Assembly: GCA_030695415.1 (NCBI GenBank)
Contig: JAUYQZ010000039.1
Span: 87,788 to 151,787 of the forward strand
Source of the DNA: Hylemonella sp.
Lineage (GTDB): Bacteria; Pseudomonadota; Gammaproteobacteria; Burkholderiales; Burkholderiaceae_C
Length of the DNA: 64,000 nucleotides
Reading direction: 5' to 3'
In this document: piece by piece, positions 1-64,000 of the stretch
How positions within the stretch are numbered: the first letter of the stretch is position 1
How the letters are laid out: each line of letters begins with the position of its first letter
Notes under the pieces: generated by a model
Told to the model about the DNA's origin: nothing
The model's database searches: none
Seen by the model: the letters and a program-made list of their open reading frames with translations, nothing else
Made by a program: the position numbers and the translations under genes

Positions 1-421
1 CCGGGATGTAGGCCCACTCCAACGCCAACACCGTGTTGCGCAGCCAGGCTGGCGCGCGCTGCAGGAAGCCGCGCACGTCGAAGGTGATCACGTCAGCGCG
101 CTCGACATGGTGGCGCATGTGCTTGCGCCGCAGGTCGCCGAAACGCGCGTAGCAGCTGCCATTGACCCAGCCCATCAGCGCGCCCCAGCGCGTGTTGGCT
201 TGCGGCGTGGCAAAGATCGCGTGGTGCGCGAACTCGTGGATGAAATAGGCCGACCAGGTCAAGGAGAGCACCAGCAGCAGAACGCCGCCGATGTTCAACC
301 ACCAGGCCGTCTGGCCCAACAGGATCACGCCGGCCGGGTACCCCAGCAGCACCACGGCCATCGCCATCACGTTGGGCAGCACGCCATCGACATGACGGAA
401 CAGAGGCGGCTTCCTGGCCAT
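1..421 (-). CDS. Fatty acid desaturase family protein (C-terminus truncated by window edge)
   Basis: Reverse-strand ORF starting ATG at 421 (MARKPPLFRHVDGVLPNVMAM...), with HEFAHH and HMRHHV histidine boxes; runs off position 1. Not listed in full in the ORF track. Confidence 0.75.
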   Translation of the reverse strand, partial: MARKPPLFRHVDGVLPNVMAMAVVLLGYPAGVILLGQTAWWLNIGGVLLLVLSLTWSAYFIHEFAHHAIFATPQANTRWGALMGWVNGSCYARFGDLRRKHMRHHVERADVITFDVRGFLQRAPAWLRNTVLALEWAYIP

Positions 422-498
422 ATTGAGTGACAGCAAAAGAGGCTCAAACGCTCACGAAGCACCCGGCCAAGGTGTTTGGCCGGGTGAGAAGTGGCGAG

Positions 499-1536
499 TT
501 ATTTTTTGGTCAGCGCCGAGACAAAGGATGCGTCAAACGTGGCCTCGGTGGCCGGGATCTTGGTGATCTGTCCCTTGTCCTTGAGCAGCTTGGCGATCAC
601 ATCGCCACTGCCATAGTAGGAGGTGGTGGCGCTGGACTTGACGAAGGCCTTGGGCATTTCAGCCAGGGGAATGTTGTACACGCCGGTCAGTTGTTCCTTG
701 ACCTCCTTGGCGGGCACGCCCATGAACTTGCCGATGATCTTGGCCGCCTCGTCCGGCTTGGCCTTCATGTAGGCCATGCCGTCCAGATAGGCCTTGATGA
801 TGCCGCTGATCTCGTTGGGCTTGGTCTTGATGACTTTCTCGTCGAAAACCAGCACGTCGGCGATCAGGCCGGGCGCATCCTTGGAGGAGTACACCACCTT
901 GAACTTCTTGCCGTCACCCTGGCTCAGGATCTGCGACAGGCTGGGCTCGTAGGTCACGCCCACGGGCATCTGGCCGGAGGCCATGGCCGCCGGCACGGCT
1001 TCGGGCGTCATGCTCACGGGGCTGATGTCTTTCTCGGTCAGACCGGCCGTCTTCAGCGCGTAAGACAGCAGGAAGTCGGACGGCGACAGGGGGTTGTAAC
1101 CGACCTTCTTGCCCTTCAGGTCGGCGATCTTCGCCACCGACTTGTCCGCCACGATGGCGTCCCCGCCATTGGAGTAGTCGATGGGCATCACGACCTTCTG
1201 CATCTGACCGTTCGCGACCTGGCCGATGACCTGGTCGTAGGTAAGCATGGCGCCATCAAGCGCACCGCTGGCCACGGCCGGCGGGATGAGCGCGGGATCG
1301 CTGAAAACCTGCAGGCTGACCTTGAGGTTGTATTTCTTGTACAGATCGAGCGCGTCAGCCACATAGAAGGGCCCATAACCGATCCAGACCACGGTGCCGA
1401 TCTTCATCGACACCGGACCCGCCGCGAAGGCAAGTCCCGCGCTCAGCGCGAGCGTGGCGCCCAGCAGGGGTTTGAGGATGCGACCCAGCAGCCTGGTCGT
1501 GCCAGCGCCGGTCGTGTTGCGTGGAAGAGAGCCCAT
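499..1536 (-). CDS. ABC transporter substrate-binding protein (NMT1/SsuA-like), probable guanidine/urea-type uptake
   Basis: Signal peptide (MGSLPRNTTGAGTTRLLGRILKPLLGATLALSAGLAFA) then a NitT/TauT-type SBP body; the ORF-track start at 1827 is upstream of the riboswitch and is not used. Confidence 0.85.
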   Translation of the reverse strand: MGSLPRNTTGAGTTRLLGRILKPLLGATLALSAGLAFAAGPVSMKIGTVVWIGYGPFYVADALDLYKKYNLKVSLQVFSDPALIPPAVASGALDGAMLTYDQVIGQVANGQMQKVVMPIDYSNGGDAIVADKSVAKIADLKGKKVGYNPLSPSDFLLSYALKTAGLTEKDISPVSMTPEAVPAAMASGQMPVGVTYEPSLSQILSQGDGKKFKVVYSSKDAPGLIADVLVFDEKVIKTKPNEISGIIKAYLDGMAYMKAKPDEAAKIIGKFMGVPAKEVKEQLTGVYNIPLAEMPKAFVKSSATTSYYGSGDVIAKLLKDKGQITKIPATEATFDASFVSALTKK

Positions 1537-1587
1537 CGAATATCTCCTAAAGTGGATGAAAACGCAGGAAGAGTCGACACCGACATC

Positions 1588-1690
1588 TCTCTCCCGGGCT
1601 TTTGTCCCTCCGTGGAACCTCTTGCGAGGCCGGAGCACTCTCGGACCAGACATCAACCGCCCGCGACGGCTCGACCGGAACCCTAGTGCC
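1588..1690 (-). ncRNA. Guanidine-I riboswitch (ykkC class), copy 1
   Basis: Reverse complement carries CTAGGGTTCCGG ... TCTGGTCCGAGAG ... CACGGAGGGACAAAAGCCCGGGAGA, the conserved core of the class, about 50 nt upstream of the SBP start. Confidence 0.92.
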
Positions 1691-1755
1691 CCTGAGTCAA
1701 ATGCTTGCGACCTGTCTTCCGACCGGCCCAAACGCTCAACCTGCACCAGTTGGTT

Positions 1756-1771
1756 AGCAACATGCGTGCCA
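1756..1771 (-). promoter_or_regulatory. sigma54 (-24/-12) promoter upstream of riboswitch copy 1
   Basis: Reverse strand TGGCACGCATGTTGCT matches TGGCACR-N4-TTGCW exactly. Confidence 0.8.
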
Positions 1772-1881
1772 CGCCCTGGGCCCGTCTGCTTGGGGTACGG
1801 CAGGGGTCTTGCACCACCAACGCTCATTCTTGTTCCGTCTTATGGGCGGGCCGCCCACCTTGGTGCGTGAAGCCGTGCGTG

Positions 1882-4800
1882 TCAGCGCACCAGCACCAAG
1901 GGCTGCCCGGCAGTGACAGGCTGCCCTTCGGCGCAGAGAATCTCATGCACCTGCCCGTCGCCGCTGGCGTGCACGGTGATTTCCATCTTCATGGACTCGA
2001 CCACGATCAGGGCCTGGCCCGCCGTGACCTGGGCACCGGGTTGGACCAGCACCGCCCATACACCGCCCGAGACTTGGGACACGATGACCTCGCCATCAAA
2101 GGCCTCGGCGGCGGCGCGCGCGCTGTCATCCTGGCCTGTGACCTCATCGACGATCTCGGCTACGCCGGCCTGGCGCCAGCGTTCGCGCTCGGCCTCGAAG
2201 GCGGCTTGCTGGCCCTGCTTGAACTCGGCGATCGAGTCCGCGTTGTCGTGCAGGAAGCGGCGGTAATCCGACATCCGGAACACGCCGTCCTCGATGCGCA
2301 GCTGCGCGCGACCGGCGACAAAGTCGTGGCGCCATTGCAGCAGTTCTTCGCCGCTGACGGGGTAGAAGCGGATCTGATCGAAGAAGCGCAGCAACCAGGG
2401 CTTGCCGGCCTCGAACTCGCGCGTGACGCGCCAGCGGTTCCACATCTGTACGGTACGGCCGACGAACTGGTAGCCGCCGGGGCCTTCCATACCGTAGACA
2501 CAGAGGTAGGCGCCGCCGATGCCCACCGCGTTCTCGGGCGTCCAGGTGCGCGCCGGGTTGTACTTGGTGGTCACCAGGCGATGGCGCGGGTCCAGCGGCG
2601 TGGCCACCGGCGCGCCGAGGTAGACGTCACCCAGGCCCATCACCAGGTAGCTGGCCTTGTAGACGATGTCGTAGACCTGCTGGATGTCGTCCAGCCCGTT
2701 GATGCGGCGGATGAACTCGATGTTGCTCGGGCACCAGGGCGCATCGGCGCGTACCGACTGCATGTACTTCTCGATGGCCAGTTTCGTCGCCGGGTCGTCC
2801 CAGGACAGCGGCAGCCAGACCGTGCGGCTGGGCACCTCGATGTCGTCCAGCGCGGGTAGCGCGGCCTGTGCCTCCAGCAGGCGTTCCATCAGCGCCGGCA
2901 GGGAAATGATTTGCGGGTCGTAGTGCACCTGCAGCGAGCGGATGCCGGGTGTCAGGTCCACGATGCCGGGCAGCTGACCGCTGTGGCGCCAGGCCTGCAG
3001 CTGCGTCATCAGCGCATGGGCCTCGAAGCGCAGTTCCAGATCGAGCTTGAGTTCGCCGAACTCGATCAGCACGTTGTCGTCGCCCGATCGGCGGTAGACC
3101 ACGCCCACGCCGCCCGGTGCAGCCGGCGTGCGGTGCAGCACCGCAGCATTGGGCAGCGCCATCTGGCCGGCGATCGGTGCCAGCTGTCCGGGGTGCAGGA
3201 TGGCGTCCTGCGCGGCCGCCATCCCATTGGCCTCTTCCAGCGAGACCGGCACGAAGCGCACGCGGTGGCCCGGCGCGAGCTGGCCCACTTTCCACAGTTC
3301 GGCGCGCGCCACCGTGACCGGGCAGACAAAGCCACCGAGACTCGGGCCATCGGGACCCAGGATCACCGGCATGTCGCCGGTGAAGTCGATGGCGCCGATG
3401 GCGTAGGCGTTGTCGTGGATGTTGGAGGGGTGCAGGCCGGCCTCGCCGCCGTCGCTGCGCGCCCAGCCGGGCTTGGGGCCGATCAGGCGCACGCCGGTGC
3501 GGCTGGAGTTGTAGTGCACTTCCCAGCGGGTCGCGAAGAACACCTCCATGTCCTCGGGCGTGAAGAAGTCGGGCGCGGCATGCGGACCGATGAGCACCGC
3601 GATGTCCCATTCATGGCCGTAGGTGGGCTGAAGTTGCTGCACTTCGGCTGCGCTGAGCTGGCGCTGCACCGGCGCAGCACCGACGTGCAGCACGTCGCCG
3701 GCGCGCAGCGTGCGCCCGCCATGGCCGCCGAACTGGCCGAGCGTGAAGGTGGAGCCGCTGCCCAGGTAGGCCGGCACCTCGATGCCACCACCAAAGGCGA
3801 CATAGGCGCGGCAGCCGCCGGTCTGGATGCGCCCCAGGCGCAGGGTCTGGCCGGCCTTCACCGAGAGCACGGTCCACAGGGGCACGGGCGCGCCGTCCAG
3901 CGTGAGCTCGATCGGGGCGCCGGTCACGGCCAGCTGCAGGTCGCAGCGGAACGTCAGCGTGGGACCGGCCACGGTGATCTCCAGCCCCGGCGCGCCGACC
4001 GGGTTGCCCAGCAGCGCATTGGCCGCACGCAGGGCCAGCGGGTCCATGGGGCCCGAGGGCGGCACGCCCACATCCCAGTAGCCCAGGCGGCCGGGCCAGT
4101 CCTGCACCGTGGTCAGCACGCCGCCGGCCAGCACGTCGAAGGCGCGGCTGGGCGCGGTGAAGGTGGACAGGCTGCGCGTGGTGTGGCGGGCCTCGCTGAA
4201 AGGCGCGAAGCTCATCAGCGCGCGCAGGTAGTCGAGGTTGGACTCCAGGCCGGCGATGCGCGTGTCCTGCAAGGCCTTCGACAACTTGGCCAGCGCGTCG
4301 GCGCGGTCGGCACCAAACGCAATCAGCTTGGCCAGCATCGGGTCGTAATACGCGCCGATCTCGCTCCCGCGCTCGACCCAGGTGTCCACGCGCAGGTCGG
4401 TGGGAAACAGCACCTCGGTCAGCACGCCGGTGGAGGGCTGGAAATTCTTGTGCGGGTCTTCGGCATACAGGCGTGCCTGCACGGCATGGCCCCTGGCTTC
4501 GATCTTCAGCGTGGCGAAGTCCGGCATTTCATGGGCGCCGAGCAGGGTCATCCACTCGACGATGTCCACGCCGGTGACGGCTTCGGTCACGCCATGCTCC
4601 ACTTGCAGGCGGGCATTGACCTCGAGGAAGAAGAACTCCTGCGTGCGGGCGTCGACCACGAATTCCACCGTGCCGGCCGAACGGTAGGACGCCCTGGCGA
4701 CGAGTCTGCGTGCGGTGTCGTGCAGGGCCTGCCGAACTTCGGGGCGCAGGTTGGGCGCCGGTGTTTCCTCCACCACCTTCTGGTTGCGCCGCTGCAGCGA

Positions 4801-5484
4801 ACAGTCGCGCTCACCCAGGACCATGATGTTTCCCTGGCCGTCGCCGAAGATCTGCACCTCGACGTGGCGCGCGTCGGCGATATAGCGCTCCAGAAAGACA
4901 CCGGCCTCGGAGAAGTTGGCCTGCGCCAGACGACTCACCGTCTGGAAGGCCGCCGCCAGCTCTTCGGCCCGCTGGCACATCTGCATGCCGATGCCACCCC
5001 CCCCGGCACTGCTCTTGAGCATGACGGGGTAGCCGATGCGCGCGGCTTCCTTGAGCGCGGTCTCGGCATCAGGCAGCAGGCCGGTGCCAGGACACAGCGG
5101 CACACCCGCCTCGATGGCAAGCGCGCGCGCGGTGTGCTTGAGGCCGAACAGACGCATCTGGGGCGGGGTCGGTCCCAAGAAGACCAGGCCGGCGGCTTCG
5201 CAGGCTTCGACGAAGGCTGGATTCTCCGACAGGAAACCGTAACCGGGGTGCACGGCCTGGGCACCGGTCTTGCGCGCTGCATCGATGATGTGCGGCATGG
5301 ACAGGTAGCTGGTGGCCGGTGCCCCGCCACCGATGCAGATCGCCTCGTCGGCCAGGGCCACGTGCATGGAATCGGCGTCGGCCTCGGAATACACCGCCAC
5401 CGAGGCAATGCCCATGCGCTTGAGCGTGCGGATGATGCGGCAGGCGATGGCGCCGCGGTTGGCGATCAGGACTTTGGTGAACAT
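1882..5484 (-). CDS. Urea carboxylase-family biotin enzyme, likely guanidine carboxylase
   Basis: About 1200 aa: biotin carboxylase N-terminus (MFTKVLIANRGAIACRIIRTLKRMG), KipI/KipA-like middle, carboxyltransferase region, BCCP motif VVESMKMEITV. Guanidine assignment is by association with the riboswitch and DUF1989 pair. Confidence 0.9.
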   Translation of the reverse strand: MFTKVLIANRGAIACRIIRTLKRMGIASVAVYSEADADSMHVALADEAICIGGGAPATSYLSMPHIIDAARKTGAQAVHPGYGFLSENPAFVEACEAAGLVFLGPTPPQMRLFGLKHTARALAIEAGVPLCPGTGLLPDAETALKEAARIGYPVMLKSSAGGGGIGMQMCQRAEELAAAFQTVSRLAQANFSEAGVFLERYIADARHVEVQIFGDGQGNIMVLGERDCSLQRRNQKVVEETPAPNLRPEVRQALHDTARRLVARASYRSAGTVEFVVDARTQEFFFLEVNARLQVEHGVTEAVTGVDIVEWMTLLGAHEMPDFATLKIEARGHAVQARLYAEDPHKNFQPSTGVLTEVLFPTDLRVDTWVERGSEIGAYYDPMLAKLIAFGADRADALAKLSKALQDTRIAGLESNLDYLRALMSFAPFSEARHTTRSLSTFTAPSRAFDVLAGGVLTTVQDWPGRLGYWDVGVPPSGPMDPLALRAANALLGNPVGAPGLEITVAGPTLTFRCDLQLAVTGAPIELTLDGAPVPLWTVLSVKAGQTLRLGRIQTGGCRAYVAFGGGIEVPAYLGSGSTFTLGQFGGHGGRTLRAGDVLHVGAAPVQRQLSAAEVQQLQPTYGHEWDIAVLIGPHAAPDFFTPEDMEVFFATRWEVHYNSSRTGVRLIGPKPGWARSDGGEAGLHPSNIHDNAYAIGAIDFTGDMPVILGPDGPSLGGFVCPVTVARAELWKVGQLAPGHRVRFVPVSLEEANGMAAAQDAILHPGQLAPIAGQMALPNAAVLHRTPAAPGGVGVVYRRSGDDNVLIEFGELKLDLELRFEAHALMTQLQAWRHSGQLPGIVDLTPGIRSLQVHYDPQIISLPALMERLLEAQAALPALDDIEVPSRTVWLPLSWDDPATKLAIEKYMQSVRADAPWCPSNIEFIRRINGLDDIQQVYDIVYKASYLVMGLGDVYLGAPVATPLDPRHRLVTTKYNPARTWTPENAVGIGGAYLCVYGMEGPGGYQFVGRTVQMWNRWRVTREFEAGKPWLLRFFDQIRFYPVSGEELLQWRHDFVAGRAQLRIEDGVFRMSDYRRFLHDNADSIAEFKQGQQAAFEAERERWRQAGVAEIVDEVTGQDDSARAAAEAFDGEVIVSQVSGGVWAVLVQPGAQVTAGQALIVVESMKMEITVHASGDGQVHEILCAEGQPVTAGQPLVLVR

Positions 5485-5570
5485 GGCGATCTCTCTGTGC
5501 TCGTGCAGGTCGTCCTGCGCAGTCGTTGTCACCGCGCGGGCCGTCCCGCGGGCGTGTGGTGCCCGTTCGC

Positions 5571-6221
5571 TTAACTGGGATCCCAGACCAGGCAGCGTAC
5601 CGGCGTGGGGTTGTAGGCGTTGCAGGGGTTGTTGAGCTGCGGGCAGTTGGAGATCAGCACGATCAGGTCCATCTCGGCGCGCATCTCGACGTACTTGCCC
5701 GGGGCGGAGATGCCGTCTTCGAAAGTCAGGCCGCCTTCCGGGGTGACCGGCACGTTCATGAAGAAGTTGACATTGGCGACCACGTCGCGCTTATCCAGCG
5801 CATGGCCGTCGTGCGCGATGGCCAGCAGGTAGTTGTCACGGCAACTGTGCATGAAGCGCTTCTCCAACGCATAGCGCACGGTGTTGCTCTCGCTGGCGCA
5901 GGCGCCGCCCAGGGTGTCGTGGCGGCCGCAGGTGTCGGCCACGATGGTCAGCAGGGGCCGGCCTTCGCTGGACATGAGCTGCGAGCCCACGCCCAGGTAC
6001 AGCGCGCCCTGCGCCTGGATGGTGTGGGTGAGGCTGTAGCGCTCGGACGGGTCCGCCGCGCTGTAGAAGATGGTGTCGACGGCCTGATTGCCTTCCAGAT
6101 CGACCATGCGCAGGATCTGTCCGCGCTTGATCTCTTTCAGCCACGGCTCGCCCGCGGGCAGCACGTCGTCGAGCACGGCACGGGCCGGGTCCAGGCTACT
6201 TTCCAGGAGTTGTGCAGTCAT
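5571..6221 (-). CDS. DUF1989 urea carboxylase-associated protein (carboxyguanidine deiminase subunit type)
   Basis: [55 protein letters not shown]...; adjacent to carboxylase and to a paralogue. Confidence 0.88.
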
Positions 6222-6248
6222 GATGTTCTCGCTTGGGTGGGCTGGGGT

Positions 6249-7031
6249 TCAGAGGAAGTAGCGTTCGGTGTTGGCCAGTCCGCGCGCGTTCTCCGCACAG
6301 GACAGGCGGCAGACGTCGTCGGCCCCGGCGGTGCCGGAGCGCCAGGCGGTGAGCTTGACGGCGCGCGGGTTATAGGCGGGCGCCGGATCGAGCGGATGCG
6401 GTGCGGTGGAGAAGGCCACCAGCACGTTCATCTCGAAGCGCAGGTCGATGTACTGGCCCGGGGCACGGTGCGCGGTTTCGAAACGCAGCCGTCCCTCGGC
6501 ATCGGCCACTACCTTGCTGAACAGGTTGAGGTTGGCCACCATGTCACGCTTGCCCAGGCCCCACTTGCCCAGCTCCACCAGCAGGCCGTCCACCGCGTTG
6601 CGGTACATGCCGTTACGGTGTTCCTGGTAGCGGGCTTGGCCATACTTGCGGGCCAGCCCGGCGGCGTCGAGTGCGCCGCACAGGGTGTCGTGCCAGCCGC
6701 AGCTGTCTTCCGGGATCGAGCACAGCACGCGGCCCATGTCGGAGTAGCAGACGTGGCCGCGCGTCAGATAGGCCGTGTGCTGCGCCTTGAGCGTGTCGGG
6801 CATGTTGTAGCGCTCGGTCTTTTCTTCCTGGTTGTAGAGCAGCAGGGAGACGTTGGCGCCGCCGTGCAGGTCGGTAATGCGCAGGGTGTTGCCGCGACGC
6901 AGCAGGCCGGACCAGTGCACACCGCCGGGGATGAGCTCCTCCCACAGGACCGTGTCCCGAGAGAATTTTGCGGAGTGCGCAGGCAGGCTGGCGCGCGCCA
7001 GCGGGGTCAGGGCTTCGAGGGGGGTGTCCAT
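6249..7031 (-). CDS. DUF1989 urea carboxylase-associated protein (carboxyguanidine deiminase subunit type)
   Basis: LWEELIPGGVHWSGLLRRGNTLRITDLHGGANVSLLLYNQEEKTERYNMPDTLKAQ...; paralogue of the neighbouring gene. Confidence 0.88.
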   Translation of the reverse strand: MDTPLEALTPLARASLPAHSAKFSRDTVLWEELIPGGVHWSGLLRRGNTLRITDLHGGANVSLLLYNQEEKTERYNMPDTLKAQHTAYLTRGHVCYSDMGRVLCSIPEDSCGWHDTLCGALDAAGLARKYGQARYQEHRNGMYRNAVDGLLVELGKWGLGKRDMVANLNLFSKVVADAEGRLRFETAHRAPGQYIDLRFEMNVLVAFSTAPHPLDPAPAYNPRAVKLTAWRSGTAGADDVCRLSCAENARGLANTERYFL

Positions 7032-7044
7032 ACGGGTGTCCTGT

Positions 7045-7881
<837 letters not shown>

Positions 7882-7887
7882 GGGGGT

Positions 7888-8706
7888 TCAGCCTTTGCTA
7901 TGCAGCCAGGGAAAGCTGCGACGATGCAGCCAGCGAAAGGCCTGATCCATGACCAGGCCGATCACGCCAATGAGCACGATGCCGGCGAAGATGGTGTCGG
8001 TCTTGAGGTAACGCTGTGCCTTCAGGATCGCGTAGCCCAGTCCGCTGTTGGCCGCCACCAGTTCGGCGACGACCAGATAGGTCCAGGCCCAGCCCATGGT
8101 GATGCGCAAGGTGTCCAGCATGGCCGGCTTGGCCGACTGCAGCAGCACCAGCTTGACGATCTCGCCCCGGCTGGCGCCCATGGTCTGGGCTGCCTCGATC
8201 TGCGCACGCGGCACCCCCCGCACGTTCTCGGCCACCATGAGCACCATCTGGAAGAAGGTGCCGATGAAGATGATCGAGATCTTGGCGCCCTCGCCAATGC
8301 CGACCCACAGCATGACCAGCGGGATGAAGGCCACCGCGGGCATGTAGCGGATGAAGTCGGTCAAGGGCTCCAGCATCGCCTCGATGGGACGGTAGGCACC
8401 AATCAGAAGCCCGATGGGCAAGGCCAGCAGCGCCGACAGCACGAAACCCGCGCCAACCCGGTACACGCTGATGGCCGCATCGCCGAGCAAGCCGTCCTCC
8501 ATGAGCCAGCTCTGAAAGCGCAGCAGCACCTGGAGCGGGCTGGGCATGAAGACGGGGTCCACCCAGTTGCCTGCGCTGAGGATGGCCCATCCGGTGAGTG
8601 GCAGCAGCAGGCCCAGTGCTGCGAACAGCCAGTACTGGCGGCGCGAAATCGTGGCGCCTATGGCCCACATGCTGGGGCGCCGGGGGGCGGAATACTTGTC
8701 AGTCAT
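7888..8706 (-). CDS. ABC transporter permease (NitT/TauT-like)
   Basis: Multi-span membrane protein with EAA-type loop (EAAQTMGASRGEIVKLVLLQSAKPAM); start MTDKYSAPRR at 8706. Confidence 0.93.
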   Translation of the reverse strand: MTDKYSAPRRPSMWAIGATISRRQYWLFAALGLLLPLTGWAILSAGNWVDPVFMPSPLQVLLRFQSWLMEDGLLGDAAISVYRVGAGFVLSALLALPIGLLIGAYRPIEAMLEPLTDFIRYMPAVAFIPLVMLWVGIGEGAKISIIFIGTFFQMVLMVAENVRGVPRAQIEAAQTMGASRGEIVKLVLLQSAKPAMLDTLRITMGWAWTYLVVAELVAANSGLGYAILKAQRYLKTDTIFAGIVLIGVIGLVMDQAFRWLHRRSFPWLHSKG

Positions 8707-8762
8707 GTCAGTGTCTCCAGCTGTGGCACATGCATGAGGGGCGACGCTGGCATGCGCCGTGA

Positions 8763-8862
8763 CCTCCCGGGCTTTTGTCCCTCCGTGGAACCACACCGCA
8801 GTGCAGCCGACTGCTCTCGGACCAGACGGTCAGCCAGTCGCTGACCCGGAACCCTAGCGGTC
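8763..8862 (-). ncRNA. Guanidine-I riboswitch (ykkC class), copy 2
   Basis: Reverse complement: CTAGGGTTCCGG ... TCTGGTCCGAGAG ... CCACGGAGGGACAAAAGCCCGGGAGG, 57 nt upstream of the permease start. Confidence 0.92.
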
Positions 8863-8915
8863 TTATCTGACGGGTCGCTGCGCCAAGCAGAACGAGCACC
8901 TCTCGTCACTAGTCA

Positions 8916-8931
8916 TGCAAGTTCGGTGCCA
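8916..8931 (-). promoter_or_regulatory. sigma54 (-24/-12) promoter upstream of riboswitch copy 2
   Basis: Reverse strand TGGCACCGAACTTGCA: TGGCAC-N5-TTGCA. Confidence 0.78.
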
Positions 8932-8945
8932 ACGCAGGCCGCCCA

Positions 8946-8984
8946 AGAAAAAAGGCCCGCTCGAGCTTGCGCTCTTGCGGGCCT
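8946..8984 (-). terminator. Rho-independent terminator after amtB
   Basis: Reverse strand AGGCCCGC...GCGGGCCTTTTTTCTTG: GC stem followed by T run. Confidence 0.88.
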
Positions 8985-9058
8985 GAACCAGAGGAGACTC
9001 TCGCTTGCTCTGACGCGGCAGCCTGCACACGAGGTGCCGGCTGCCGTCCATTGCTCGT

Positions 9059-10561
9059 TTAACGGTTGTAGGCCGTTTCGCCGTGGGCCGTGATGTCCAG
9101 ACCCTGGCGCTCGTCTTCTTCGCTGACGCGCAGGCCGATGGTCAGGTCCACGATCTTGAAGGCGACGAAGGCCACGACACCCGACCAGACGATGGTGATC
9201 AGCACGCCCTTGAGCTGGATCCAGACTTGGCTGGCGATCGAGTAGTCGGCCGCCGATACCATGCTGACAGTCACCCAGTCGCCCACCAGGCTCGGGCCAC
9301 CCAGGGCCGGGCTGTTGAACACGCCGGTCAGCAGGGCACCGACGATGCCGCCAATACCGTGCACGCCGAACACGTCGAGCGAGTCGTCCGCGCCGAGCAT
9401 CTTCTTCAGGGCGCTCACACCCCAGAGGCAGGCGAGGCCAGCGACCAGGCCGATGATCAGCGCACCGCCGATGCCGACGTTGCCGGCAGCAGGCGTGATG
9501 GCCACCAGGCCGGCGACGGCGCCCGACGCAGCACCCAGCATGGAGGCTTTGCCACGCAGCAGGGCCTCACCCAGGCACCAGGCCAGCACGGCGGCGGCGG
9601 TGGCGACGAAGGTGTTGGCGAAGGCCAGGGCAGCGAAGCCGTTGGCTTCCAGGGCGGAGCCGGCGTTGAAGCCGAACCAGCCCACCCACAGCAGGGAGGC
9701 ACCGACCATGGTCAGCGTCAGGCTGTGCGGGGCCATGGCCTCCTTGCCGTAGCCGATGCGCTTGCCCACCATGTAGGCACCCACCAGGCCAGCGACGGCT
9801 GCGTTGATGTGCACAACGGTACCACCGGCGAAGTCCAGCGCGCCATGCTGCCAGATGTAGCCGGCCTTGGCGTTCATGGCATCGACCACTTCCTTGGCGG
9901 TGTAGGCATCCGGGCCCATCCAGAACCAGACCATGTGGGCCATGGGGATGTAGCTGAAGGTGAACCACAGGACCATGAACATCAGCACAGCGGCAAACTT
10001 CATGCGCTCGGCGAAGGCACCGACGATCAGCGCGCAGGTGATGCCCGCAAAGGTGGCCTGGAAGGCGGCGAACACGATCTCCGGAATGTAGACGCCCTTG
10101 CTGAAGGTCGCGGCGTTGGCAAAGGTGCCAGCGGCGTTGTCCCAGATGCCCTTCATGAACAGGCGGTCAAAACCCCCGATGAAGGCATTGCCTTCCGTGA
10201 ACGCCAGGCTGTAGCCATAAATGAACCACAGCACAACGATCAGCGAGAAGGTCACCATGACCTGCATCAGCATCGACAGCATGTTCTTGCTGCGGACCAG
10301 ACCGCCGTAGAACAGGGCCAAGCCCGGGATGGTCATCAGGATGACCAGGAGCGTGGAGACCATCATCCAGGCGGTATCGCCCTTGTTGGGCACGGGAACG
10401 GCAGCCGCCGGAGCGGCAGCGTCTGCAGGTGCAGCGGCAGCCGGGGCGGCGGCCGCTGCGGGAGCGGCGGCCTCGGCAGCCGGAGCAGTCTGGGACCAGA
10501 CTGCAGCCGAGCCGGCCAGCAGACCCAGGCCCAGCGCGATGGAGACAAGTAGTTTTTTCAT
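9059..10561 (-). CDS. amtB: Ammonium transporter
   Basis: Amt family: long multi-span protein with Ala/Pro-rich N-terminal extension, VVHINAAVAGLVGA, VFGVHGIGGIVGALLTGVF; next to glnK. Confidence 0.96.
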   Translation of the reverse strand: MKKLLVSIALGLGLLAGSAAVWSQTAPAAEAAAPAAAAAPAAAAPADAAAPAAAVPVPNKGDTAWMMVSTLLVILMTIPGLALFYGGLVRSKNMLSMLMQVMVTFSLIVVLWFIYGYSLAFTEGNAFIGGFDRLFMKGIWDNAAGTFANAATFSKGVYIPEIVFAAFQATFAGITCALIVGAFAERMKFAAVLMFMVLWFTFSYIPMAHMVWFWMGPDAYTAKEVVDAMNAKAGYIWQHGALDFAGGTVVHINAAVAGLVGAYMVGKRIGYGKEAMAPHSLTLTMVGASLLWVGWFGFNAGSALEANGFAALAFANTFVATAAAVLAWCLGEALLRGKASMLGAASGAVAGLVAITPAAGNVGIGGALIIGLVAGLACLWGVSALKKMLGADDSLDVFGVHGIGGIVGALLTGVFNSPALGGPSLVGDWVTVSMVSAADYSIASQVWIQLKGVLITIVWSGVVAFVAFKIVDLTIGLRVSEEDERQGLDITAHGETAYNR

Positions 10562-10588
10562 GTCAGTGTTCTCTTTGTTGTGGGCGGC

Positions 10589-11736
<1,148 letters not shown>

Positions 11737-11774
11737 GTATTACTCCATCGAGGGTTAAAGGGACGAACCTGTTA

Positions 11775-11790
11775 AGCAGGGACCGTGCCA
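11775..11790 (-). promoter_or_regulatory. sigma54 promoter of the TorF-glnK-amtB operon
   Basis: Reverse strand TGGCACGGTCCCTGCT (TGGCACG-N4-CTGCT), 39 nt from the start codon. Confidence 0.8.
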
Positions 11791-11854
11791 GCTCTGAGTT
11801 TCAGGATTTCCTTACGAATGTGTACACCTATCCGTGCAAGCTGCGTTAAGATAA

Positions 11855-11870
11855 CTGTACAAACATACAG
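11855..11870 (+). promoter_or_regulatory. LexA-type SOS box candidate
   Basis: CTGTACAAACATACAG = CTGT-N8-ACAG; 70 bp upstream of comM. Confidence 0.55.
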
Positions 11871-11873
11871 AAC

Positions 11874-11888
11874 GCACTAATAGTGTGC
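11874..11888. promoter_or_regulatory. NtrC-binding site candidate (upstream activating sequence)
   Basis: GCACTAATAGTGTGC: GCAC-N7-GTGC dyad about 110-120 bp upstream of the start predicted from the sigma54 promoter at 11775-11790. Confidence 0.6.
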
Positions 11889-11940
11889 GTCTTCCGACGG
11901 GCAAGCACAAGGGCTTGCACCAATTTGTGGAGGATTTGCC

Positions 11941-13458
11941 ATGAGCTTGTCGCTGGTGCACAGCCGGGCCCTGCTGGGCCTGGAAGCCGCCGCCGTTACC
12001 GTGGAGGTCCATCTGGCCAATGGCCTGCCCAGCTTCACACTGGTAGGACTGGCCGAGACCGAGGTCAAGGAGGCGCGCGAACGCGTGCGCTCGGCCATCC
12101 TGAATGCCGGCTTGGAGTTTCCCCACAACAAGCGGATCACGGTGAATCTTGCGCCCGCAGACCTGCCCAAGGACTCCGGCCGTTTCGACCTGCCCATCGC
12201 CCTGGGTATCCTGGCGGCCAGCGGTCAGATCGACCCATCCGCACTGGCCGGCCACGAATTTGCCGGCGAACTGTCGCTCTCAGGCGAACTGCGCCCGGTG
12301 CGCGGCGCCCTGGCCATGGCGTTGGCCCTGCGCGCCGCACCGACCCGGCTGGTATTGCCCCCCGGCAGTGCCGAGGAAGCCGCCCTGGTGCCAGACATCA
12401 CTATTTATAAGGCAGGGCACCTGCTGGACGTGGTGCAACCGTTCCTGCCCGGCCGCGAGCAGGCCGCCGGCGATGCACCCGCCTGGTCACGCCTGGTGCC
12501 GCAGCCGCTCCAGATCAAGGATGCGGGTCCTGACCTGGCCGACGTCAAGGGCCAGGCCGGTCCGAAACGGGCCCTGGAGATCGCCGCCGCCGGTGGACAC
12601 AGCATCCTGTTCAGCGGCCCGCCGGGCGCCGGCAAGTCCATGCTGGCCGAACGCCTGGCCGGCCTGCTGCCCCCCATGTCCACCGACGAGGCACTGGAAA
12701 GCGCGGCGGTGGCCAGCCTGGCAGGGCGCTTCGATCTGGGGCATTGGGGGCGCCGCCCCACCTGCAGCCCGCACCACTCGGCCAGTGCCGTGGCCCTGGT
12801 GGGTGGCGGTTCGCCGCCGCGTCCGGGCGAGATCTCGCTGGCCCACCATGGCGTGCTTTACCTCGATGAATTGCCAGAGTTTCCAAGGGCCGCGCTCGAA
12901 GCCCTGCGCGAGCCGCTGGAAACAGGCCGCATCACCATTGCCCGTGCGGCGCGGCGCGCCGAGTTCCCGGCGCGCTTTCAGCTGGTCGCCGCCATGAACC
13001 CCTGCCCCTGCGGGCACATGGGTTCGGCCCAGCGCGCCTGCCGCTGCACGCCCGACCAGGTGGCGCGCTACCAAGGCCGGCTGTCCGGCCCGCTGCTGGA
13101 CCGCATCGACCTGCACGTTCAGGTGGGGGCGCTACCTGCGGCCGAACTGCTGCAGGCCAAGCCCGGCGAAGCCAGCGCAGTGGTGCGCGAACGCTGCAGC
13201 GCGGCTCGTGCACGCGCCTTGGCACGTCAGGGCAAGCCCAACCACTTGCTTCATGGACAAGAGATCGATAGCCACACCCGGCCCGAGGACGCCGCGCTGC
13301 GCTTTCTCGATGCGGCCGCCGTGCGCCTGGGCTGGTCAGCGCGTGGGCTGCACCGGACGCTGAAAGTGGCACGCACCATCGCTGATCTGGCACAGTCCGA
13401 GCACATTGCGCTGGAGCATGTTGCGGAGGCGCTGCAGTACCGGCAGGCGCGGCACTAG
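11941..13458 (+). CDS. comM: YifB/ComM family Mg chelatase-like AAA+ ATPase
   Basis: MSLSLVHSRALLGLEAAAVTVEVHLANGLPSFTLVGL; GPPGAGKSMLAERLAGLLPPM; DELPEF; C-terminal Mg-chelatase domain. Confidence 0.95.
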   Translation: MSLSLVHSRALLGLEAAAVTVEVHLANGLPSFTLVGLAETEVKEARERVRSAILNAGLEFPHNKRITVNLAPADLPKDSGRFDLPIALGILAASGQIDPSALAGHEFAGELSLSGELRPVRGALAMALALRAAPTRLVLPPGSAEEAALVPDITIYKAGHLLDVVQPFLPGREQAAGDAPAWSRLVPQPLQIKDAGPDLADVKGQAGPKRALEIAAAGGHSILFSGPPGAGKSMLAERLAGLLPPMSTDEALESAAVASLAGRFDLGHWGRRPTCSPHHSASAVALVGGGSPPRPGEISLAHHGVLYLDELPEFPRAALEALREPLETGRITIARAARRAEFPARFQLVAAMNPCPCGHMGSAQRACRCTPDQVARYQGRLSGPLLDRIDLHVQVGALPAAELLQAKPGEASAVVRERCSAARARALARQGKPNHLLHGQEIDSHTRPEDAALRFLDAAAVRLGWSARGLHRTLKVARTIADLAQSEHIALEHVAEALQYRQARH

Positions 13459-13471
13459 GGCCTGACAGGCC

Positions 13472-14692
13472 CTACTCCAGCAGCATCAGCGCCTGACGCC
13501 GGCGCAGGGCTTGTGCAAAGAACAGCCCCACGGCAACGAGTACCGCACTGCCGCCCGCGATCACCGCCGTCGAACCGTAACGGCCCACCAGGCTGGCCGC
13601 CAGCAGCACGCCGATGGACTGGCCCATGAACAGCGCTGAGGCGAACAAGGAAACCGCCGTGCCGCGCGCGGCCGGTGCCATCTGCGTGGCATTGGTTTGC
13701 ATGGTGTTGTGGAACATGAAGAAACCGAAGCCTGCCAGCAGGCTCGCCGGCAGTGTGGGCCACCAGACCGGCGTGAAGGCGATCACCCCGGCGGCCAGGC
13801 CCAGCACGGTGACGCCGCTACGCGCCAGCCCGTGTTCGCCCAGGCGCCGGATCATGAAACGCGCCACAGCCATATAGGCCATGCCGCCCAGGCCGAACAG
13901 TGCCACGATCGCCCCCGACGCCGACAGCGAGAGGCCCAGCTCATGGTGCAGATGCGCGGCCCAGATGGCCAGCACCCCAAAGCCGGCGGCGCCTTCGATC
14001 AGCGCCACTGTGAGCACGACACGCGACCAGCGCCCGATGAGAATCAACAGCGCCTGTTGCACAAAACCCGGGCGCACCTCGGGCGCCGGGTTGTGCGTGG
14101 CCGGCGCTTCGGCGCGCTGACGTCGTTCATCGCGCCACAGCAGCAGGCCCACCACACCGAACAGCAGCGTCATGAAGCCAAAGGCCCAGCGCCAGCCCAG
14201 GGTGTCGGTGAACAGACCGCCCAGCAGCTGGCCACCGGTGATGCCCAGCGTGGTGCCCAGGCCGACGCGCGCCAGCGTCTCCTGGCGCTGCTCGTAGGAC
14301 ACGGCGTCGCCGATCCAGGCCAGCGAGAGGGGAATGATGGCCGCCGCACCCAGCGCCACCAGCACACGCGCCAGCACCAGCATGTCAAGGCTGGCTGCGA
14401 ACAGCGCCAGCACGCTGCCCACACTGCAGCCCAGCGTGGCCCAGGTGACGATGCGGAACTTGCCCAGGCGGTCGCCCAGCGGGCCGTAGAACAGCTGGCA
14501 CAGGCCATAGACCACGGCGAACACCGAGATCACCTGCGCTGCCTCGGCCAGGCTGACGGTGAACACGCGCGCGAGCTCGGGGAGCATGGCATCGCACAGG
14601 CGCTGTGCCGCCATGCTGCAGAAGGTGGCGAAGGACAACAACAGGACGGAACGGCGCGTCGAAGCGGAAAGCGTGGCGAATCCGGAAGGCAT
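13472..14692 (-). CDS. MFS transporter
   Basis: 12-TM MFS pattern; FYGPLGDRLGKFR loop motif. Confidence 0.9.
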   Translation of the reverse strand: MPSGFATLSASTRRSVLLLSFATFCSMAAQRLCDAMLPELARVFTVSLAEAAQVISVFAVVYGLCQLFYGPLGDRLGKFRIVTWATLGCSVGSVLALFAASLDMLVLARVLVALGAAAIIPLSLAWIGDAVSYEQRQETLARVGLGTTLGITGGQLLGGLFTDTLGWRWAFGFMTLLFGVVGLLLWRDERRQRAEAPATHNPAPEVRPGFVQQALLILIGRWSRVVLTVALIEGAAGFGVLAIWAAHLHHELGLSLSASGAIVALFGLGGMAYMAVARFMIRRLGEHGLARSGVTVLGLAAGVIAFTPVWWPTLPASLLAGFGFFMFHNTMQTNATQMAPAARGTAVSLFASALFMGQSIGVLLAASLVGRYGSTAVIAGGSAVLVAVGLFFAQALRRRQALMLLE

Positions 14693-14781
14693 GGAAGCAA
14701 GCAGTGGGGTAGGCCCGCAGCGATCGGCAGAGGAGGCGCTACGCGTGGTGTTGTATCAGGCCACTGAATCATAATCGTCCC

Positions 14782-15978
14782 ATGCCCACGCGCACGGACC
14801 AGCCCGCCTCCTTGATCGGCTGGCTCTCCTTCACCCAGCTCATCAGCTGGGGCAGCGTGTTCTATCTATTTGCCCTGCTGCTGGAGCCGGTCGAGCGCGA
14901 CTTGGGCCTGAACCGGGCCGACGCCTCGCTGGCCTTCAGCCTGGCCCTGCTGGCCGAGGGCCTGCTGGCTTGGCCTGTCGGTCGGCTCATCGACCGTGGG
15001 CACGAACGCCTCGTGATGACCCTGGGCTCGCTGGTGGTGGCGCTGGGTCTGGCACTGCACACCCAGGTCGACAGCCTCGCCGGCTATTACAGCGTCTGGC
15101 TGCTGCTGGGCGTGGGCCTGGCCGGTACGCTCTACCCGCCGGCCTTCGCCGTGCTCATACGCCGCTACCCGCACGATTTCCGCCGCGCCATCATCGTCAT
15201 GACCTTCCTGGGCGGCCTAGCCAGCACCGTCTTCATGCCGCTGATCGCCTGGCTCATGGCCGAACTGGGCTGGCGACTGACCCTGTGGCCGCTGGCCGCA
15301 CTGCATCTGCTGGTGTGCGCACCCATCCATGCCTGGGTGCTGCGCGATGCGCCGCCGCCCCTGAGGGCGCAGCCGCATGCCCCGCCCGCACCCCTGCGCC
15401 ACCATGTGCTCAGTGCCCCCTACCTGCTGGTGGGCGTCTTCATCGTGCTGCTCATGGCCGTGACCGCGGCACTGCCGGCCCACATGGTCAGCCTGCTGCG
15501 CAGCTACGCCCTGCCCGAGGTGTGGGTCATCGCCGTGCCGGCGGCCGTGGGTTTGCTGCAGGTGGGCGGCCGCGCCCTGCTGTACTTCTTCGAGCACCAT
15601 CTGGACCTGCACCGGGTGAACCGGTTGATCCCGTGTCTGATTCCGACGGGTCTGCTCATCCTGCTGCTGGCGCCCTGGGCGGGCACGCTGCAAACCGCGC
15701 TGGTGGTGCTCTTCGTGGCGGTCTACGGCATGGGCAATGGCATGCTGACCATCGTCAAGGGCACGGCGGTGGCCGAGTACGTGAGCCGCGAACAGGCCGC
15801 CAGCCTCAACGGCGCGCTGGGCCTGCCCATGGCCCTGGGCCGCGCGACCGCGCCCTGGCTATTGGGCCTGATGTGGACGCCCGAAGGCGCCTACACTTCG
15901 GGCCTGATCCTGATGCTGGGTCTGGCCCTGATGGGCGTGCTGGCCCTGATGCTGGCGCAGCGCCTGGCCCGTCCCTGA
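14782..15978 (+). CDS. MFS transporter
   Basis: 12-TM MFS pattern; WPVGRLIDRGHERLVM loop; divergent from the previous MFS gene. Confidence 0.9.
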   Translation: MPTRTDQPASLIGWLSFTQLISWGSVFYLFALLLEPVERDLGLNRADASLAFSLALLAEGLLAWPVGRLIDRGHERLVMTLGSLVVALGLALHTQVDSLAGYYSVWLLLGVGLAGTLYPPAFAVLIRRYPHDFRRAIIVMTFLGGLASTVFMPLIAWLMAELGWRLTLWPLAALHLLVCAPIHAWVLRDAPPPLRAQPHAPPAPLRHHVLSAPYLLVGVFIVLLMAVTAALPAHMVSLLRSYALPEVWVIAVPAAVGLLQVGGRALLYFFEHHLDLHRVNRLIPCLIPTGLLILLLAPWAGTLQTALVVLFVAVYGMGNGMLTIVKGTAVAEYVSREQAASLNGALGLPMALGRATAPWLLGLMWTPEGAYTSGLILMLGLALMGVLALMLAQRLARP

Positions 15979-16650
15979 TCAATTGCCGCTGGCAAGCGGC
16001 AACAGCACGTCACCGCTGACACGCACGCGCGCGCCGACAGCCGCGGGTTCGGCCTGCTCCAGCGTACGCAGGCTGCCGTCATCCAGGCGCAACTCCACCT
16101 GGTAGACCGTCACCTTCTTGATCTTCTTCTCGACCTGGTTGCCGGCAATGCCGCCGCCGATGGCGCCGATGATGGTGGCCAGATCCTTGCCCTGCCCCTG
16201 GCACACCTGGTTGCCGACGATGGCGCCCAGCACGCCGCCGGCGACCGCGCCCGTGCCACTGCCCTGGCCCTCGCGCTCGACAGGCGTCACCGCTGTCACG
16301 GTGGCGCAGTCGGCGCAAACCGGTTTGGCAGGTGCGGGCTTGGCCTCCACGGGTGTCGCAACAGGCGCCGGCCTGGCCGTCTTCGCTGCTGCGGGCCTCG
16401 GTGCCGGTGCCGCCACCGCAGGCGTGGCCTTTTCGGCAACGGGCTGGCGGGCCACTGGCTCGGAAGCGGCGGCCGGCGCGGCCACAACGGGCACAGCGGG
16501 CAGGGAGGCCGTCGCCTCGGGAGACTGCTGCACCTGCGTGTAATAAAGAGCGCCGCCCAGACCGACGACGGCAACGCCCAACACGCCAACGGCCGCCCAA
16601 AGGGTCTTGGCTCCGGTTGCAACAACGGCGCCGGGAGGAATATGGCTCAT
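15979..16650 (-). CDS. Glycine-zipper 2TM domain-containing protein
   Basis: MSHIPPGAVVATGAKTLWAAVG start; GSGTGAVAGGVLGAIVGNQVCQGQGKDLATIIGAIGGGIAGNQVEK glycine zipper. Confidence 0.85.
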   Translation of the reverse strand: MSHIPPGAVVATGAKTLWAAVGVLGVAVVGLGGALYYTQVQQSPEATASLPAVPVVAAPAAASEPVARQPVAEKATPAVAAPAPRPAAAKTARPAPVATPVEAKPAPAKPVCADCATVTAVTPVEREGQGSGTGAVAGGVLGAIVGNQVCQGQGKDLATIIGAIGGGIAGNQVEKKIKKVTVYQVELRLDDGSLRTLEQAEPAAVGARVRVSGDVLLPLASGN

Positions 16651-16780
16651 GGGATGTTTCCTGGTTGAGAAGGCATTGGGAGCCGGTGGCTGTGCCACCG
16701 GCTTTTATCTTCAACGCGCGGCGCGTCGGATGGTCGACGCAAACCGGCGCCGACGCAGGTAAAACAACGTAAAGCCGGGC

Positions 16781-19501
16781 TCAGAGGTTGGGCGCGAGCA
16801 GGCGCTGCAGCTGCTGCTCGCTCATGCCGCGGCGGCGCGACAGTTCGTGCAGCTGGTCCTCGCCGATGCGGCCGACGTTGAAATAGCTGCTCTGCGGGTG
16901 CGCGAGGTAGAAGCCGCTGACGCTGGCCGCCGGGGTCATGGCCAGGCTCTCGGTCAGACCCATGCCGATCTCTTCGCACTGAAGCAGCTCGAACATCTCT
17001 TTCTTCACGCTGTGGTCCGGACAGGCCGGGTAGCCCGGCGCCGGGCGGATGCCCTGGTACTTCTCGGCGATCATGTCCTCGTTGCTGAGATGCTCACCGG
17101 CCGCATAGCCCCACAGGTCGGTACGCACGCGGTGGTGCAGGTATTCGGCATAGGCCTCGGCCAGGCGGTCGGCCAGGGCCTTGAGCATGATGGCGGAGTA
17201 GTCGTCATGGTCGTCCATGAAATACTTTTCCTTCTTCTCGACGCCGATGCCGGCGGTCACGGCGAACACCCCCACGTAATCCGGCGCCGTGCCCTTGGGC
17301 GCCACGAAGTCGGCCAGGCAGCGGCTGGGGCGCATGACGCCGTCCACCCTCTGCTTTTCGGTCTGCTGGCGCAGGCCGTACCAGGTCATGGCCACGTGCT
17401 TGCGACTCTCGTCGGTATAGAGCTCGATGTCGTCATCGTCCACGCTGTTGGCCGGATAAAGTCCCAACACCGCGTTGGCCGTCAGCCAGCGGCCTTCGAT
17501 CAGGCGCTGCAGCATGCGCTTGCCATCGGAAAAGACGCGCTGCGCCTCCGCGCCCACGATCTCGTCCTTGAGGATGGCGGGGAAGGGACCGGCCAGGTCC
17601 CAGGTCTGGAAGAAAGGACCCCAGTCGATGTACTTGGCGAGTTCGCCCAGGTCGAAGTTCTTGAACACGCGCCGGCCGATGAACTTGGGCTGCGCTGGCG
17701 CATACCCGGTCCAGTCGATCGGCGTCTTGTTGGCGCGCACCTTGTCCAGCGACCACAGCGGCGTCTGCTTCTTGTTCGCGTGCTGCAGGCGCACCTTGTC
17801 GTAATCGGCGTTCAGATCAGCGATGTATTGCGCCGCCTGATCCGACAGCAGACCCTGCGCCACGCTCACGCTGCGCGAGGCATCGGGCACGTAGACCACC
17901 GGGCCGTCGTAATGCGGTGCGATCTTCACAGCGGTGTGGACGCGGCTGGTGGTGGCGCCGCCGATCAGCAAGGGGATCTTGCGGATGCGGAAGTGGTCGT
18001 CCTTCTGCATCTCGGCTGCCACGTACTGCATCTCCTCCAGGCTGGGCGTGATGAGGCCGGACAGGCCCACGATGTCCGCGCCCTCGACCTTGGCCATGGC
18101 CAGGATCTCGTGGCAGGGCACCATGACGCCCATGTTGATGACCTCGAAGTTGTTGCACTGGAGCACGACCGTGACAATGTTCTTGCCGATGTCGTGCACA
18201 TCGCCCTTCACGGTGGCGATCACGATCTTGCCCTTGGCGCGCACGTCCTGGCCGGCCGCTTCCTGCTGGCGCTTCTCTTCCTCGATGTAGGGAATCAGGT
18301 GGGCCACGGCCTGCTTCATCACGCGCGCGCTTTTCACCACCTGGGGCAGGAACATCTTGCCGGCGCCGAACAGGTCGCCCACGATGTTCATGCCGTCCAT
18401 CAGCGGGCCTTCGATAACGTGCAGCGGGCGCCCGCCTTTGGCCAGGATGGCCTGGTAGGCCTCTTCGGTGTCGGTGGTGATGTGGTCGGTGATGCCATGC
18501 ACCAGCGCGTGCGACAGGCGCTGCGCCACCGTGCCGCTGCGCCATTCGTTCTTCTTGCTGTCGTCCTTGGCGGCGCCCTTGGCGGTTTCGGCAATTTCCA
18601 CCAGGCGCTCACCCGCGTCGGGGCGGCGGTTCAGCACCACGTCTTCCACGCGCTCGCGCAGCACGGGCTCCAGGTCGTCGTAGACGCCCACCATGCCGGC
18701 GTTCACGATGCCCATGTCCATGCCGGCCTTGATGGCGTGGTACAGAAAGACCGTGTGAATGGCCTCGCGCACCGGGTCATTGCCGCGGAAGCTGAAGGAC
18801 ACGTTGGACACCCCGCCCGAGACTTTGGCGCCGGGCAGATGGTGCTTGATCCAGTGGGTGGCCTCGATGAAGTCCACCGCGTAATTGTTGTGCTCCTCGA
18901 TGCCGGTGGCGATGGCGAAGATATTGGGGTCGAAGATGATGTCCTCGGGCGGGAAGTCGACCTCGTCGACCAGGATGCGGTAGGCCCGCTCGCAAATCTC
19001 GATCTTGCGCGCATAGGTGTCGGCCTGGCCCTTCTCATCAAAGGCCATCACCACCGCGGCCGCGCCGTAGCGCTTCACCAGCCGCGCCTGATGCTTGAAC
19101 GCCTCGACGCCTTCTTTCATGGAGATCGAGTTCACGATGCCCTTGCCCTGGATGCAGCGCAGCCCGGCCTCGATCACGCTCCACTTGGAGCTGTCGATCA
19201 TGATGGGCACGCGTGCGATGTCTGGCTCGCTGGCGATCAGGTTCAGGAAACGCACCATGGCCGCCTGGCTGTCGAGCATGGCTTCGTCCATATTGATGTC
19301 GATCACCTGGGCGCCGTTCTCCACCTGCTGGCGCGCCACGGCCAGCGCCTCCTCGAACTGGCCGTTGAGGATCATGCGGGCGAAAGCCTTGGAGCCGGTG
19401 ACGTTGGTCCGCTCGCCAATGTTGACGAAAAGACTGTCGGCGCCGATGAGCACCGGCTCCAGGCCGGAAAGCTTCATGGGGGGAACGGAGGTTTCGGACA
19501 T
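16781..19501 (-). CDS. metH: Methionine synthase, C-terminal module (folate, cobalamin-binding, activation domains)
   Basis: [13 protein letters not shown] (pterin domain), [10 protein letters not shown] (cobalamin His), [15 protein letters not shown] (activation domain). Lacks homocysteine domain. Confidence 0.96.
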
Positions 19502-19528
19502 GCGGCTCACCTGGTGGGAAATACAAAA

Positions 19529-19596
19529 CAGGTGAGCGTCGTTGGGACATCCAAGCCTGACAGCACGGTCTGTGCTGCTGCAACGCTCCTTGGAAT
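19529..19596 (-). ncRNA. SAH riboswitch
   Basis: Reverse complement CCAAGGAGCGTTGCAGCAGCACAGACCGTGCTGTCAGGCTTGGATGTCCCAACGACGCTCACC matches the SAH aptamer (AGGAGCGnUGCA...CAGGCUUGG...AACGnCGCUCACC), directly before metH. Confidence 0.9.
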
Positions 19597-19651
19597 ATCC
19601 GATTTTACAGGGGGCAGGTCCGGCGCGCTGCCCCCAGCCAAGACCAACCGG

Positions 19652-20272
19652 TCAGTAGTAGAAGACCACGCCGATCTCGACATGGTCCCCGCGCTTGTCC
19701 GTCTTCGGGCCCACGCCATCCTCTGCCAGCTTGAAAGTCTCCTGCACGTAACGCAGGTTCATGCCGACCATGAGCTTCCTCTCGGTCAAGGAAGGGCTCG
19801 TGAAGAAGTATTGCCCTTCCAACACAGCGCCCACGGTGCTGTCGTAATTGCCCGTCCCGGTATAGCCTGCAGCAGTACCGTATCCAGTAAGCTTGGCGTT
19901 TTGAACCTTGCGGGCGCCCAGGCCCAGGCGAACCTGGTCGGTCAGGGCATAGAAAGCCAGAAGTTCAACGGGTTGGCGCTGGAAGTCAAAATCAAAGTTT
20001 GCTCCGATGGCGCGATTGCGTTGGTGCCCGATGCTGCCTTGGATCGCGACCTTGTCGGTGATCCTGAGATCGGCACCGATCGTCCACACCCAGCCAGTGC
20101 CCGTGCGGAGTTCGAAGGGCTGGCCCGTATTGGAGTAGGTTTCGGAAACCAATGTGTCGCCGCCCGAGCCATAAGCCACGCTGCCAAGCACACGCCATCT
20201 GGGCGCCTCGGCCTGCGCTGCAGCGCAGGCCGAGGCCAAGCACAAAGCGATCAGCAGATTCTTCATCGTCAT
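19652..20272 (-). CDS. Predicted outer-membrane beta-barrel protein, function unknown
   Basis: Signal peptide MKNLLIALCLASACAAAQA; alternating hydrophobic strands; C-terminal aromatic GVVFYY. Confidence 0.65.
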   Translation of the reverse strand: MTMKNLLIALCLASACAAAQAEAPRWRVLGSVAYGSGGDTLVSETYSNTGQPFELRTGTGWVWTIGADLRITDKVAIQGSIGHQRNRAIGANFDFDFQRQPVELLAFYALTDQVRLGLGARKVQNAKLTGYGTAAGYTGTGNYDSTVGAVLEGQYFFTSPSLTERKLMVGMNLRYVQETFKLAEDGVGPKTDKRGDHVEIGVVFYY

Positions 20273-20391
20273 TTTCTCCCTGGTTGAATAGAAATTGTTG
20301 GCGAACTGATTTTTCCATCAGAGGCCTGTCCGACCAAGCTTTTTGCCTTGCGAGTACACGGCAGCGTTGTGCCGAAACCACCCTGCCCGCT

Positions 20392-21432
20392 TCAGGATGA
20401 AGCCGGATGCATACGAATCACACCCTGCTGCACGGCCCGCGCGCGCAGCTGGCCACAACCGCCATCCACGTCCTGCCCGGCTGACTGGCGAAGCTTGGTC
20501 AGGATGCCGCGCGCTTGCAGACGCTGCGCCATGCCGGCGGCCTGTTCCCGGTCCGGCCGCTGGTAGGGCAGGCCTTCGACCGTGTTGTAGGGGATCAGGT
20601 TGAGGATGGCGTACTTGCCGTGCAGCAGGCGCACCAGGCCTTCGACCTCCTCGTCCGTGTCGTTGATGCCGGCAAGCAAGGTCCACTGGTACTGGATCGG
20701 GTAGCCGCTGGCGCGGGCATAGCGCTCCCCCGCGTCCACCAGTTCTTCGGGCGACATGCGTGGCGCACGCGGCAGAAGCCGGGCGCGCAAGTCGGCATGG
20801 GTGGTGTGCAGCGAGAGCGCCAAGGCCGGCTTGACGCGACCCAGCGGCAGCGCCTCGAACACCCGCGGGTCCCCCACGGTGGAGAAGACCAGGTTCTTGT
20901 GTCCGATGTTGCCCGCGGTGCCCAGCAGGTCGATCGCTTCGATCACGTTGTCCAGGTTGTGCGCCGGCTCGCCCATGCCCATGAACACCACGCGCTTCAC
21001 CGGCTGGCGTGTGCGTGCCAGCACCACCTGGGCCACGATCTCGGCGCTGCCGAGCTGGCGCACCAGCCCCGTGGTGCCGGTCATGCAGAACACGCAACCC
21101 ACGGCGCAGCCCACCTGGGTGGAGATACACAAGGCCGGTGTTCGGCCCGGCGGCAGCAACACGCTTTCGACCAGTTGCCCATCGGCCAGCGCCACCACCA
21201 GGCGTTGTGAGCCGTCCTCGCCCGGATGCTCGGAGACCAGCGAAACCAGGCCGGCCAGCTCGTGCGCGATCTCCGGCAGGGCCGTGCGCAGCGTAGTCGG
21301 CAGGAAGTTCTCGATCGGCCGGCTGCCGTGCGTCTGCGGCAGGGCCTGCGACCAGAGGCGCAGCACGCGGTGTTCGTGCCGGGGGTTGGCGCCCAGCGCG
21401 CGCAGGCGCTGGCGCAGTTCTTTGATCTGCAT
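20392..21432 (-). CDS. RlmN/Cfr-family radical SAM RNA methyltransferase
   Basis: CISTQVGCAVGCVFCMTG (CX3CX2C), VVFMGMGEPAHNLDNV, GQDVDGGCGQL (C-terminal catalytic Cys context); shortened N-terminus. Confidence 0.87.
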   Translation of the reverse strand: MQIKELRQRLRALGANPRHEHRVLRLWSQALPQTHGSRPIENFLPTTLRTALPEIAHELAGLVSLVSEHPGEDGSQRLVVALADGQLVESVLLPPGRTPALCISTQVGCAVGCVFCMTGTTGLVRQLGSAEIVAQVVLARTRQPVKRVVFMGMGEPAHNLDNVIEAIDLLGTAGNIGHKNLVFSTVGDPRVFEALPLGRVKPALALSLHTTHADLRARLLPRAPRMSPEELVDAGERYARASGYPIQYQWTLLAGINDTDEEVEGLVRLLHGKYAILNLIPYNTVEGLPYQRPDREQAAGMAQRLQARGILTKLRQSAGQDVDGGCGQLRARAVQQGVIRMHPASS

Positions 21433-21468
21433 GGGTCAGGGCTCCGGGCCCTGACGCGGACCCGCCCC

Positions 21469-22440
21469 TTAGCTTACCCGTTTGCCGGCAGGCTGCCTGG
21501 AGGAGGTGCGCACGCTCCAGGCCATGGTCACGACCAGGATGCCCACCACGACGGCCAGCGAAACCGCCACCGGGATCTTGTAGATATCGATCAGCATCAT
21601 CTTGGTGCCGATGAAGACCAGGATCACGGCCAGGCCGTAGTTCAGCAAGTGGAAGCGGCTGGCCACCGCCTGCAGCAGGAAGAACATGGCACGCAGTCCC
21701 AGGATGGCAAACACATTGCTGGTCAGCACGATGAAAGGGTCCTGCGTGATCGCGAAGATGGCCGGGATGGAATCGACCGCGAAGATCACGTCGGTCAGAC
21801 CTACCAGTGCCACCACCATCAGCAGCGGCGTGGCGATGCGCTTGCCGTTCTCGAAGGTCCAGAATTTCTCGCCATCGAACTCCCGGCTCACTGGCAGCAC
21901 GCGGCGCAGCAGCTTGAGAGCGGGGTTGTCGTCCAGGCTGCCCTCCTTGCCCGCGGCCCACCACATCTTGACGCCGGTGAGCACCAGGAAACCGCCGAAG
22001 ACGTAGAGGATCCAGTGGAACTGCGTGAGCAGCCAGCTGCCGATCAGGATCATCACGGTACGCAGCACGATGGCGCCAATGATGCCGATCATCAGCACCC
22101 GCTTCTGGTAGGCCGGCGGCACCGCGAAGTAGGTGAAGATCATCAGGAAGACAAAGATGTTGTCGACCGCCAGGCTCTTCTCGATGAGATAGCCCGTCAG
22201 GAACTCGAGCGATTTCTCGTTGGCCAGCTCGCGCGAGCCCGAGGTTTCATACACCGCCCACCAGAACAGGCCGTTGAAGAGCAGGCTCAGGGCGACCCAG
22301 ACAATCGACCAGTTGATCGCCTCCTTGACGCCCACTTCGTGGGCACCCTGTTTCTTGAGAACGACGAAATCGACGAAGAGTGCCGCCAGGACGAAGGCGA
22401 CAAAAACGATCCACAGCCAGAGTGGCGCAATGCTTTGCAT
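21469..22440 (-). CDS. TerC family membrane protein
   Basis: MQSIAPLWLWIVFVAFVLAALFVDFVV; FLTGYLIEKSLAVDNIFVFLMIF; DVIFAVDSIPAIFAITQDPFIV. Confidence 0.93.
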   Translation of the reverse strand: MQSIAPLWLWIVFVAFVLAALFVDFVVLKKQGAHEVGVKEAINWSIVWVALSLLFNGLFWWAVYETSGSRELANEKSLEFLTGYLIEKSLAVDNIFVFLMIFTYFAVPPAYQKRVLMIGIIGAIVLRTVMILIGSWLLTQFHWILYVFGGFLVLTGVKMWWAAGKEGSLDDNPALKLLRRVLPVSREFDGEKFWTFENGKRIATPLLMVVALVGLTDVIFAVDSIPAIFAITQDPFIVLTSNVFAILGLRAMFFLLQAVASRFHLLNYGLAVILVFIGTKMMLIDIYKIPVAVSLAVVVGILVVTMAWSVRTSSRQPAGKRVS

Positions 22441-22469
22441 GAGACAGACCTCGTTTGCCAGTGTTGAAG

Positions 22470-22620
22470 AACACCCGCAAGGTCTTGTCGGACCACCCGG
22501 CATGCGATGCTGGTGGCTGGGGGCCCCGGCCACTGGTTCTCAGCGGCGTATTGACGTGACCCCCACAGGCTGCTCGGGCATGCGCGCCCGGCTGTCTGCT
22601 TGACTACTCCCCTTGATGGG
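22470..22620 (-). ncRNA. yybP-ykoY (Mn2+) riboswitch upstream of terC
   Basis: Reverse complement: AAGGGGAGTAGTC ... CACGTCAATACGCCG ... GGTGGTCCGACAAGACCTTGCGGG, typical yybP-ykoY core elements in order, immediately before TerC. Confidence 0.85.
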
Positions 22621-22681
22621 AGCCCTGATTGTGCCGCGTACCGCAATTCCCCAGAAAGCCTGGGGATCAAGGGCTGCGGTT

Positions 22682-23731
22682 TCAGGCGGCTTCGCGATAG
22701 AACGGGCCGGCGCTGGCCAGCACACGCGTGGGCAGCGGTGCCACGGCGTCGTGGATGGCGCCGATGTGCTCGGGCGTGGTGCCGCAGCAGCCGCCCACGA
22801 TATTGACCAGGCCTTCGGCTGCGAACTCTCGCAGCAGGCGGCTGGTGACGTCGGGGGTCTCGTCGAAGCCGGTTTCGCTCATGGGATTGGGCAGGCCGGC
22901 GTTGGGATAGCAGCTGATGTAGGTGTCGCCGGCCACCTTGGCCAGCTCCTGGATGTAGGGGCGCATCAGCGCCGCGCCCAGCGCGCAGTTCAGACCCACG
23001 GCCAGGGGCCGGGCGTGGCGCACGCTGTGCCAGAAGGCCGTCACGGTCTGGCCGCTGAGGATGCGGCCCGAGGCATCGGTCACGGTGCCGCTGATGATCA
23101 GCGGCAGTCGTTCACCGGATGTCTCGAAATACTCGTCGATGGCAAACAGCGCCGCCTTGGCGTTGAGCGTGTCGAAGATGGTTTCCACCAGCAGCACGTC
23201 GGCCCCGCCTTCGACCAGGGCTTCGACCTGTTCGTAATAGGCGGCGCGCAGTTCTTCGAAGGAGGTGTTGCGCGCGCCCGGGTCGTTTACGTCGGGGCTG
23301 ATGCTGGCGGTCTTGGGCGTGGGGCCCAGGGCGCCCGCCACAAAACGCGGGTGATCCGGCGTGCTGAACTTGTCGCAGGCCTCGCGCGCGATGCGAGCCG
23401 AGGCGAGGTTCATTTCGCGCGCCAGGGGCGCCATGTCGTAGTCGGCCTGGGCGACCGTGGTGGCGCCGAAGGTGTTGGTCTCGACCAGATCGGCACCCGC
23501 GGCCAGGTAGCCCTCGTGGATGTCGCGGATGATGTCGGGCCGGGTCAGGGACAGCAGCTCGTTGTTGCCCTTGACGTCCTTGTGAAAATCCTTGAAGCGC
23601 TCGCCACGGTACTGGGCTTCACCCAGCTTGAAGCGCTGGATCATGGTGCCCATGGCGCCGTCCAGGACGACGATACGGCGGGCGAGGATACCTTGGAGGG
23701 TTTGGGCGCGGGTGTAGTGCAGCGGCTTCAT
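22682..23731 (-). CDS. Methionine synthase, homocysteine-binding N-terminal module (split MetH)
   Basis: [44 protein letters not shown] zinc/homocysteine motif. Confidence 0.95.
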
Positions 23732-23800
23732 GGCCTCTATTGTAGAAAGGCAATGCGCCCGGCCCCGGGGCCTCCCCAAAACCCGGGACAATAGAGTCCC

Positions 23801-24196
23801 ATGAAACACCTGCTACCCCGGGAAGCTTCGGAGTTCCTGCAACAAGTGCCTGAAGCCCTTTTCATCGACGTCCGCATGGAGATCGAGTCACTCTACGTCG
23901 GACGTCCGCCCGCCGTGATCAACATCCCCTGGTACGAGTATCCTGAACTCAAGCCTGATCCGGCGGCCTTCGTCGCCGCCGTCGAGCGCGAGACTGGCGG
24001 CGACAAGGCCCGTCCCTTGGTGCTGCTATGCCGCAGCGGCAAGCGCACCCTGGACGCTGGCCAGGCCCTGGACCGGGCCGGCTATGAACGGGTCTACAAC
24101 GTACTGCACGGCTTTGAAGGGGACCTGGACGACGACTTCAAGCGCTCCACGCTCAATGGCTGGCGTTTCGATGGCCTGCCCTGGGAGCAGATGTAG
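23801..24196 (+). CDS. Rhodanese-like domain protein
   Basis: [14 protein letters not shown] ... [18 protein letters not shown] (active-site Cys loop CRSGKR). Confidence 0.9.
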
Positions 24197-24198
24197 CC

Positions 24199-26040
24199 TT
24201 GGCCCTTCAAAAAATATTGCGCGAGGTCTTCGGTTACGAAGCCTTCCGGGGTCCACAGCAGGCGATCATCGAGCACGTGGTGAGCGGCGGCGACGCCCTG
24301 GTGCTCATGCCCACCGGGGGTGGCAAGTCCCTCTGCTACCAGGTGCCAGCCATCGCCCGCCAGCAGGCCGGGCTGGGCATCACCGTGGTCGTCTCGCCGC
24401 TGATTGCCCTGATGCACGACCAGGTCGGCGCGCTGCACGAGGCCGGCGTCGAGGCCGCCTTTCTCAACTCCAGCCTCAGCGGTGAAGAGGCCGCCCAGGT
24501 CGAGAAGCGCATGCTGCGCGGCGAGATCACCCTGTTGTATGCCGCTCCGGAGCGGGTCACCACGCCGCGCTTCCTGGCCCAGCTGGATTCGCTGGCCGAG
24601 CGCGGCCAGCTCGCGTTGTTCGCGATCGACGAGGCGCATTGCGTGAGCCAGTGGGGCCACGATTTCCGGCCCGAGTACCGCGCGCTCACGGTTCTGCATG
24701 AGCGCTACCCCGGCGTACCACGCATTGCGCTGACCGCCACGGCCGATGCGCTGACCCGCGCCGACATCCTGGAGCGCTTGCAGCTGGAAGACGCCGGCCA
24801 GTTCGTCAGCAGCTTTGACCGGCCCAACATCCGCTACACCATCGTCGAAAAGAAAGACGCGCTGACCCAACTGCTGCGTTTCATCGAGCGCGAGCATGCG
24901 GGCGAGGCCGGCATCGTCTACTGCCAATCGCGAAAGCGCGTCGAGGACGTAGCCCAGTCGCTCAGCGCTGCGGGCATCCGGGCCCTGCCTTACCACGCCG
25001 GCCTGGATCAGGCGCTGCGTCAGCGTAACCAGGACCGCTTCCTGCGTGAAGAGGGCCTGGTCATGGTCGCGACCATCGCTTTCGGCATGGGCATCGACAA
25101 ACCCGATGTGCGTTTCGTTGCCCACCTGGACATGCCCAAGAACATTGAAGGCTATTACCAGGAGACCGGTCGCGCCGGGCGCGACGGCGCCCCAGCCGAC
25201 GCGTGGATGGCCTACGGCCTGCAGGATGTGGTGAACCAGCGCCGCATGATCGACGAGAGCCCAGCCGGCGAGGACTTCAAGCAAGTCATGCGCGGCAAGC
25301 TCGACGCCCTGCTGGCCCTGGCCGAGGCGACCGACTGCCGCCGGGTTCGGCTGTTGGGCTACTTTGGCGAGCAGAGTACGCCCTGCGGCAACTGCGACAA
25401 CTGCCTGCATCCGCCGGCCGTACAGGACGGCAGCGAGCTGGCGCGCAAGCTGCTGAGCTGCATCTACCGTGTGCAGCAAGCCAGCGGCATCAGCTTTGGC
25501 GCCGGGCACATGATGGACATCCTGCGCGGCAAACAGACTGAGAAAGTGGCCCAGTACGGCCACGAGCAGCTGAGCACTTTCGGCATCGCCAAGGAGGCCA
25601 GCGAGAGCGAGTTGCGCGCGGTGCTGCGCCAGCTGATCGCGATCGGCGCGGTGGCGGTGGACGGGGGCATGTTCAACACCCTGAGGCTGACGGACGGATC
25701 CAGGGCCGTGCTCAAAGGAGAAGTGTCGGTGCAGCTGCGTGAGTCCGTGGGCTCGCCAGCGCCCAGACGCACGCGTCGCAGCACGGCGACCGCGCCGGCT
25801 GCCCAGGATCTGGGGGTGGATGACCAGATGCGCTTCATCAACCTCAAGGCATGGCGCGCCGAGGTGGCGCGCGAACACAACCTGCCGGCCTATGTGATCT
25901 TTCATGACGCGACCCTGGCAGAGATCGCGCAGCGCCGTCCTCACACCCTGGAGGATCTTCAAGGCATAAGCGGCATCGGCGCCAAAAAGCTGGAAGCTTA
26001 TGGCGCCGACGTATTGCGGGTGGTGGCAGACGGGGTTTGA
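24199..26040 (+). CDS. recQ: ATP-dependent DNA helicase RecQ
   Basis: [45 protein letters not shown], zinc cysteines, HRDC domain at C-terminus. TTG start. Confidence 0.97.
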
Positions 26041-26071
26041 GGGGCGGCCTGGCTGCGCCCTGCTTTGTCGC

Positions 26072-26266
26072 TCAGTGGCGGCGGAAGCTGCTTTCGTAGG
26101 ACATGGCCGCGGCCGACATGGTGTTCTGCAGGCGTTCGATCGCGCGGCTGTGGCGCTGCACCTTGGAACTGTCGCAAAGCTGCTGGCGGTGGTGCTGCAT
26201 GAGCTTGTCGAACTTGGTACGGCAGGGCTCCAGCACGCCGGCCAGGTGCAGGGCGATATAGGCCAC
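26072..26266 (-). CDS. Small hypothetical protein (64 aa, GTG start; start uncertain)
   Basis: Basic, helical-looking ORF (VAYIALHLAGVLEPCRTKFDKLMQHHRQQLCD...) downstream of recQ; no family recognised. Confidence 0.35.
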   Translation of the reverse strand: MAYIALHLAGVLEPCRTKFDKLMQHHRQQLCDSSKVQRHSRAIERLQNTMSAAAMSYESSFRRH

Positions 26267-26478
26267 GTGGTCAGCCTGGGTCTGACGGAACTCTTCAGTC
26301 CTCTGCTTGCGGGCCCCAACGACTTCGTGATCTTGCCGGGACCGTCCCGGCGGCTTATTCCGGCGCCCGCCATGGACCTATGACGCCTGAGCCATGTAAA
26401 CGGTTGACATGGACCCGCTGAACCCGGCTGGCCGGCTGTAGCCCAGCGCAACAAGCCCCTTGACTTTTAAAGGCTATT

Positions 26479-26683
26479 GCGTGGCGCCGTTCGCCTTGTG
26501 GCTCCACAGTCGGACATGCAATCCCCCTGAGGACGGGGCCCTCTACGGGTTCACGAGGGCGAAGACCCGCGCCATTGGAGCGCCCCGGCCAGCCATCAGG
26601 GCCCGGACGGTGCCTGACTTCCGTGTCGTGACGGCCAACGGATCACCGGCTGTTCGCCCTGGGCTGCGCTAGGCACGCCATGT
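26479..26683 (+). ncRNA. ssrS: Probable 6S RNA
   Basis: Intergenic; GTTCGCC ... CACAGTCGGACATGCAATCCCCCTGAGGACGGGG resembles the conserved 6S 5' half; perfect closing stem ACAGTCGG (26506-26513)/CCGGCTGT (26646-26653, one G-U); terminal stem GTGGCGCC (26481)/GGCACGCCAT (26672). Ends estimated. Confidence 0.72.
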
Positions 26684-26724
26684 AAAATAACGATTGTTGT
26701 TTACCCGTCTATTGAGGAAATTCC

Positions 26725-26853
26725 ATGTCCCACGAGCCGTCCCGGTCCGACGATCCCATCGAGAACATCGTTCACTCCGCTCCCGTGGTCATCCCGGTGC
26801 TGGGTGGCCTGATGATTTTCCTGCTCGCCTTCATCGCCGTTTTCATGGCCTGA
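26725..26853 (+). CDS. Small single-pass membrane protein, 42 aa (below ORF-track cutoff)
   Basis: MSHEPSRSDDPIENIVHSAPVVIPVLGGLMIFLLAFIAVFMA*, preceded by GAGGA ribosome-binding site. Confidence 0.65.
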   Translation: MSHEPSRSDDPIENIVHSAPVVIPVLGGLMIFLLAFIAVFMA

Positions 26854-26878
26854 AGCGCCTTGCCCGGCGCGCGGCAGC

Positions 26879-28039
26879 TCAACCGCCCGTGCGCTGCGGC
26901 ATGATGTGGATCCCCGGCCTGGGGATCTGAACCAGCAGCTTCCCCCCCACGCCCGACCCCAGGCTGCGCAGTTGTGCGGTCGACAGGTTGAGTGTGAGCT
27001 TCTCCGAAGGCAGCCCTTCGGGCACCAGCGTGCACAGGCTGGTTTCGCCCAGGGCCAGCAACTCCACCAGTTCGCAACGCAGCAGGTTGTGCATCTCGCC
27101 GGCCGGCTGCGGCGTATCCGCCCGCAGCACATCCACGTGCTCCCCGGCCAGAACCCAGGTCACGGCCACGCCGTCTTCCAGGCGGTGCTTGTCGACCACC
27201 TGCAGGTCCATCCCGGCGCCGTCCGGACCCTCCCAGCGCAACACGCCCTGGTCGCCCGGCTGGCGCCGGAAGTGGCCGCGGAAATGGTTCTGGATCCCCA
27301 CCAGGTCCGCGACGCGGGCGTTACGTGGGCTGGAAAAAACGCGCTCGGGTGGTCCGCTTTGCAGCGTCGTTCCGGCGTCAACAATCACGACGCGATCGGC
27401 CAGGCGGCGCGCTTCCGAAAGGTCATGCGTCACCAGAACCATGGGCGTGGAGACTTGTTGACGCAAAGCGGCCAGTTCGCGGTAGAGCGTCTGGCGCGTC
27501 GGTGCATCGACGGCAGAGAAGGGCTCGTCGAGCAGCAGCACGCCACCTTGCTCGACACGGCCATCCTGGGGCCGCAGGATACGGCGCAGGGCCCGCGCCA
27601 GCGCCACACGCTGCTGCTGACCGCCCGAAAGCTGTGCGGGTCGCCGCTGCTCCAGCCCAGCCAGACCGAGCCGCTGGAACAGGGCGCGCAAGGAGGCGTC
27701 CTGCCGGATGTCCAGGCTGGACGGGCAGGCCACGGCCACGTTTTCCAGCGCGCTCAGGTGAGGAAACAGGGCGTAGTGCTGGAACACGAGGCCTACACGG
27801 CGCTGCTGCGGTGTCAGGTGGATGCCGCGCGCGCTGTCGAACCAGAGCTGCTCCCCGACCTGGACCGTCCCCTGCAGTTGGGGGGCGCGCAACAGGCCGG
27901 CCACTGCCCGCAGCAGCGAGGTCTTGCCACTGCCCGAGGGGCCGACCAGCGCGATCAGCTCGCCGGCGGCGCATTCGAACTCGGCCGACAGCGGCATGGG
28001 CGCGTGGTTCTGAAGGCGGACCTGGAGCTTGCCCATCAA
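26879..28039 (-). CDS. modC: Molybdate ABC transporter ATP-binding protein
   Basis: GPSGSGKTSLLRAVAGL, LSGGQQQRVALARAL, C-terminal MOP-like region; adjacent modB/modA. Confidence 0.9.
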   Translation of the reverse strand: MMGKLQVRLQNHAPMPLSAEFECAAGELIALVGPSGSGKTSLLRAVAGLLRAPQLQGTVQVGEQLWFDSARGIHLTPQQRRVGLVFQHYALFPHLSALENVAVACPSSLDIRQDASLRALFQRLGLAGLEQRRPAQLSGGQQQRVALARALRRILRPQDGRVEQGGVLLLDEPFSAVDAPTRQTLYRELAALRQQVSTPMVLVTHDLSEARRLADRVVIVDAGTTLQSGPPERVFSSPRNARVADLVGIQNHFRGHFRRQPGDQGVLRWEGPDGAGMDLQVVDKHRLEDGVAVTWVLAGEHVDVLRADTPQPAGEMHNLLRCELVELLALGETSLCTLVPEGLPSEKLTLNLSTAQLRSLGSGVGGKLLVQIPRPGIHIMPQRTGG

Positions 28040-28716
28040 CGCTCCTGCAGCGAACGCGCGGCCGCCTGGCGTCGGTCGGCGGCAAACACCAGGGCCAGGG
28101 CTAGCAATGAGAACGCCACCAGCGCAAGCGCCATCCCGTGGGCACCCGCGAGATCAAAGGCCTGCACACGGTCATAGATGGCCACGCTCAGGGTGCGCGT
28201 CTCGCCTGGAATGCTCCCGCCCACCATCAATACCACGCCGAATTCGCCCAGGGTGTGCGCCACGGTCAATGCGACGCCGGCCAGCAGACCAGGCCAGGCC
28301 AACGGCAACTCAATGCGCCAGAAGGTCTGCCACACGCTCAGACCCGAGACCCAGGCCGCCTCACGCAGGCTGTGCGGCAGCGCGGCGAAGCTGCGCTGGA
28401 TGGGCTGCACCATGAACGGCAGGTTGACCAGCAGGCTGGCCAGCAGCAGGCCCTCAAAGCTGAAGACCAGACGCAGGTTCAGCACCGAGCCCAGCCAGGC
28501 GCCCAGCGCCGAGCCCTGACCGAAAGCCAGCAAGAGGTAAAAACCGATCACGGTAGGGGGAAGCAGCAGCGGCAGCATCAGCAGCGCCTCAACCAAGGGC
28601 TTGCCGCGCCAGGGACTCAGCGCGAGCCAGCGCGCCAGCAGCACGCCGGGCGGCAGCAGCAGCAGCGCCGTGGCGGCGGCGAGCAGCAGGGAGACGCGGG
28701 CGGCCTGGTAGTCCAT
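28036..28716 (-). CDS. modB: Molybdate ABC transporter permease
   Basis: LLPPTVIGFYLLLAFGQGSALGAWLG; LREAAWVSGLSVWQTFWRIELPLAWPGL; LGEFGVVLMVGGSIPGETRTLSVAIYD. Confidence 0.93.
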   Translation of the reverse strand: MDYQAARVSLLLAAATALLLLPPGVLLARWLALSPWRGKPLVEALLMLPLLLPPTVIGFYLLLAFGQGSALGAWLGSVLNLRLVFSFEGLLLASLLVNLPFMVQPIQRSFAALPHSLREAAWVSGLSVWQTFWRIELPLAWPGLLAGVALTVAHTLGEFGVVLMVGGSIPGETRTLSVAIYDRVQAFDLAGAHGMALALVAFSLLALALVFAADRRQAAARSLQER

Positions 28717-28746
28717 GCGCCGATTATGTCCGGGGGCTTTGCGCCC

Positions 28747-29586
28747 TCAGACGACAAATCCGTAGTGCTGGAACACCGCCCTGGCCGCTGGCGTCTGGAG
28801 GTAGTCGTACAGACGCTGTGCTGCCGCGGGGGCGTCTTTGAGCAGCACCATGCGCTGGCGCATGGGTAGATGCAAAGTTTCCGGCAAGACCAGATGCCGC
28901 CCGTGCTTCGCCACTTCCGGCGCCAGGGCCAGGGCCAGCGCTGTGATGCCCACCTGCGCAGCCCCGGTGCTGACGAACTGAGTCGCCTGGGCGATGTTTT
29001 CGCCCAGCACCAGCTTGGGCTTGACCATCTCCCACAGGCCGAGCCTTTCCAGCGCCTCCCGGGCAGCCCGTCCGTAGGGGGCATGCTCCGGGTTCGCGAT
29101 GGCGAATTTGCCGATATTGGCCCAGCCGGCACGCACGCCCTTGAGTTCCGGGTCAAGCGTCAAGGTCGAGCCCAAGGGGACAAACAAGGCGATTCGGCCC
29201 AGGCCATAGACCACCCCACGATCCCGCTCGCCGTTTGCCAGCACACGGGTCTGCCCGGCGTCCACCAGGGGCTGCACCCAGGCCTCATCGGCCGACATGA
29301 ACAGGTGCACGGGCAGTCCCTGCCGGATCTGACGCGCAAAGTTGCCGGAGGAGCCATAGCTGGCCTCGACACGCAAGCCGGTTTCTTTCTGGAAGGTCTC
29401 CAGCAACTGAGCCAGCACAAACTTCAGATCGCTGGCTGCGGCTACGCGGAGCACGGGCGGGCTCGCCCAGGCCGGCCGTATGGCCAGGCCCAAGGTCAAC
29501 CAGCCCAGGCACTGGCGGCGTCGCGGACCCGAGAGCGCTACGGCGGCATGATTTCGGTCAGGCATAAAGTTATGCATGTTTTGCAT
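28747..29586 (-). CDS. modA: Molybdate ABC transporter substrate-binding protein
   Basis: LRVAAASDLKFVLAQLLETFQKETGLRVEASYGSSGNFARQI; exact start uncertain (29586, 29577 or 29565). Confidence 0.92.
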   Translation of the reverse strand: MQNMHNFMPDRNHAAVALSGPRRRQCLGWLTLGLAIRPAWASPPVLRVAAASDLKFVLAQLLETFQKETGLRVEASYGSSGNFARQIRQGLPVHLFMSADEAWVQPLVDAGQTRVLANGERDRGVVYGLGRIALFVPLGSTLTLDPELKGVRAGWANIGKFAIANPEHAPYGRAAREALERLGLWEMVKPKLVLGENIAQATQFVSTGAAQVGITALALALAPEVAKHGRHLVLPETLHLPMRQRMVLLKDAPAAAQRLYDYLQTPAARAVFQHYGFVV

Positions 29587-29756
29587 AGATATTCGTCGTA
29601 ACCCGGATGTAACCCGGGATCCAGTTCATACAATGGCCCGCACACCGGCACCCGGCGCCCTTCGGGGCCTCAAGCGCCAGACGTTTTTCCGGAAGCTGCG
29701 GGCCACCCCTTTCGGGCCAGTTTCCAAAAAGATCACCACAACCAGGAGCCTAATCC

Positions 29757-31637
29757 ATGAACTCTCCCGTGATGCAGGGCGTACACCTCAATGCCCCCAG
29801 CCATGTCAAGCACGCCCGCCTGCTGGCCTGGGTCGCCGACATGGCCGCCCTGTGCAAGCCCGACGCCATCTACTGGTGCGACGGCAGCGACGAAGAATAC
29901 AAGCGTCTGTGCGAGCAGCTGGTCCAGGCCGGCACCTTCATCAAGCTCAGTGCCACCAAGCGGCCGAACAGCTACCTGTGCCGCTCCGATGCCAGCGACG
30001 TGGCCCGCGTCGAAGACCGCACCTTCATCTGCTCGGCCCGCAAGGACGACGCCGGCCCGACCAACAACTGGGTCGAGCCCACCGAGATGCGCGCTTTGCT
30101 GCAGTACGGCAGCACCGACGGCAAGCCCGCCCTCTTCAACGGTTGCATGAGGGGCCGCACCATGTACGTGGTGCCTTTCTCCATGGGCCCGCTGGGCAGC
30201 CAGATCGCCCATATCGGCGTCGAGCTCTCCGACAGCCCCTATGTGGCCGTCAACATGAAGCTCATGACCCGCATGGGCAAACCCGTCTATGAGGTGCTGG
30301 GCACCGACGGTGATTTTGTGCCGGCCATGCACACCGTGGGCGCACCCCTCGCCGCTGGCCAGAAGGACAGCCCCTGGCCTTGCAACCAGACCAAGTACAT
30401 CGTGCACTACCCCGAGACCCGCGAAATCTGGTCCTACGGTTCCGGCTACGGCGGCAACGCCCTGCTGGGCAAGAAGTGCTTCGCCCTGCGCATTGCCTCC
30501 AACATGGGCCGCGACGAAGGCTGGCTGGCCGAACACATGCTGATTCTGGGCGTGACCAGCCCCAAGGGCAAGAAGTACCACGTGGCCGCCGCCTTCCCCA
30601 GCGCCTGCGGCAAGACCAATTTTTCGATGCTCGTGCCGCCCAAGGGTTTCGAGGGCTGGAAGGTCACCACCATCGGCGACGACATTGCCTGGATCAAGCC
30701 GGGCAAGGACGGCCGCATGTACGCCATCAACCCGGAAGCCGGCTACTTCGGCGTGGCACCGGGCACCAACTACAAGACCAACCCGAACTGCATGGAGTCG
30801 CTCAAGAGCGATGTGATCTACACCAATGTGGCGCTGACCGACGACGGCGACGTCTGGTGGGAAGGCATGGACGGTGCGGCCCCCGCGCACGCCATCGACT
30901 GGCGGGGCGTGGACTGGACGCCGCAGATCGCCAAGGAAACCGGCGCCAAGGCCGCCCATCCGAACTCGCGCTTCACGGTGGCTGCCACCAACAACCCGGC
31001 GCTGGACCCGGAGTGGGACAACCCCAAGGGGGTTGCCATTGACGCCTTCATCTTCGGCGGAAGGCGCTCCGACACCGTGCCGCTGGTGACCGAGGCCCGC
31101 AACTGGGTCGAAGGGGTCTACATGGCCGCGACCATGGGCTCGGAAACCACCGCCGCCATCATCGGCCAGCAAGGCGTGGTGCGCCGGGACCCCTTCGCCA
31201 TGCTGCCTTTCACGGGTTACCACATGGGCGACTACTTCCAGCACTGGCTCAACCTGGGCGAGAAGGTGGCCGCCCAGGGGGGCCGCCTACCCGCGATCTT
31301 CACCACCAACTGGTTCCGCAAGGGCGAGGATGGCAAGTTCGTCTGGCCCGGCTTCGGCGAGAACATGCGCGTTCTCAAGTGGATGATCGACCGCATCGAG
31401 GACGAAGTGCAGGGCAAGGAGCACTTCTACGGCCTGACCCCGACTTACGACGAAGTCAACTGGAAGGGCCTGGACTTCACCCCCGAGCAGTTCCACGCCG
31501 TGACCAGCATTGACAAGCAGCAGTGGCTGGCCGAGCTCAAGCTGCACGATGCGCTGTTCGAGCAGATCGACGCGCGCCTGCCCAAGGCCCTGCGCGACAC
31601 GCGTGAGCGCATCGAGAAACTGCTGACCGCCGCCTGA
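29757..31637 (+). CDS. pckG: Phosphoenolpyruvate carboxykinase (GTP)
   Basis: [15 protein letters not shown] nucleotide-binding loop; full-length GTP-PEPCK. Confidence 0.97.
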
Positions 31638-31660
31638 TACTGGCCGCCGCCGCCCGTAAT

Positions 31661-31687
31661 AAAGCCACCGAACGCGGTGGCTTTTTT
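31661..31687 (+). terminator. Rho-independent terminator after pckG
   Basis: AAAGCCACCGAACGCGGTGGCTTTTTT. Confidence 0.92.
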
Positions 31688-31732
31688 ACGGGCGCGTCCT
31701 GCACATGCGCGCGGACGTGGGCAGACCAGAAC

Positions 31733-32437
31733 TCAGTTCTGCTCGACGGGAGGCACCCTCACCCCGCGGCTGGCGCGGATGTTTCCAGAAGGCTCTCGCA
31801 GCCTGATCGAAACCGCCTCCGGCACGAGGCCGGTGGGTAGCTGGATCTTGCCCTCGCTCTTCATGTACCGCCCCACGCGCATCTGGAACCTGCCGGCGCT
31901 TCGCTGCCCCGAGGGCGGGTACTCCCATGCCGTCGGGCGCCCATCCAGGGAGCCCTGGATCAGGAATTCGAGGGTTCCTTCGTAGAGGCGCCCCTCGTTT
32001 GAAATCGTGAACTCATACTGCAACTGCCCCGGGACAGCGCTGTCGCGCACCACGCTGAGGGCCTGCACGTCCAGTCCCTCGAGCTTGCGCACCTCCATCA
32101 CGTCCGGCTTCGCTGCGGCAGGGTTGCTGCGCTCAGGTGGGGCGGCTGGCGTCTTCTGCGCGCTCACGGGCTCGGATGCAGGCGCAGAGGCCGGAGCAGG
32201 GTCTGCCCCGCGCTGGCGGTATCGCTCGAAGAGGATGCCCGCGTAGAACAGCGCCGCGCAGACCAGCGCAACGCCGACCACCCTGAAACCACTCCACACG
32301 ATGGCCTTCCATCGGGGCAAAGGTTCGTTGATCACAATACTCGGCGGCATTTGCGCAAACAAAGTCCGGCCGATAGAAAAAGGCATACCCATGAGTTTCA
32401 GAACCTGTAGTTTGCTGACCAAGCATGTGCACACCAT
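31733..32437 (-). CDS. Hypothetical membrane-anchored protein (start probably near 32350-32391)
   Basis: One TM segment (VVGVALVCAALFYAGILFERYR), Ala/Pro linker, soluble beta-rich C-terminal domain. Confidence 0.6.
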   Translation of the reverse strand: MVCTCLVSKLQVLKLMGMPFSIGRTLFAQMPPSIVINEPLPRWKAIVWSGFRVVGVALVCAALFYAGILFERYRQRGADPAPASAPASEPVSAQKTPAAPPERSNPAAAKPDVMEVRKLEGLDVQALSVVRDSAVPGQLQYEFTISNEGRLYEGTLEFLIQGSLDGRPTAWEYPPSGQRSAGRFQMRVGRYMKSEGKIQLPTGLVPEAVSIRLREPSGNIRASRGVRVPPVEQN

Positions 32438-32484
32438 GCTGTCTAAGCCCGGTGATTATCGCTGGGGGCCTGCCACCGTGTAAA

Positions 32485-32513
32485 AGAAAAAGCCACCGCT
32501 TGCGGTGGCTTTT
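32485..32513 (-). terminator. Rho-independent terminator (hairpin bidirectional)
   Basis: Reverse strand AAAAGCCACCGCAAGCGGTGGCTTTTTCTTTTA. Confidence 0.85.
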
Positions 32514-32554
32514 GTCTGCGGCCGGTCCGGGGGCCTCGACTTGGTGAGCCCGGC

Positions 32555-33076
32555 TCACTCGTTCCAGATGCGCTGCGTCAGGCGTGCGACGCGCGCAGCC
32601 GAGGCGTCGCTCATCTCGGGAGTCGTCGTCTTGTGGGTCACGGCAGCCTCGACATCGGGCTGGTTCCGGGTCGCTGCCGCCTGGATGTCAGCCATCACGC
32701 GGGAATCGTTACGGGCCAGGTCCCACAGGCGCTCGTCGGCACGGTGGCGCGCCACGTCCTGGGACCAGCCGTCCAGACCGGCCATGAGACGTCCGGCCAG
32801 AGTGCGCGCTGTCGGCGCCAGAAGGGCCAGCGCAGCGAAGCCGATCACCCACATCAGCATCCAGGCAGCCAGCAGGTGACCGTCGGCCCAGGTTTCCATC
32901 ATTCGATCAGCCACCACCACAAGGGTCGCCACCATGGCGGCCAGCAGCACGCCGGCCAGGCCGCGTGGGGCATCCAGACTGTGGCGCAGGACGCTGGCGC
33001 TGTGCATCACGCGCTCCATGCGCTCCACGCCCGGGTGGCTGGTCGAGTACTCAAGGTGGACGAAGCTGTTGTTCAT
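32555..33076 (-). CDS. Hypothetical membrane protein
   Basis: Two TM helices (GVLLAAMVATLVVVADRM, LLAAWMLMWVIGFAALALLA) and charged C-terminus; divergent from a LysR gene. Confidence 0.7.
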   Translation of the reverse strand: MNNSFVHLEYSTSHPGVERMERVMHSASVLRHSLDAPRGLAGVLLAAMVATLVVVADRMMETWADGHLLAAWMLMWVIGFAALALLAPTARTLAGRLMAGLDGWSQDVARHRADERLWDLARNDSRVMADIQAAATRNQPDVEAAVTHKTTTPEMSDASAARVARLTQRIWNE

Positions 33077-33192
33077 GGCGGACTTTCTGCAGGGCTTGTT
33101 GGATGCAAGGGCTCGATACTAGGGTTTCTACTACTATTGCTCCACTTTATATTTGTAATGCTCGTTATTCACCGCAGTGATATATCATCCTG

Positions 33193-34149
33193 TTGATGGC
33201 TGAACTCAACTTTCGTACGCTGGATCTGAACCTGCTTCGGGTATTCAATGAGGTCATGACCGAGCGCAGCTTGACAAAGGCTGCCGGGAAGCTTGCGCTC
33301 ACTCAACCAGCGGTCAGCAATGCTTTGCGACGACTCCGGGAAGCCCTGGGCGACGAACTGCTGCGCCGCAGTGGCCAGGGGCTGGAGCCCACGCCGCGAG
33401 CCCTGGCGCTGTGGCCCACCGTGCAACAGGCCCTGCATCAGCTGCAGGAGTCCCTGTCGCCGGGCCGCTTCGAGCCGGGCCAGGCCACGACGACCTTCGT
33501 ACTGGCCATGGCCGACGCCACGGCGGCCGAACTGATCCCTGGCCTGATCGGCGTGCTGGACCGGGAGGCTCCGGGTGTCACCATCCGCGTCGTGCCCCTG
33601 ACCACGCGGGACCCGCGCCGCCTGCTCGACGAAGAAGCCGCCGATCTGGCCTTCGGCTACTTTCCGTCGGTGCTTGCTTCCCTCACCGCGCAGGCCCAGG
33701 CCGGCGAGACCGTGGCCTTCGACCATCAGCGCCTCTACGACAGCAGCTACGTCTGCGTGATGCGGCGCGGTCACCCCCTGGCCCACGAAGAACTGACACT
33801 GGACGGGTATTGCGCTGCACGCCACCTGCTGGTCAGCTTCTCGGGCCGGCCCTATGGCTTCATCGACGAGGCGCTGGCCGGGCTGGACCGGCAGCGCCAC
33901 ATCGTGCTCACGGTCAACCAGTTCTTCACGGCTGGGCGCGTGGTGGCCACATCCGACCTGCTCACCGTGCTGCCCCGACATTTCGTGAGCGTCACTGGCA
34001 TCGCCGACCAGCTGGTGCTGCGCGAGTTGCCCTTCAAGGTGCCGGACGTGCACGTCGATGCGTTGTGGCACCGGCGTCTGCAACACAGCCGCGCGCACAC
34101 TTGGCTGCGCGAAGTCCTGGCACGCCTGCCGCACCAGCGGGGTAAGTAA
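33193..34149 (+). CDS. LysR family transcriptional regulator
   Basis: LNLLRVFNEVMTERSLTKAAGKLALTQPAVSNALRRLREALGDELL. Confidence 0.95.
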   Translation: MMAELNFRTLDLNLLRVFNEVMTERSLTKAAGKLALTQPAVSNALRRLREALGDELLRRSGQGLEPTPRALALWPTVQQALHQLQESLSPGRFEPGQATTTFVLAMADATAAELIPGLIGVLDREAPGVTIRVVPLTTRDPRRLLDEEAADLAFGYFPSVLASLTAQAQAGETVAFDHQRLYDSSYVCVMRRGHPLAHEELTLDGYCAARHLLVSFSGRPYGFIDEALAGLDRQRHIVLTVNQFFTAGRVVATSDLLTVLPRHFVSVTGIADQLVLRELPFKVPDVHVDALWHRRLQHSRAHTWLREVLARLPHQRGK

Positions 34150-34161
34150 TACCCCTTCTTT

Positions 34162-34175
34162 TTGACCCGGGTCAA
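34162..34175. promoter_or_regulatory. FNR/ANR-type binding site
   Basis: TTGACCCGGGTCAA perfect 14-bp palindrome (TTGA-N6-TCAA), about 41 bp from the start predicted by TACACT (34197-34202). Confidence 0.65.
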
Positions 34176-34233
34176 TGGAATCTACGATGTGGCCGATACA
34201 CTCCGATGCACCGAAAACAGAAAGGAAATCCCC

Positions 34234-34656
34234 ATGAAAATTCTTCTGGCCGTTGATGGCAGCGAGTACACCAAGAAGATGCTGGCCTACCTGACCACCC
34301 ACGAAGGGCTGTTCAGCAGCGACAACAGCTTCACGATCTTCACCGTGCAGGCATCCCTGCCGCCCCGCGCCCGCGCCGCCGTTGGCAAGGAAGTCGTGGA
34401 TAAGTACTACAGCGAAGAGGCCGAAAAGGTGCTGGGCCCGGTCTCCAAGTTTCTGGCCCGCCATGGCATCGACGCCAAGAGCAGCTGGAAGGTCGGCCAC
34501 GCTGGCGAAAGCATCGCCAACGCTGCCACGGCCGGCAAGTTCGACCTGCTGGTCATGGGTTCGCACGGCCATAGCGCCCTGGGCAATCTGGTGATGGGCT
34601 CGGTCGCCACCCAGGTGCTGGCGCACTGCGGCGTGCCGGTGCTGCTGGTCCGCTGA
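34234..34656 (+). CDS. Universal stress protein (UspA family)
   Basis: MKILLAVDGSEYTKKML...LLVMGSHGHSALGNLVMGSVATQVLAHCGVPVLLVR. Confidence 0.95.
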   Translation: MKILLAVDGSEYTKKMLAYLTTHEGLFSSDNSFTIFTVQASLPPRARAAVGKEVVDKYYSEEAEKVLGPVSKFLARHGIDAKSSWKVGHAGESIANAATAGKFDLLVMGSHGHSALGNLVMGSVATQVLAHCGVPVLLVR

Positions 34657-34682
34657 GAAGGCCGAGACCTCCCCGCTTGCAC

Positions 34683-35456
34683 TCACCGCTCGTAAACAGC
34701 GGCTGAAGGCAGCGGCGCCAGCGCCCGGAAAACGGGCCTGGCGAAATAGTAGCCCTGAAAAAGTTCGACGCCGAGGTCCTGCAGCGCCAGGTACTCCTCG
34801 CGCGTCTCGATGCCTTCGGCAATCACGCGTGTCGAAAGCTCCTGGCACATCGCCATCATGGCCCTGACGATGGCCTGGCGTCGCCGATCCTGGTCAATGC
34901 CTCGGACCAGGGCCATGTCCAGCTTGATGATGTCGGTGTCAATATCGGCCAGCAGGTTCAAGCCTGCGTAACCGGCGCCAAAATCATCTAGGGCCGTCAG
35001 AAAGCCACGCTCCTTGTAGTGCCGCACGATGCCGCGCACGTGGCTCATGTCGGTGATGTATTCCTGCTCCGTGAACTCGAAGATGATCTGTCGAGTCGGG
35101 AAGCCGTAGGTATCGGCGGCCTCAATCGTGGTGCGGATGCACAGTTCCGGCCGATAGACCGCGTTGGGCATGAAGTTGATGCTGATGAAGGAGTCGACCT
35201 TCAACTCGGCCGCCAGCTGGATCGCCTTCACACGGCAGGCCTGGTCGAAAGCGTAACGATTCTCCTCGTTCACCTGCTTGAACACATGGCTGGCCGGCTC
35301 GCCCTGCGGGCCGCGCGCCAGAGCTTCCTGGGCATACACACGTCGCGTCGGGGCATGCACGATGGGCTGGAACGCCATGGCGAAATCAAAGCCCAGACCC
35401 GCTCCCGCCACGCACTCGGCACAGCCGATCTTGCGGAAATTCTTTGGCATCAACAT
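34683..35456 (-). CDS. EAL domain protein (c-di-GMP phosphodiesterase)
   Basis: FAMAFQPIVHAPTRRVYAQEALARG, EFTEQEY, LDDFGAGYAGL, EGIETREE; N-terminal GCAEC motif. Confidence 0.9.
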   Translation of the reverse strand: MLMPKNFRKIGCAECVAGAGLGFDFAMAFQPIVHAPTRRVYAQEALARGPQGEPASHVFKQVNEENRYAFDQACRVKAIQLAAELKVDSFISINFMPNAVYRPELCIRTTIEAADTYGFPTRQIIFEFTEQEYITDMSHVRGIVRHYKERGFLTALDDFGAGYAGLNLLADIDTDIIKLDMALVRGIDQDRRRQAIVRAMMAMCQELSTRVIAEGIETREEYLALQDLGVELFQGYYFARPVFRALAPLPSAAVYER

Positions 35457-35487
35457 ACGTTGAATTTTGCCAGACGCACCGGGACCT

Positions 35488-36333
35488 TCATCGCTGCAGG
35501 GGGTCTTCACCCGTCTCGGCCTCGACGCCAGCCAGGGTCACCCCCATCCACTGCCGCAGATCCGTCCACATGCGCTGGATCTCCACATTGCGCGGCGTCA
35601 GCAACGCACTGGGCAGCTCGATCGTCACCACCGGCATGCCCTTGTGCACACCGCCGTAGTTTCCCAGCGAGCCCGGGAAAATACCCACCTGGTCCAGGTA
35701 GAGCCGCCCCAGCCGACGCGGCGGCTCGATCGGGCCATCGAAGTCCAGCACGCCATAGGGCGCGTGGATGCTGACAATCAGGTTGGGCTTGAAGCGCTGC
35801 ATCTCGTCGTGCAGGTAGCGACTTTCGGGCTCGCTCAGCGGCGTCCTGCCCGGCCAGCGGCGCGGGTCCTTGCGGGTGCGCTTCTCCCAGTAGAAGGCGG
35901 CGTCGCGCTCCCAATTGGGCGTGGGAAAGTTGCGGTTGAGGTCCACCCCATTAGCGTTGACGCGACGCGCCGGCTTGTCAAAAAGACCGTCCGGGTTCAG
36001 GGCCGGAATGAAGCGCCAGTGGATCGGCTCGTTCGCGCCCTGCGCCAGCCGGATCCAGTGCAGCGCCACCGAAGCAGATGACAGTTCGTCGCCATGGATG
36101 CCGCCAATCACCAGCACGCGCAGGCGCGTCGTGGCCGGGCGCACGTCGCGCGTGTAGATCATCCGGCCCTTGACGCTGCGGCCCTCGCTCGGCTGCAGGC
36201 CCGTGGCTTGGCACAGGGCCCAGCTGACATTGGGCAGGCGTGCATAAAACTCATCGCAGGCCCGGTCATTGGCACGCACCCCACCGACCAGCAGCAAGGG
36301 CACGCCAGCCGCCATCCATTTCCAGAAACGCAT
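35488..36333 (-). CDS. M14-family zinc carboxypeptidase (MpaA-like), exported
   Basis: IGGIHGDE zinc ligands, VDLNRNFPTPNW, IVSIHAPYG; N-terminal signal. Confidence 0.88.
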   Translation of the reverse strand: MRFWKWMAAGVPLLLVGGVRANDRACDEFYARLPNVSWALCQATGLQPSEGRSVKGRMIYTRDVRPATTRLRVLVIGGIHGDELSSASVALHWIRLAQGANEPIHWRFIPALNPDGLFDKPARRVNANGVDLNRNFPTPNWERDAAFYWEKRTRKDPRRWPGRTPLSEPESRYLHDEMQRFKPNLIVSIHAPYGVLDFDGPIEPPRRLGRLYLDQVGIFPGSLGNYGGVHKGMPVVTIELPSALLTPRNVEIQRMWTDLRQWMGVTLAGVEAETGEDPLQR

Positions 36334-36376
36334 GCTGTCATTCTATGGCGCCCCCAATTTCAGGTAAATTGCACGC

Positions 36377-36895
36377 ATGTCAGTTTCATCTCCGGGACCG
36401 CGCGCCCGCCCGCCGAGTTTCACCTCCCCCGAGTTCCGCGCAGCGCTGGGCATGTTCGCCACCGGCGTCACCATCGTCACGGCGCGCTCTGCCAACGGCA
36501 AGCTGGTGGGGCTGACCGCCAACTCCTTCAACTCCGTCTCGCTGAACCCCCCGCTGGTGCTCTGGAGCCTGGCGCGTGCCGCCGCCTCGATGGCTGCGTT
36601 CAGCACGGGCTCGCATTACGCCATCAATGTGCTGGCCGCCGACCAGCAGGACCTGGCGCAACGCTTCGCCTCCAAGGAGGTGGACCGATGGGCCGGCGTC
36701 GCCCATGCCGAAGGCGTGGCCGGTGCGCCGCTGCTGGCCGGCGCCGCCGCCACTTTCGAATGCTTCAACCGCAGCCGCTACGAGGAAGGCGACCACGTGA
36801 TCTTTGTCGGCGAGGTCGAGCGCTGCACCCACCGGGCCGATGCCTCGCCCCTGCTGTACCACGGCGGCCGCTTCTACGCCGAGCACCCTTTGTGA
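36377..36895 (+). CDS. Flavin reductase family protein
   Basis: FATGVTIVTARSANGKLVGLTANSFNSVSLNPPLVLWSL. Confidence 0.92.
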   Translation: MSVSSPGPRARPPSFTSPEFRAALGMFATGVTIVTARSANGKLVGLTANSFNSVSLNPPLVLWSLARAAASMAAFSTGSHYAINVLAADQQDLAQRFASKEVDRWAGVAHAEGVAGAPLLAGAAATFECFNRSRYEEGDHVIFVGEVERCTHRADASPLLYHGGRFYAEHPL

Positions 36896-36900
36896 AGTTG

Positions 36901-37000
36901 CACACCCCCAGGCTGCGGGCACTGCGTGTCCCTCCGCCACCCCCCTTGCAGGGGGCAACGCCAGCAGCCCGGCAAAGCCGGTTCTGCGGCGTTCCCCGCT
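36901..37000. repeat. Intergenic repeat of a type recalled from Comamonadaceae genomes
   Basis: CTGCGGGCACTGCGTGTCCCTCCGCCACCCCCCTTGCAGGGGGCAACGCCAGCAGCCCGGCAAAGCCGGTTCTGCGGCGTTCC: two nested hairpins. Single copy in window; family assignment from memory. Confidence 0.6.
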
Positions 37001-37054
37001 TTGACCACCTCACACGCAGCATATTCATACTTGGCGCCGCAGCGCGGCGCTGAC

Positions 37055-37957
37055 ATGAATCTTCCCGCACGCAAGGACCACCTCGACGGCCTGGCCGTCG
37101 GCATCCTGCTGGCCTGCTGCATGTTCTGGGGCTTCCAGCAGGTGCTGGTAAAAGCCACGCTGCCGGAGGTGCCCCCCATCTTTCAGGCCGCCTTGCGCTT
37201 CGTCGGCGCCACGGCCCTGCTCATGCTGTGGTGCCGCTGGCGCCGTGTGGCGCTGTTCGCGCGGGACGGTACGCTGTGGCCCGGCCTGCTGGCCGGCGCG
37301 CTTTTTGCCAGCGAGTTCGCCTGCCTCTACATCGGCCTGCAGTACACCACCGCCTCGCGCCTGACGGTCTTTCTCTACACCTCGCCGTTCTGGGTGGCGC
37401 TGGTGCTGCCCCTGCTGGTGCACGCCGAACGCCTGCGGTCCCTGCAGTGGGCCGGTCTGCTGCTGGCTTTCCTGGCGATGGTGTTCGCCCTGCGCGAGAG
37501 CTTCGTGGCACCGCAGTCGCAAGACCAGCTGCTGGGCGATGCGCTGGCACTGGCGGGCGGTCTGGCCTGGGGCCTGACCACCGTGACGATCCGGGCCAGC
37601 CGGCTGGCCCGGACCTCCGCCGAGAAGCTGCTCTTCTATCAGGTGGGCGTGAGCGCAGCCGTGCTGCCCCTGCTTTCACTGGCACTGGGCGAAACCTGGA
37701 CCTGGCAGTTCAGCTCCTTCGCCCTCAGCTCGCTGCTGCTGCAGACGGTGGTGGGGGCCTTCGCCAGCTACCTGGTGTGGATGTGGATGCTGGGGCGTTA
37801 CCCGGCGACCAAGATCTCGGCCTTCGCTTTTCTCACACCGCTGTTCGCCCTGCTGTTCGGCGCGCTCTGGCTGCAAGAGCCACTGACGCCCAGCCTGCTG
37901 GTCGCGCTGGCCCTGGTGGCCGTAGGCATCGTGCTGGTGAACCGCAAGCCGGGCTGA
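37055..37957 (+). CDS. DMT/EamA family transporter
   Basis: 10-TM pattern: ACCMFWGFQQVLVKATLPEVPPIFQAALRF... LGAL-type repeats. Confidence 0.9.
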   Translation: MNLPARKDHLDGLAVGILLACCMFWGFQQVLVKATLPEVPPIFQAALRFVGATALLMLWCRWRRVALFARDGTLWPGLLAGALFASEFACLYIGLQYTTASRLTVFLYTSPFWVALVLPLLVHAERLRSLQWAGLLLAFLAMVFALRESFVAPQSQDQLLGDALALAGGLAWGLTTVTIRASRLARTSAEKLLFYQVGVSAAVLPLLSLALGETWTWQFSSFALSSLLLQTVVGAFASYLVWMWMLGRYPATKISAFAFLTPLFALLFGALWLQEPLTPSLLVALALVAVGIVLVNRKPG

Positions 37958-37980
37958 GCCGGCTGCGGTTCTCCCTTGCG

Positions 37981-38979
37981 TCAGATCTTGCCAGCCGCCT
38001 TGAGGCGATCGATCGTGGCCTTCTCGGCCACGAAGGTGCGCTCGGCGTAGGCCGTGTACTCGGCCGTGCTCATGTAGATCGCGGGCATGTAGAACTTGTC
38101 CAGCGTGTCGATCACGCGCTGGTCGTCCAGGGTCTTCTTGAAGGCATCGTGCAGGATCTTGACGATGGCCGGGTCCATGTTCTTCGGCCCACCGATGCCA
38201 AAGGGCGACTCGGTCACCGTGTCCCAGCCGCTTTCCTTGACCGTGGGCACGTCGGGAAAGGCCTTGTTGCGCTGGCTGCCCAGCGTGGCCAGCAGGTTCA
38301 AGCTGCCCGCCCGGACATGGGGCGCAAACTCGGTGGTGCCGCTCATCAGCGGGATGTGCCCGCCCAGGATGGCCTGCAGGATCTCGGCCGAACCCTTGTA
38401 GGGAATGTCCTGCAGCACGATGCCGGCCTTGGACGCAAACTCCTCGATGGCCAGGTGGGGCGTGGTGCCCGTGCCGGTATGGCCGTAGTTGACCTTGCCG
38501 GGGTTGGCGCGGGCGTAGGCCACCATCTCCTTGAGCGTCTTGTACGGCGCATCGGGACGCGCGGCCAGGCCGAAGGTGTAGCCGGTCAGGCAGACGATGT
38601 GGGTGATGTCCTTGACCGGATCGAAGCTGGTCTTCTGCATGTGCGGCAGGCGGTAGATGCCCAGCGGCAACTGCGTGAGCGTGTAGCCGTCGGGCCGGGC
38701 GCTCACCATCGCGGCAGCGCCCAGGGTGCCGCCGGCGCCCGGCTTGTTTTCGATGATCACCGTGCCGCCCAGCGCACGGCTGGCGCTTTCGGCGAACGCG
38801 CGCATCGTCGCGTCGCTGCTGCCGCCCGTGGGCCAGGGTGCGATCAGGGTGATGGGGCGGTTGGGAAACTTGTCCTGCGCCAGCGCCCAGGGGCTGACGA
38901 GAGCCGGGGCGCTGGCCAGCGCAGCGCTGCGCATGATGAGCTGGCGGCGGGTCAGGGAGCGTTTGATGGGTGCGGTCAT
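37981..38979 (-). CDS. Bug family (tripartite tricarboxylate transporter) substrate-binding protein
   Basis: FPNRPITLIAPWPTGGSSDATMRAFAESASRALGGTVIIENKPGAGGTLGA. Confidence 0.95.
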   Translation of the reverse strand: MTAPIKRSLTRRQLIMRSAALASAPALVSPWALAQDKFPNRPITLIAPWPTGGSSDATMRAFAESASRALGGTVIIENKPGAGGTLGAAAMVSARPDGYTLTQLPLGIYRLPHMQKTSFDPVKDITHIVCLTGYTFGLAARPDAPYKTLKEMVAYARANPGKVNYGHTGTGTTPHLAIEEFASKAGIVLQDIPYKGSAEILQAILGGHIPLMSGTTEFAPHVRAGSLNLLATLGSQRNKAFPDVPTVKESGWDTVTESPFGIGGPKNMDPAIVKILHDAFKKTLDDQRVIDTLDKFYMPAIYMSTAEYTAYAERTFVAEKATIDRLKAAGKI

Positions 38980-39013
38980 GTCTGTCTCCTGTGGGTTGAA
39001 ATTGTCCGGGAAT

Positions 39014-39029
39014 TGTGATCTGGTTCACA
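39014..39029. promoter_or_regulatory. CRP-type binding site
   Basis: TGTGATCTGGTTCACA = TGTGA-N6-TCACA; centre about 62 bp upstream of start predicted from TATAGT (39072-39077). Confidence 0.65.
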
Positions 39030-39097
39030 CCGCAAGACTGTCGCCTTCGTGCTAAGGCGGCGACCCACCTTTATAGTCCTCGGGAGAGGACGCGTCC

Positions 39098-39451
39098 ATG
39101 CCACGTCGCAGCGAATTTCTGGAGTTGGTTGTCGAGCAGATGTCCCGCCTGGGCACCATCTCGTCCCGCGCCATGTTCGGCGGCTACGGCCTGTACTGCA
39201 ACGGCCTGTTCATCGCCATCGTCACCGGCGAGCAGCTGTACTTCAAGGCGGACGCCCGGAGCCAGTCCCGCTTCGAGGTCCGCGGCCTGCCGCGTTTCCA
39301 GTACCAGGCGCGGGGCAAGCCCGTGCAACTGCTCTACTACCAAGCGCCGCCCGAGGTCTACGAGGACGCCCAGGCCATGCTCGACTGGGGCCAATGGGCG
39401 CTGGCGGCGGCCGTGCGGGCGAGCCAGCCAGCCCGCAGGAAACCCCACTAA
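39098..39451 (+). CDS. TfoX N-terminal domain protein
   Basis: LVVEQMSRLGTISSRAMFGGYGLYCNGLFIAIVTGEQLYFKAD. Confidence 0.88.
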   Translation: MPRRSEFLELVVEQMSRLGTISSRAMFGGYGLYCNGLFIAIVTGEQLYFKADARSQSRFEVRGLPRFQYQARGKPVQLLYYQAPPEVYEDAQAMLDWGQWALAAAVRASQPARRKPH

Positions 39452-39491
39452 GGGCCGTTTGCGCTGATCGACCGCGATGGCGACAGGGCGC

Positions 39492-40739
39492 CTAGACCAC
39501 CCCGGCCTGGCGCAGCGCCGCAATGCGCGCCGCATCCAGCCCCAGCTCGGCCAGCACCTCAGCGGTGTGCTCGCCCAGCGCCGGCGGCGCGCGGTGCAAC
39601 ACCGGTGGCGTGCCGCTCAAGCGCAGGGGGCTGGCCACGCTGCGGATCGCCGGCACGCCTTCGGCAGCGACGGCCTGCGGTGAGCAGGCCTGCTCGATGG
39701 CCAGGCCCCGCGAGCGCACCTGGGCGTCGGCAAAGGCCTGGCCGATGTCGTTGATCGGGCCGCAGGGCACGGCCTTGTGTTCCAGCGCGGCGATCCACTC
39801 GTCGGTCGTGCGGGTGCGCGTGATGGCCTCCAGCTGCGGCACCAGATCGGCGCGATGCAAGACCCGCTGAGTGTTGGTGGCGTAGCGTGGGTCCTGCGCC
39901 AGCTCAGGGCGACCCGCCACGTTGCAAAAGCGCGTGAACTGCCCGTCGTTGCCGATGGCCAGCAGCATGGCGCCGTCTTGCGTGGGCATGTCCTGGTAGG
40001 GCACCAGGCTGGGGTGGCTGTTGCCCTGGCGCTGCGGGACCCGGCCGGTGTTGAGGAAGCCACCGGCCTGGTTGGCCAGGATGGCCATGCCCACGTCCAG
40101 CAGGGACATGTCGATGTGCTGGCCCTCGCCCGTGCGGTGTCGCACTTCCAGCGCCGCCAGGATGGCGGTGGAAGCGTAGACCCCCGTGAAGATGTCGGTC
40201 AGCGCCACGCCCACCCGCTGCGGGCCGCCACCGGGCACCTCATCCGGGCGGCCGGTGATGCTCATCATGCCGCTCATGGCCTGCACCATCAGGTCGTAGC
40301 CCGCGCGCTCGGCGTAGGGCCCGTCCTGACCGAAGCCGGTGATGGAGCAATAGATCAACCTGGGGTTAAGCAGCTTCAGGCTGGCGTAGTCCAGCCCGTA
40401 ATGCGTCAGGCCACCGACCTTGAAGTTCTCCACCAGCACATCGCTCTGCTCGGCCAACTGGCGGATCAGCGCCTGACCTTCGGGCCGGGCAATGTCCACC
40501 GTGATGGAGCGCTTGTTGCGGTTGGCGCAGGTGTAATAGGCCGCGTGTCCGGTGTCCTTGCCCTGCGCATCCTTCAGGAAGGGCGGGCCCCAGTGGCGCG
40601 TGTCGTCACCGCTGCCGGGACGTTCGACCTTCACCACGTCGGCGCCCAGGTCCGCGAGGATCTGCGTGCACCAGGGGCCGGCCAGGACGCGTGACAGGTC
40701 CAGGACCTTGATGTGCGGGAGCGCGGCGGGTTTGCTCAT
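39492..40739 (-). CDS. CaiB/BaiF (class III) CoA-transferase, likely glutarate CoA-transferase
   Basis: KVLDLSRVLAGPWCTQILADLGADVVKVERPGSGDDTR; adjacent to gcdH. Confidence 0.92.
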   Translation of the reverse strand: MSKPAALPHIKVLDLSRVLAGPWCTQILADLGADVVKVERPGSGDDTRHWGPPFLKDAQGKDTGHAAYYTCANRNKRSITVDIARPEGQALIRQLAEQSDVLVENFKVGGLTHYGLDYASLKLLNPRLIYCSITGFGQDGPYAERAGYDLMVQAMSGMMSITGRPDEVPGGGPQRVGVALTDIFTGVYASTAILAALEVRHRTGEGQHIDMSLLDVGMAILANQAGGFLNTGRVPQRQGNSHPSLVPYQDMPTQDGAMLLAIGNDGQFTRFCNVAGRPELAQDPRYATNTQRVLHRADLVPQLEAITRTRTTDEWIAALEHKAVPCGPINDIGQAFADAQVRSRGLAIEQACSPQAVAAEGVPAIRSVASPLRLSGTPPVLHRAPPALGEHTAEVLAELGLDAARIAALRQAGVV

Positions 40740-40740
40740 C

Positions 40741-41937
<1,197 letters not shown>

Positions 41938-42096
41938 GGGTGTGCTCCAGAAATCTGCCTTCATGGTACGGCCGCGACCGAGTCCCGGGCAAACGAAAAT
42001 ACCGCATTCAGATATGAGCTCAACGCATAGTTAAAAGCATTCTGCCAACCTATCTCTGCGCAATCCGGGCCGCCAGTTGTGTATATTGCTCACACC

Positions 42097-42996
42097 ATGC
42101 GCCGCAAGATTCCCTCGCTGCAAGCCCTGGCCTGCTTCGACGCCGCCGCCCGCCACGAGAGCTACACGCGCGCCGCGCAGGAGCTCGCGCTGACGCAGAG
42201 CGCGGTATCGCGCCAGATCGGTGCGCTGGAGGCTTACCTGGGCATTGCCTTGTTTCGCCGCACTCGCCACGGCGTGGCGCTCACGCCGGGCGGCGCAGAC
42301 TATGCGCGCCAGATCGCGCCGCGCCTGCAGGCACTGGAGCGCGACACCCTGGACGCCATGTCACGCCAGGGCACCACGGGCAGCATCTCGCTGGCCGCCG
42401 TACCGACCTTTGCCACGCGCTGGCTCATGCCACGCCTGTCGCAATTGATGGGGCCGCACCCTGAGCTCATCGTGCACATCGAGACACGCACCCGCCCCTT
42501 CCTCTTCGCCGACACCGGTTTCGATGCCGCGCTGTATTCCGGAACGCGCGAGCAGGTGAGCAACTGGGCTGGCACCCAGGCCACGATGCTGATTGAGGAA
42601 GAAGTGGTGCCGGTCTGCGCCCCGTCCCTGCTGGGTGCTCGCAAGCGGCTGCAGCCGGCCGAGCTCGCCCGGCTGCCGCTGCTGCAGCAGAGCACGCGCC
42701 CCGAAGCCTGGCGCCAGTGGTTCGAGGCCATGGGGGTGGAGGCTTCCAGCGCACTATCCGGTCCGCGCTATGAGCTGTATTCCATGACGGCCGCCGCGGC
42801 CGCTCAGGGCCTGGGGCTGGCCCTGGTGCCGCGCCTGCTGATCGAGCCGGAGCTCGCGCGTGGCGAACTGGTGGTGCCCTGCCCGCGGCCCCTCAAGAGC
42901 GGACGCGCCTACTGGCTGGTGTTGCCGGAGCGCGGCGAGCCGCGCCCGGCGCTGGCGGCCTTTGCCGCCTGGCTGCTGGAGCAGGCCCGTGGCTGA
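42097..42996 (+). CDS. LysR family regulator (GcvA-like), divergent from gcdH
   Basis: MRRKIPSLQALACFDAAARHESYTRAAQELALTQSAVSRQIGALEAYLGIALF. Confidence 0.93.
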   Translation: MRRKIPSLQALACFDAAARHESYTRAAQELALTQSAVSRQIGALEAYLGIALFRRTRHGVALTPGGADYARQIAPRLQALERDTLDAMSRQGTTGSISLAAVPTFATRWLMPRLSQLMGPHPELIVHIETRTRPFLFADTGFDAALYSGTREQVSNWAGTQATMLIEEEVVPVCAPSLLGARKRLQPAELARLPLLQQSTRPEAWRQWFEAMGVEASSALSGPRYELYSMTAAAAAQGLGLALVPRLLIEPELARGELVVPCPRPLKSGRAYWLVLPERGEPRPALAAFAAWLLEQARG

Positions 42997-43002
42997 AGGC
43001 GC

Positions 43003-44148
43003 TCAGAGCTGCTCGACGCGGTTGCGGCCGTTTTCCTTGGCCAGATAGAGCGCGCGGTCGGCCATGCCCACCATGCCGTCGCCCGTCTCCTCGTCGCTGC
43101 TGAGCATGGCATGCAAGCCGACACTGATGGTGAGCGGGATCGGCTGTCCGTCCAGCGCCGTGAAACGCTCCTGCCCCACCGCCGCGCGCAGCCCCTCGGC
43201 AAGGACGCGGCCGCCTGTCGCGTCCGTATTCGGCAGGATCACGATGAACTCCTCGCCACCCCAGCGACCCGCGATGTCCTGTGCACGCAGACGCTCGGTG
43301 ATGCAGGCGGCCAACTGCCGCAGAACCTTGTCACCGGACAGGTGGCCAAAGCTGTCGTTGACCCGCTTGAAATGGTCGATGTCCAGCATCAGCACGGACA
43401 GCGGCTGGCGCAGACGCGTGGCCTGAGCGATCTGCTGAGGCAAGGTCTGCTGGATGTAACGTCGGTTATGCAGTCGGGTCAGCTCATCGTGCAGGGCAAG
43501 GTCGCGGTTGAGCGCATCCGCGCGCTCCTTGCTCATGACGACCATGCCGAAGTTGGCCAGGGTCATCGTGATCGAAGCGAGCAGAAACGTGGCCGCCTGG
43601 ACCAGATTGGTGTCGGTGACATTCGTGATGTACGAGGTATGGATCAGAAGCGCGACACATCGCACCGCAATGATCAGCACGAATACCAGAAAGGCGACCA
43701 GCACCAGGTATTTGCCGCGCCCTGGCATCTGGGCCCAGCCGACGCGCAGCTGCAGGCACAACTGGCCGAGCTGGAACAGGATCAGAAGATTCCCGAGCAG
43801 GATGCGGACACGCGCGTCGTGCATGAAGACCAGAAATACCATCGCCCCCACAGCCACCGGCGCCCAGATGTAGAGGCGGTGGCGCACGGTCCTCTGGAAC
43901 TGCAACAGTCCCTCGATCATCAGGGAAAAACTCACAAACAGCAGCACGTTGCCGACCAGGATGGACAACCAGTCGCTGACCAGGCCACGCAGGCCGAACA
44001 GGAGATAGGCCAGGCTCTGCGCTGCCAGCGCACCCGCCCACAAGCGGAGCCCGTCGCGGCCCCCGCGCGGTGCCACCATGCCCAGGCAGATGGCCAGCGT
44101 CGCCATCACGGAGACATTGACGAACAGTAGCGTCGGCGTGTGCAACAT
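43003..44148 (-). CDS. Membrane diguanylate cyclase (GGDEF)
   Basis: Multi-TM N-terminus; RAQDIAGRWGGEEFIVILP (GGEEF with RxxD I-site). Confidence 0.93.
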   Translation of the reverse strand: MLHTPTLLFVNVSVMATLAICLGMVAPRGGRDGLRLWAGALAAQSLAYLLFGLRGLVSDWLSILVGNVLLFVSFSLMIEGLLQFQRTVRHRLYIWAPVAVGAMVFLVFMHDARVRILLGNLLILFQLGQLCLQLRVGWAQMPGRGKYLVLVAFLVFVLIIAVRCVALLIHTSYITNVTDTNLVQAATFLLASITMTLANFGMVVMSKERADALNRDLALHDELTRLHNRRYIQQTLPQQIAQATRLRQPLSVLMLDIDHFKRVNDSFGHLSGDKVLRQLAACITERLRAQDIAGRWGGEEFIVILPNTDATGGRVLAEGLRAAVGQERFTALDGQPIPLTISVGLHAMLSSDEETGDGMVGMADRALYLAKENGRNRVEQL

Positions 44149-44186
44149 GTGCCTTGATCTTAATGGCGGCACGCTGGCCGGAGGAA

Positions 44187-46325
44187 TCAGAGATGACTTG
44201 CTGGCTGTCGGGTCGCATACTGGCGCGCGAACGCCTCGTACCAGCCCAGGCAGGCCGGGTTCGCCATGGCGTCCTGGTTGACCACCTTCTCAACCGGCTG
44301 GCCCAGCAGCAGCTTCTTGATCGGCAGCTCCTGCTTCTTGCCACTGAGCGTGCGCGGGATCTCGGCCACCTGCAGGATCTCGTTGGGCACGAAACGTGGC
44401 GAGAGCGCGGTCTTGATGGCCTCGTTGATCTTCGATGTCATGGCGCGGTCCAGCGCCTGGCCCGGGCGCAGCACCACGAACAGCGGCATGTAACTCTCGC
44501 GGCCCAGGTACTCCAGGTCCACCACCATGGCATCCAGCACCTCCGGCAGCGCCTCCACCGCGCTGTAGAGCTCGCTGGTGCCCATGCGCAGGCCGTGGCG
44601 GTTGATGGTGGCATCCGAGCGCCCGTAGATGATGCAGCTGCCGCGCGGCGTGATCTTCAGCCAGTCGCCGTGGCGCCAGACCGGGCCCGCGCTTGCCGGC
44701 GCGTCGCCGCCACCGGGCTTGCGGCCGTGTCCTGGCGGGTACATGTCGAAGTAGCTGGACAGGTAACGTTGGTTACCGTCATCGTTCCAGAAGTACAGCG
44801 GCATGCTGGGGATGGGCTGGCTGCAGACCAGTTCGCCGACCGCGTCGGTCACGGGTTCGCCCTGCTCGTTCCAGGCTTCGACCGCCGCGCCCAGCACGCG
44901 GCATTGCATCTCGCCCGGCACCTGCGGCAACTCACGGTTGCCGCCGATGAAAGCGCCGGCAAAGTCGGTGCCGCCGGAAATGTTGGACCACCAGACATCA
45001 CCGGCCCGCTGCAGGCTGCCGCCCGCTTTCGGGTTCACGCGTCGCATCTGCGCGTTGGTCCAGCGCTGCACGTCCTCGCTCAGCGGCGAGCCGGTGGAGC
45101 CCAGGGCGCGCACCTGGCGCAGGGGCCCGCAGTCCTTCAGCTCGATGCCCGCCTTCATGCAGTTGGCAAAAAAGGCCGCGCCGGCGCCAAAGAAGGTCGC
45201 CTGCGTATCGGCGGCGAAACGCCACAGCGTGCTCCAGTCCGGCGCCACTCTGTGGCCGGCCGCATCCATCGTGGCACCGCCTGGGCTGCCATCAAAGAGA
45301 CAGACCGTGGTGCCGGTGAGCAGGCCGCTGAGCTGGGAGTTCCACATGATCCAGCCGGTCGAGCTGTACCAGTGATAGCGTTCGCCCCAGGTGTTAGGCG
45401 CATAGCTGCAGCCGATGTCGCTGTGCAGGGTGGCGGCCAGGGCCACGATCATGATGCCGCCATGCCCATGCACGATGGGTTTGGGCAAGCCCGTGGTGCC
45501 GCTGGAGTAGACCACCCACAGCGGGTGGTCAAAGGGCACGCTCAAGGGCTTGAAGGCCGTCGTTTGCTCATCGTCGCGCTCGACCGTCTGCGCCCAGGGC
45601 ACCACGTCCACACCGGCGCGCACGGTGAAGTCCGGCAGGCCCAGATTGTCTTGCACGATGAGGTGCTGCAGCGTGGGCAAGGCCGCGCAGATCTCGGCCA
45701 CGACCGCGCGGCGGTCGGTGTCGCGTCCGCCGTAGCGCATGCCGTCGCAGGCGATCAGCACCTTGGGTCCGATCTGCCGGAAGCGGTCCAGCACCGCGGC
45801 CGTGCCCATGTCGGGCGCGCACAGGCTCCAGACCGCGCCAATGCTGGCCGTGGCCAGGAAGGCCACCAAGGCTTCGGGAATGTTGGGCAGGTAAGCCACC
45901 ACGCGGTCGCCCTTGCGCACGCCCTGGGCCCGCAGGTGCAGGGCCAGGGCCGCCACCTGGCGCTGCAGCTCGGGCCAGCTGGTTTCGCCGGCCTTCTGCC
46001 CTGCGGCCAGGCTCCTTTCGTTGTGGCTGACGATGGCCGGGAAACCGGCCGCGTGCGCAGGCTGCACATGGCGCAGCACCTGCTGCGCATAGTTCACCTG
46101 GGCGCCCGGGAACCAGCGCGCACCGGGCATGCGGTTCTCGGCCAGGGCCGCCGTGTGGGGTGTGGGGGAGTGGACGCCGTAGCAATCCCAGATGCTTTGC
46201 CAGAAGGCGTCGAGGTCCGTGACGGACCAGCGCCACAGCGCGTCGTAGGTGTCGAAGCTCAGCCCGCGATGCTCGCGCAACCAGTTCTGATACAGGCGGA
46301 TCTGCGGAATGTACGGCGCTGTCAT
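44187..46325 (-). CDS. Acetoacetate-CoA ligase
   Basis: [51 protein letters not shown]-binding enzyme of acetoacetyl-CoA synthetase length. Confidence 0.93.
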
Positions 46326-46373
46326 GCGGGTCGGGAATTGATGGACAATGGCCTGCCAACTCTAGCACCCGCC

Positions 46374-46862
46374 ATGTCCCTGCCCCCCCCCACCCTGGAA
46401 CACCTGGCCGACCTCACGATCCATGTGGCCGTGCCCGTCGAGGCGGGCGCCGTGACGGGGCTGAACAGCCGGGGGCGCCGGCGCATCATCCCGATCACCG
46501 GCGGCACGCTGCGCGGCGCGCGGCTGCAGGGCCGGGTGCTGCCGGGCGGCGCTGACTTCCAGCTGGTGGTGTCGGACACGGCAGCCGAGCTCGACGCGCG
46601 CTACATCATCGCGCTGGATGGGCCGGAGTTCGGCGGCGAGCACCTCTACGTGCACAACCGCGCCCTGCGCCGCGGCCAGGCCGCCGACATCGCCAGGCTC
46701 GTGAACGGCGAGTCGGTCGACCCGGCCGCCGTCTACTTCCGCTGCGTTCCCACCTTCGAAGTGTCCAGCCCTGCCCTCGCCTGGCTGACCGAGAACCTGT
46801 ACGTGGGCACCGGCGCCCGCCACCCGGACCGGGTCGAGCTCAGCCTGTTCCGCCTGGCCTGA
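46374..46862 (+). CDS. DUF3237 family protein
   Basis: LADLTIHVAVPVEAGAVTGLNSRGRRRIIPITGGTLRGARLQGRVLPGGADFQLV. Confidence 0.82.
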   Translation: MSLPPPTLEHLADLTIHVAVPVEAGAVTGLNSRGRRRIIPITGGTLRGARLQGRVLPGGADFQLVVSDTAAELDARYIIALDGPEFGGEHLYVHNRALRRGQAADIARLVNGESVDPAAVYFRCVPTFEVSSPALAWLTENLYVGTGARHPDRVELSLFRLA

Positions 46863-46892
46863 GGCCTTGACGGGTGGGCGACTGCGGGGGCC

Positions 46893-49637
46893 TCAGTTGA
46901 AGCTGGAACGGTCGGCCAGGTAGCGCTCGAAGTCCCCGGCGCTCATGGGCTTGCCAAAGTGGTAGCCCTGCAGCAGGCTGACGCCCTGCTGGGCAAGCAC
47001 CTGGGCAATGTCCTCGCTCTCCACACCCTCGGCCACGGTCTGCAGTCCAAAGGCCGAGGCGATCTTGACCACGGCCTGGATCAGCTGTCCGCCCTGTTCC
47101 GTCTGGGCGCGCCGCGTGAAGGAGATGTCGATCTTGATCTTCGAGGCCGGCATGTTGTGCAGCTGCGAGAGCGAGGAAAAGCCCGTGCCGAAGTCGTCGA
47201 TGGCAATGCCGAAGCCCGCCTCGGTCAGCTCGGCCAGGCGCTTCTCGGTGTGCTCGGCGTCCTCCATGGCCACGCTCTCGGTGATCTCCAGGTCCACCAC
47301 GGAAACCGGAATGGCCAGCCGGTCCAGGTCTTCCAGCAGATCGGCGGTAAAGGTCGGCGTGAAAAGCTGGCGACGCGAGACGTTGACCGAGATGCGCATG
47401 TCCAGGCCGCGCTCGCGCCAGCGGTGCAGGCTGTTGATGGACTCCTTCCAGACCTGCTGGCCCATCTCGCGAATCAGGCCCAGGTTCTCGGCCATGGGCA
47501 CGAAGGTGGCGGGGGACACCCAGCCATAGGTTTCGTCCTGCCAGCGCGCCAGCGCCTCGCAGCTCACCACGCGCCGGGTGCGCGCATCCACGATGGGCTG
47601 GAACCAGGCCTGGATCTTTCCTTCCCGGATGGCCGTGGCCAGCCGGTTCTGGATGTAAAGCGCCTTGCGGTCCTCCTCGCGCTGCGCGATCTCGGAGAAG
47701 AAGCGCACGGCGTTGCGTCCCTGCTGCTTGGCCGCGAACATGGCCCGGTCCGCCTGCGACAGCAGGGTCTCGACCGTCTTGGCGTCCGCAGGGAACAGGG
47801 CCACGCCCATGCTGAAGGTGGCGTTGAACTCCGTCTCACCAAGACGGATGGGCGTCTGGCAGACGGCAGCCAGCTTGCTGATGGCCTCCCCGGCGTCGGC
47901 CTGGCTGCCCAGGTCGGTCAGCAGCACCACGAACTCATCGCCACCCCAGCGCGCCAAGGTGTCGCCGGCGCGCAGGCAGTGGCGCATGGCGCCCGACAGG
48001 GCCACCAGCAGCTCGTCGCCGGTCTTGTGACCGAACTGGTCGTTGACGTGCTTGAAGTGGTCCAGGTCCAGGAAGCCCAGCGCCACGGTCAGGCCGCTGC
48101 GCTCAGCGCTGCGCAAGGCCATCTTGCAGCGGTCTTCCAGCAGCACGCGGTTGGGCAGGCCGGTCAGCGCATCGTGCAGCGCCATGTGGGTCACGTGCTT
48201 TTCCAGCTGGTAGCTCTGCGTGATGTCACGCAGCACGCCGCGTACGCTGCCGCCGCGGCGCGTGCCGCCAATGAAGCGGTACTCGACCCACAACTCCTTG
48301 GCGTCCGGGCGGCGCAGACGCAACCGTCCGCTCAGTCCGCTCTTCTCGCCGTCGACCAGCTGCTGGAACTGGTGTTCCAGGTTCTCGATGTCTTCCAGAT
48401 GGATGTGCTCGAAGATGCGCTCGCCGGGCAGGACATCGATGCCCGCCAGGCGCAGCCAGCCGGGGCTGGTACGCAGGTAGCGGCCGTCCGCAGCCAGTTC
48501 GACCACGCCCTCCTCCAGCATGTCCAGCGTCTGCAGATGGGCAAAGTGCTCCTCGTCGTGCTGCAGCACGCTTTGCATCAGCACGCGGCTGGCATCGGCC
48601 ATCGCGCCGATCTCGTCGGGTTCGGACCGCGCCTGCTCCAGCGCGTCCGCCACCGGGGCTGTCACTACGTGATCGCGAGCGAACAGGGTCGTGGCACGCG
48701 ACAGGCTCGCCACGCGCACCGTCAGGAAGCTGGCCCAGCGGCCCAGCACAAGCCACAGCACCAGCGCGAGCAAGCCCATGAGGAGGGCAACCACGCCCAG
48801 CACAACCCCTGCAGACAGCGATTCGCTCATCTGCTGCTGCATCACCAGGCGGGGCAGATCGCCGTCGCCCGCAAACACCGATGCCGTGCGTTGCTCGCGG
48901 CCACTTTGGCCCTGCTCCAGCGCACCGGAAAAACGGGCGTCCACCGCCAGCCCGATGTCAACGGACCCTTCGGAGCTCGACAGCACCCGTTCCTGGTGCA
49001 CGATCATCAGGCGCACCCCCGGCGGCGTCAGCTCGCGCAGCGAGCCATTGTCCAGCGGACGCATCAACACCAGCTGGCCCCCGCCCTGGCTGCCCAGCCA
49101 CAACGGCGTTGCAATCAGCCTGTAGGCCATGGGTGGCTGCTGGCTCAAAAACCACTGGGGCACGGCGCGCGCGCCATTCAGCTCCCCGGCCAACTCCTGC
49201 CCCTGCTGTCCGTAGCTGAACACCACGCGCGCCTGTGCGTCCAGCACCACGCCTGAAGGAAAGCGGCCTACCTTGCCCTCCATGGCCGAGAAGTAGGCGC
49301 GCAGGCGTGTCCAGGGCTGGGTTTCCTCTGCTGCAAAGATGCGCATGAAGTCCACATGGGCCTTCACTTCTTCGGCATTTTGCAGCCAGACAGACTGCCG
49401 TGTCTGGAGGTTTCGCTGGACATGGTCAAAGGTTGCGTCTGCCGTCTTTTGGTGCTGGTTCTGAACGAAGGTCTGATAGGCGCCCAGGGCCAGCAGGCCA
49501 GCCATCAGGCTGACAAAAGCAAAAACCACCACGAAGCGCCAGGTAATCTGGCGGCCCAGGCTGAGGCCTACGTGGGTCTGCACCTGACCCAGAGTGTCCA
49601 GCAATGAAGCGGGGGAGGACTCGGCTGGTACGGGCAT
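46893..49637 (-). CDS. Membrane sensor PAS-GGDEF-EAL protein
   Basis: Two TM helices flanking a periplasmic domain, then RAGDTLARWGGDEFVVLL (GGDEF plus I-site), SCEALARWQ, IDDFGTGFSSL, AEGVES. Confidence 0.95.
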   Translation of the reverse strand: MPVPAESSPASLLDTLGQVQTHVGLSLGRQITWRFVVVFAFVSLMAGLLALGAYQTFVQNQHQKTADATFDHVQRNLQTRQSVWLQNAEEVKAHVDFMRIFAAEETQPWTRLRAYFSAMEGKVGRFPSGVVLDAQARVVFSYGQQGQELAGELNGARAVPQWFLSQQPPMAYRLIATPLWLGSQGGGQLVLMRPLDNGSLRELTPPGVRLMIVHQERVLSSSEGSVDIGLAVDARFSGALEQGQSGREQRTASVFAGDGDLPRLVMQQQMSESLSAGVVLGVVALLMGLLALVLWLVLGRWASFLTVRVASLSRATTLFARDHVVTAPVADALEQARSEPDEIGAMADASRVLMQSVLQHDEEHFAHLQTLDMLEEGVVELAADGRYLRTSPGWLRLAGIDVLPGERIFEHIHLEDIENLEHQFQQLVDGEKSGLSGRLRLRRPDAKELWVEYRFIGGTRRGGSVRGVLRDITQSYQLEKHVTHMALHDALTGLPNRVLLEDRCKMALRSAERSGLTVALGFLDLDHFKHVNDQFGHKTGDELLVALSGAMRHCLRAGDTLARWGGDEFVVLLTDLGSQADAGEAISKLAAVCQTPIRLGETEFNATFSMGVALFPADAKTVETLLSQADRAMFAAKQQGRNAVRFFSEIAQREEDRKALYIQNRLATAIREGKIQAWFQPIVDARTRRVVSCEALARWQDETYGWVSPATFVPMAENLGLIREMGQQVWKESINSLHRWRERGLDMRISVNVSRRQLFTPTFTADLLEDLDRLAIPVSVVDLEITESVAMEDAEHTEKRLAELTEAGFGIAIDDFGTGFSSLSQLHNMPASKIKIDISFTRRAQTEQGGQLIQAVVKIASAFGLQTVAEGVESEDIAQVLAQQGVSLLQGYHFGKPMSAGDFERYLADRSSFN

Positions 49638-49656
49638 CGTTCGGGGTGCGGCGGGT

Positions 49657-50718
49657 TCAGGCGGCAGAGCCGACCCACCGGTCGTTGATGACAGCCCTGA
49701 TTTTAAAGGCCTGTGCTGCCGGCGTTTTTTCTACGGCATGCAAGAAGCGCTCGGCCGTGTTCAGCTGCTCCTCGGAAAAGCGTCCGTCGGGAGAAAAAAT
49801 GCCTTTGTGCCTGGTCAGCACCGCAGCCAGCGTATCACGCTCCACCGCATCCGGGATGGCCAGCGCACGCACCACTTCTGCGGCCGGCCGCTGCGCCATC
49901 CAGACCAGGGTGCGCACCAGCGTGCGGGCCACCATGTCCACCACCTCCGCTTGCTCGGCAATGACATCCTCGCGGGTGGTCAGGCAGCCATTGAGGAAGA
50001 GCCCGCCCAGCTGCTTGCGGGTTTGCTGCAGGTCGTGGTAGTCGGCCAGCGCAAAGGCCTGCCGCTCTGCCACCAGACGCATTGCAAAAGGTTCATCTCC
50101 CATGATGGCGTCCACCGCACCCGAAGACAGCGAGGCCTGCTGGCTCTGGTAGTCCTGCCCCACCGACACATAGTTGACCTGTGCGGCGGACACCCCGGCA
50201 CGCTCCAGCACATACTCGGTAAACAGCTGGGAGGTGGAACGCCCACCCGGCGAATAGCCTTTGACGCCCACCACCCTTCCGCGCAAATCGGCAACCGTGC
50301 GGACCGCCGTGCGCAGCGCGGGCCGCACCAGCAGGGTATAGGCAGGAACACGGGTCAGTGGCGCCATGCACACTACAGGCCGCCCGCTGATGCGCTGCAG
50401 GGCAGCCGCAGAAAGGCCGGCCGCCGCAAAGTCTGCATTGCGCTCAAGCATCTCGCGCATGGCCACCGGCCCGCCAGAAGTAAACCTCAGGTCCAGGTGC
50501 AGGCCCTGCGCCGCATCGGCACCGATGCGCGGGGCCAGCGCCAGGGGAAGATACAGCAAATTACCGGGGCCGGGCACCATAACGGTGACACGTCGCAGGC
50601 TGGCTGCCGGGGCTTGCGCCCGCAGCAGGCCCGGCCAAACGCTGGCGGCCAGCCCCAGCGCAAGCGCCTGCCCGGCACGGCCCACCATATACCGGCGTTG
50701 CATGTGGATGGAGCGCAT
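49657..50718 (-). CDS. Substrate-binding protein (NMT1/SsuA-like), no cognate permease/ATPase nearby
   Basis: RRVTVMVPGPGNLLYLPLALAPRIGADAAQGLHLDLRFTSGGPVAMREML; signal sequence; paralogue of next gene. Confidence 0.88.
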   Translation of the reverse strand: MRSIHMQRRYMVGRAGQALALGLAASVWPGLLRAQAPAASLRRVTVMVPGPGNLLYLPLALAPRIGADAAQGLHLDLRFTSGGPVAMREMLERNADFAAAGLSAAALQRISGRPVVCMAPLTRVPAYTLLVRPALRTAVRTVADLRGRVVGVKGYSPGGRSTSQLFTEYVLERAGVSAAQVNYVSVGQDYQSQQASLSSGAVDAIMGDEPFAMRLVAERQAFALADYHDLQQTRKQLGGLFLNGCLTTREDVIAEQAEVVDMVARTLVRTLVWMAQRPAAEVVRALAIPDAVERDTLAAVLTRHKGIFSPDGRFSEEQLNTAERFLHAVEKTPAAQAFKIRAVINDRWVGSAA

Positions 50719-50750
50719 CTACAGTTTTTCCTTTGTGCTTGCCTGTGGCT

Positions 50751-51803
50751 TCAGGCGCTGGTGCCGGCCCAGCGGGCATTCACCACACTCTGCAGGCGAA
50801 AGGCCTGGGCTGCAGGTGAGCTTTCGGTGGCATGGAAAAAACGCTCGGTCGTGGCGATTTGCTCAGCCGAAAAACGGCCGTCCGGGGAGAAAATGGCCTT
50901 GTGCTTTTGCAGCACCGCCAGCAGGCTCTGGCGCTCCTGCTCGTCGCGCAGCGCCAGGGCCGACACCACTTGCTCCGGGGAGTGACTGGCTATCCAGGTC
51001 AGGGTGCGTGTCAGGGCGCGCACCACACTTTCTACACGTTGCGGCTGCTGCGCCACCAGGTCATCGCGGGTGACCAGGCCATGATTGAGAAACAGGCCGC
51101 CAAGCAACTGCCGGGTTTGCTGCAGGTCATGATAGTCGGCCAGGGCAAAGGCCACCCTCTCCCGCAGCAGGCGCGTGGCCGAGGGCTCGTCGCCCATCAG
51201 CGCATCCACCGTGCCGGTGGCCAGTGCGGCCTGCTGGTTCTCATAGGATTGCCCCACTCCCACAAAATTCACGCGGCTCAGGGGCACGCGGTTCAGACCA
51301 AGCACATGCTCGGTAAACAGCTGAGACACGCCCCGCCCCCCCTGCACGAAGCCCCGAACGCCCACCACCAGGCCCTGCAGGTCGGAGATTTTGTTCACCC
51401 GCTGGCGCAGTTCCGAGCGCACCATCAAGGTGTAGCCCGGCACACGGGTAAAGGGAGCAATGCAGCTGAGCGCCTGTCCACTAATGCGCTGCAAGGCCAC
51501 GGCAGCAAGGCCGGCGCCGCCAAAATCGGCATTGCGCTCCAGCATGTCACGCATGGACTGCGGACCGCTGCTGACGTAACGCAAATCAAACTGCAGGCCT
51601 TCGGCTACATCTGCGCGGATCAGGGGCGCAAGGGTGAAGGGAAGAAAAACGATATTGCCAGGGCCAGGCACTGCAATCATCACCCGCTGGGTGGCGCCTG
51701 CCGGGGCCTGTGCCCGGCCGGGCAAGGTCGCAAGGCCGGAAGCCATGCCCAGCGCGAGGGCCTGACCAGCCCGGCTCAAAAAGTGTCTGCGACGAGGCAA
51801 CAT
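50751..51803 (-). CDS. Substrate-binding protein (NMT1/SsuA-like), tandem paralogue
   Basis: MLPRRRHFLSRAGQALALGMASGL... RVMIAVPGPGNIVFLPFTLAPLIRADVAEGLQFDLRYVSSGPQSMRDMLERNADF, highly similar to the downstream gene. Confidence 0.88.
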   Translation of the reverse strand: MLPRRRHFLSRAGQALALGMASGLATLPGRAQAPAGATQRVMIAVPGPGNIVFLPFTLAPLIRADVAEGLQFDLRYVSSGPQSMRDMLERNADFGGAGLAAVALQRISGQALSCIAPFTRVPGYTLMVRSELRQRVNKISDLQGLVVGVRGFVQGGRGVSQLFTEHVLGLNRVPLSRVNFVGVGQSYENQQAALATGTVDALMGDEPSATRLLRERVAFALADYHDLQQTRQLLGGLFLNHGLVTRDDLVAQQPQRVESVVRALTRTLTWIASHSPEQVVSALALRDEQERQSLLAVLQKHKAIFSPDGRFSAEQIATTERFFHATESSPAAQAFRLQSVVNARWAGTSA

Positions 51804-51948
51804 GATGCACCCTTGTGTTTGCATTTCAGACAATGCCAGGGTGACAGGACTGGCCCGCAAAGTGTAGCGGACGCAGGGGCGGTGCGGTGCGGCGTTCGCG
51901 CGCAATAACGATCTCACCCCAAGGGGGTTGTGGGCCTATGCCCAAGCT

Positions 51949-52521
51949 TCAGTTTCCGGCCCGCGCCAGGTGCTCGCTTTTCCAGCACACATCGTCGCCT
52001 GTAGCGCCATCGGTGCGATGCCGGTTGAGCACCCTGGCCAGCACGAACATCAGGTCGGACAGGCGGTTGAGGTACTGGCGCGGGGCGTCCTTGATGGCTT
52101 CCTCCTTGTCCAGAGCCACCACGGTGCGCTCGGCGCGCCGTGCCACGGTACGGCACACATGGGCCGGCGCCGCCTCCAGGCGCTGCAGCATGTGCCGCCA
52201 GTGGCCGGGCTCGACCGGGGTGATGGAGAGGCGGTTGCCCTTGTGCAGCACGCGCAGGCCGGCCAGCGCGGGATCGGCCCTCAGCTCGGGCAGGGTCAGC
52301 TTGCGCGTCTTGCGCAGGACCTGCACGTCCACGAGCAGCCAGCGGGGCGCCTCGGGCCGCGAGGCCACATCAAAGTACGGCGAGCCGGGGTCGAACTGGG
52401 TGGGATCGGGACGGGCTGCCGAAGCCACCCGGGCCAGGCCACGGTGGCGTGCGACGCGGCGAGCGCGTCGTCCACCGAGACCTCGTCCGGCTCGGATTTC
52501 ATGAGCCAGTACTGTGGCATC
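51949..52521 (-). pseudogene. Frameshifted EVE-domain gene fused to a duplicated 3' fragment of PduO-type adenosyltransferase
   Basis: Frame 1 from 52521: MPQYWLMKSEPDEVSVDDALAASHATVAW then out of frame; frame 2: VASAARPDPTQFDPGSPYFD...KGNRLSITPVEPGHWRHMLQRLEAAPAHVCRTVARRAERTVVALDKEEAIKDAPRQYLNRLSDLMFVLARVLNR..., whose tail copies the gene at 55968-56534. Confidence 0.8.
51974..52170 (-). repeat. Partial direct duplicate of the adenosyltransferase 3' end (other copy about 55996-56185)
   Basis: Long shared run, e.g. AGGCGGTTGAGGTACTGGCGCGGGGCGTCCTTGATGGCTTCCTC in both copies, with scattered substitutions. Confidence 0.85.
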
Positions 52522-52536
52522 GCGCCCGCCCCGGCC

Positions 52537-53190
52537 TCACTGCGTGCCGAAGATACGGTCCCCCGCATCGCCCAGGCCGGGCAGGATGTAGCCGTGGTCG
52601 TTGAGCTCGCGGTCGATGGCCGCGGTGTAGACCGGCACGTCCGGGTGTTCCTTGTAGAAGGTGTTGATGCCTTCGGGACAGGTCAGCAGGCACAGGAATT
52701 TGATGGACTTCGGCTGGCACTGCTTGATGCGCGCCACCGCGGCGGCGGCCGAGTTGCCGGTGGCCAGCATGGGATCCACCACGACCACGTCGCGCTCCTC
52801 CATGTGCCGGGGCATCTTGAAGTAGTACTCCACGGCCTGCAGGGTCTTCGGGTCGCGGTACAGGCCCACGTGGCCCACGCGCGCACCGGGCACCACCGAG
52901 AGCACGCCGTCCAGGATGCCGTTGCCCGCGCGCAGGATGCTGGCGAAGACCAGCTTCTTGCCGTCGATGACCCGGCCCGTCATGGTCTCCAGCGGAGTCT
53001 CGATCTGCACATCCTGCAGCGGCATGTCGCGGCAGACCTCGTAGATCATCAGGCTGGCCAGCTCATTGAGCAGGCGCCGAAAGCTGCTGGTGCTGGCCTC
53101 CTTCTTGCGCATCAGCGTGAGCTTGTGCTGCACCAGGGGGTGGTCAATGAGGTGGACGTTGGCGCGCGCGGCGGGGTCGAGGGCAATCAT
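52537..53190 (-). CDS. upp: Uracil phosphoribosyltransferase
   Basis: [49 protein letters not shown]. Confidence 0.96.
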
Positions 53191-53322
53191 GGCGCTACTT
53201 TCGCAAGGAGTGATGGATGAGTGCAGGCTGCGCCGTCATTGTGCCGCCCCCGGGTTTGTCTGGGTCATCAGTCGGGTCAAATCACCTAGCATCGCGGCAC
53301 CTCAACCCAAGGAGACGCCTCG

Positions 53323-54609
53323 ATGAGCCTCTTTCAATGGACGGAAAAAAGCGCCGACGTGCTGCAGCAAGGCGGCGTGATCGCCCCCGATGAACGCCTG
53401 CCCTGGCCGCAGACCGCGGTGATGGGCGTGCAGCACGTCATCGCCATGTTCGGCGCCACCGTGCTCGCGCCTATCCTCATGGGCTTCGACCCCAACATCG
53501 CCATCCTGATGAGCGGCATCGGCACCCTGATCTTCTTCTTCATCACCGGCGGCAAGGTGCCCAGCTACCTGGGTTCGAGCTTCGCCTTCATCGGCGTGGT
53601 GATCGCCGCCACGGCCTTTGCCGGCAAGGGACCGAACGCCAACATCGGCGTCGCCCTGGGCGGCATCATCGCCTGCGGCGCGCTTTACACCCTGATCGGT
53701 GTCATCGTGCAGGCCATCGGCACGGGCTGGATCGAGCGCTTCATGCCGCCGGTGGTCACCGGCGCCGTGGTGGCCGTGATCGGCCTGAACCTGGCCGGCA
53801 TCCCGGTCAAGAACATGGCGGCCAGCAACTTCGACAGCTGGATGCAGCTCGTCACCTTCGTCAGCGTGGGCCTGGTGGCCGTGCTGACCAAAGGCATGGT
53901 GCAGCGCCTGCTGATCCTGGTGGGCCTGATCGTCGCCAGCATCATCTACGCGGTGCTCACCAATGGCCTGGGCCTGGGCAAGCCCATGGACCTGTCGGGC
54001 CTGGTAAATGCCGCCTGGTTCGGCTGGCCCAACTTCGCCGCACCAGTGTTCGAAGTCAACGCCATGCTGCTGATCGCCCCGGTGGCTGTGATCCTGGTGG
54101 CCGAGAACCTGGGCCACATCAAGGCCGTCACCGCCATGACCGGCCGCAACCTGGACCAGTACATGGGCAAAGCCTTCATCGGCGACGGCGTGGCCACCAT
54201 GGTCAGCGGCAGCGCCGGCGGCACGGGCGTGACCACCTATGCCGAAAACATCGGCGTCATGGCCGCTACCAAGATCTACTCCACCGCCATCTTCTTCGTG
54301 GCCGCGCTGATCGCCGTGCTGCTGGGCTTCTCACCAAAGTTCGGCGCCGTGATCCAGGCCATCCCGCTGCCGGTGATGGGGGGTGTTTCCATCGTGGTGT
54401 TCGGCCTGATTGCGGTGGCCGGCGCGAAGATCTGGGTGGACAACAAGGTGGACTTCAGCGACAACAAGAACCTGATCGTGGCCGCCATCACCCTGGTGCT
54501 GGGCACGGGCGACTTCACGCTGAAGTTCGGCCAGTTCGCGCTGGGCGGCATCGGCACCGCCACCTTCGGCGCCATCCTGCTGTACGCGCTGCTCAACCGC
54601 AAGCGCTGA
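53323..54609 (+). CDS. uraA: Uracil/xanthine permease (NCS2)
   Basis: QHVIAMFGATVLAPILMGFDPNIAILMSGIGTLIFF; GGTGVTTYAENIGVMAATKIYS. Confidence 0.93.
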   Translation: MSLFQWTEKSADVLQQGGVIAPDERLPWPQTAVMGVQHVIAMFGATVLAPILMGFDPNIAILMSGIGTLIFFFITGGKVPSYLGSSFAFIGVVIAATAFAGKGPNANIGVALGGIIACGALYTLIGVIVQAIGTGWIERFMPPVVTGAVVAVIGLNLAGIPVKNMAASNFDSWMQLVTFVSVGLVAVLTKGMVQRLLILVGLIVASIIYAVLTNGLGLGKPMDLSGLVNAAWFGWPNFAAPVFEVNAMLLIAPVAVILVAENLGHIKAVTAMTGRNLDQYMGKAFIGDGVATMVSGSAGGTGVTTYAENIGVMAATKIYSTAIFFVAALIAVLLGFSPKFGAVIQAIPLPVMGGVSIVVFGLIAVAGAKIWVDNKVDFSDNKNLIVAAITLVLGTGDFTLKFGQFALGGIGTATFGAILLYALLNRKR

Positions 54610-54630
54610 ACGCCCACGCCCTCCCCGTGA

Positions 54631-54666
54631 CGCCCGCCGGCACGAGCCCGGCGGGCGTTTCTTTTT
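54631..54666 (+). terminator. Rho-independent terminator after uraA
   Basis: CGCCCGCCGGCACGAGCCCGGCGGGCGTTTCTTTTT. Confidence 0.88.
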
Positions 54667-54714
54667 ACGGGATGCTCGCGTAGACTGCGCGAACCCCGGA
54701 CGCGAACCACAACC

Positions 54715-55914
54715 ATGTCGAACCCGGCAGCCCTATCGACCCGCACCATCGGCCTCTACCTGGCCGGCGTGCAGTTCTTTCTCGCTCTGGGCTGGATCGT
54801 CTATGTGATCTACCTGCCCGAGCTGGCCCGCTCCGCCGGGCTGGAGGCGAAGTGGATCCCCTGGCTGCTGATGGCCGACCAGCTGGTCTTCATCGTCACC
54901 GACCTGGCCGTCGGCCTGGCCAGCGACCGCGCCGCCCGGGTGCTGGGACGGGTTGGGCGCGCCATGGTGGTGGCCACCTTGCTGTCCTGCGCCGCCTTCT
55001 TGCTGCTGCCCTGGGTAGCCCGGCAGGGATCGCCCACCTTGCTCGTGGTCGTCACCTTCGTCTGGGTGGTGACCTCGGCGGCGTTGCGCGCCCCGCCGTT
55101 CACCTTGCTTGGGCGCTACGTCGCCCAACCCCAACAGCCCGGCATGATCGCCCTGAGCAGCCTGGGCCTGGGCGTGGCGGCGGCGATGGCGCCCTACCTG
55201 GGGCTGCAGCTGAAGGGGTTCGATCCGGTGCTGCCCTTTCTCTTTTCGGCCCTCAGCCTGGCGCTGGTCACTCTGGGCATGGTCGCTGCTGAGCGTGCCC
55301 TGGCTGCGCGAGGCGCGGCCAAGGCGCCAGCGGCGCCCGTGACGACCGGTTTCCCCAACGGTGCGCTGGCAGCCGCATTTTTGGCGGCGACCATCCTCGG
55401 CGCCGTGGCTTTCCAGTGGCACAGCGCCGTGGCCAGCGCGCCCCTGGCCTTGCGCTTTGCGCCCGCGTCCGAACTGCCCTGGCTGCTGCCGGTGTTCTGG
55501 GTCGGGTTCAACCTCGCGCTGTGGCCCGCCAGCCTGCTCGCCAAGCGCCAGGGACCTTGGCGGGCCCTGGTCTGGGGCGCTTTGATTGCTGCCGGCGGCA
55601 ACGCCGCCGCCGCCTACGCCGGCACACTGGAGCAGTTGCTGGCCGCGCAAGTTCTCGCCGGGGCTGGCTGGGCCGTGCTCCTGAGCAGCGCCTTCTTCGG
55701 CGCACTGGCCCTGGGGCGGGACAGCCGCCCCGGCTTGTTCAGTGGCGCGCTTAATTCCACCTTGGCGCTGGCCGCGCTGGCGCGTATTGCGGTGGTGTCG
55801 CAGGCCGCGCCGGCCGGCGCGGTGGTCACAGAGTTTGCCTGGCTCGCTGCCGCGGGCTTTGTCGCCTGCGCCTTGATCAGCTGGTGGCTGGCCCGCCACC
55901 CGGCTCGCGCCTAG
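54715..55914 (+). CDS. MFS transporter
   Basis: 12-TM pattern with DLAVGLASDRAARVLGRVGR loop. Confidence 0.85.
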   Translation: MSNPAALSTRTIGLYLAGVQFFLALGWIVYVIYLPELARSAGLEAKWIPWLLMADQLVFIVTDLAVGLASDRAARVLGRVGRAMVVATLLSCAAFLLLPWVARQGSPTLLVVVTFVWVVTSAALRAPPFTLLGRYVAQPQQPGMIALSSLGLGVAAAMAPYLGLQLKGFDPVLPFLFSALSLALVTLGMVAAERALAARGAAKAPAAPVTTGFPNGALAAAFLAATILGAVAFQWHSAVASAPLALRFAPASELPWLLPVFWVGFNLALWPASLLAKRQGPWRALVWGALIAAGGNAAAAYAGTLEQLLAAQVLAGAGWAVLLSSAFFGALALGRDSRPGLFSGALNSTLALAALARIAVVSQAAPAGAVVTEFAWLAAAGFVACALISWWLARHPARA

Positions 55915-55967
55915 ACGAAGGCACCGAGGGCCGGGCGAGTCGGGGCGAGCGCACGATCATGGCGCGC

Positions 55968-56534
55968 TCAGTCGGCAGCCGCGCCCTTGAGCCGTTCGCT
56001 CTTCCAGTACACATCGTCCCCGCCATCCATGCGGTTGAGCACGCGCGCCAGCACGAACATCAGGTCGGAGAGGCGGTTGAGGTACTGGCGCGGGGCGTCC
56101 TTGATGGCTTCCTCATTGCCCAAGGCCACCACGGCGCGCTCGGCACGCCGTGCCACGGTGCGGCAGACGTGCGCCAGTGCTGCTGCGCGCGAGCCGGCCG
56201 GCAGGATGAACTCCTGCAACTTCGGCAGCTGTTCGTTGTGCTTCGCCAGCGCCTCGTCCAGGGCCAGCACGGCCTCGCCCTTGAGCAGTTCGAAGCCGGG
56301 GATGGACAACTCGCCGCCCAGGTTGAAGAGCTGGTGCTGGATCTCCACCAGCAGCGCCCGTACCTCGGCCGGCATCTCCTCGCACAGCAGCACGCCGATG
56401 TGGGAGTTGAGCTCGTCGACCTCGCCCATGGCGTGCACGCGCAAGCTGTTCTTGGAAACGCGCTGGTTGTCCCCCAGGCCGGTCGTGCCGCTGTCACCGG
56501 TGCGGGTGGCGATTTGTGTGAGGCGATTACCCAT
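55968..56534 (-). CDS. Cob(I)yrinic acid a,c-diamide adenosyltransferase (PduO type)
   Basis: MGNRLTQIATRTGDSGTTGLGDNQRVSKNSLRVHAMGEVDELNSHIG...YLNRLSDLMFVLARVLNR. Confidence 0.95.
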   Translation of the reverse strand: MGNRLTQIATRTGDSGTTGLGDNQRVSKNSLRVHAMGEVDELNSHIGVLLCEEMPAEVRALLVEIQHQLFNLGGELSIPGFELLKGEAVLALDEALAKHNEQLPKLQEFILPAGSRAAALAHVCRTVARRAERAVVALGNEEAIKDAPRQYLNRLSDLMFVLARVLNRMDGGDDVYWKSERLKGAAAD

Positions 56535-56639
56535 GAAGGTCACCTTGGATGAAAATGGAGGTTTCGCTGCGCTCCGGGCCGTCCGGGGGCAGAATCACTC
56601 CATTATTCCCCAGCCCCGCTGCGCAGCCCGGAGACCACC

Positions 56640-58067
56640 ATGAATGCCCCCGCCACTCCAGTCCAGCTGCTGCCCGAAATTGTCCCGCGCGAAGTGCCTT
56701 CAGCCCTGCTTGATGCCCTCAAGGCCCGCTTTGGCGAGCGCTGCTCCACCGCGCTGGTCGTGCGCGAGCAGCACGGGCGCGACGAATCGGCCTACACCCA
56801 CGTTCCTCCGCCGGCCGCCGTGGTCTTTGCCGAAAGCACCGCCGATGTGGCGGCCGCCGTGGCGCTGGCCAGCGCGCACAGCGTGCCTGTCATTCCCTTT
56901 GGCGTGGGCTCCTCGCTCGAAGGCCATCTGCTGGCCATCCAGGGCGGCATCAGCATTGACGTGAGCCGCATGAACAAGGTGCTGGCCGTCAACCCCGAAG
57001 ACCTGACCGTCACCGTGCAGCCCGGCGTGACGCGCAAGCAGCTCAATGAAGAGATCAAGAGCACGGGCCTGTTCTTCCCGATCGACCCCGGCGCGGACGC
57101 CAGCATCGGCGGCATGAGCGCCACACGCGCGTCCGGCACGAACGCCGTGCGCTACGGCACCATGCGCGAGAACGTGATGGCGCTGGAGGTAGTGACGGCC
57201 AGCGGCGAGGTCATCCGCACCGGCACCCGCGCCAAGAAGAGCAGCGCGGGCTACGACCTCACCCGCCTGATGGTGGGCAGCGAGGGCACCCTGGGCGTGC
57301 TGACCGAGATCACCCTGCGCATCTACCCGCTGCCCGAGGCCATCTCGGCCGCCATCTGCTCGTTTCCCTCCATCGAGGCTGCTGTGCGCAGCACCATCCA
57401 GATCATCCAGATGGGCATCCCGATCGCCCGCGTGGAGCTGATCGACGCCCACACCGTGCGCATGGTCAACGCCCATTCAAAACTGGGCCTGCGCGAGGAG
57501 CCCATGCTGCTCATGGAGTTTCATGGCTCGCCCACGGGCGTCAAGGAGCAGGCCGAAGCGGTGCAGGAGATCGCCAGCGAACACGGCGGCAAGGCCTTCG
57601 AGTGGGCCGTCACGCCCGAGGAGCGCACCCGTTTGTGGACCGCGCGGCACAACGCCTATTTCGCGGCGATCCAGAGCAAGCCCGGCTGCCGCGCCATCAG
57701 CACCGACACCTGCGTGCCCATCAGCCGGCTGGCCGACTGCCTGCTCGACAGCGTGACCGAGGCGGAGGCCAGCGGCCTGCCCTACTTCCTGGTCGGCCAC
57801 GTGGGCGACGGCAACTTCCACTTCGGCTACCTGCTGGACCCCAACAAGCCCGAGGAGTACGCCGTCGCCGAAGCACTCAACCACGCCCTGGTGCACCGGG
57901 CACTGGCGCTCGGGGGCACCTGCACCGGCGAGCATGGTGTGGGCATCCACAAGATGGATTTCCTGCGTACCGAGGCTGGCGAAGGCGCCATCGACATGAT
58001 GCGCACCATCAAGCGCGCGCTGGACCCGAAGAACATCATGAACCCGGGGAAGATCTTCGCCTTGTAG
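56640..58067 (+). CDS. FAD-binding oxidoreductase (D-lactate dehydrogenase/GlcD-like)
   Basis: VIPFGVGSSLEGHLLAIQGGISIDVSRMNKVLAVNPEDLTVTVQPGVT; GHVGDGNFHFGYLLD; GEHGVGIHKMDFL. Confidence 0.93.
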   Translation: MNAPATPVQLLPEIVPREVPSALLDALKARFGERCSTALVVREQHGRDESAYTHVPPPAAVVFAESTADVAAAVALASAHSVPVIPFGVGSSLEGHLLAIQGGISIDVSRMNKVLAVNPEDLTVTVQPGVTRKQLNEEIKSTGLFFPIDPGADASIGGMSATRASGTNAVRYGTMRENVMALEVVTASGEVIRTGTRAKKSSAGYDLTRLMVGSEGTLGVLTEITLRIYPLPEAISAAICSFPSIEAAVRSTIQIIQMGIPIARVELIDAHTVRMVNAHSKLGLREEPMLLMEFHGSPTGVKEQAEAVQEIASEHGGKAFEWAVTPEERTRLWTARHNAYFAAIQSKPGCRAISTDTCVPISRLADCLLDSVTEAEASGLPYFLVGHVGDGNFHFGYLLDPNKPEEYAVAEALNHALVHRALALGGTCTGEHGVGIHKMDFLRTEAGEGAIDMMRTIKRALDPKNIMNPGKIFAL

Positions 58068-58102
58068 GCTGGGCCAGCGGGTCGGGGCCCTATGCTTGCC
58101 GC

Positions 58103-58591
58103 TTACGGGACGCGGCGCACACGCGCCAGTTTCTGCTGCATGGCACGCAGCTCTCCTGCTTTGTTCCTGGGGTCGGAATAGTAGGTGCCCATGATGCGCA
58201 GCTCGACAGCGAGGGTGTTGCGTGCATAGTGCAGCGTCGGGCTGGTGGCATCGCCCTGATCCACCTGGAATGCTGCGCCGTCAGGGTCATTGGGAATGGG
58301 CTGCAGTCTGCCTGCCAGGGCGCGGACGGCGTCCTTCGCGCCTGTGGCAGCGGGGTGGACCGTGGTTCCCACACGCAAGCTATAGCCTTTGCTGCTGTAA
58401 CGGCAGTCGCGCATGGTCATGCCACCGCTCTTGAACTCCATGCCCGGGCGCCCCTCGGCAAAGGCCACACCGAAGATCGACTCGAGTTCGGCCGGCTTGA
58501 AGGGGCATACCGGGGGGTCCGCCGCCAACACGGTGGCGGGAAGGGTGACGGCCAAGGCCCAAAGCGACAGGCGGTGAACGAAAGCTTTCAT
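58103..58591 (-). CDS. Hypothetical exported protein
   Basis: Signal peptide MKAFVHRLSLWALAVTLPATVLAADPP; Cys pair (C-P-F and D-C-R-Y). Confidence 0.65.
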   Translation of the reverse strand: MKAFVHRLSLWALAVTLPATVLAADPPVCPFKPAELESIFGVAFAEGRPGMEFKSGGMTMRDCRYSSKGYSLRVGTTVHPAATGAKDAVRALAGRLQPIPNDPDGAAFQVDQGDATSPTLHYARNTLAVELRIMGTYYSDPRNKAGELRAMQQKLARVRRVP

Positions 58592-58776
58592 GATGCTTGC
58601 TCCTGGATGGGGGGGAAGACGATGCTTGCGCCGGGGCCCCAACGTATCCATGGCCTGAATCCCTGTTGCCACAGAGATGCTGACCCCGCCATGTGTCTCA
58701 TGGTCTGTCGCTATGGTAGCCGTACGATATTCCGCGGGCAAGAGAGCGCTTGACGCGCGGCACGGATCACCCGCGC

Positions 58777-59439
58777 TCAGGAGGCGTCCAGCAGGTGCCC
58801 GGTCTTGACCAGGATGGTGCAGCCCTCGACGCTGAAGGGCCGGTGCGCGCTCATGTGCGGACTGCGCAGCCAGCTGCCGGCCGGGTAACGCCCGTGTTCG
58901 TCCTCGAACACGCCATCCACCACAAAGATCTCCTCGCCGCCGTAATGCCGGTGCGGGTTGAACTGCGTGCCCGGCGCCCAGCGCACCATCGCCGTGTGGG
59001 TGGTGCCGAACTCGGCCAGCGGCAGCACCGTCAGGCCCTCCACCAGGCCCTGGTACCAGGGCGCGGTCGTCGCATCCACCACCACCCGCGCCTGGTCGTC
59101 GGGGTGCTGGTAACGCAATTTGACGAACAGCGTGCAGCCCGTGGTCGACGATGGGGCATGGGCCGAACCCGGCGGGTTTTTCAAATAGGTTCCGGGGCCG
59201 TAGTCGCCAGTCTCGTCGCTGAACACGCCTTCCAGCACGAGGATCTCTTCGCCCAGACCATGGGTGTGGCTGGGGAACTGGCTGCCGGGCGCATAACGCA
59301 CGATGGAGGTGGCACGCGCCACCTCCTCGCCCTGGCGCTCCAGCAGCTTGCGCTGCACGCCCGCCGCGGGCGCATCGACCCAGGGTAGTTCGGCGCTGTG
59401 CAGCACGACGCGTTGGGAGTAATCGGTGTTCAGTTCCAT
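58777..59439 (-). CDS. ChrR-like double cupin domain protein
   Basis: APGSQFPSHTHGLGEEILVLEGVFSDETGDYGPGTYLKNPPGSAH and APGTQFNPHRHYGGEEIFVVDGVFEDEHGRYPAGSWLRSPHMSAH repeats. Confidence 0.88.
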   Translation of the reverse strand: MELNTDYSQRVVLHSAELPWVDAPAAGVQRKLLERQGEEVARATSIVRYAPGSQFPSHTHGLGEEILVLEGVFSDETGDYGPGTYLKNPPGSAHAPSSTTGCTLFVKLRYQHPDDQARVVVDATTAPWYQGLVEGLTVLPLAEFGTTHTAMVRWAPGTQFNPHRHYGGEEIFVVDGVFEDEHGRYPAGSWLRSPHMSAHRPFSVEGCTILVKTGHLLDAS

Positions 59440-59525
59440 GGTGAGCTGCGTGTTCAGAGAGCCGAGATGCTAGTGGCTAGTCGCCGCGCTGTCTTGCACC
59501 CCGGGCGATACCCCTACGGGTGACT

Positions 59526-60362
59526 TCAGGTCTTGCGCCAGATCACCAGCGCGATGCCACCCAGGATGGCCAGCGACGCCAGCAGCAGGCGCAGCGTGGG
59601 CGCCTCGCCCAGCCACAGGATGCCACCCACGGCCGCGATCACCGGCACGCTGAGCTGCAGCGTGGCCGCACTCGTCGCCTTGAGGTGCGGCAGCGCGGCG
59701 TACCAGATGGCGTAGCCGATGCCCGAGGTGATGGCCCCTGACGCGATGGCATAGAGCGCGCCCGCCGTGTCCACCTGCGCGCTGCCCATGAACAGCAGGC
59801 TCATGACCAGCGCCACCGGCACCGTGCGCACAAAGTTGCCCGCCGTCACCCGCAGCGCATCGCCCACGCCTTTGCCGCGCAAGGAGTACACGGCCCAGGC
59901 CAGGCCGGCGCTGACCATCAGCAGGGCGGCACCGAGTGGTGGCGCGGACAGCCCCGGCAGCAGCAGGCCCACCAGCCCCGCGAGCGCCAGCGCCAGGCCG
60001 AGCCACTGCACGGGCGAAAACCGCTCACCCTTGACCAGCCCCCAGCCGATCATGCCGGTCTGCACCGAACCGAACAGCAGCAGCGCACCGGTGCCGGTGG
60101 GCAGGCTGACATAGGCAAAGGAGAAGGCGGCCGCGTAGGCGAAGAGCGCGAAGGCCGAGGGCCAGCTGCCGCGGCCGATGGCGCCACGGCGCGTGAGTTG
60201 CACCAGCAGCCAGAGCGTCAAAGCGCCGGCGATGAGGCGAATGGTGGTGAAGCTGGCGGCGTCGATAGGGGTGTGCTGCAGGGCGGCGCGGCAGAGCAGG
60301 GAATTGCCGGCGAAGGCGAGGAGCGCGAGTACGGTCAGGACGGATAGTCTCAGTACGCTCAT
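59526..60362 (-). CDS. DMT/EamA family transporter
   Basis: 10-TM EamA repeats. Confidence 0.9.
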   Translation of the reverse strand: MSVLRLSVLTVLALLAFAGNSLLCRAALQHTPIDAASFTTIRLIAGALTLWLLVQLTRRGAIGRGSWPSAFALFAYAAAFSFAYVSLPTGTGALLLFGSVQTGMIGWGLVKGERFSPVQWLGLALALAGLVGLLLPGLSAPPLGAALLMVSAGLAWAVYSLRGKGVGDALRVTAGNFVRTVPVALVMSLLFMGSAQVDTAGALYAIASGAITSGIGYAIWYAALPHLKATSAATLQLSVPVIAAVGGILWLGEAPTLRLLLASLAILGGIALVIWRKT

Positions 60363-60366
60363 GCTG

Positions 60367-60816
60367 TCAATTCGCGATCAGATGGAAATGCAAATAGGTG
60401 AGGTGCTGGTACCCCGGCCCGTTGGTCAGCACTTTGTACGCCCTCAACTTGTGCTGTGTGACCAGCTCGCGGACATGATCCAGGCACTCCATGACATAGG
60501 CTTGATCACCACCGCTGATATCAGCCACATCCTTGATATCGCGCTTTGGGAAACTCACAAAATGCAAACGCCCGCCGGGGACAGGATGCTCGATCGTCAC
60601 GCAGCGAGGACTCTCCTTCACAACCATGGGAAGCCATCCGGGTGTGTGGCGAATTGCAGCTGATGCCATCAGACCAACAAGATCATTCGTGCGGTAACAC
60701 GAGTCACCGCAGTTCGCCAACGCGGTGAAAGACCTGGCTTGTGTTCCGGTAAATACGAACGCGCCTGCCAAAAATCCGGAGGCCACTAGCGTCATACCGA
60801 TCAATATTCTTTTCAT
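60367..60816 (-). CDS. Exported histidine-triad (HIT)-like protein
   Basis: N-terminal signal MKRILIGMTLVASGFLAGAFVFTGTQA; HFVSFPKRDIKDVADI...YKVLTNGPGYQHLTYLHFHLIAN matches HIT layout. Confidence 0.75.
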   Translation of the reverse strand: MKRILIGMTLVASGFLAGAFVFTGTQARSFTALANCGDSCYRTNDLVGLMASAAIRHTPGWLPMVVKESPRCVTIEHPVPGGRLHFVSFPKRDIKDVADISGGDQAYVMECLDHVRELVTQHKLRAYKVLTNGPGYQHLTYLHFHLIAN

Positions 60817-60826
60817 GTTTCAAGAG

Positions 60827-61561
60827 CTATTGGTTCGACGTATATACCCACACCGGCTTCCCCTGCGCCCCCTCCAGCTTGGCCACGGGCGTCAGCCCCA
60901 CGGCCTCGAACTCCAGACTCACCAGCCAGGCCCCGGGCTTGAGTTCCGCCTTCGCCTTCTCGATCGCGCGCGGCATGCTCTCCGGTCGCTGGAACAGATA
61001 GACCATCTCATAGCCCGACCAGTCGGCCTTCCAGATGTCACCCCGCTCTACTTTGGCCCAGGGGCAACGGCGCGCGCAGAGCCAGGCCAGCGGGCGGCTC
61101 CATTCGATACCGTGCAGTTCGGCCAGCGGGTAGGCTTGGCGCATCGCGTCGAGGCCGTGGCCCAGGCCGCAACCGGCATCCAGCACTCTTGAGCCCGGCT
61201 CCAGCGGCGCGACGTTGGGCAACTCATTCAGCGCATTGACCGGCGTGGGGAACAGCGGCGCGTCACGCCAGGCGTTGAGCGGGTAGATCAGCGCGAGCAA
61301 GGCGAGCGGGAGCAGCCAGCCCCAGGCCGGGATGGTGAGGCCACCCACGAGCAACAGTGACAAAGGGAAGCCGAGACCGATAATTGCGCGGCGCCACCAG
61401 CTATCTCCTTGCGTGCTGAATGCCACGCTGAGGACCGTGACCACCGCAAGGACAAGCCAGGGGCTAAGATCCGCTCGCCGCAGCTGGATGTAAATTGTCC
61501 AGCAAATCGCCCAGCTGAGGAGCGCTGGCAAAGGCCAAGGAAAGCGGGCCTCGAGTTTCAT
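60827..61561 (-). CDS. Membrane-anchored class I SAM-dependent methyltransferase
   Basis: N-terminal TM helices; SRVLDAGCGLGHGLDAMRQAYP (motif I). Confidence 0.85.
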   Translation of the reverse strand: MKLEARFPWPLPALLSWAICWTIYIQLRRADLSPWLVLAVVTVLSVAFSTQGDSWWRRAIIGLGFPLSLLLVGGLTIPAWGWLLPLALLALIYPLNAWRDAPLFPTPVNALNELPNVAPLEPGSRVLDAGCGLGHGLDAMRQAYPLAELHGIEWSRPLAWLCARRCPWAKVERGDIWKADWSGYEMVYLFQRPESMPRAIEKAKAELKPGAWLVSLEFEAVGLTPVAKLEGAQGKPVWVYTSNQ

Positions 61562-61577
61562 AGGGCCCGTTGCTGTC

Positions 61578-62525
61578 TCAGTTGCCGTTGCCGTTCGTGC
61601 GGCGCAGCCGGTCGATCAGGCCGTTGAGCTCATCGAGCGAGCCGAACTGGATGCTGAGCTCGCCCATCTCTTCCACCCGGCCGTGGCGCTTGACCCGTTT
61701 TTTCACGCGCACTTCCACTTCGGCGGTGAGCAGGTCTGACAGCTCTTCTTCCACACGCTTCAAGTCGCGGGATTTTTCCTTGCCGGGTTTTTGCGGCGTG
61801 AGCGAGAACTCGGCGCTGAGTTTCTTGACCAGGTTCTCGGCCTCGCGCACCGACATCTTCTTGGCGGTGATCTGGTTGGCGGCAGTGATCTGCGTGGCGC
61901 GGTCCAGCGAGAGCAGCGCACGGGCGTGGCCCATGTCGATGTCGCCGGCCATCAGCAGGGTCTGCACCGGCTCGGCCAAATTTAAAAGACGCAGCAGGTT
62001 GCTGGCGGCACTGCGCGAGCGGCCCACGGCCTGTGCGGCCTGTTCGTGCGTGAGGCCGAATTCACGGATCAGCCTTTGCAGGCCATGCGCTTCTTCCAGC
62101 GGGTTCAGGTCTTCACGCTGGATGTTCTCGATGAGCGCCATGGCGGCGGCGGACTCGTTGGGCACGTCGCGCACCAGCACGGGCACGCTGTCCAGGCCCG
62201 CGAGTTTGGCAGCACGGAAGCGGCGCTCGCCAGCGATGATTTCGTGCTTGCCGGCGTTGGGGCCGTCGGTGAGCTTGCGCACCAGGATCGGTTGCATGAT
62301 GCCCTGGGCCTTGATGGACTCGGCGAGTTCATACAAGGCGCCTTCGTCCATGCGGGTGCGGGGCTGGTACATGCCGGCCACCATCTCGTCGAGCTTCAAG
62401 CTGCCGGTGCCCTGGCCTTCGCGCGCCTCGTTCATCGCTGCCACTTCGGCGCGGGTGTCATCGACCTTGGGGCCCAGCAGGGCTTCGAGTCCGCGGCCGA
62501 GGCCCTTGGGTTTCTTGGTGACCAT
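61578..62525 (-). CDS. parB: Chromosome partitioning protein ParB
   Basis: GLGRGLEALLGPKV; MYQPRTRMDEGALYELAESIKAQGIMQPILVRKL; GERRFRAAKLAGL. Confidence 0.97.
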   Translation of the reverse strand: MVTKKPKGLGRGLEALLGPKVDDTRAEVAAMNEAREGQGTGSLKLDEMVAGMYQPRTRMDEGALYELAESIKAQGIMQPILVRKLTDGPNAGKHEIIAGERRFRAAKLAGLDSVPVLVRDVPNESAAAMALIENIQREDLNPLEEAHGLQRLIREFGLTHEQAAQAVGRSRSAASNLLRLLNLAEPVQTLLMAGDIDMGHARALLSLDRATQITAANQITAKKMSVREAENLVKKLSAEFSLTPQKPGKEKSRDLKRVEEELSDLLTAEVEVRVKKRVKRHGRVEEMGELSIQFGSLDELNGLIDRLRRTNGNGN

Positions 62526-62553
62526 ATTTCCGTTCTCTCTGTCTAATCAGTGT

Positions 62554-63090
62554 TCAGTGCATGAGGCGCTGCAGCAGGGCGTGGCCCTGCGGCCAGTCGC
62601 CGAGGTTCGAATCCGCGTTGATGTGGCCGGCGTTCCCGTGGTCCACCAGTTCGGCGCCCCAGTCGTGTGCCAGCGAGGCGGCCTTGTCATAGGTGCAATG
62701 GATGTCGTCGCGGCTGGCAACGAGGATGCTCCTGAATGGCAGGCGCCCGCGTTCGATGGGCGACCAGCTGGGCAGCAACGGGCGCATGGCCTCGCGCTCC
62801 ACGTCGCCGGGCGCCACCAGCAGCGCAGCTTTCACGCGCGCCGCATTCTGGGTGTGCGCGGACCAGGCCGCGACCTGGACGCAGCCCAGGCTGTGCGCCA
62901 CCAGCACGGCGGGTTCGCTGCAGGCCAGCACGGCTTCTTCGAGCTGCATGAGCCAGTCGCCACGCAGGGGGCGCTCCCAGTCGTGCTGCTGCACGCGCGT
63001 GTAGCCGTGCGCGGCCTCCCAACGGCTCTGCCAGTGGGCCGGGCTGGAGTTGTGCCAGCCCGGCAGGATGAGGACGCTTGCGGGATGCAT
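62554..63090 (-). CDS. RBBP9/YdeN family alpha/beta hydrolase
   Basis: SVLILPGWHNSSPAHWQSRWE; LVAHSLGCVQVAAW; WGAELVDHGNAGHINADSNLGDWPQG. Confidence 0.93.
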   Translation of the reverse strand: MHPASVLILPGWHNSSPAHWQSRWEAAHGYTRVQQHDWERPLRGDWLMQLEEAVLACSEPAVLVAHSLGCVQVAAWSAHTQNAARVKAALLVAPGDVEREAMRPLLPSWSPIERGRLPFRSILVASRDDIHCTYDKAASLAHDWGAELVDHGNAGHINADSNLGDWPQGHALLQRLMH

Positions 63091-63123
63091 GCTATTGTTT
63101 TTGTAGCTTACCGAACAGGTCGA

Positions 63124-63909
63124 TCACATCTTCTGGATGCGTTCGACCATCTCCTGCGCGAAGCTCACAAAGGACTGGGCGCCCTTGGAGGCCGGGTCGA
63201 ACACCACACCGGGCACCCCGTAGCTGGGCGCTTCGGCCAGGCGCACATTGCGCGGGATGACGGCATCGAACACCTTGTCGCCGAAGTGGGCCTTGAGCTG
63301 GTCGCTCACCTGGGCCTGCAGGGTGATGCGCGGGTCGAACATGACACGCAGCAGGCCGATGATCTGCAGGTCGGGGTTGAGGTTGGCGTGCACCTGCTTG
63401 ATGGTGTTGACCAGATCGGTCAGGCCTTCGAGCGCGAAGTACTCGCACTGCATGGGCACGATGACGCCGTGCGCGCTGCACAGGCCGTTGAGGGTGAGCA
63501 TGGAGAGACTGGGCGGGCAGTCGATGAGCACGAAGTCGTACTCGTCGCTGACCTTGGCCAGGGCTTCCTTGAGCCGCTTCTCGCGGCGCTCCACATCGAC
63601 CAACTCCACCTCGGCACCGGCGAGTTCGCGGTTGGCACCCAGGATGTCGTAGCTGCAGCCGCCTTCGATGAGCTTGTCGCTTTTCACCCGGGCCTCGGCG
63701 ATGGACGCCGATTCGAGCAGCACGTCGTAAAGGGTGAGCTTGAGCTGGCGTTTGTCCACCCCTGAACCCATGGTGGCATTGCCTTGCGGGTCCAGGTCCA
63801 CCATCAGCACACGCTGCCCCACCTTGGCCAGGCCGGCGGCGAGGTTGACGGTGGTGGTGGTCTTGCCGACGCCGCCCTTCTGGTTGGCAACGCAGAAAAT
63901 CTTGGCCAT
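63124..63909 (-). CDS. parA: Chromosome partitioning ATPase ParA
   Basis: KIFCVANQKGGVGKTTTTVNLAAGLA deviant Walker A. Confidence 0.97.
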   Translation of the reverse strand: MAKIFCVANQKGGVGKTTTTVNLAAGLAKVGQRVLMVDLDPQGNATMGSGVDKRQLKLTLYDVLLESASIAEARVKSDKLIEGGCSYDILGANRELAGAEVELVDVERREKRLKEALAKVSDEYDFVLIDCPPSLSMLTLNGLCSAHGVIVPMQCEYFALEGLTDLVNTIKQVHANLNPDLQIIGLLRVMFDPRITLQAQVSDQLKAHFGDKVFDAVIPRNVRLAEAPSYGVPGVVFDPASKGAQSFVSFAQEMVERIQKM

Positions 63910-63939
63910 CTGGTGGTCTTCCCTTTTATGTATCTGAGA

Positions 63940-64000
63940 TCAGCGGGTGAAAGCAAGACGCAAGCCGAAGCCGATCAGGCAGAGGCCGGCAATTTTCTGC
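63940..64000 (-). CDS. LysE-family-like exporter, C-terminal end only
   Basis: Reverse translation QKIAGLCLIGFGLRLAFTR*; truncated by window edge. Confidence 0.5.
   Translation of the reverse strand, partial: QKIAGLCLIGFGLRLAFTR

Follow-up and report, generated by a model that had tools for sequence, protein, structure and literature searches.

To our knowledge, few couplings of periplasmic binding proteins (SBPs) to c-di-GMP are known. In the NspS-MbaA system, nspS lies immediately upstream of mbaA, and norspermidine-bound NspS has been proposed to bind MbaA and to shift it from phosphodiesterase towards cyclase activity (PMC8079147); NspS itself is a homologue of PotD (PMC9993111). In Vibrio parahaemolyticus, the dual-function GGDEF-EAL enzyme ScrC is switched by ScrB, a periplasmic protein that binds signal S (PMC10269520), and in Salmonella both the arginine-binding protein ArtI and the periplasmic sensor domain of STM1987 are required for a c-di-GMP response (PMC8846402). 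Along with these, AgtS and AruS of Pseudomonas aeruginosa have been described as SBP-activated sensor kinases with neighbouring SBP genes (PMC11113362). According to a 2022 review, SBP_bac_3 was the only member of the periplasmic-binding-protein clan studied in c-di-GMP networks (PMC8846402). SBP-coupled c-di-GMP receptors are already known (NspS-MbaA, ScrB-ScrC and ArtI-STM1987); what is new here is the SBP type, an unnamed domain proposed to serve for docking, the exchanged outputs and the repeated duplications of the SBP.

The locus described here lies in a stretch of 64,000 nucleotides, the whole of which is referred to as the window. As in NspS-MbaA (Vibrio cholerae and Sinorhizobium meliloti), where the SBP gene is immediately upstream of, or overlaps, the gene of a TM-periplasmic-TM-GGDEF-EAL receptor (PMC8079147, PMC9993111), an SBP gene was found directly upstream of that of a two-TM periplasmic receptor with plausible GGDEF and EAL domains, and by our proposal the SBP would likewise report its ligand to a c-di-GMP enzyme. 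The systems differ in that NspS senses polyamines, whereas the SBPs here are NMT1/SsuA-like and sometimes duplicated, a distinction already drawn in the first-pass annotation and in agreement with the published relationship of NspS to PotD (PMC9993111); unlike in NspS-MbaA, the input domain here is also fused to kinases. ScrABC shares the combination of a periplasmic binding protein and a GGDEF-EAL enzyme (PMC10269520), but includes a signal-making enzyme, ScrA, and none was seen at the locus. The pairing of a binding protein with a periplasmic sensor domain for a c-di-GMP response, as proposed here, is also that of STM1987-ArtI (PMC8846402); the domain there is the named dCache_1, whereas the one here has no reliable Pfam match. 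AgtS and AruS, although different receptors, parallel the kinase members of the present family, including locus L039, in having an SBP gene near the sensor kinase gene (PMC11113362).

Architecture of the locus

Table 1. Features of the SBP-receptor locus, with positions in the window
Feature	Positions	Strand	Description	Evidence
SBP1	50751-51803	-	NMT1/SsuA-like periplasmic binding protein, upstream copy of tandem pair	ORF, Pfam NMT1
SBP2	49657-50718	-	NMT1/SsuA-like periplasmic binding protein, receptor-proximal copy	ORF, Pfam NMT1, subfamily profile
Receptor, 914 aa	46893-49637	-	TM - unnamed periplasmic domain - TM - linker - PAS - GGDEF - EAL	ORF, Pfam, hydropathy
Receptor TM helix 1	49479-49535	-	residues 35-53	hydropathy
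Receptor periplasmic domain	48807-49478	-	residues 54-277, unnamed, family-defining	conserved across family
Receptor TM helix 2	48750-48806	-	residues 278-296	hydropathy
Receptor PAS	48216-48512	-	residues 376-474	Pfam, sub-threshold score
Receptor GGDEF domain	47712-48182	-	intact motif (GGDEF) and inhibitory site (RxxD)	Pfam
Receptor EAL domain	46947-47648	-	catalytic motifs present	Pfam

The first-pass annotation had described three same-strand genes with gaps of 32 bp (SBP1 to SBP2) and 19 bp (SBP2 to receptor), tandem paralogous NMT1/SsuA-like SBPs, no adjoining ABC permease or ATPase, and a receptor of the order TM-periplasmic-TM-PAS-GGDEF-EAL with intact GGDEF, RxxD and EAL; ORF coordinates, profile matches, motifs and hydropathy agree with this description, the PAS match being sub-threshold (Table 1). 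SBP1 and SBP2 are 59% identical and score 38.5 and 48.6 bits with Pfam NMT1 (NMT1/THI5), above its curated cut-off. With NCBIfam TIGR01728 (SsuA, the aliphatic sulfonate SBP), they reach 53.6 and 44.6 bits, below the cut-off of 163.5, and 'SsuA-like' therefore denotes the fold, not the ligand. Among the Pfam and NCBIfam models listed for the two proteins, which include NMT1/THI5 and, under their cut-off, SsuA models, none is of the PotD type, and membership of the NspS family of PotD-like polyamine SBPs was rejected on this ground. Both SBPs carry a twin-arginine-like (Tat-like) N-terminal export signal (RRHFL in SBP1, RRYMV in SBP2), a motif present in 17 of 50 receptor-paired SBPs, and no lipobox was detected. 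The closest solved SBP structure, 3qsl, is a 'putative exported protein' and gives no hint of the ligand.

Approximately 224 residues separate the two hydrophobic segments of the receptor in the hydropathy profile, and the linker after TM2 is HAMP-like by position only. The GGDEF and EAL domains were matched with Pfam E-values of 7e-47 and 3e-65, respectively; the RxxD site reads RAGD and stands five residues ahead of GGDEF, and none of the EAL motifs EALARW, NVSRRQL, EITES, DDFGTG, KIDISF and AEGVE is missing. Among solved structures, the best relative of the GGDEF-EAL part is 4rnh ('motility regulator'). Judged by their motifs, both domains are catalytically plausible, and the receptor may both make and break c-di-GMP. 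The periplasmic domain had a reliable Pfam match (Cache, CHASE, LapD/MoxY and others) in none of 12 family members, the NCBIfam LapD model matched the GGDEF-EAL part of the receptor only and not this domain, and the periplasmic profile found nothing among PDB sequences at E<=10. Structure predictions from 2- and 3-row alignments had mean pLDDT values of 55 and 39, too low to lend support to docking; Foldseek with the pLDDT-55 model gave no match below E 0.001, and the non-significant top rows obtained with this low-confidence model, which include several Cache-type ligand-binding domains, are a lead only.

We consider it highly probable that the locus encodes a binding-protein-dependent one-component c-di-GMP receptor, with the SBPs as its dedicated co-receptors and not as parts of a transporter. 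After export, SBP1 and SBP2 would bind small solutes in the periplasm; an SBP, probably ligand-loaded, would dock on the periplasmic domain of the receptor, and the change on docking would pass through TM2 and PAS to the GGDEF-EAL pair, shifting its balance between making and breaking c-di-GMP. It is from the anatomy of the receptor and the analogy with NspS-MbaA that we infer docking, and with it physical contact and signal transfer.

Within the genus, synteny is largely kept over the block DGC - acetoacetyl-CoA synthetase - receptor - SBP - EVE - upp - uraA; in the window, a membrane diguanylate cyclase is encoded two genes downstream of the receptor (43003-44172, minus strand), and its synteny with the module extends across much of the genus. 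The genes upp and uraA are close to the SBP throughout the genus but not in L055, and a nucleobase ligand is thus only a weak lead. No thiamine or c-di-GMP riboswitch, which could hint at the ligand or at regulation, was found, and a promoter scan gave nothing. Upstream of SBP1, the ORF at 51949-52428 (minus strand) is a chimera that joins the C-terminal half of an EVE domain, in the same reading frame, to a duplicate of the C-terminal end of a PduO-type cobalamin adenosyltransferase; the gene of this adenosyltransferase is located 3.5 kb away (55968-56543, minus strand). The chimera may stem from recombination or from a fault in the assembly.

Linkage of SBP and receptor, and alternative roles of the SBPs

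Receptors were counted for linkage if they had been found with the periplasmic profile alone, without use of the SBP, and as full-length matches (n=47); loci L039-L053 and L055 were left out, since they had been reached through the SBP and are hence biased. An SBP of the subfamily was located immediately upstream on the same strand in 36 of the 47, with 15/17 among strong receptors of the order and class surveys and 21/30 in the family and phylum surveys, figures that call for caution, since SBP-linked receptors went into the profile and could be favoured by it at the high-scoring end. The gene order, whose confinement to this strain had been named beforehand as grounds for rejecting the proposal, was kept as SBP-receptor in nine genomes of the same genus and far beyond.

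Two of the 11 receptors without an adjoining SBP are at contig ends; L059 and L067 are among the strong first-survey matches, and the rest are nearly all low-scoring. The periplasmic domain can thus exist without a neighbouring SBP, and, as most of the SBP-less receptors are the lowest-scoring ones, there is an SBP-less branch (L096, L101, L102, L105-L107 and L109), which may sense directly or with another partner. Among 50 SBP-receptor pairs, the longest ORFs overlap in 34, usually by 4 to 34 bp (approximate values, with starts set mechanically), and are more than 70 bp apart in only three, so that translational coupling is likely. Distances between SBPs and between receptors were correlated (r = 0.78; permuted maximum 0.15), a value from which contact and shared descent cannot be told apart. 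Broken- or truncated-looking SBP genes beside full-length receptors (L062 in G637, L053 in G023 and L047 in G006) may mark an input in decay or mistakes in the assemblies.

Of 399 genomes of the order, 16 have a strong receptor, and exactly those 16 also have the SBP subfamily; subfamily members score at least 251 bits and all other matches at most 163, the interval between being empty. In G514, the SBP (L078) and the receptor (L067) are on different contigs, both branch as sister to the clade of the window in their respective trees, and no ABC gene was found beside the SBP. The strong SBP of G672 (L077) is not encoded next to the receptor, beside which a shorter and weaker SBP-like ORF is found.

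Proteins of the NMT1/SsuA type are usually transport SBPs, and those of the locus might serve a distant ABC permease and ATPase, the receptor gene being a mere neighbour or co-regulated with uptake; with 16 NMT1 places in the genome, unlinked permeases exist and could in principle be shared. However, none of the 36 profile-found receptor-linked SBPs is adjoined by a gene for an ABC permease or ATPase, and the few ATPase matches are at least 2.6 kb off. Among 16 generic NMT1 SBPs of relatives, by contrast, 11 lie within 1.5 kb of an ABC ATPase. The confinement of the subfamily, within the order, to receptor-bearing genomes also speaks against such a role, which we regard as very improbable. An ABC importer of the SsuABC/ThiXYZ type was rejected as well, as neither a permease nor an ATPase gene was found beside the locus or its homologues. 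The ATPase of the window (7045-7881) belongs to a separate operon with its own NMT1 SBP (499-1827); this minus-strand region (499-7881), which also encodes a urea-carboxylase-like biotin enzyme and two DUF1989 proteins, is an ordinary transport-linked contrast.

Some SBPs have two roles, as does maltose-binding protein, which delivers to its transporter and reports to Tar. A similar combination, with ligand delivery to a transporter elsewhere and a report to the receptor, would be compatible with the observed linkage, but the subfamily is sharply split from other SBPs by the scores given above and tracks the receptor, and we assign the dual role a very low probability. Also very improbable is direct sensing by the periplasmic domain with the SBPs as ligand buffers or scavengers that make no contact: the SBP-less branch and the Cache-type domains, often direct ligand binders, among the non-significant structural matches would suit it, but the high-scoring branch is near-universally SBP-linked, mostly with overlapping ORFs, and the SBP travels with the receptor regardless of the output domain. 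The lack of adjacent ABC genes and the genome-by-genome co-occurrence with the receptor support the initial suggestion that the SBPs are sensors and not transport components.

Exchanged outputs and tandem SBPs

The locus is one member of a family that is apparently undescribed so far: no report of it turned up in open-access searches on NMT1 in combination with GGDEF/EAL or histidine kinases, most subscription journals being outside their scope. Behind the homologous periplasmic domain, the outputs found were GGDEF-EAL, GGDEF, histidine kinase (some with GAF) and hybrid kinase. It takes six changes to map the three output classes onto a tree of 34 receptors, which indicates that the output part was swapped while the input stayed conserved. 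The constant part across outputs is the SBP with the periplasmic domain, as contact between them would predict. The designation as a c-di-GMP module, made at first, would apply to the GGDEF-EAL receptor of this locus but is not universal, since the same domain is also fused to histidine kinases. The SBP-receptor arrangement is more than chance, as it is found again in other genera and families and in a second class of the same phylum. A single-protein receptor scan of contigs gave one locus, L055, again with an SBP followed by GGDEF-EAL, and the plasmid collection searched gave no matches.

Some kinase receptors are followed by a REC-GGDEF gene (L066, L073, L075 and L048, the last with an overlapping ORF call), while those of the other class are mostly without it. 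L073 (G332:C202, 107-11523) contains two complete SBP-hybrid kinase modules in tandem with a REC-GGDEF gene between them. The host genome's second tandem-SBP module, L039 (G000:C7:17000-31000, 3469-7831), has a PAS-histidine kinase with the homologous periplasmic domain.

The conserved unit is one SBP and a receptor, and the pair is a lineage-specific duplication. Most loci, and most genomes of the genus, have a single SBP; of the SBP-SBP-GGDEF/EAL order that the first-pass annotation had suggested surveying, the succession of SBP and receptor is conserved and the SBP pair is not. Pairs were found in the window, in G018, in G006 (with a truncated upstream copy), in the second module on C7 (L039, with a kinase) and in G1211 (L092); they occupy four separate spots in the tree and originated in about four lineages. 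At 157 positions invariant in single-copy-type relatives, SBP1 differs at 31, SBP2 at 21 and the receptor-proximal SBP of G018 at 36, changes that would fit a divergence of the copies in ligand range. The two SBPs may read two ligands, as the first-pass annotation had suggested, or a single one. In a different genus of the family, the SBP next to a kinase receptor (L108) groups weakly with SBP1 (83/58), and the SBP1-SBP2 split may therefore predate the genus. More speculatively, and in our judgement unlikely, two diverged SBPs might compete for one docking face with different or opposite effects, so that c-di-GMP would be set by the sensed ratio of two ligands, within a family built on an interchangeable input cassette (SBP and unnamed periplasmic domain) plugged into cyclases, cyclase-phosphodiesterases and kinases.

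The family adds an SBP type, together with a periplasmic, proposed docking, domain unnamed in the libraries searched. It provides natural experiments, in that homologous receptors come with one SBP or with a tandem pair and one input serves several outputs, and thereby a clean system for the study of SBP-receptor communication and of whether tandem SBPs widen or oppose inputs.
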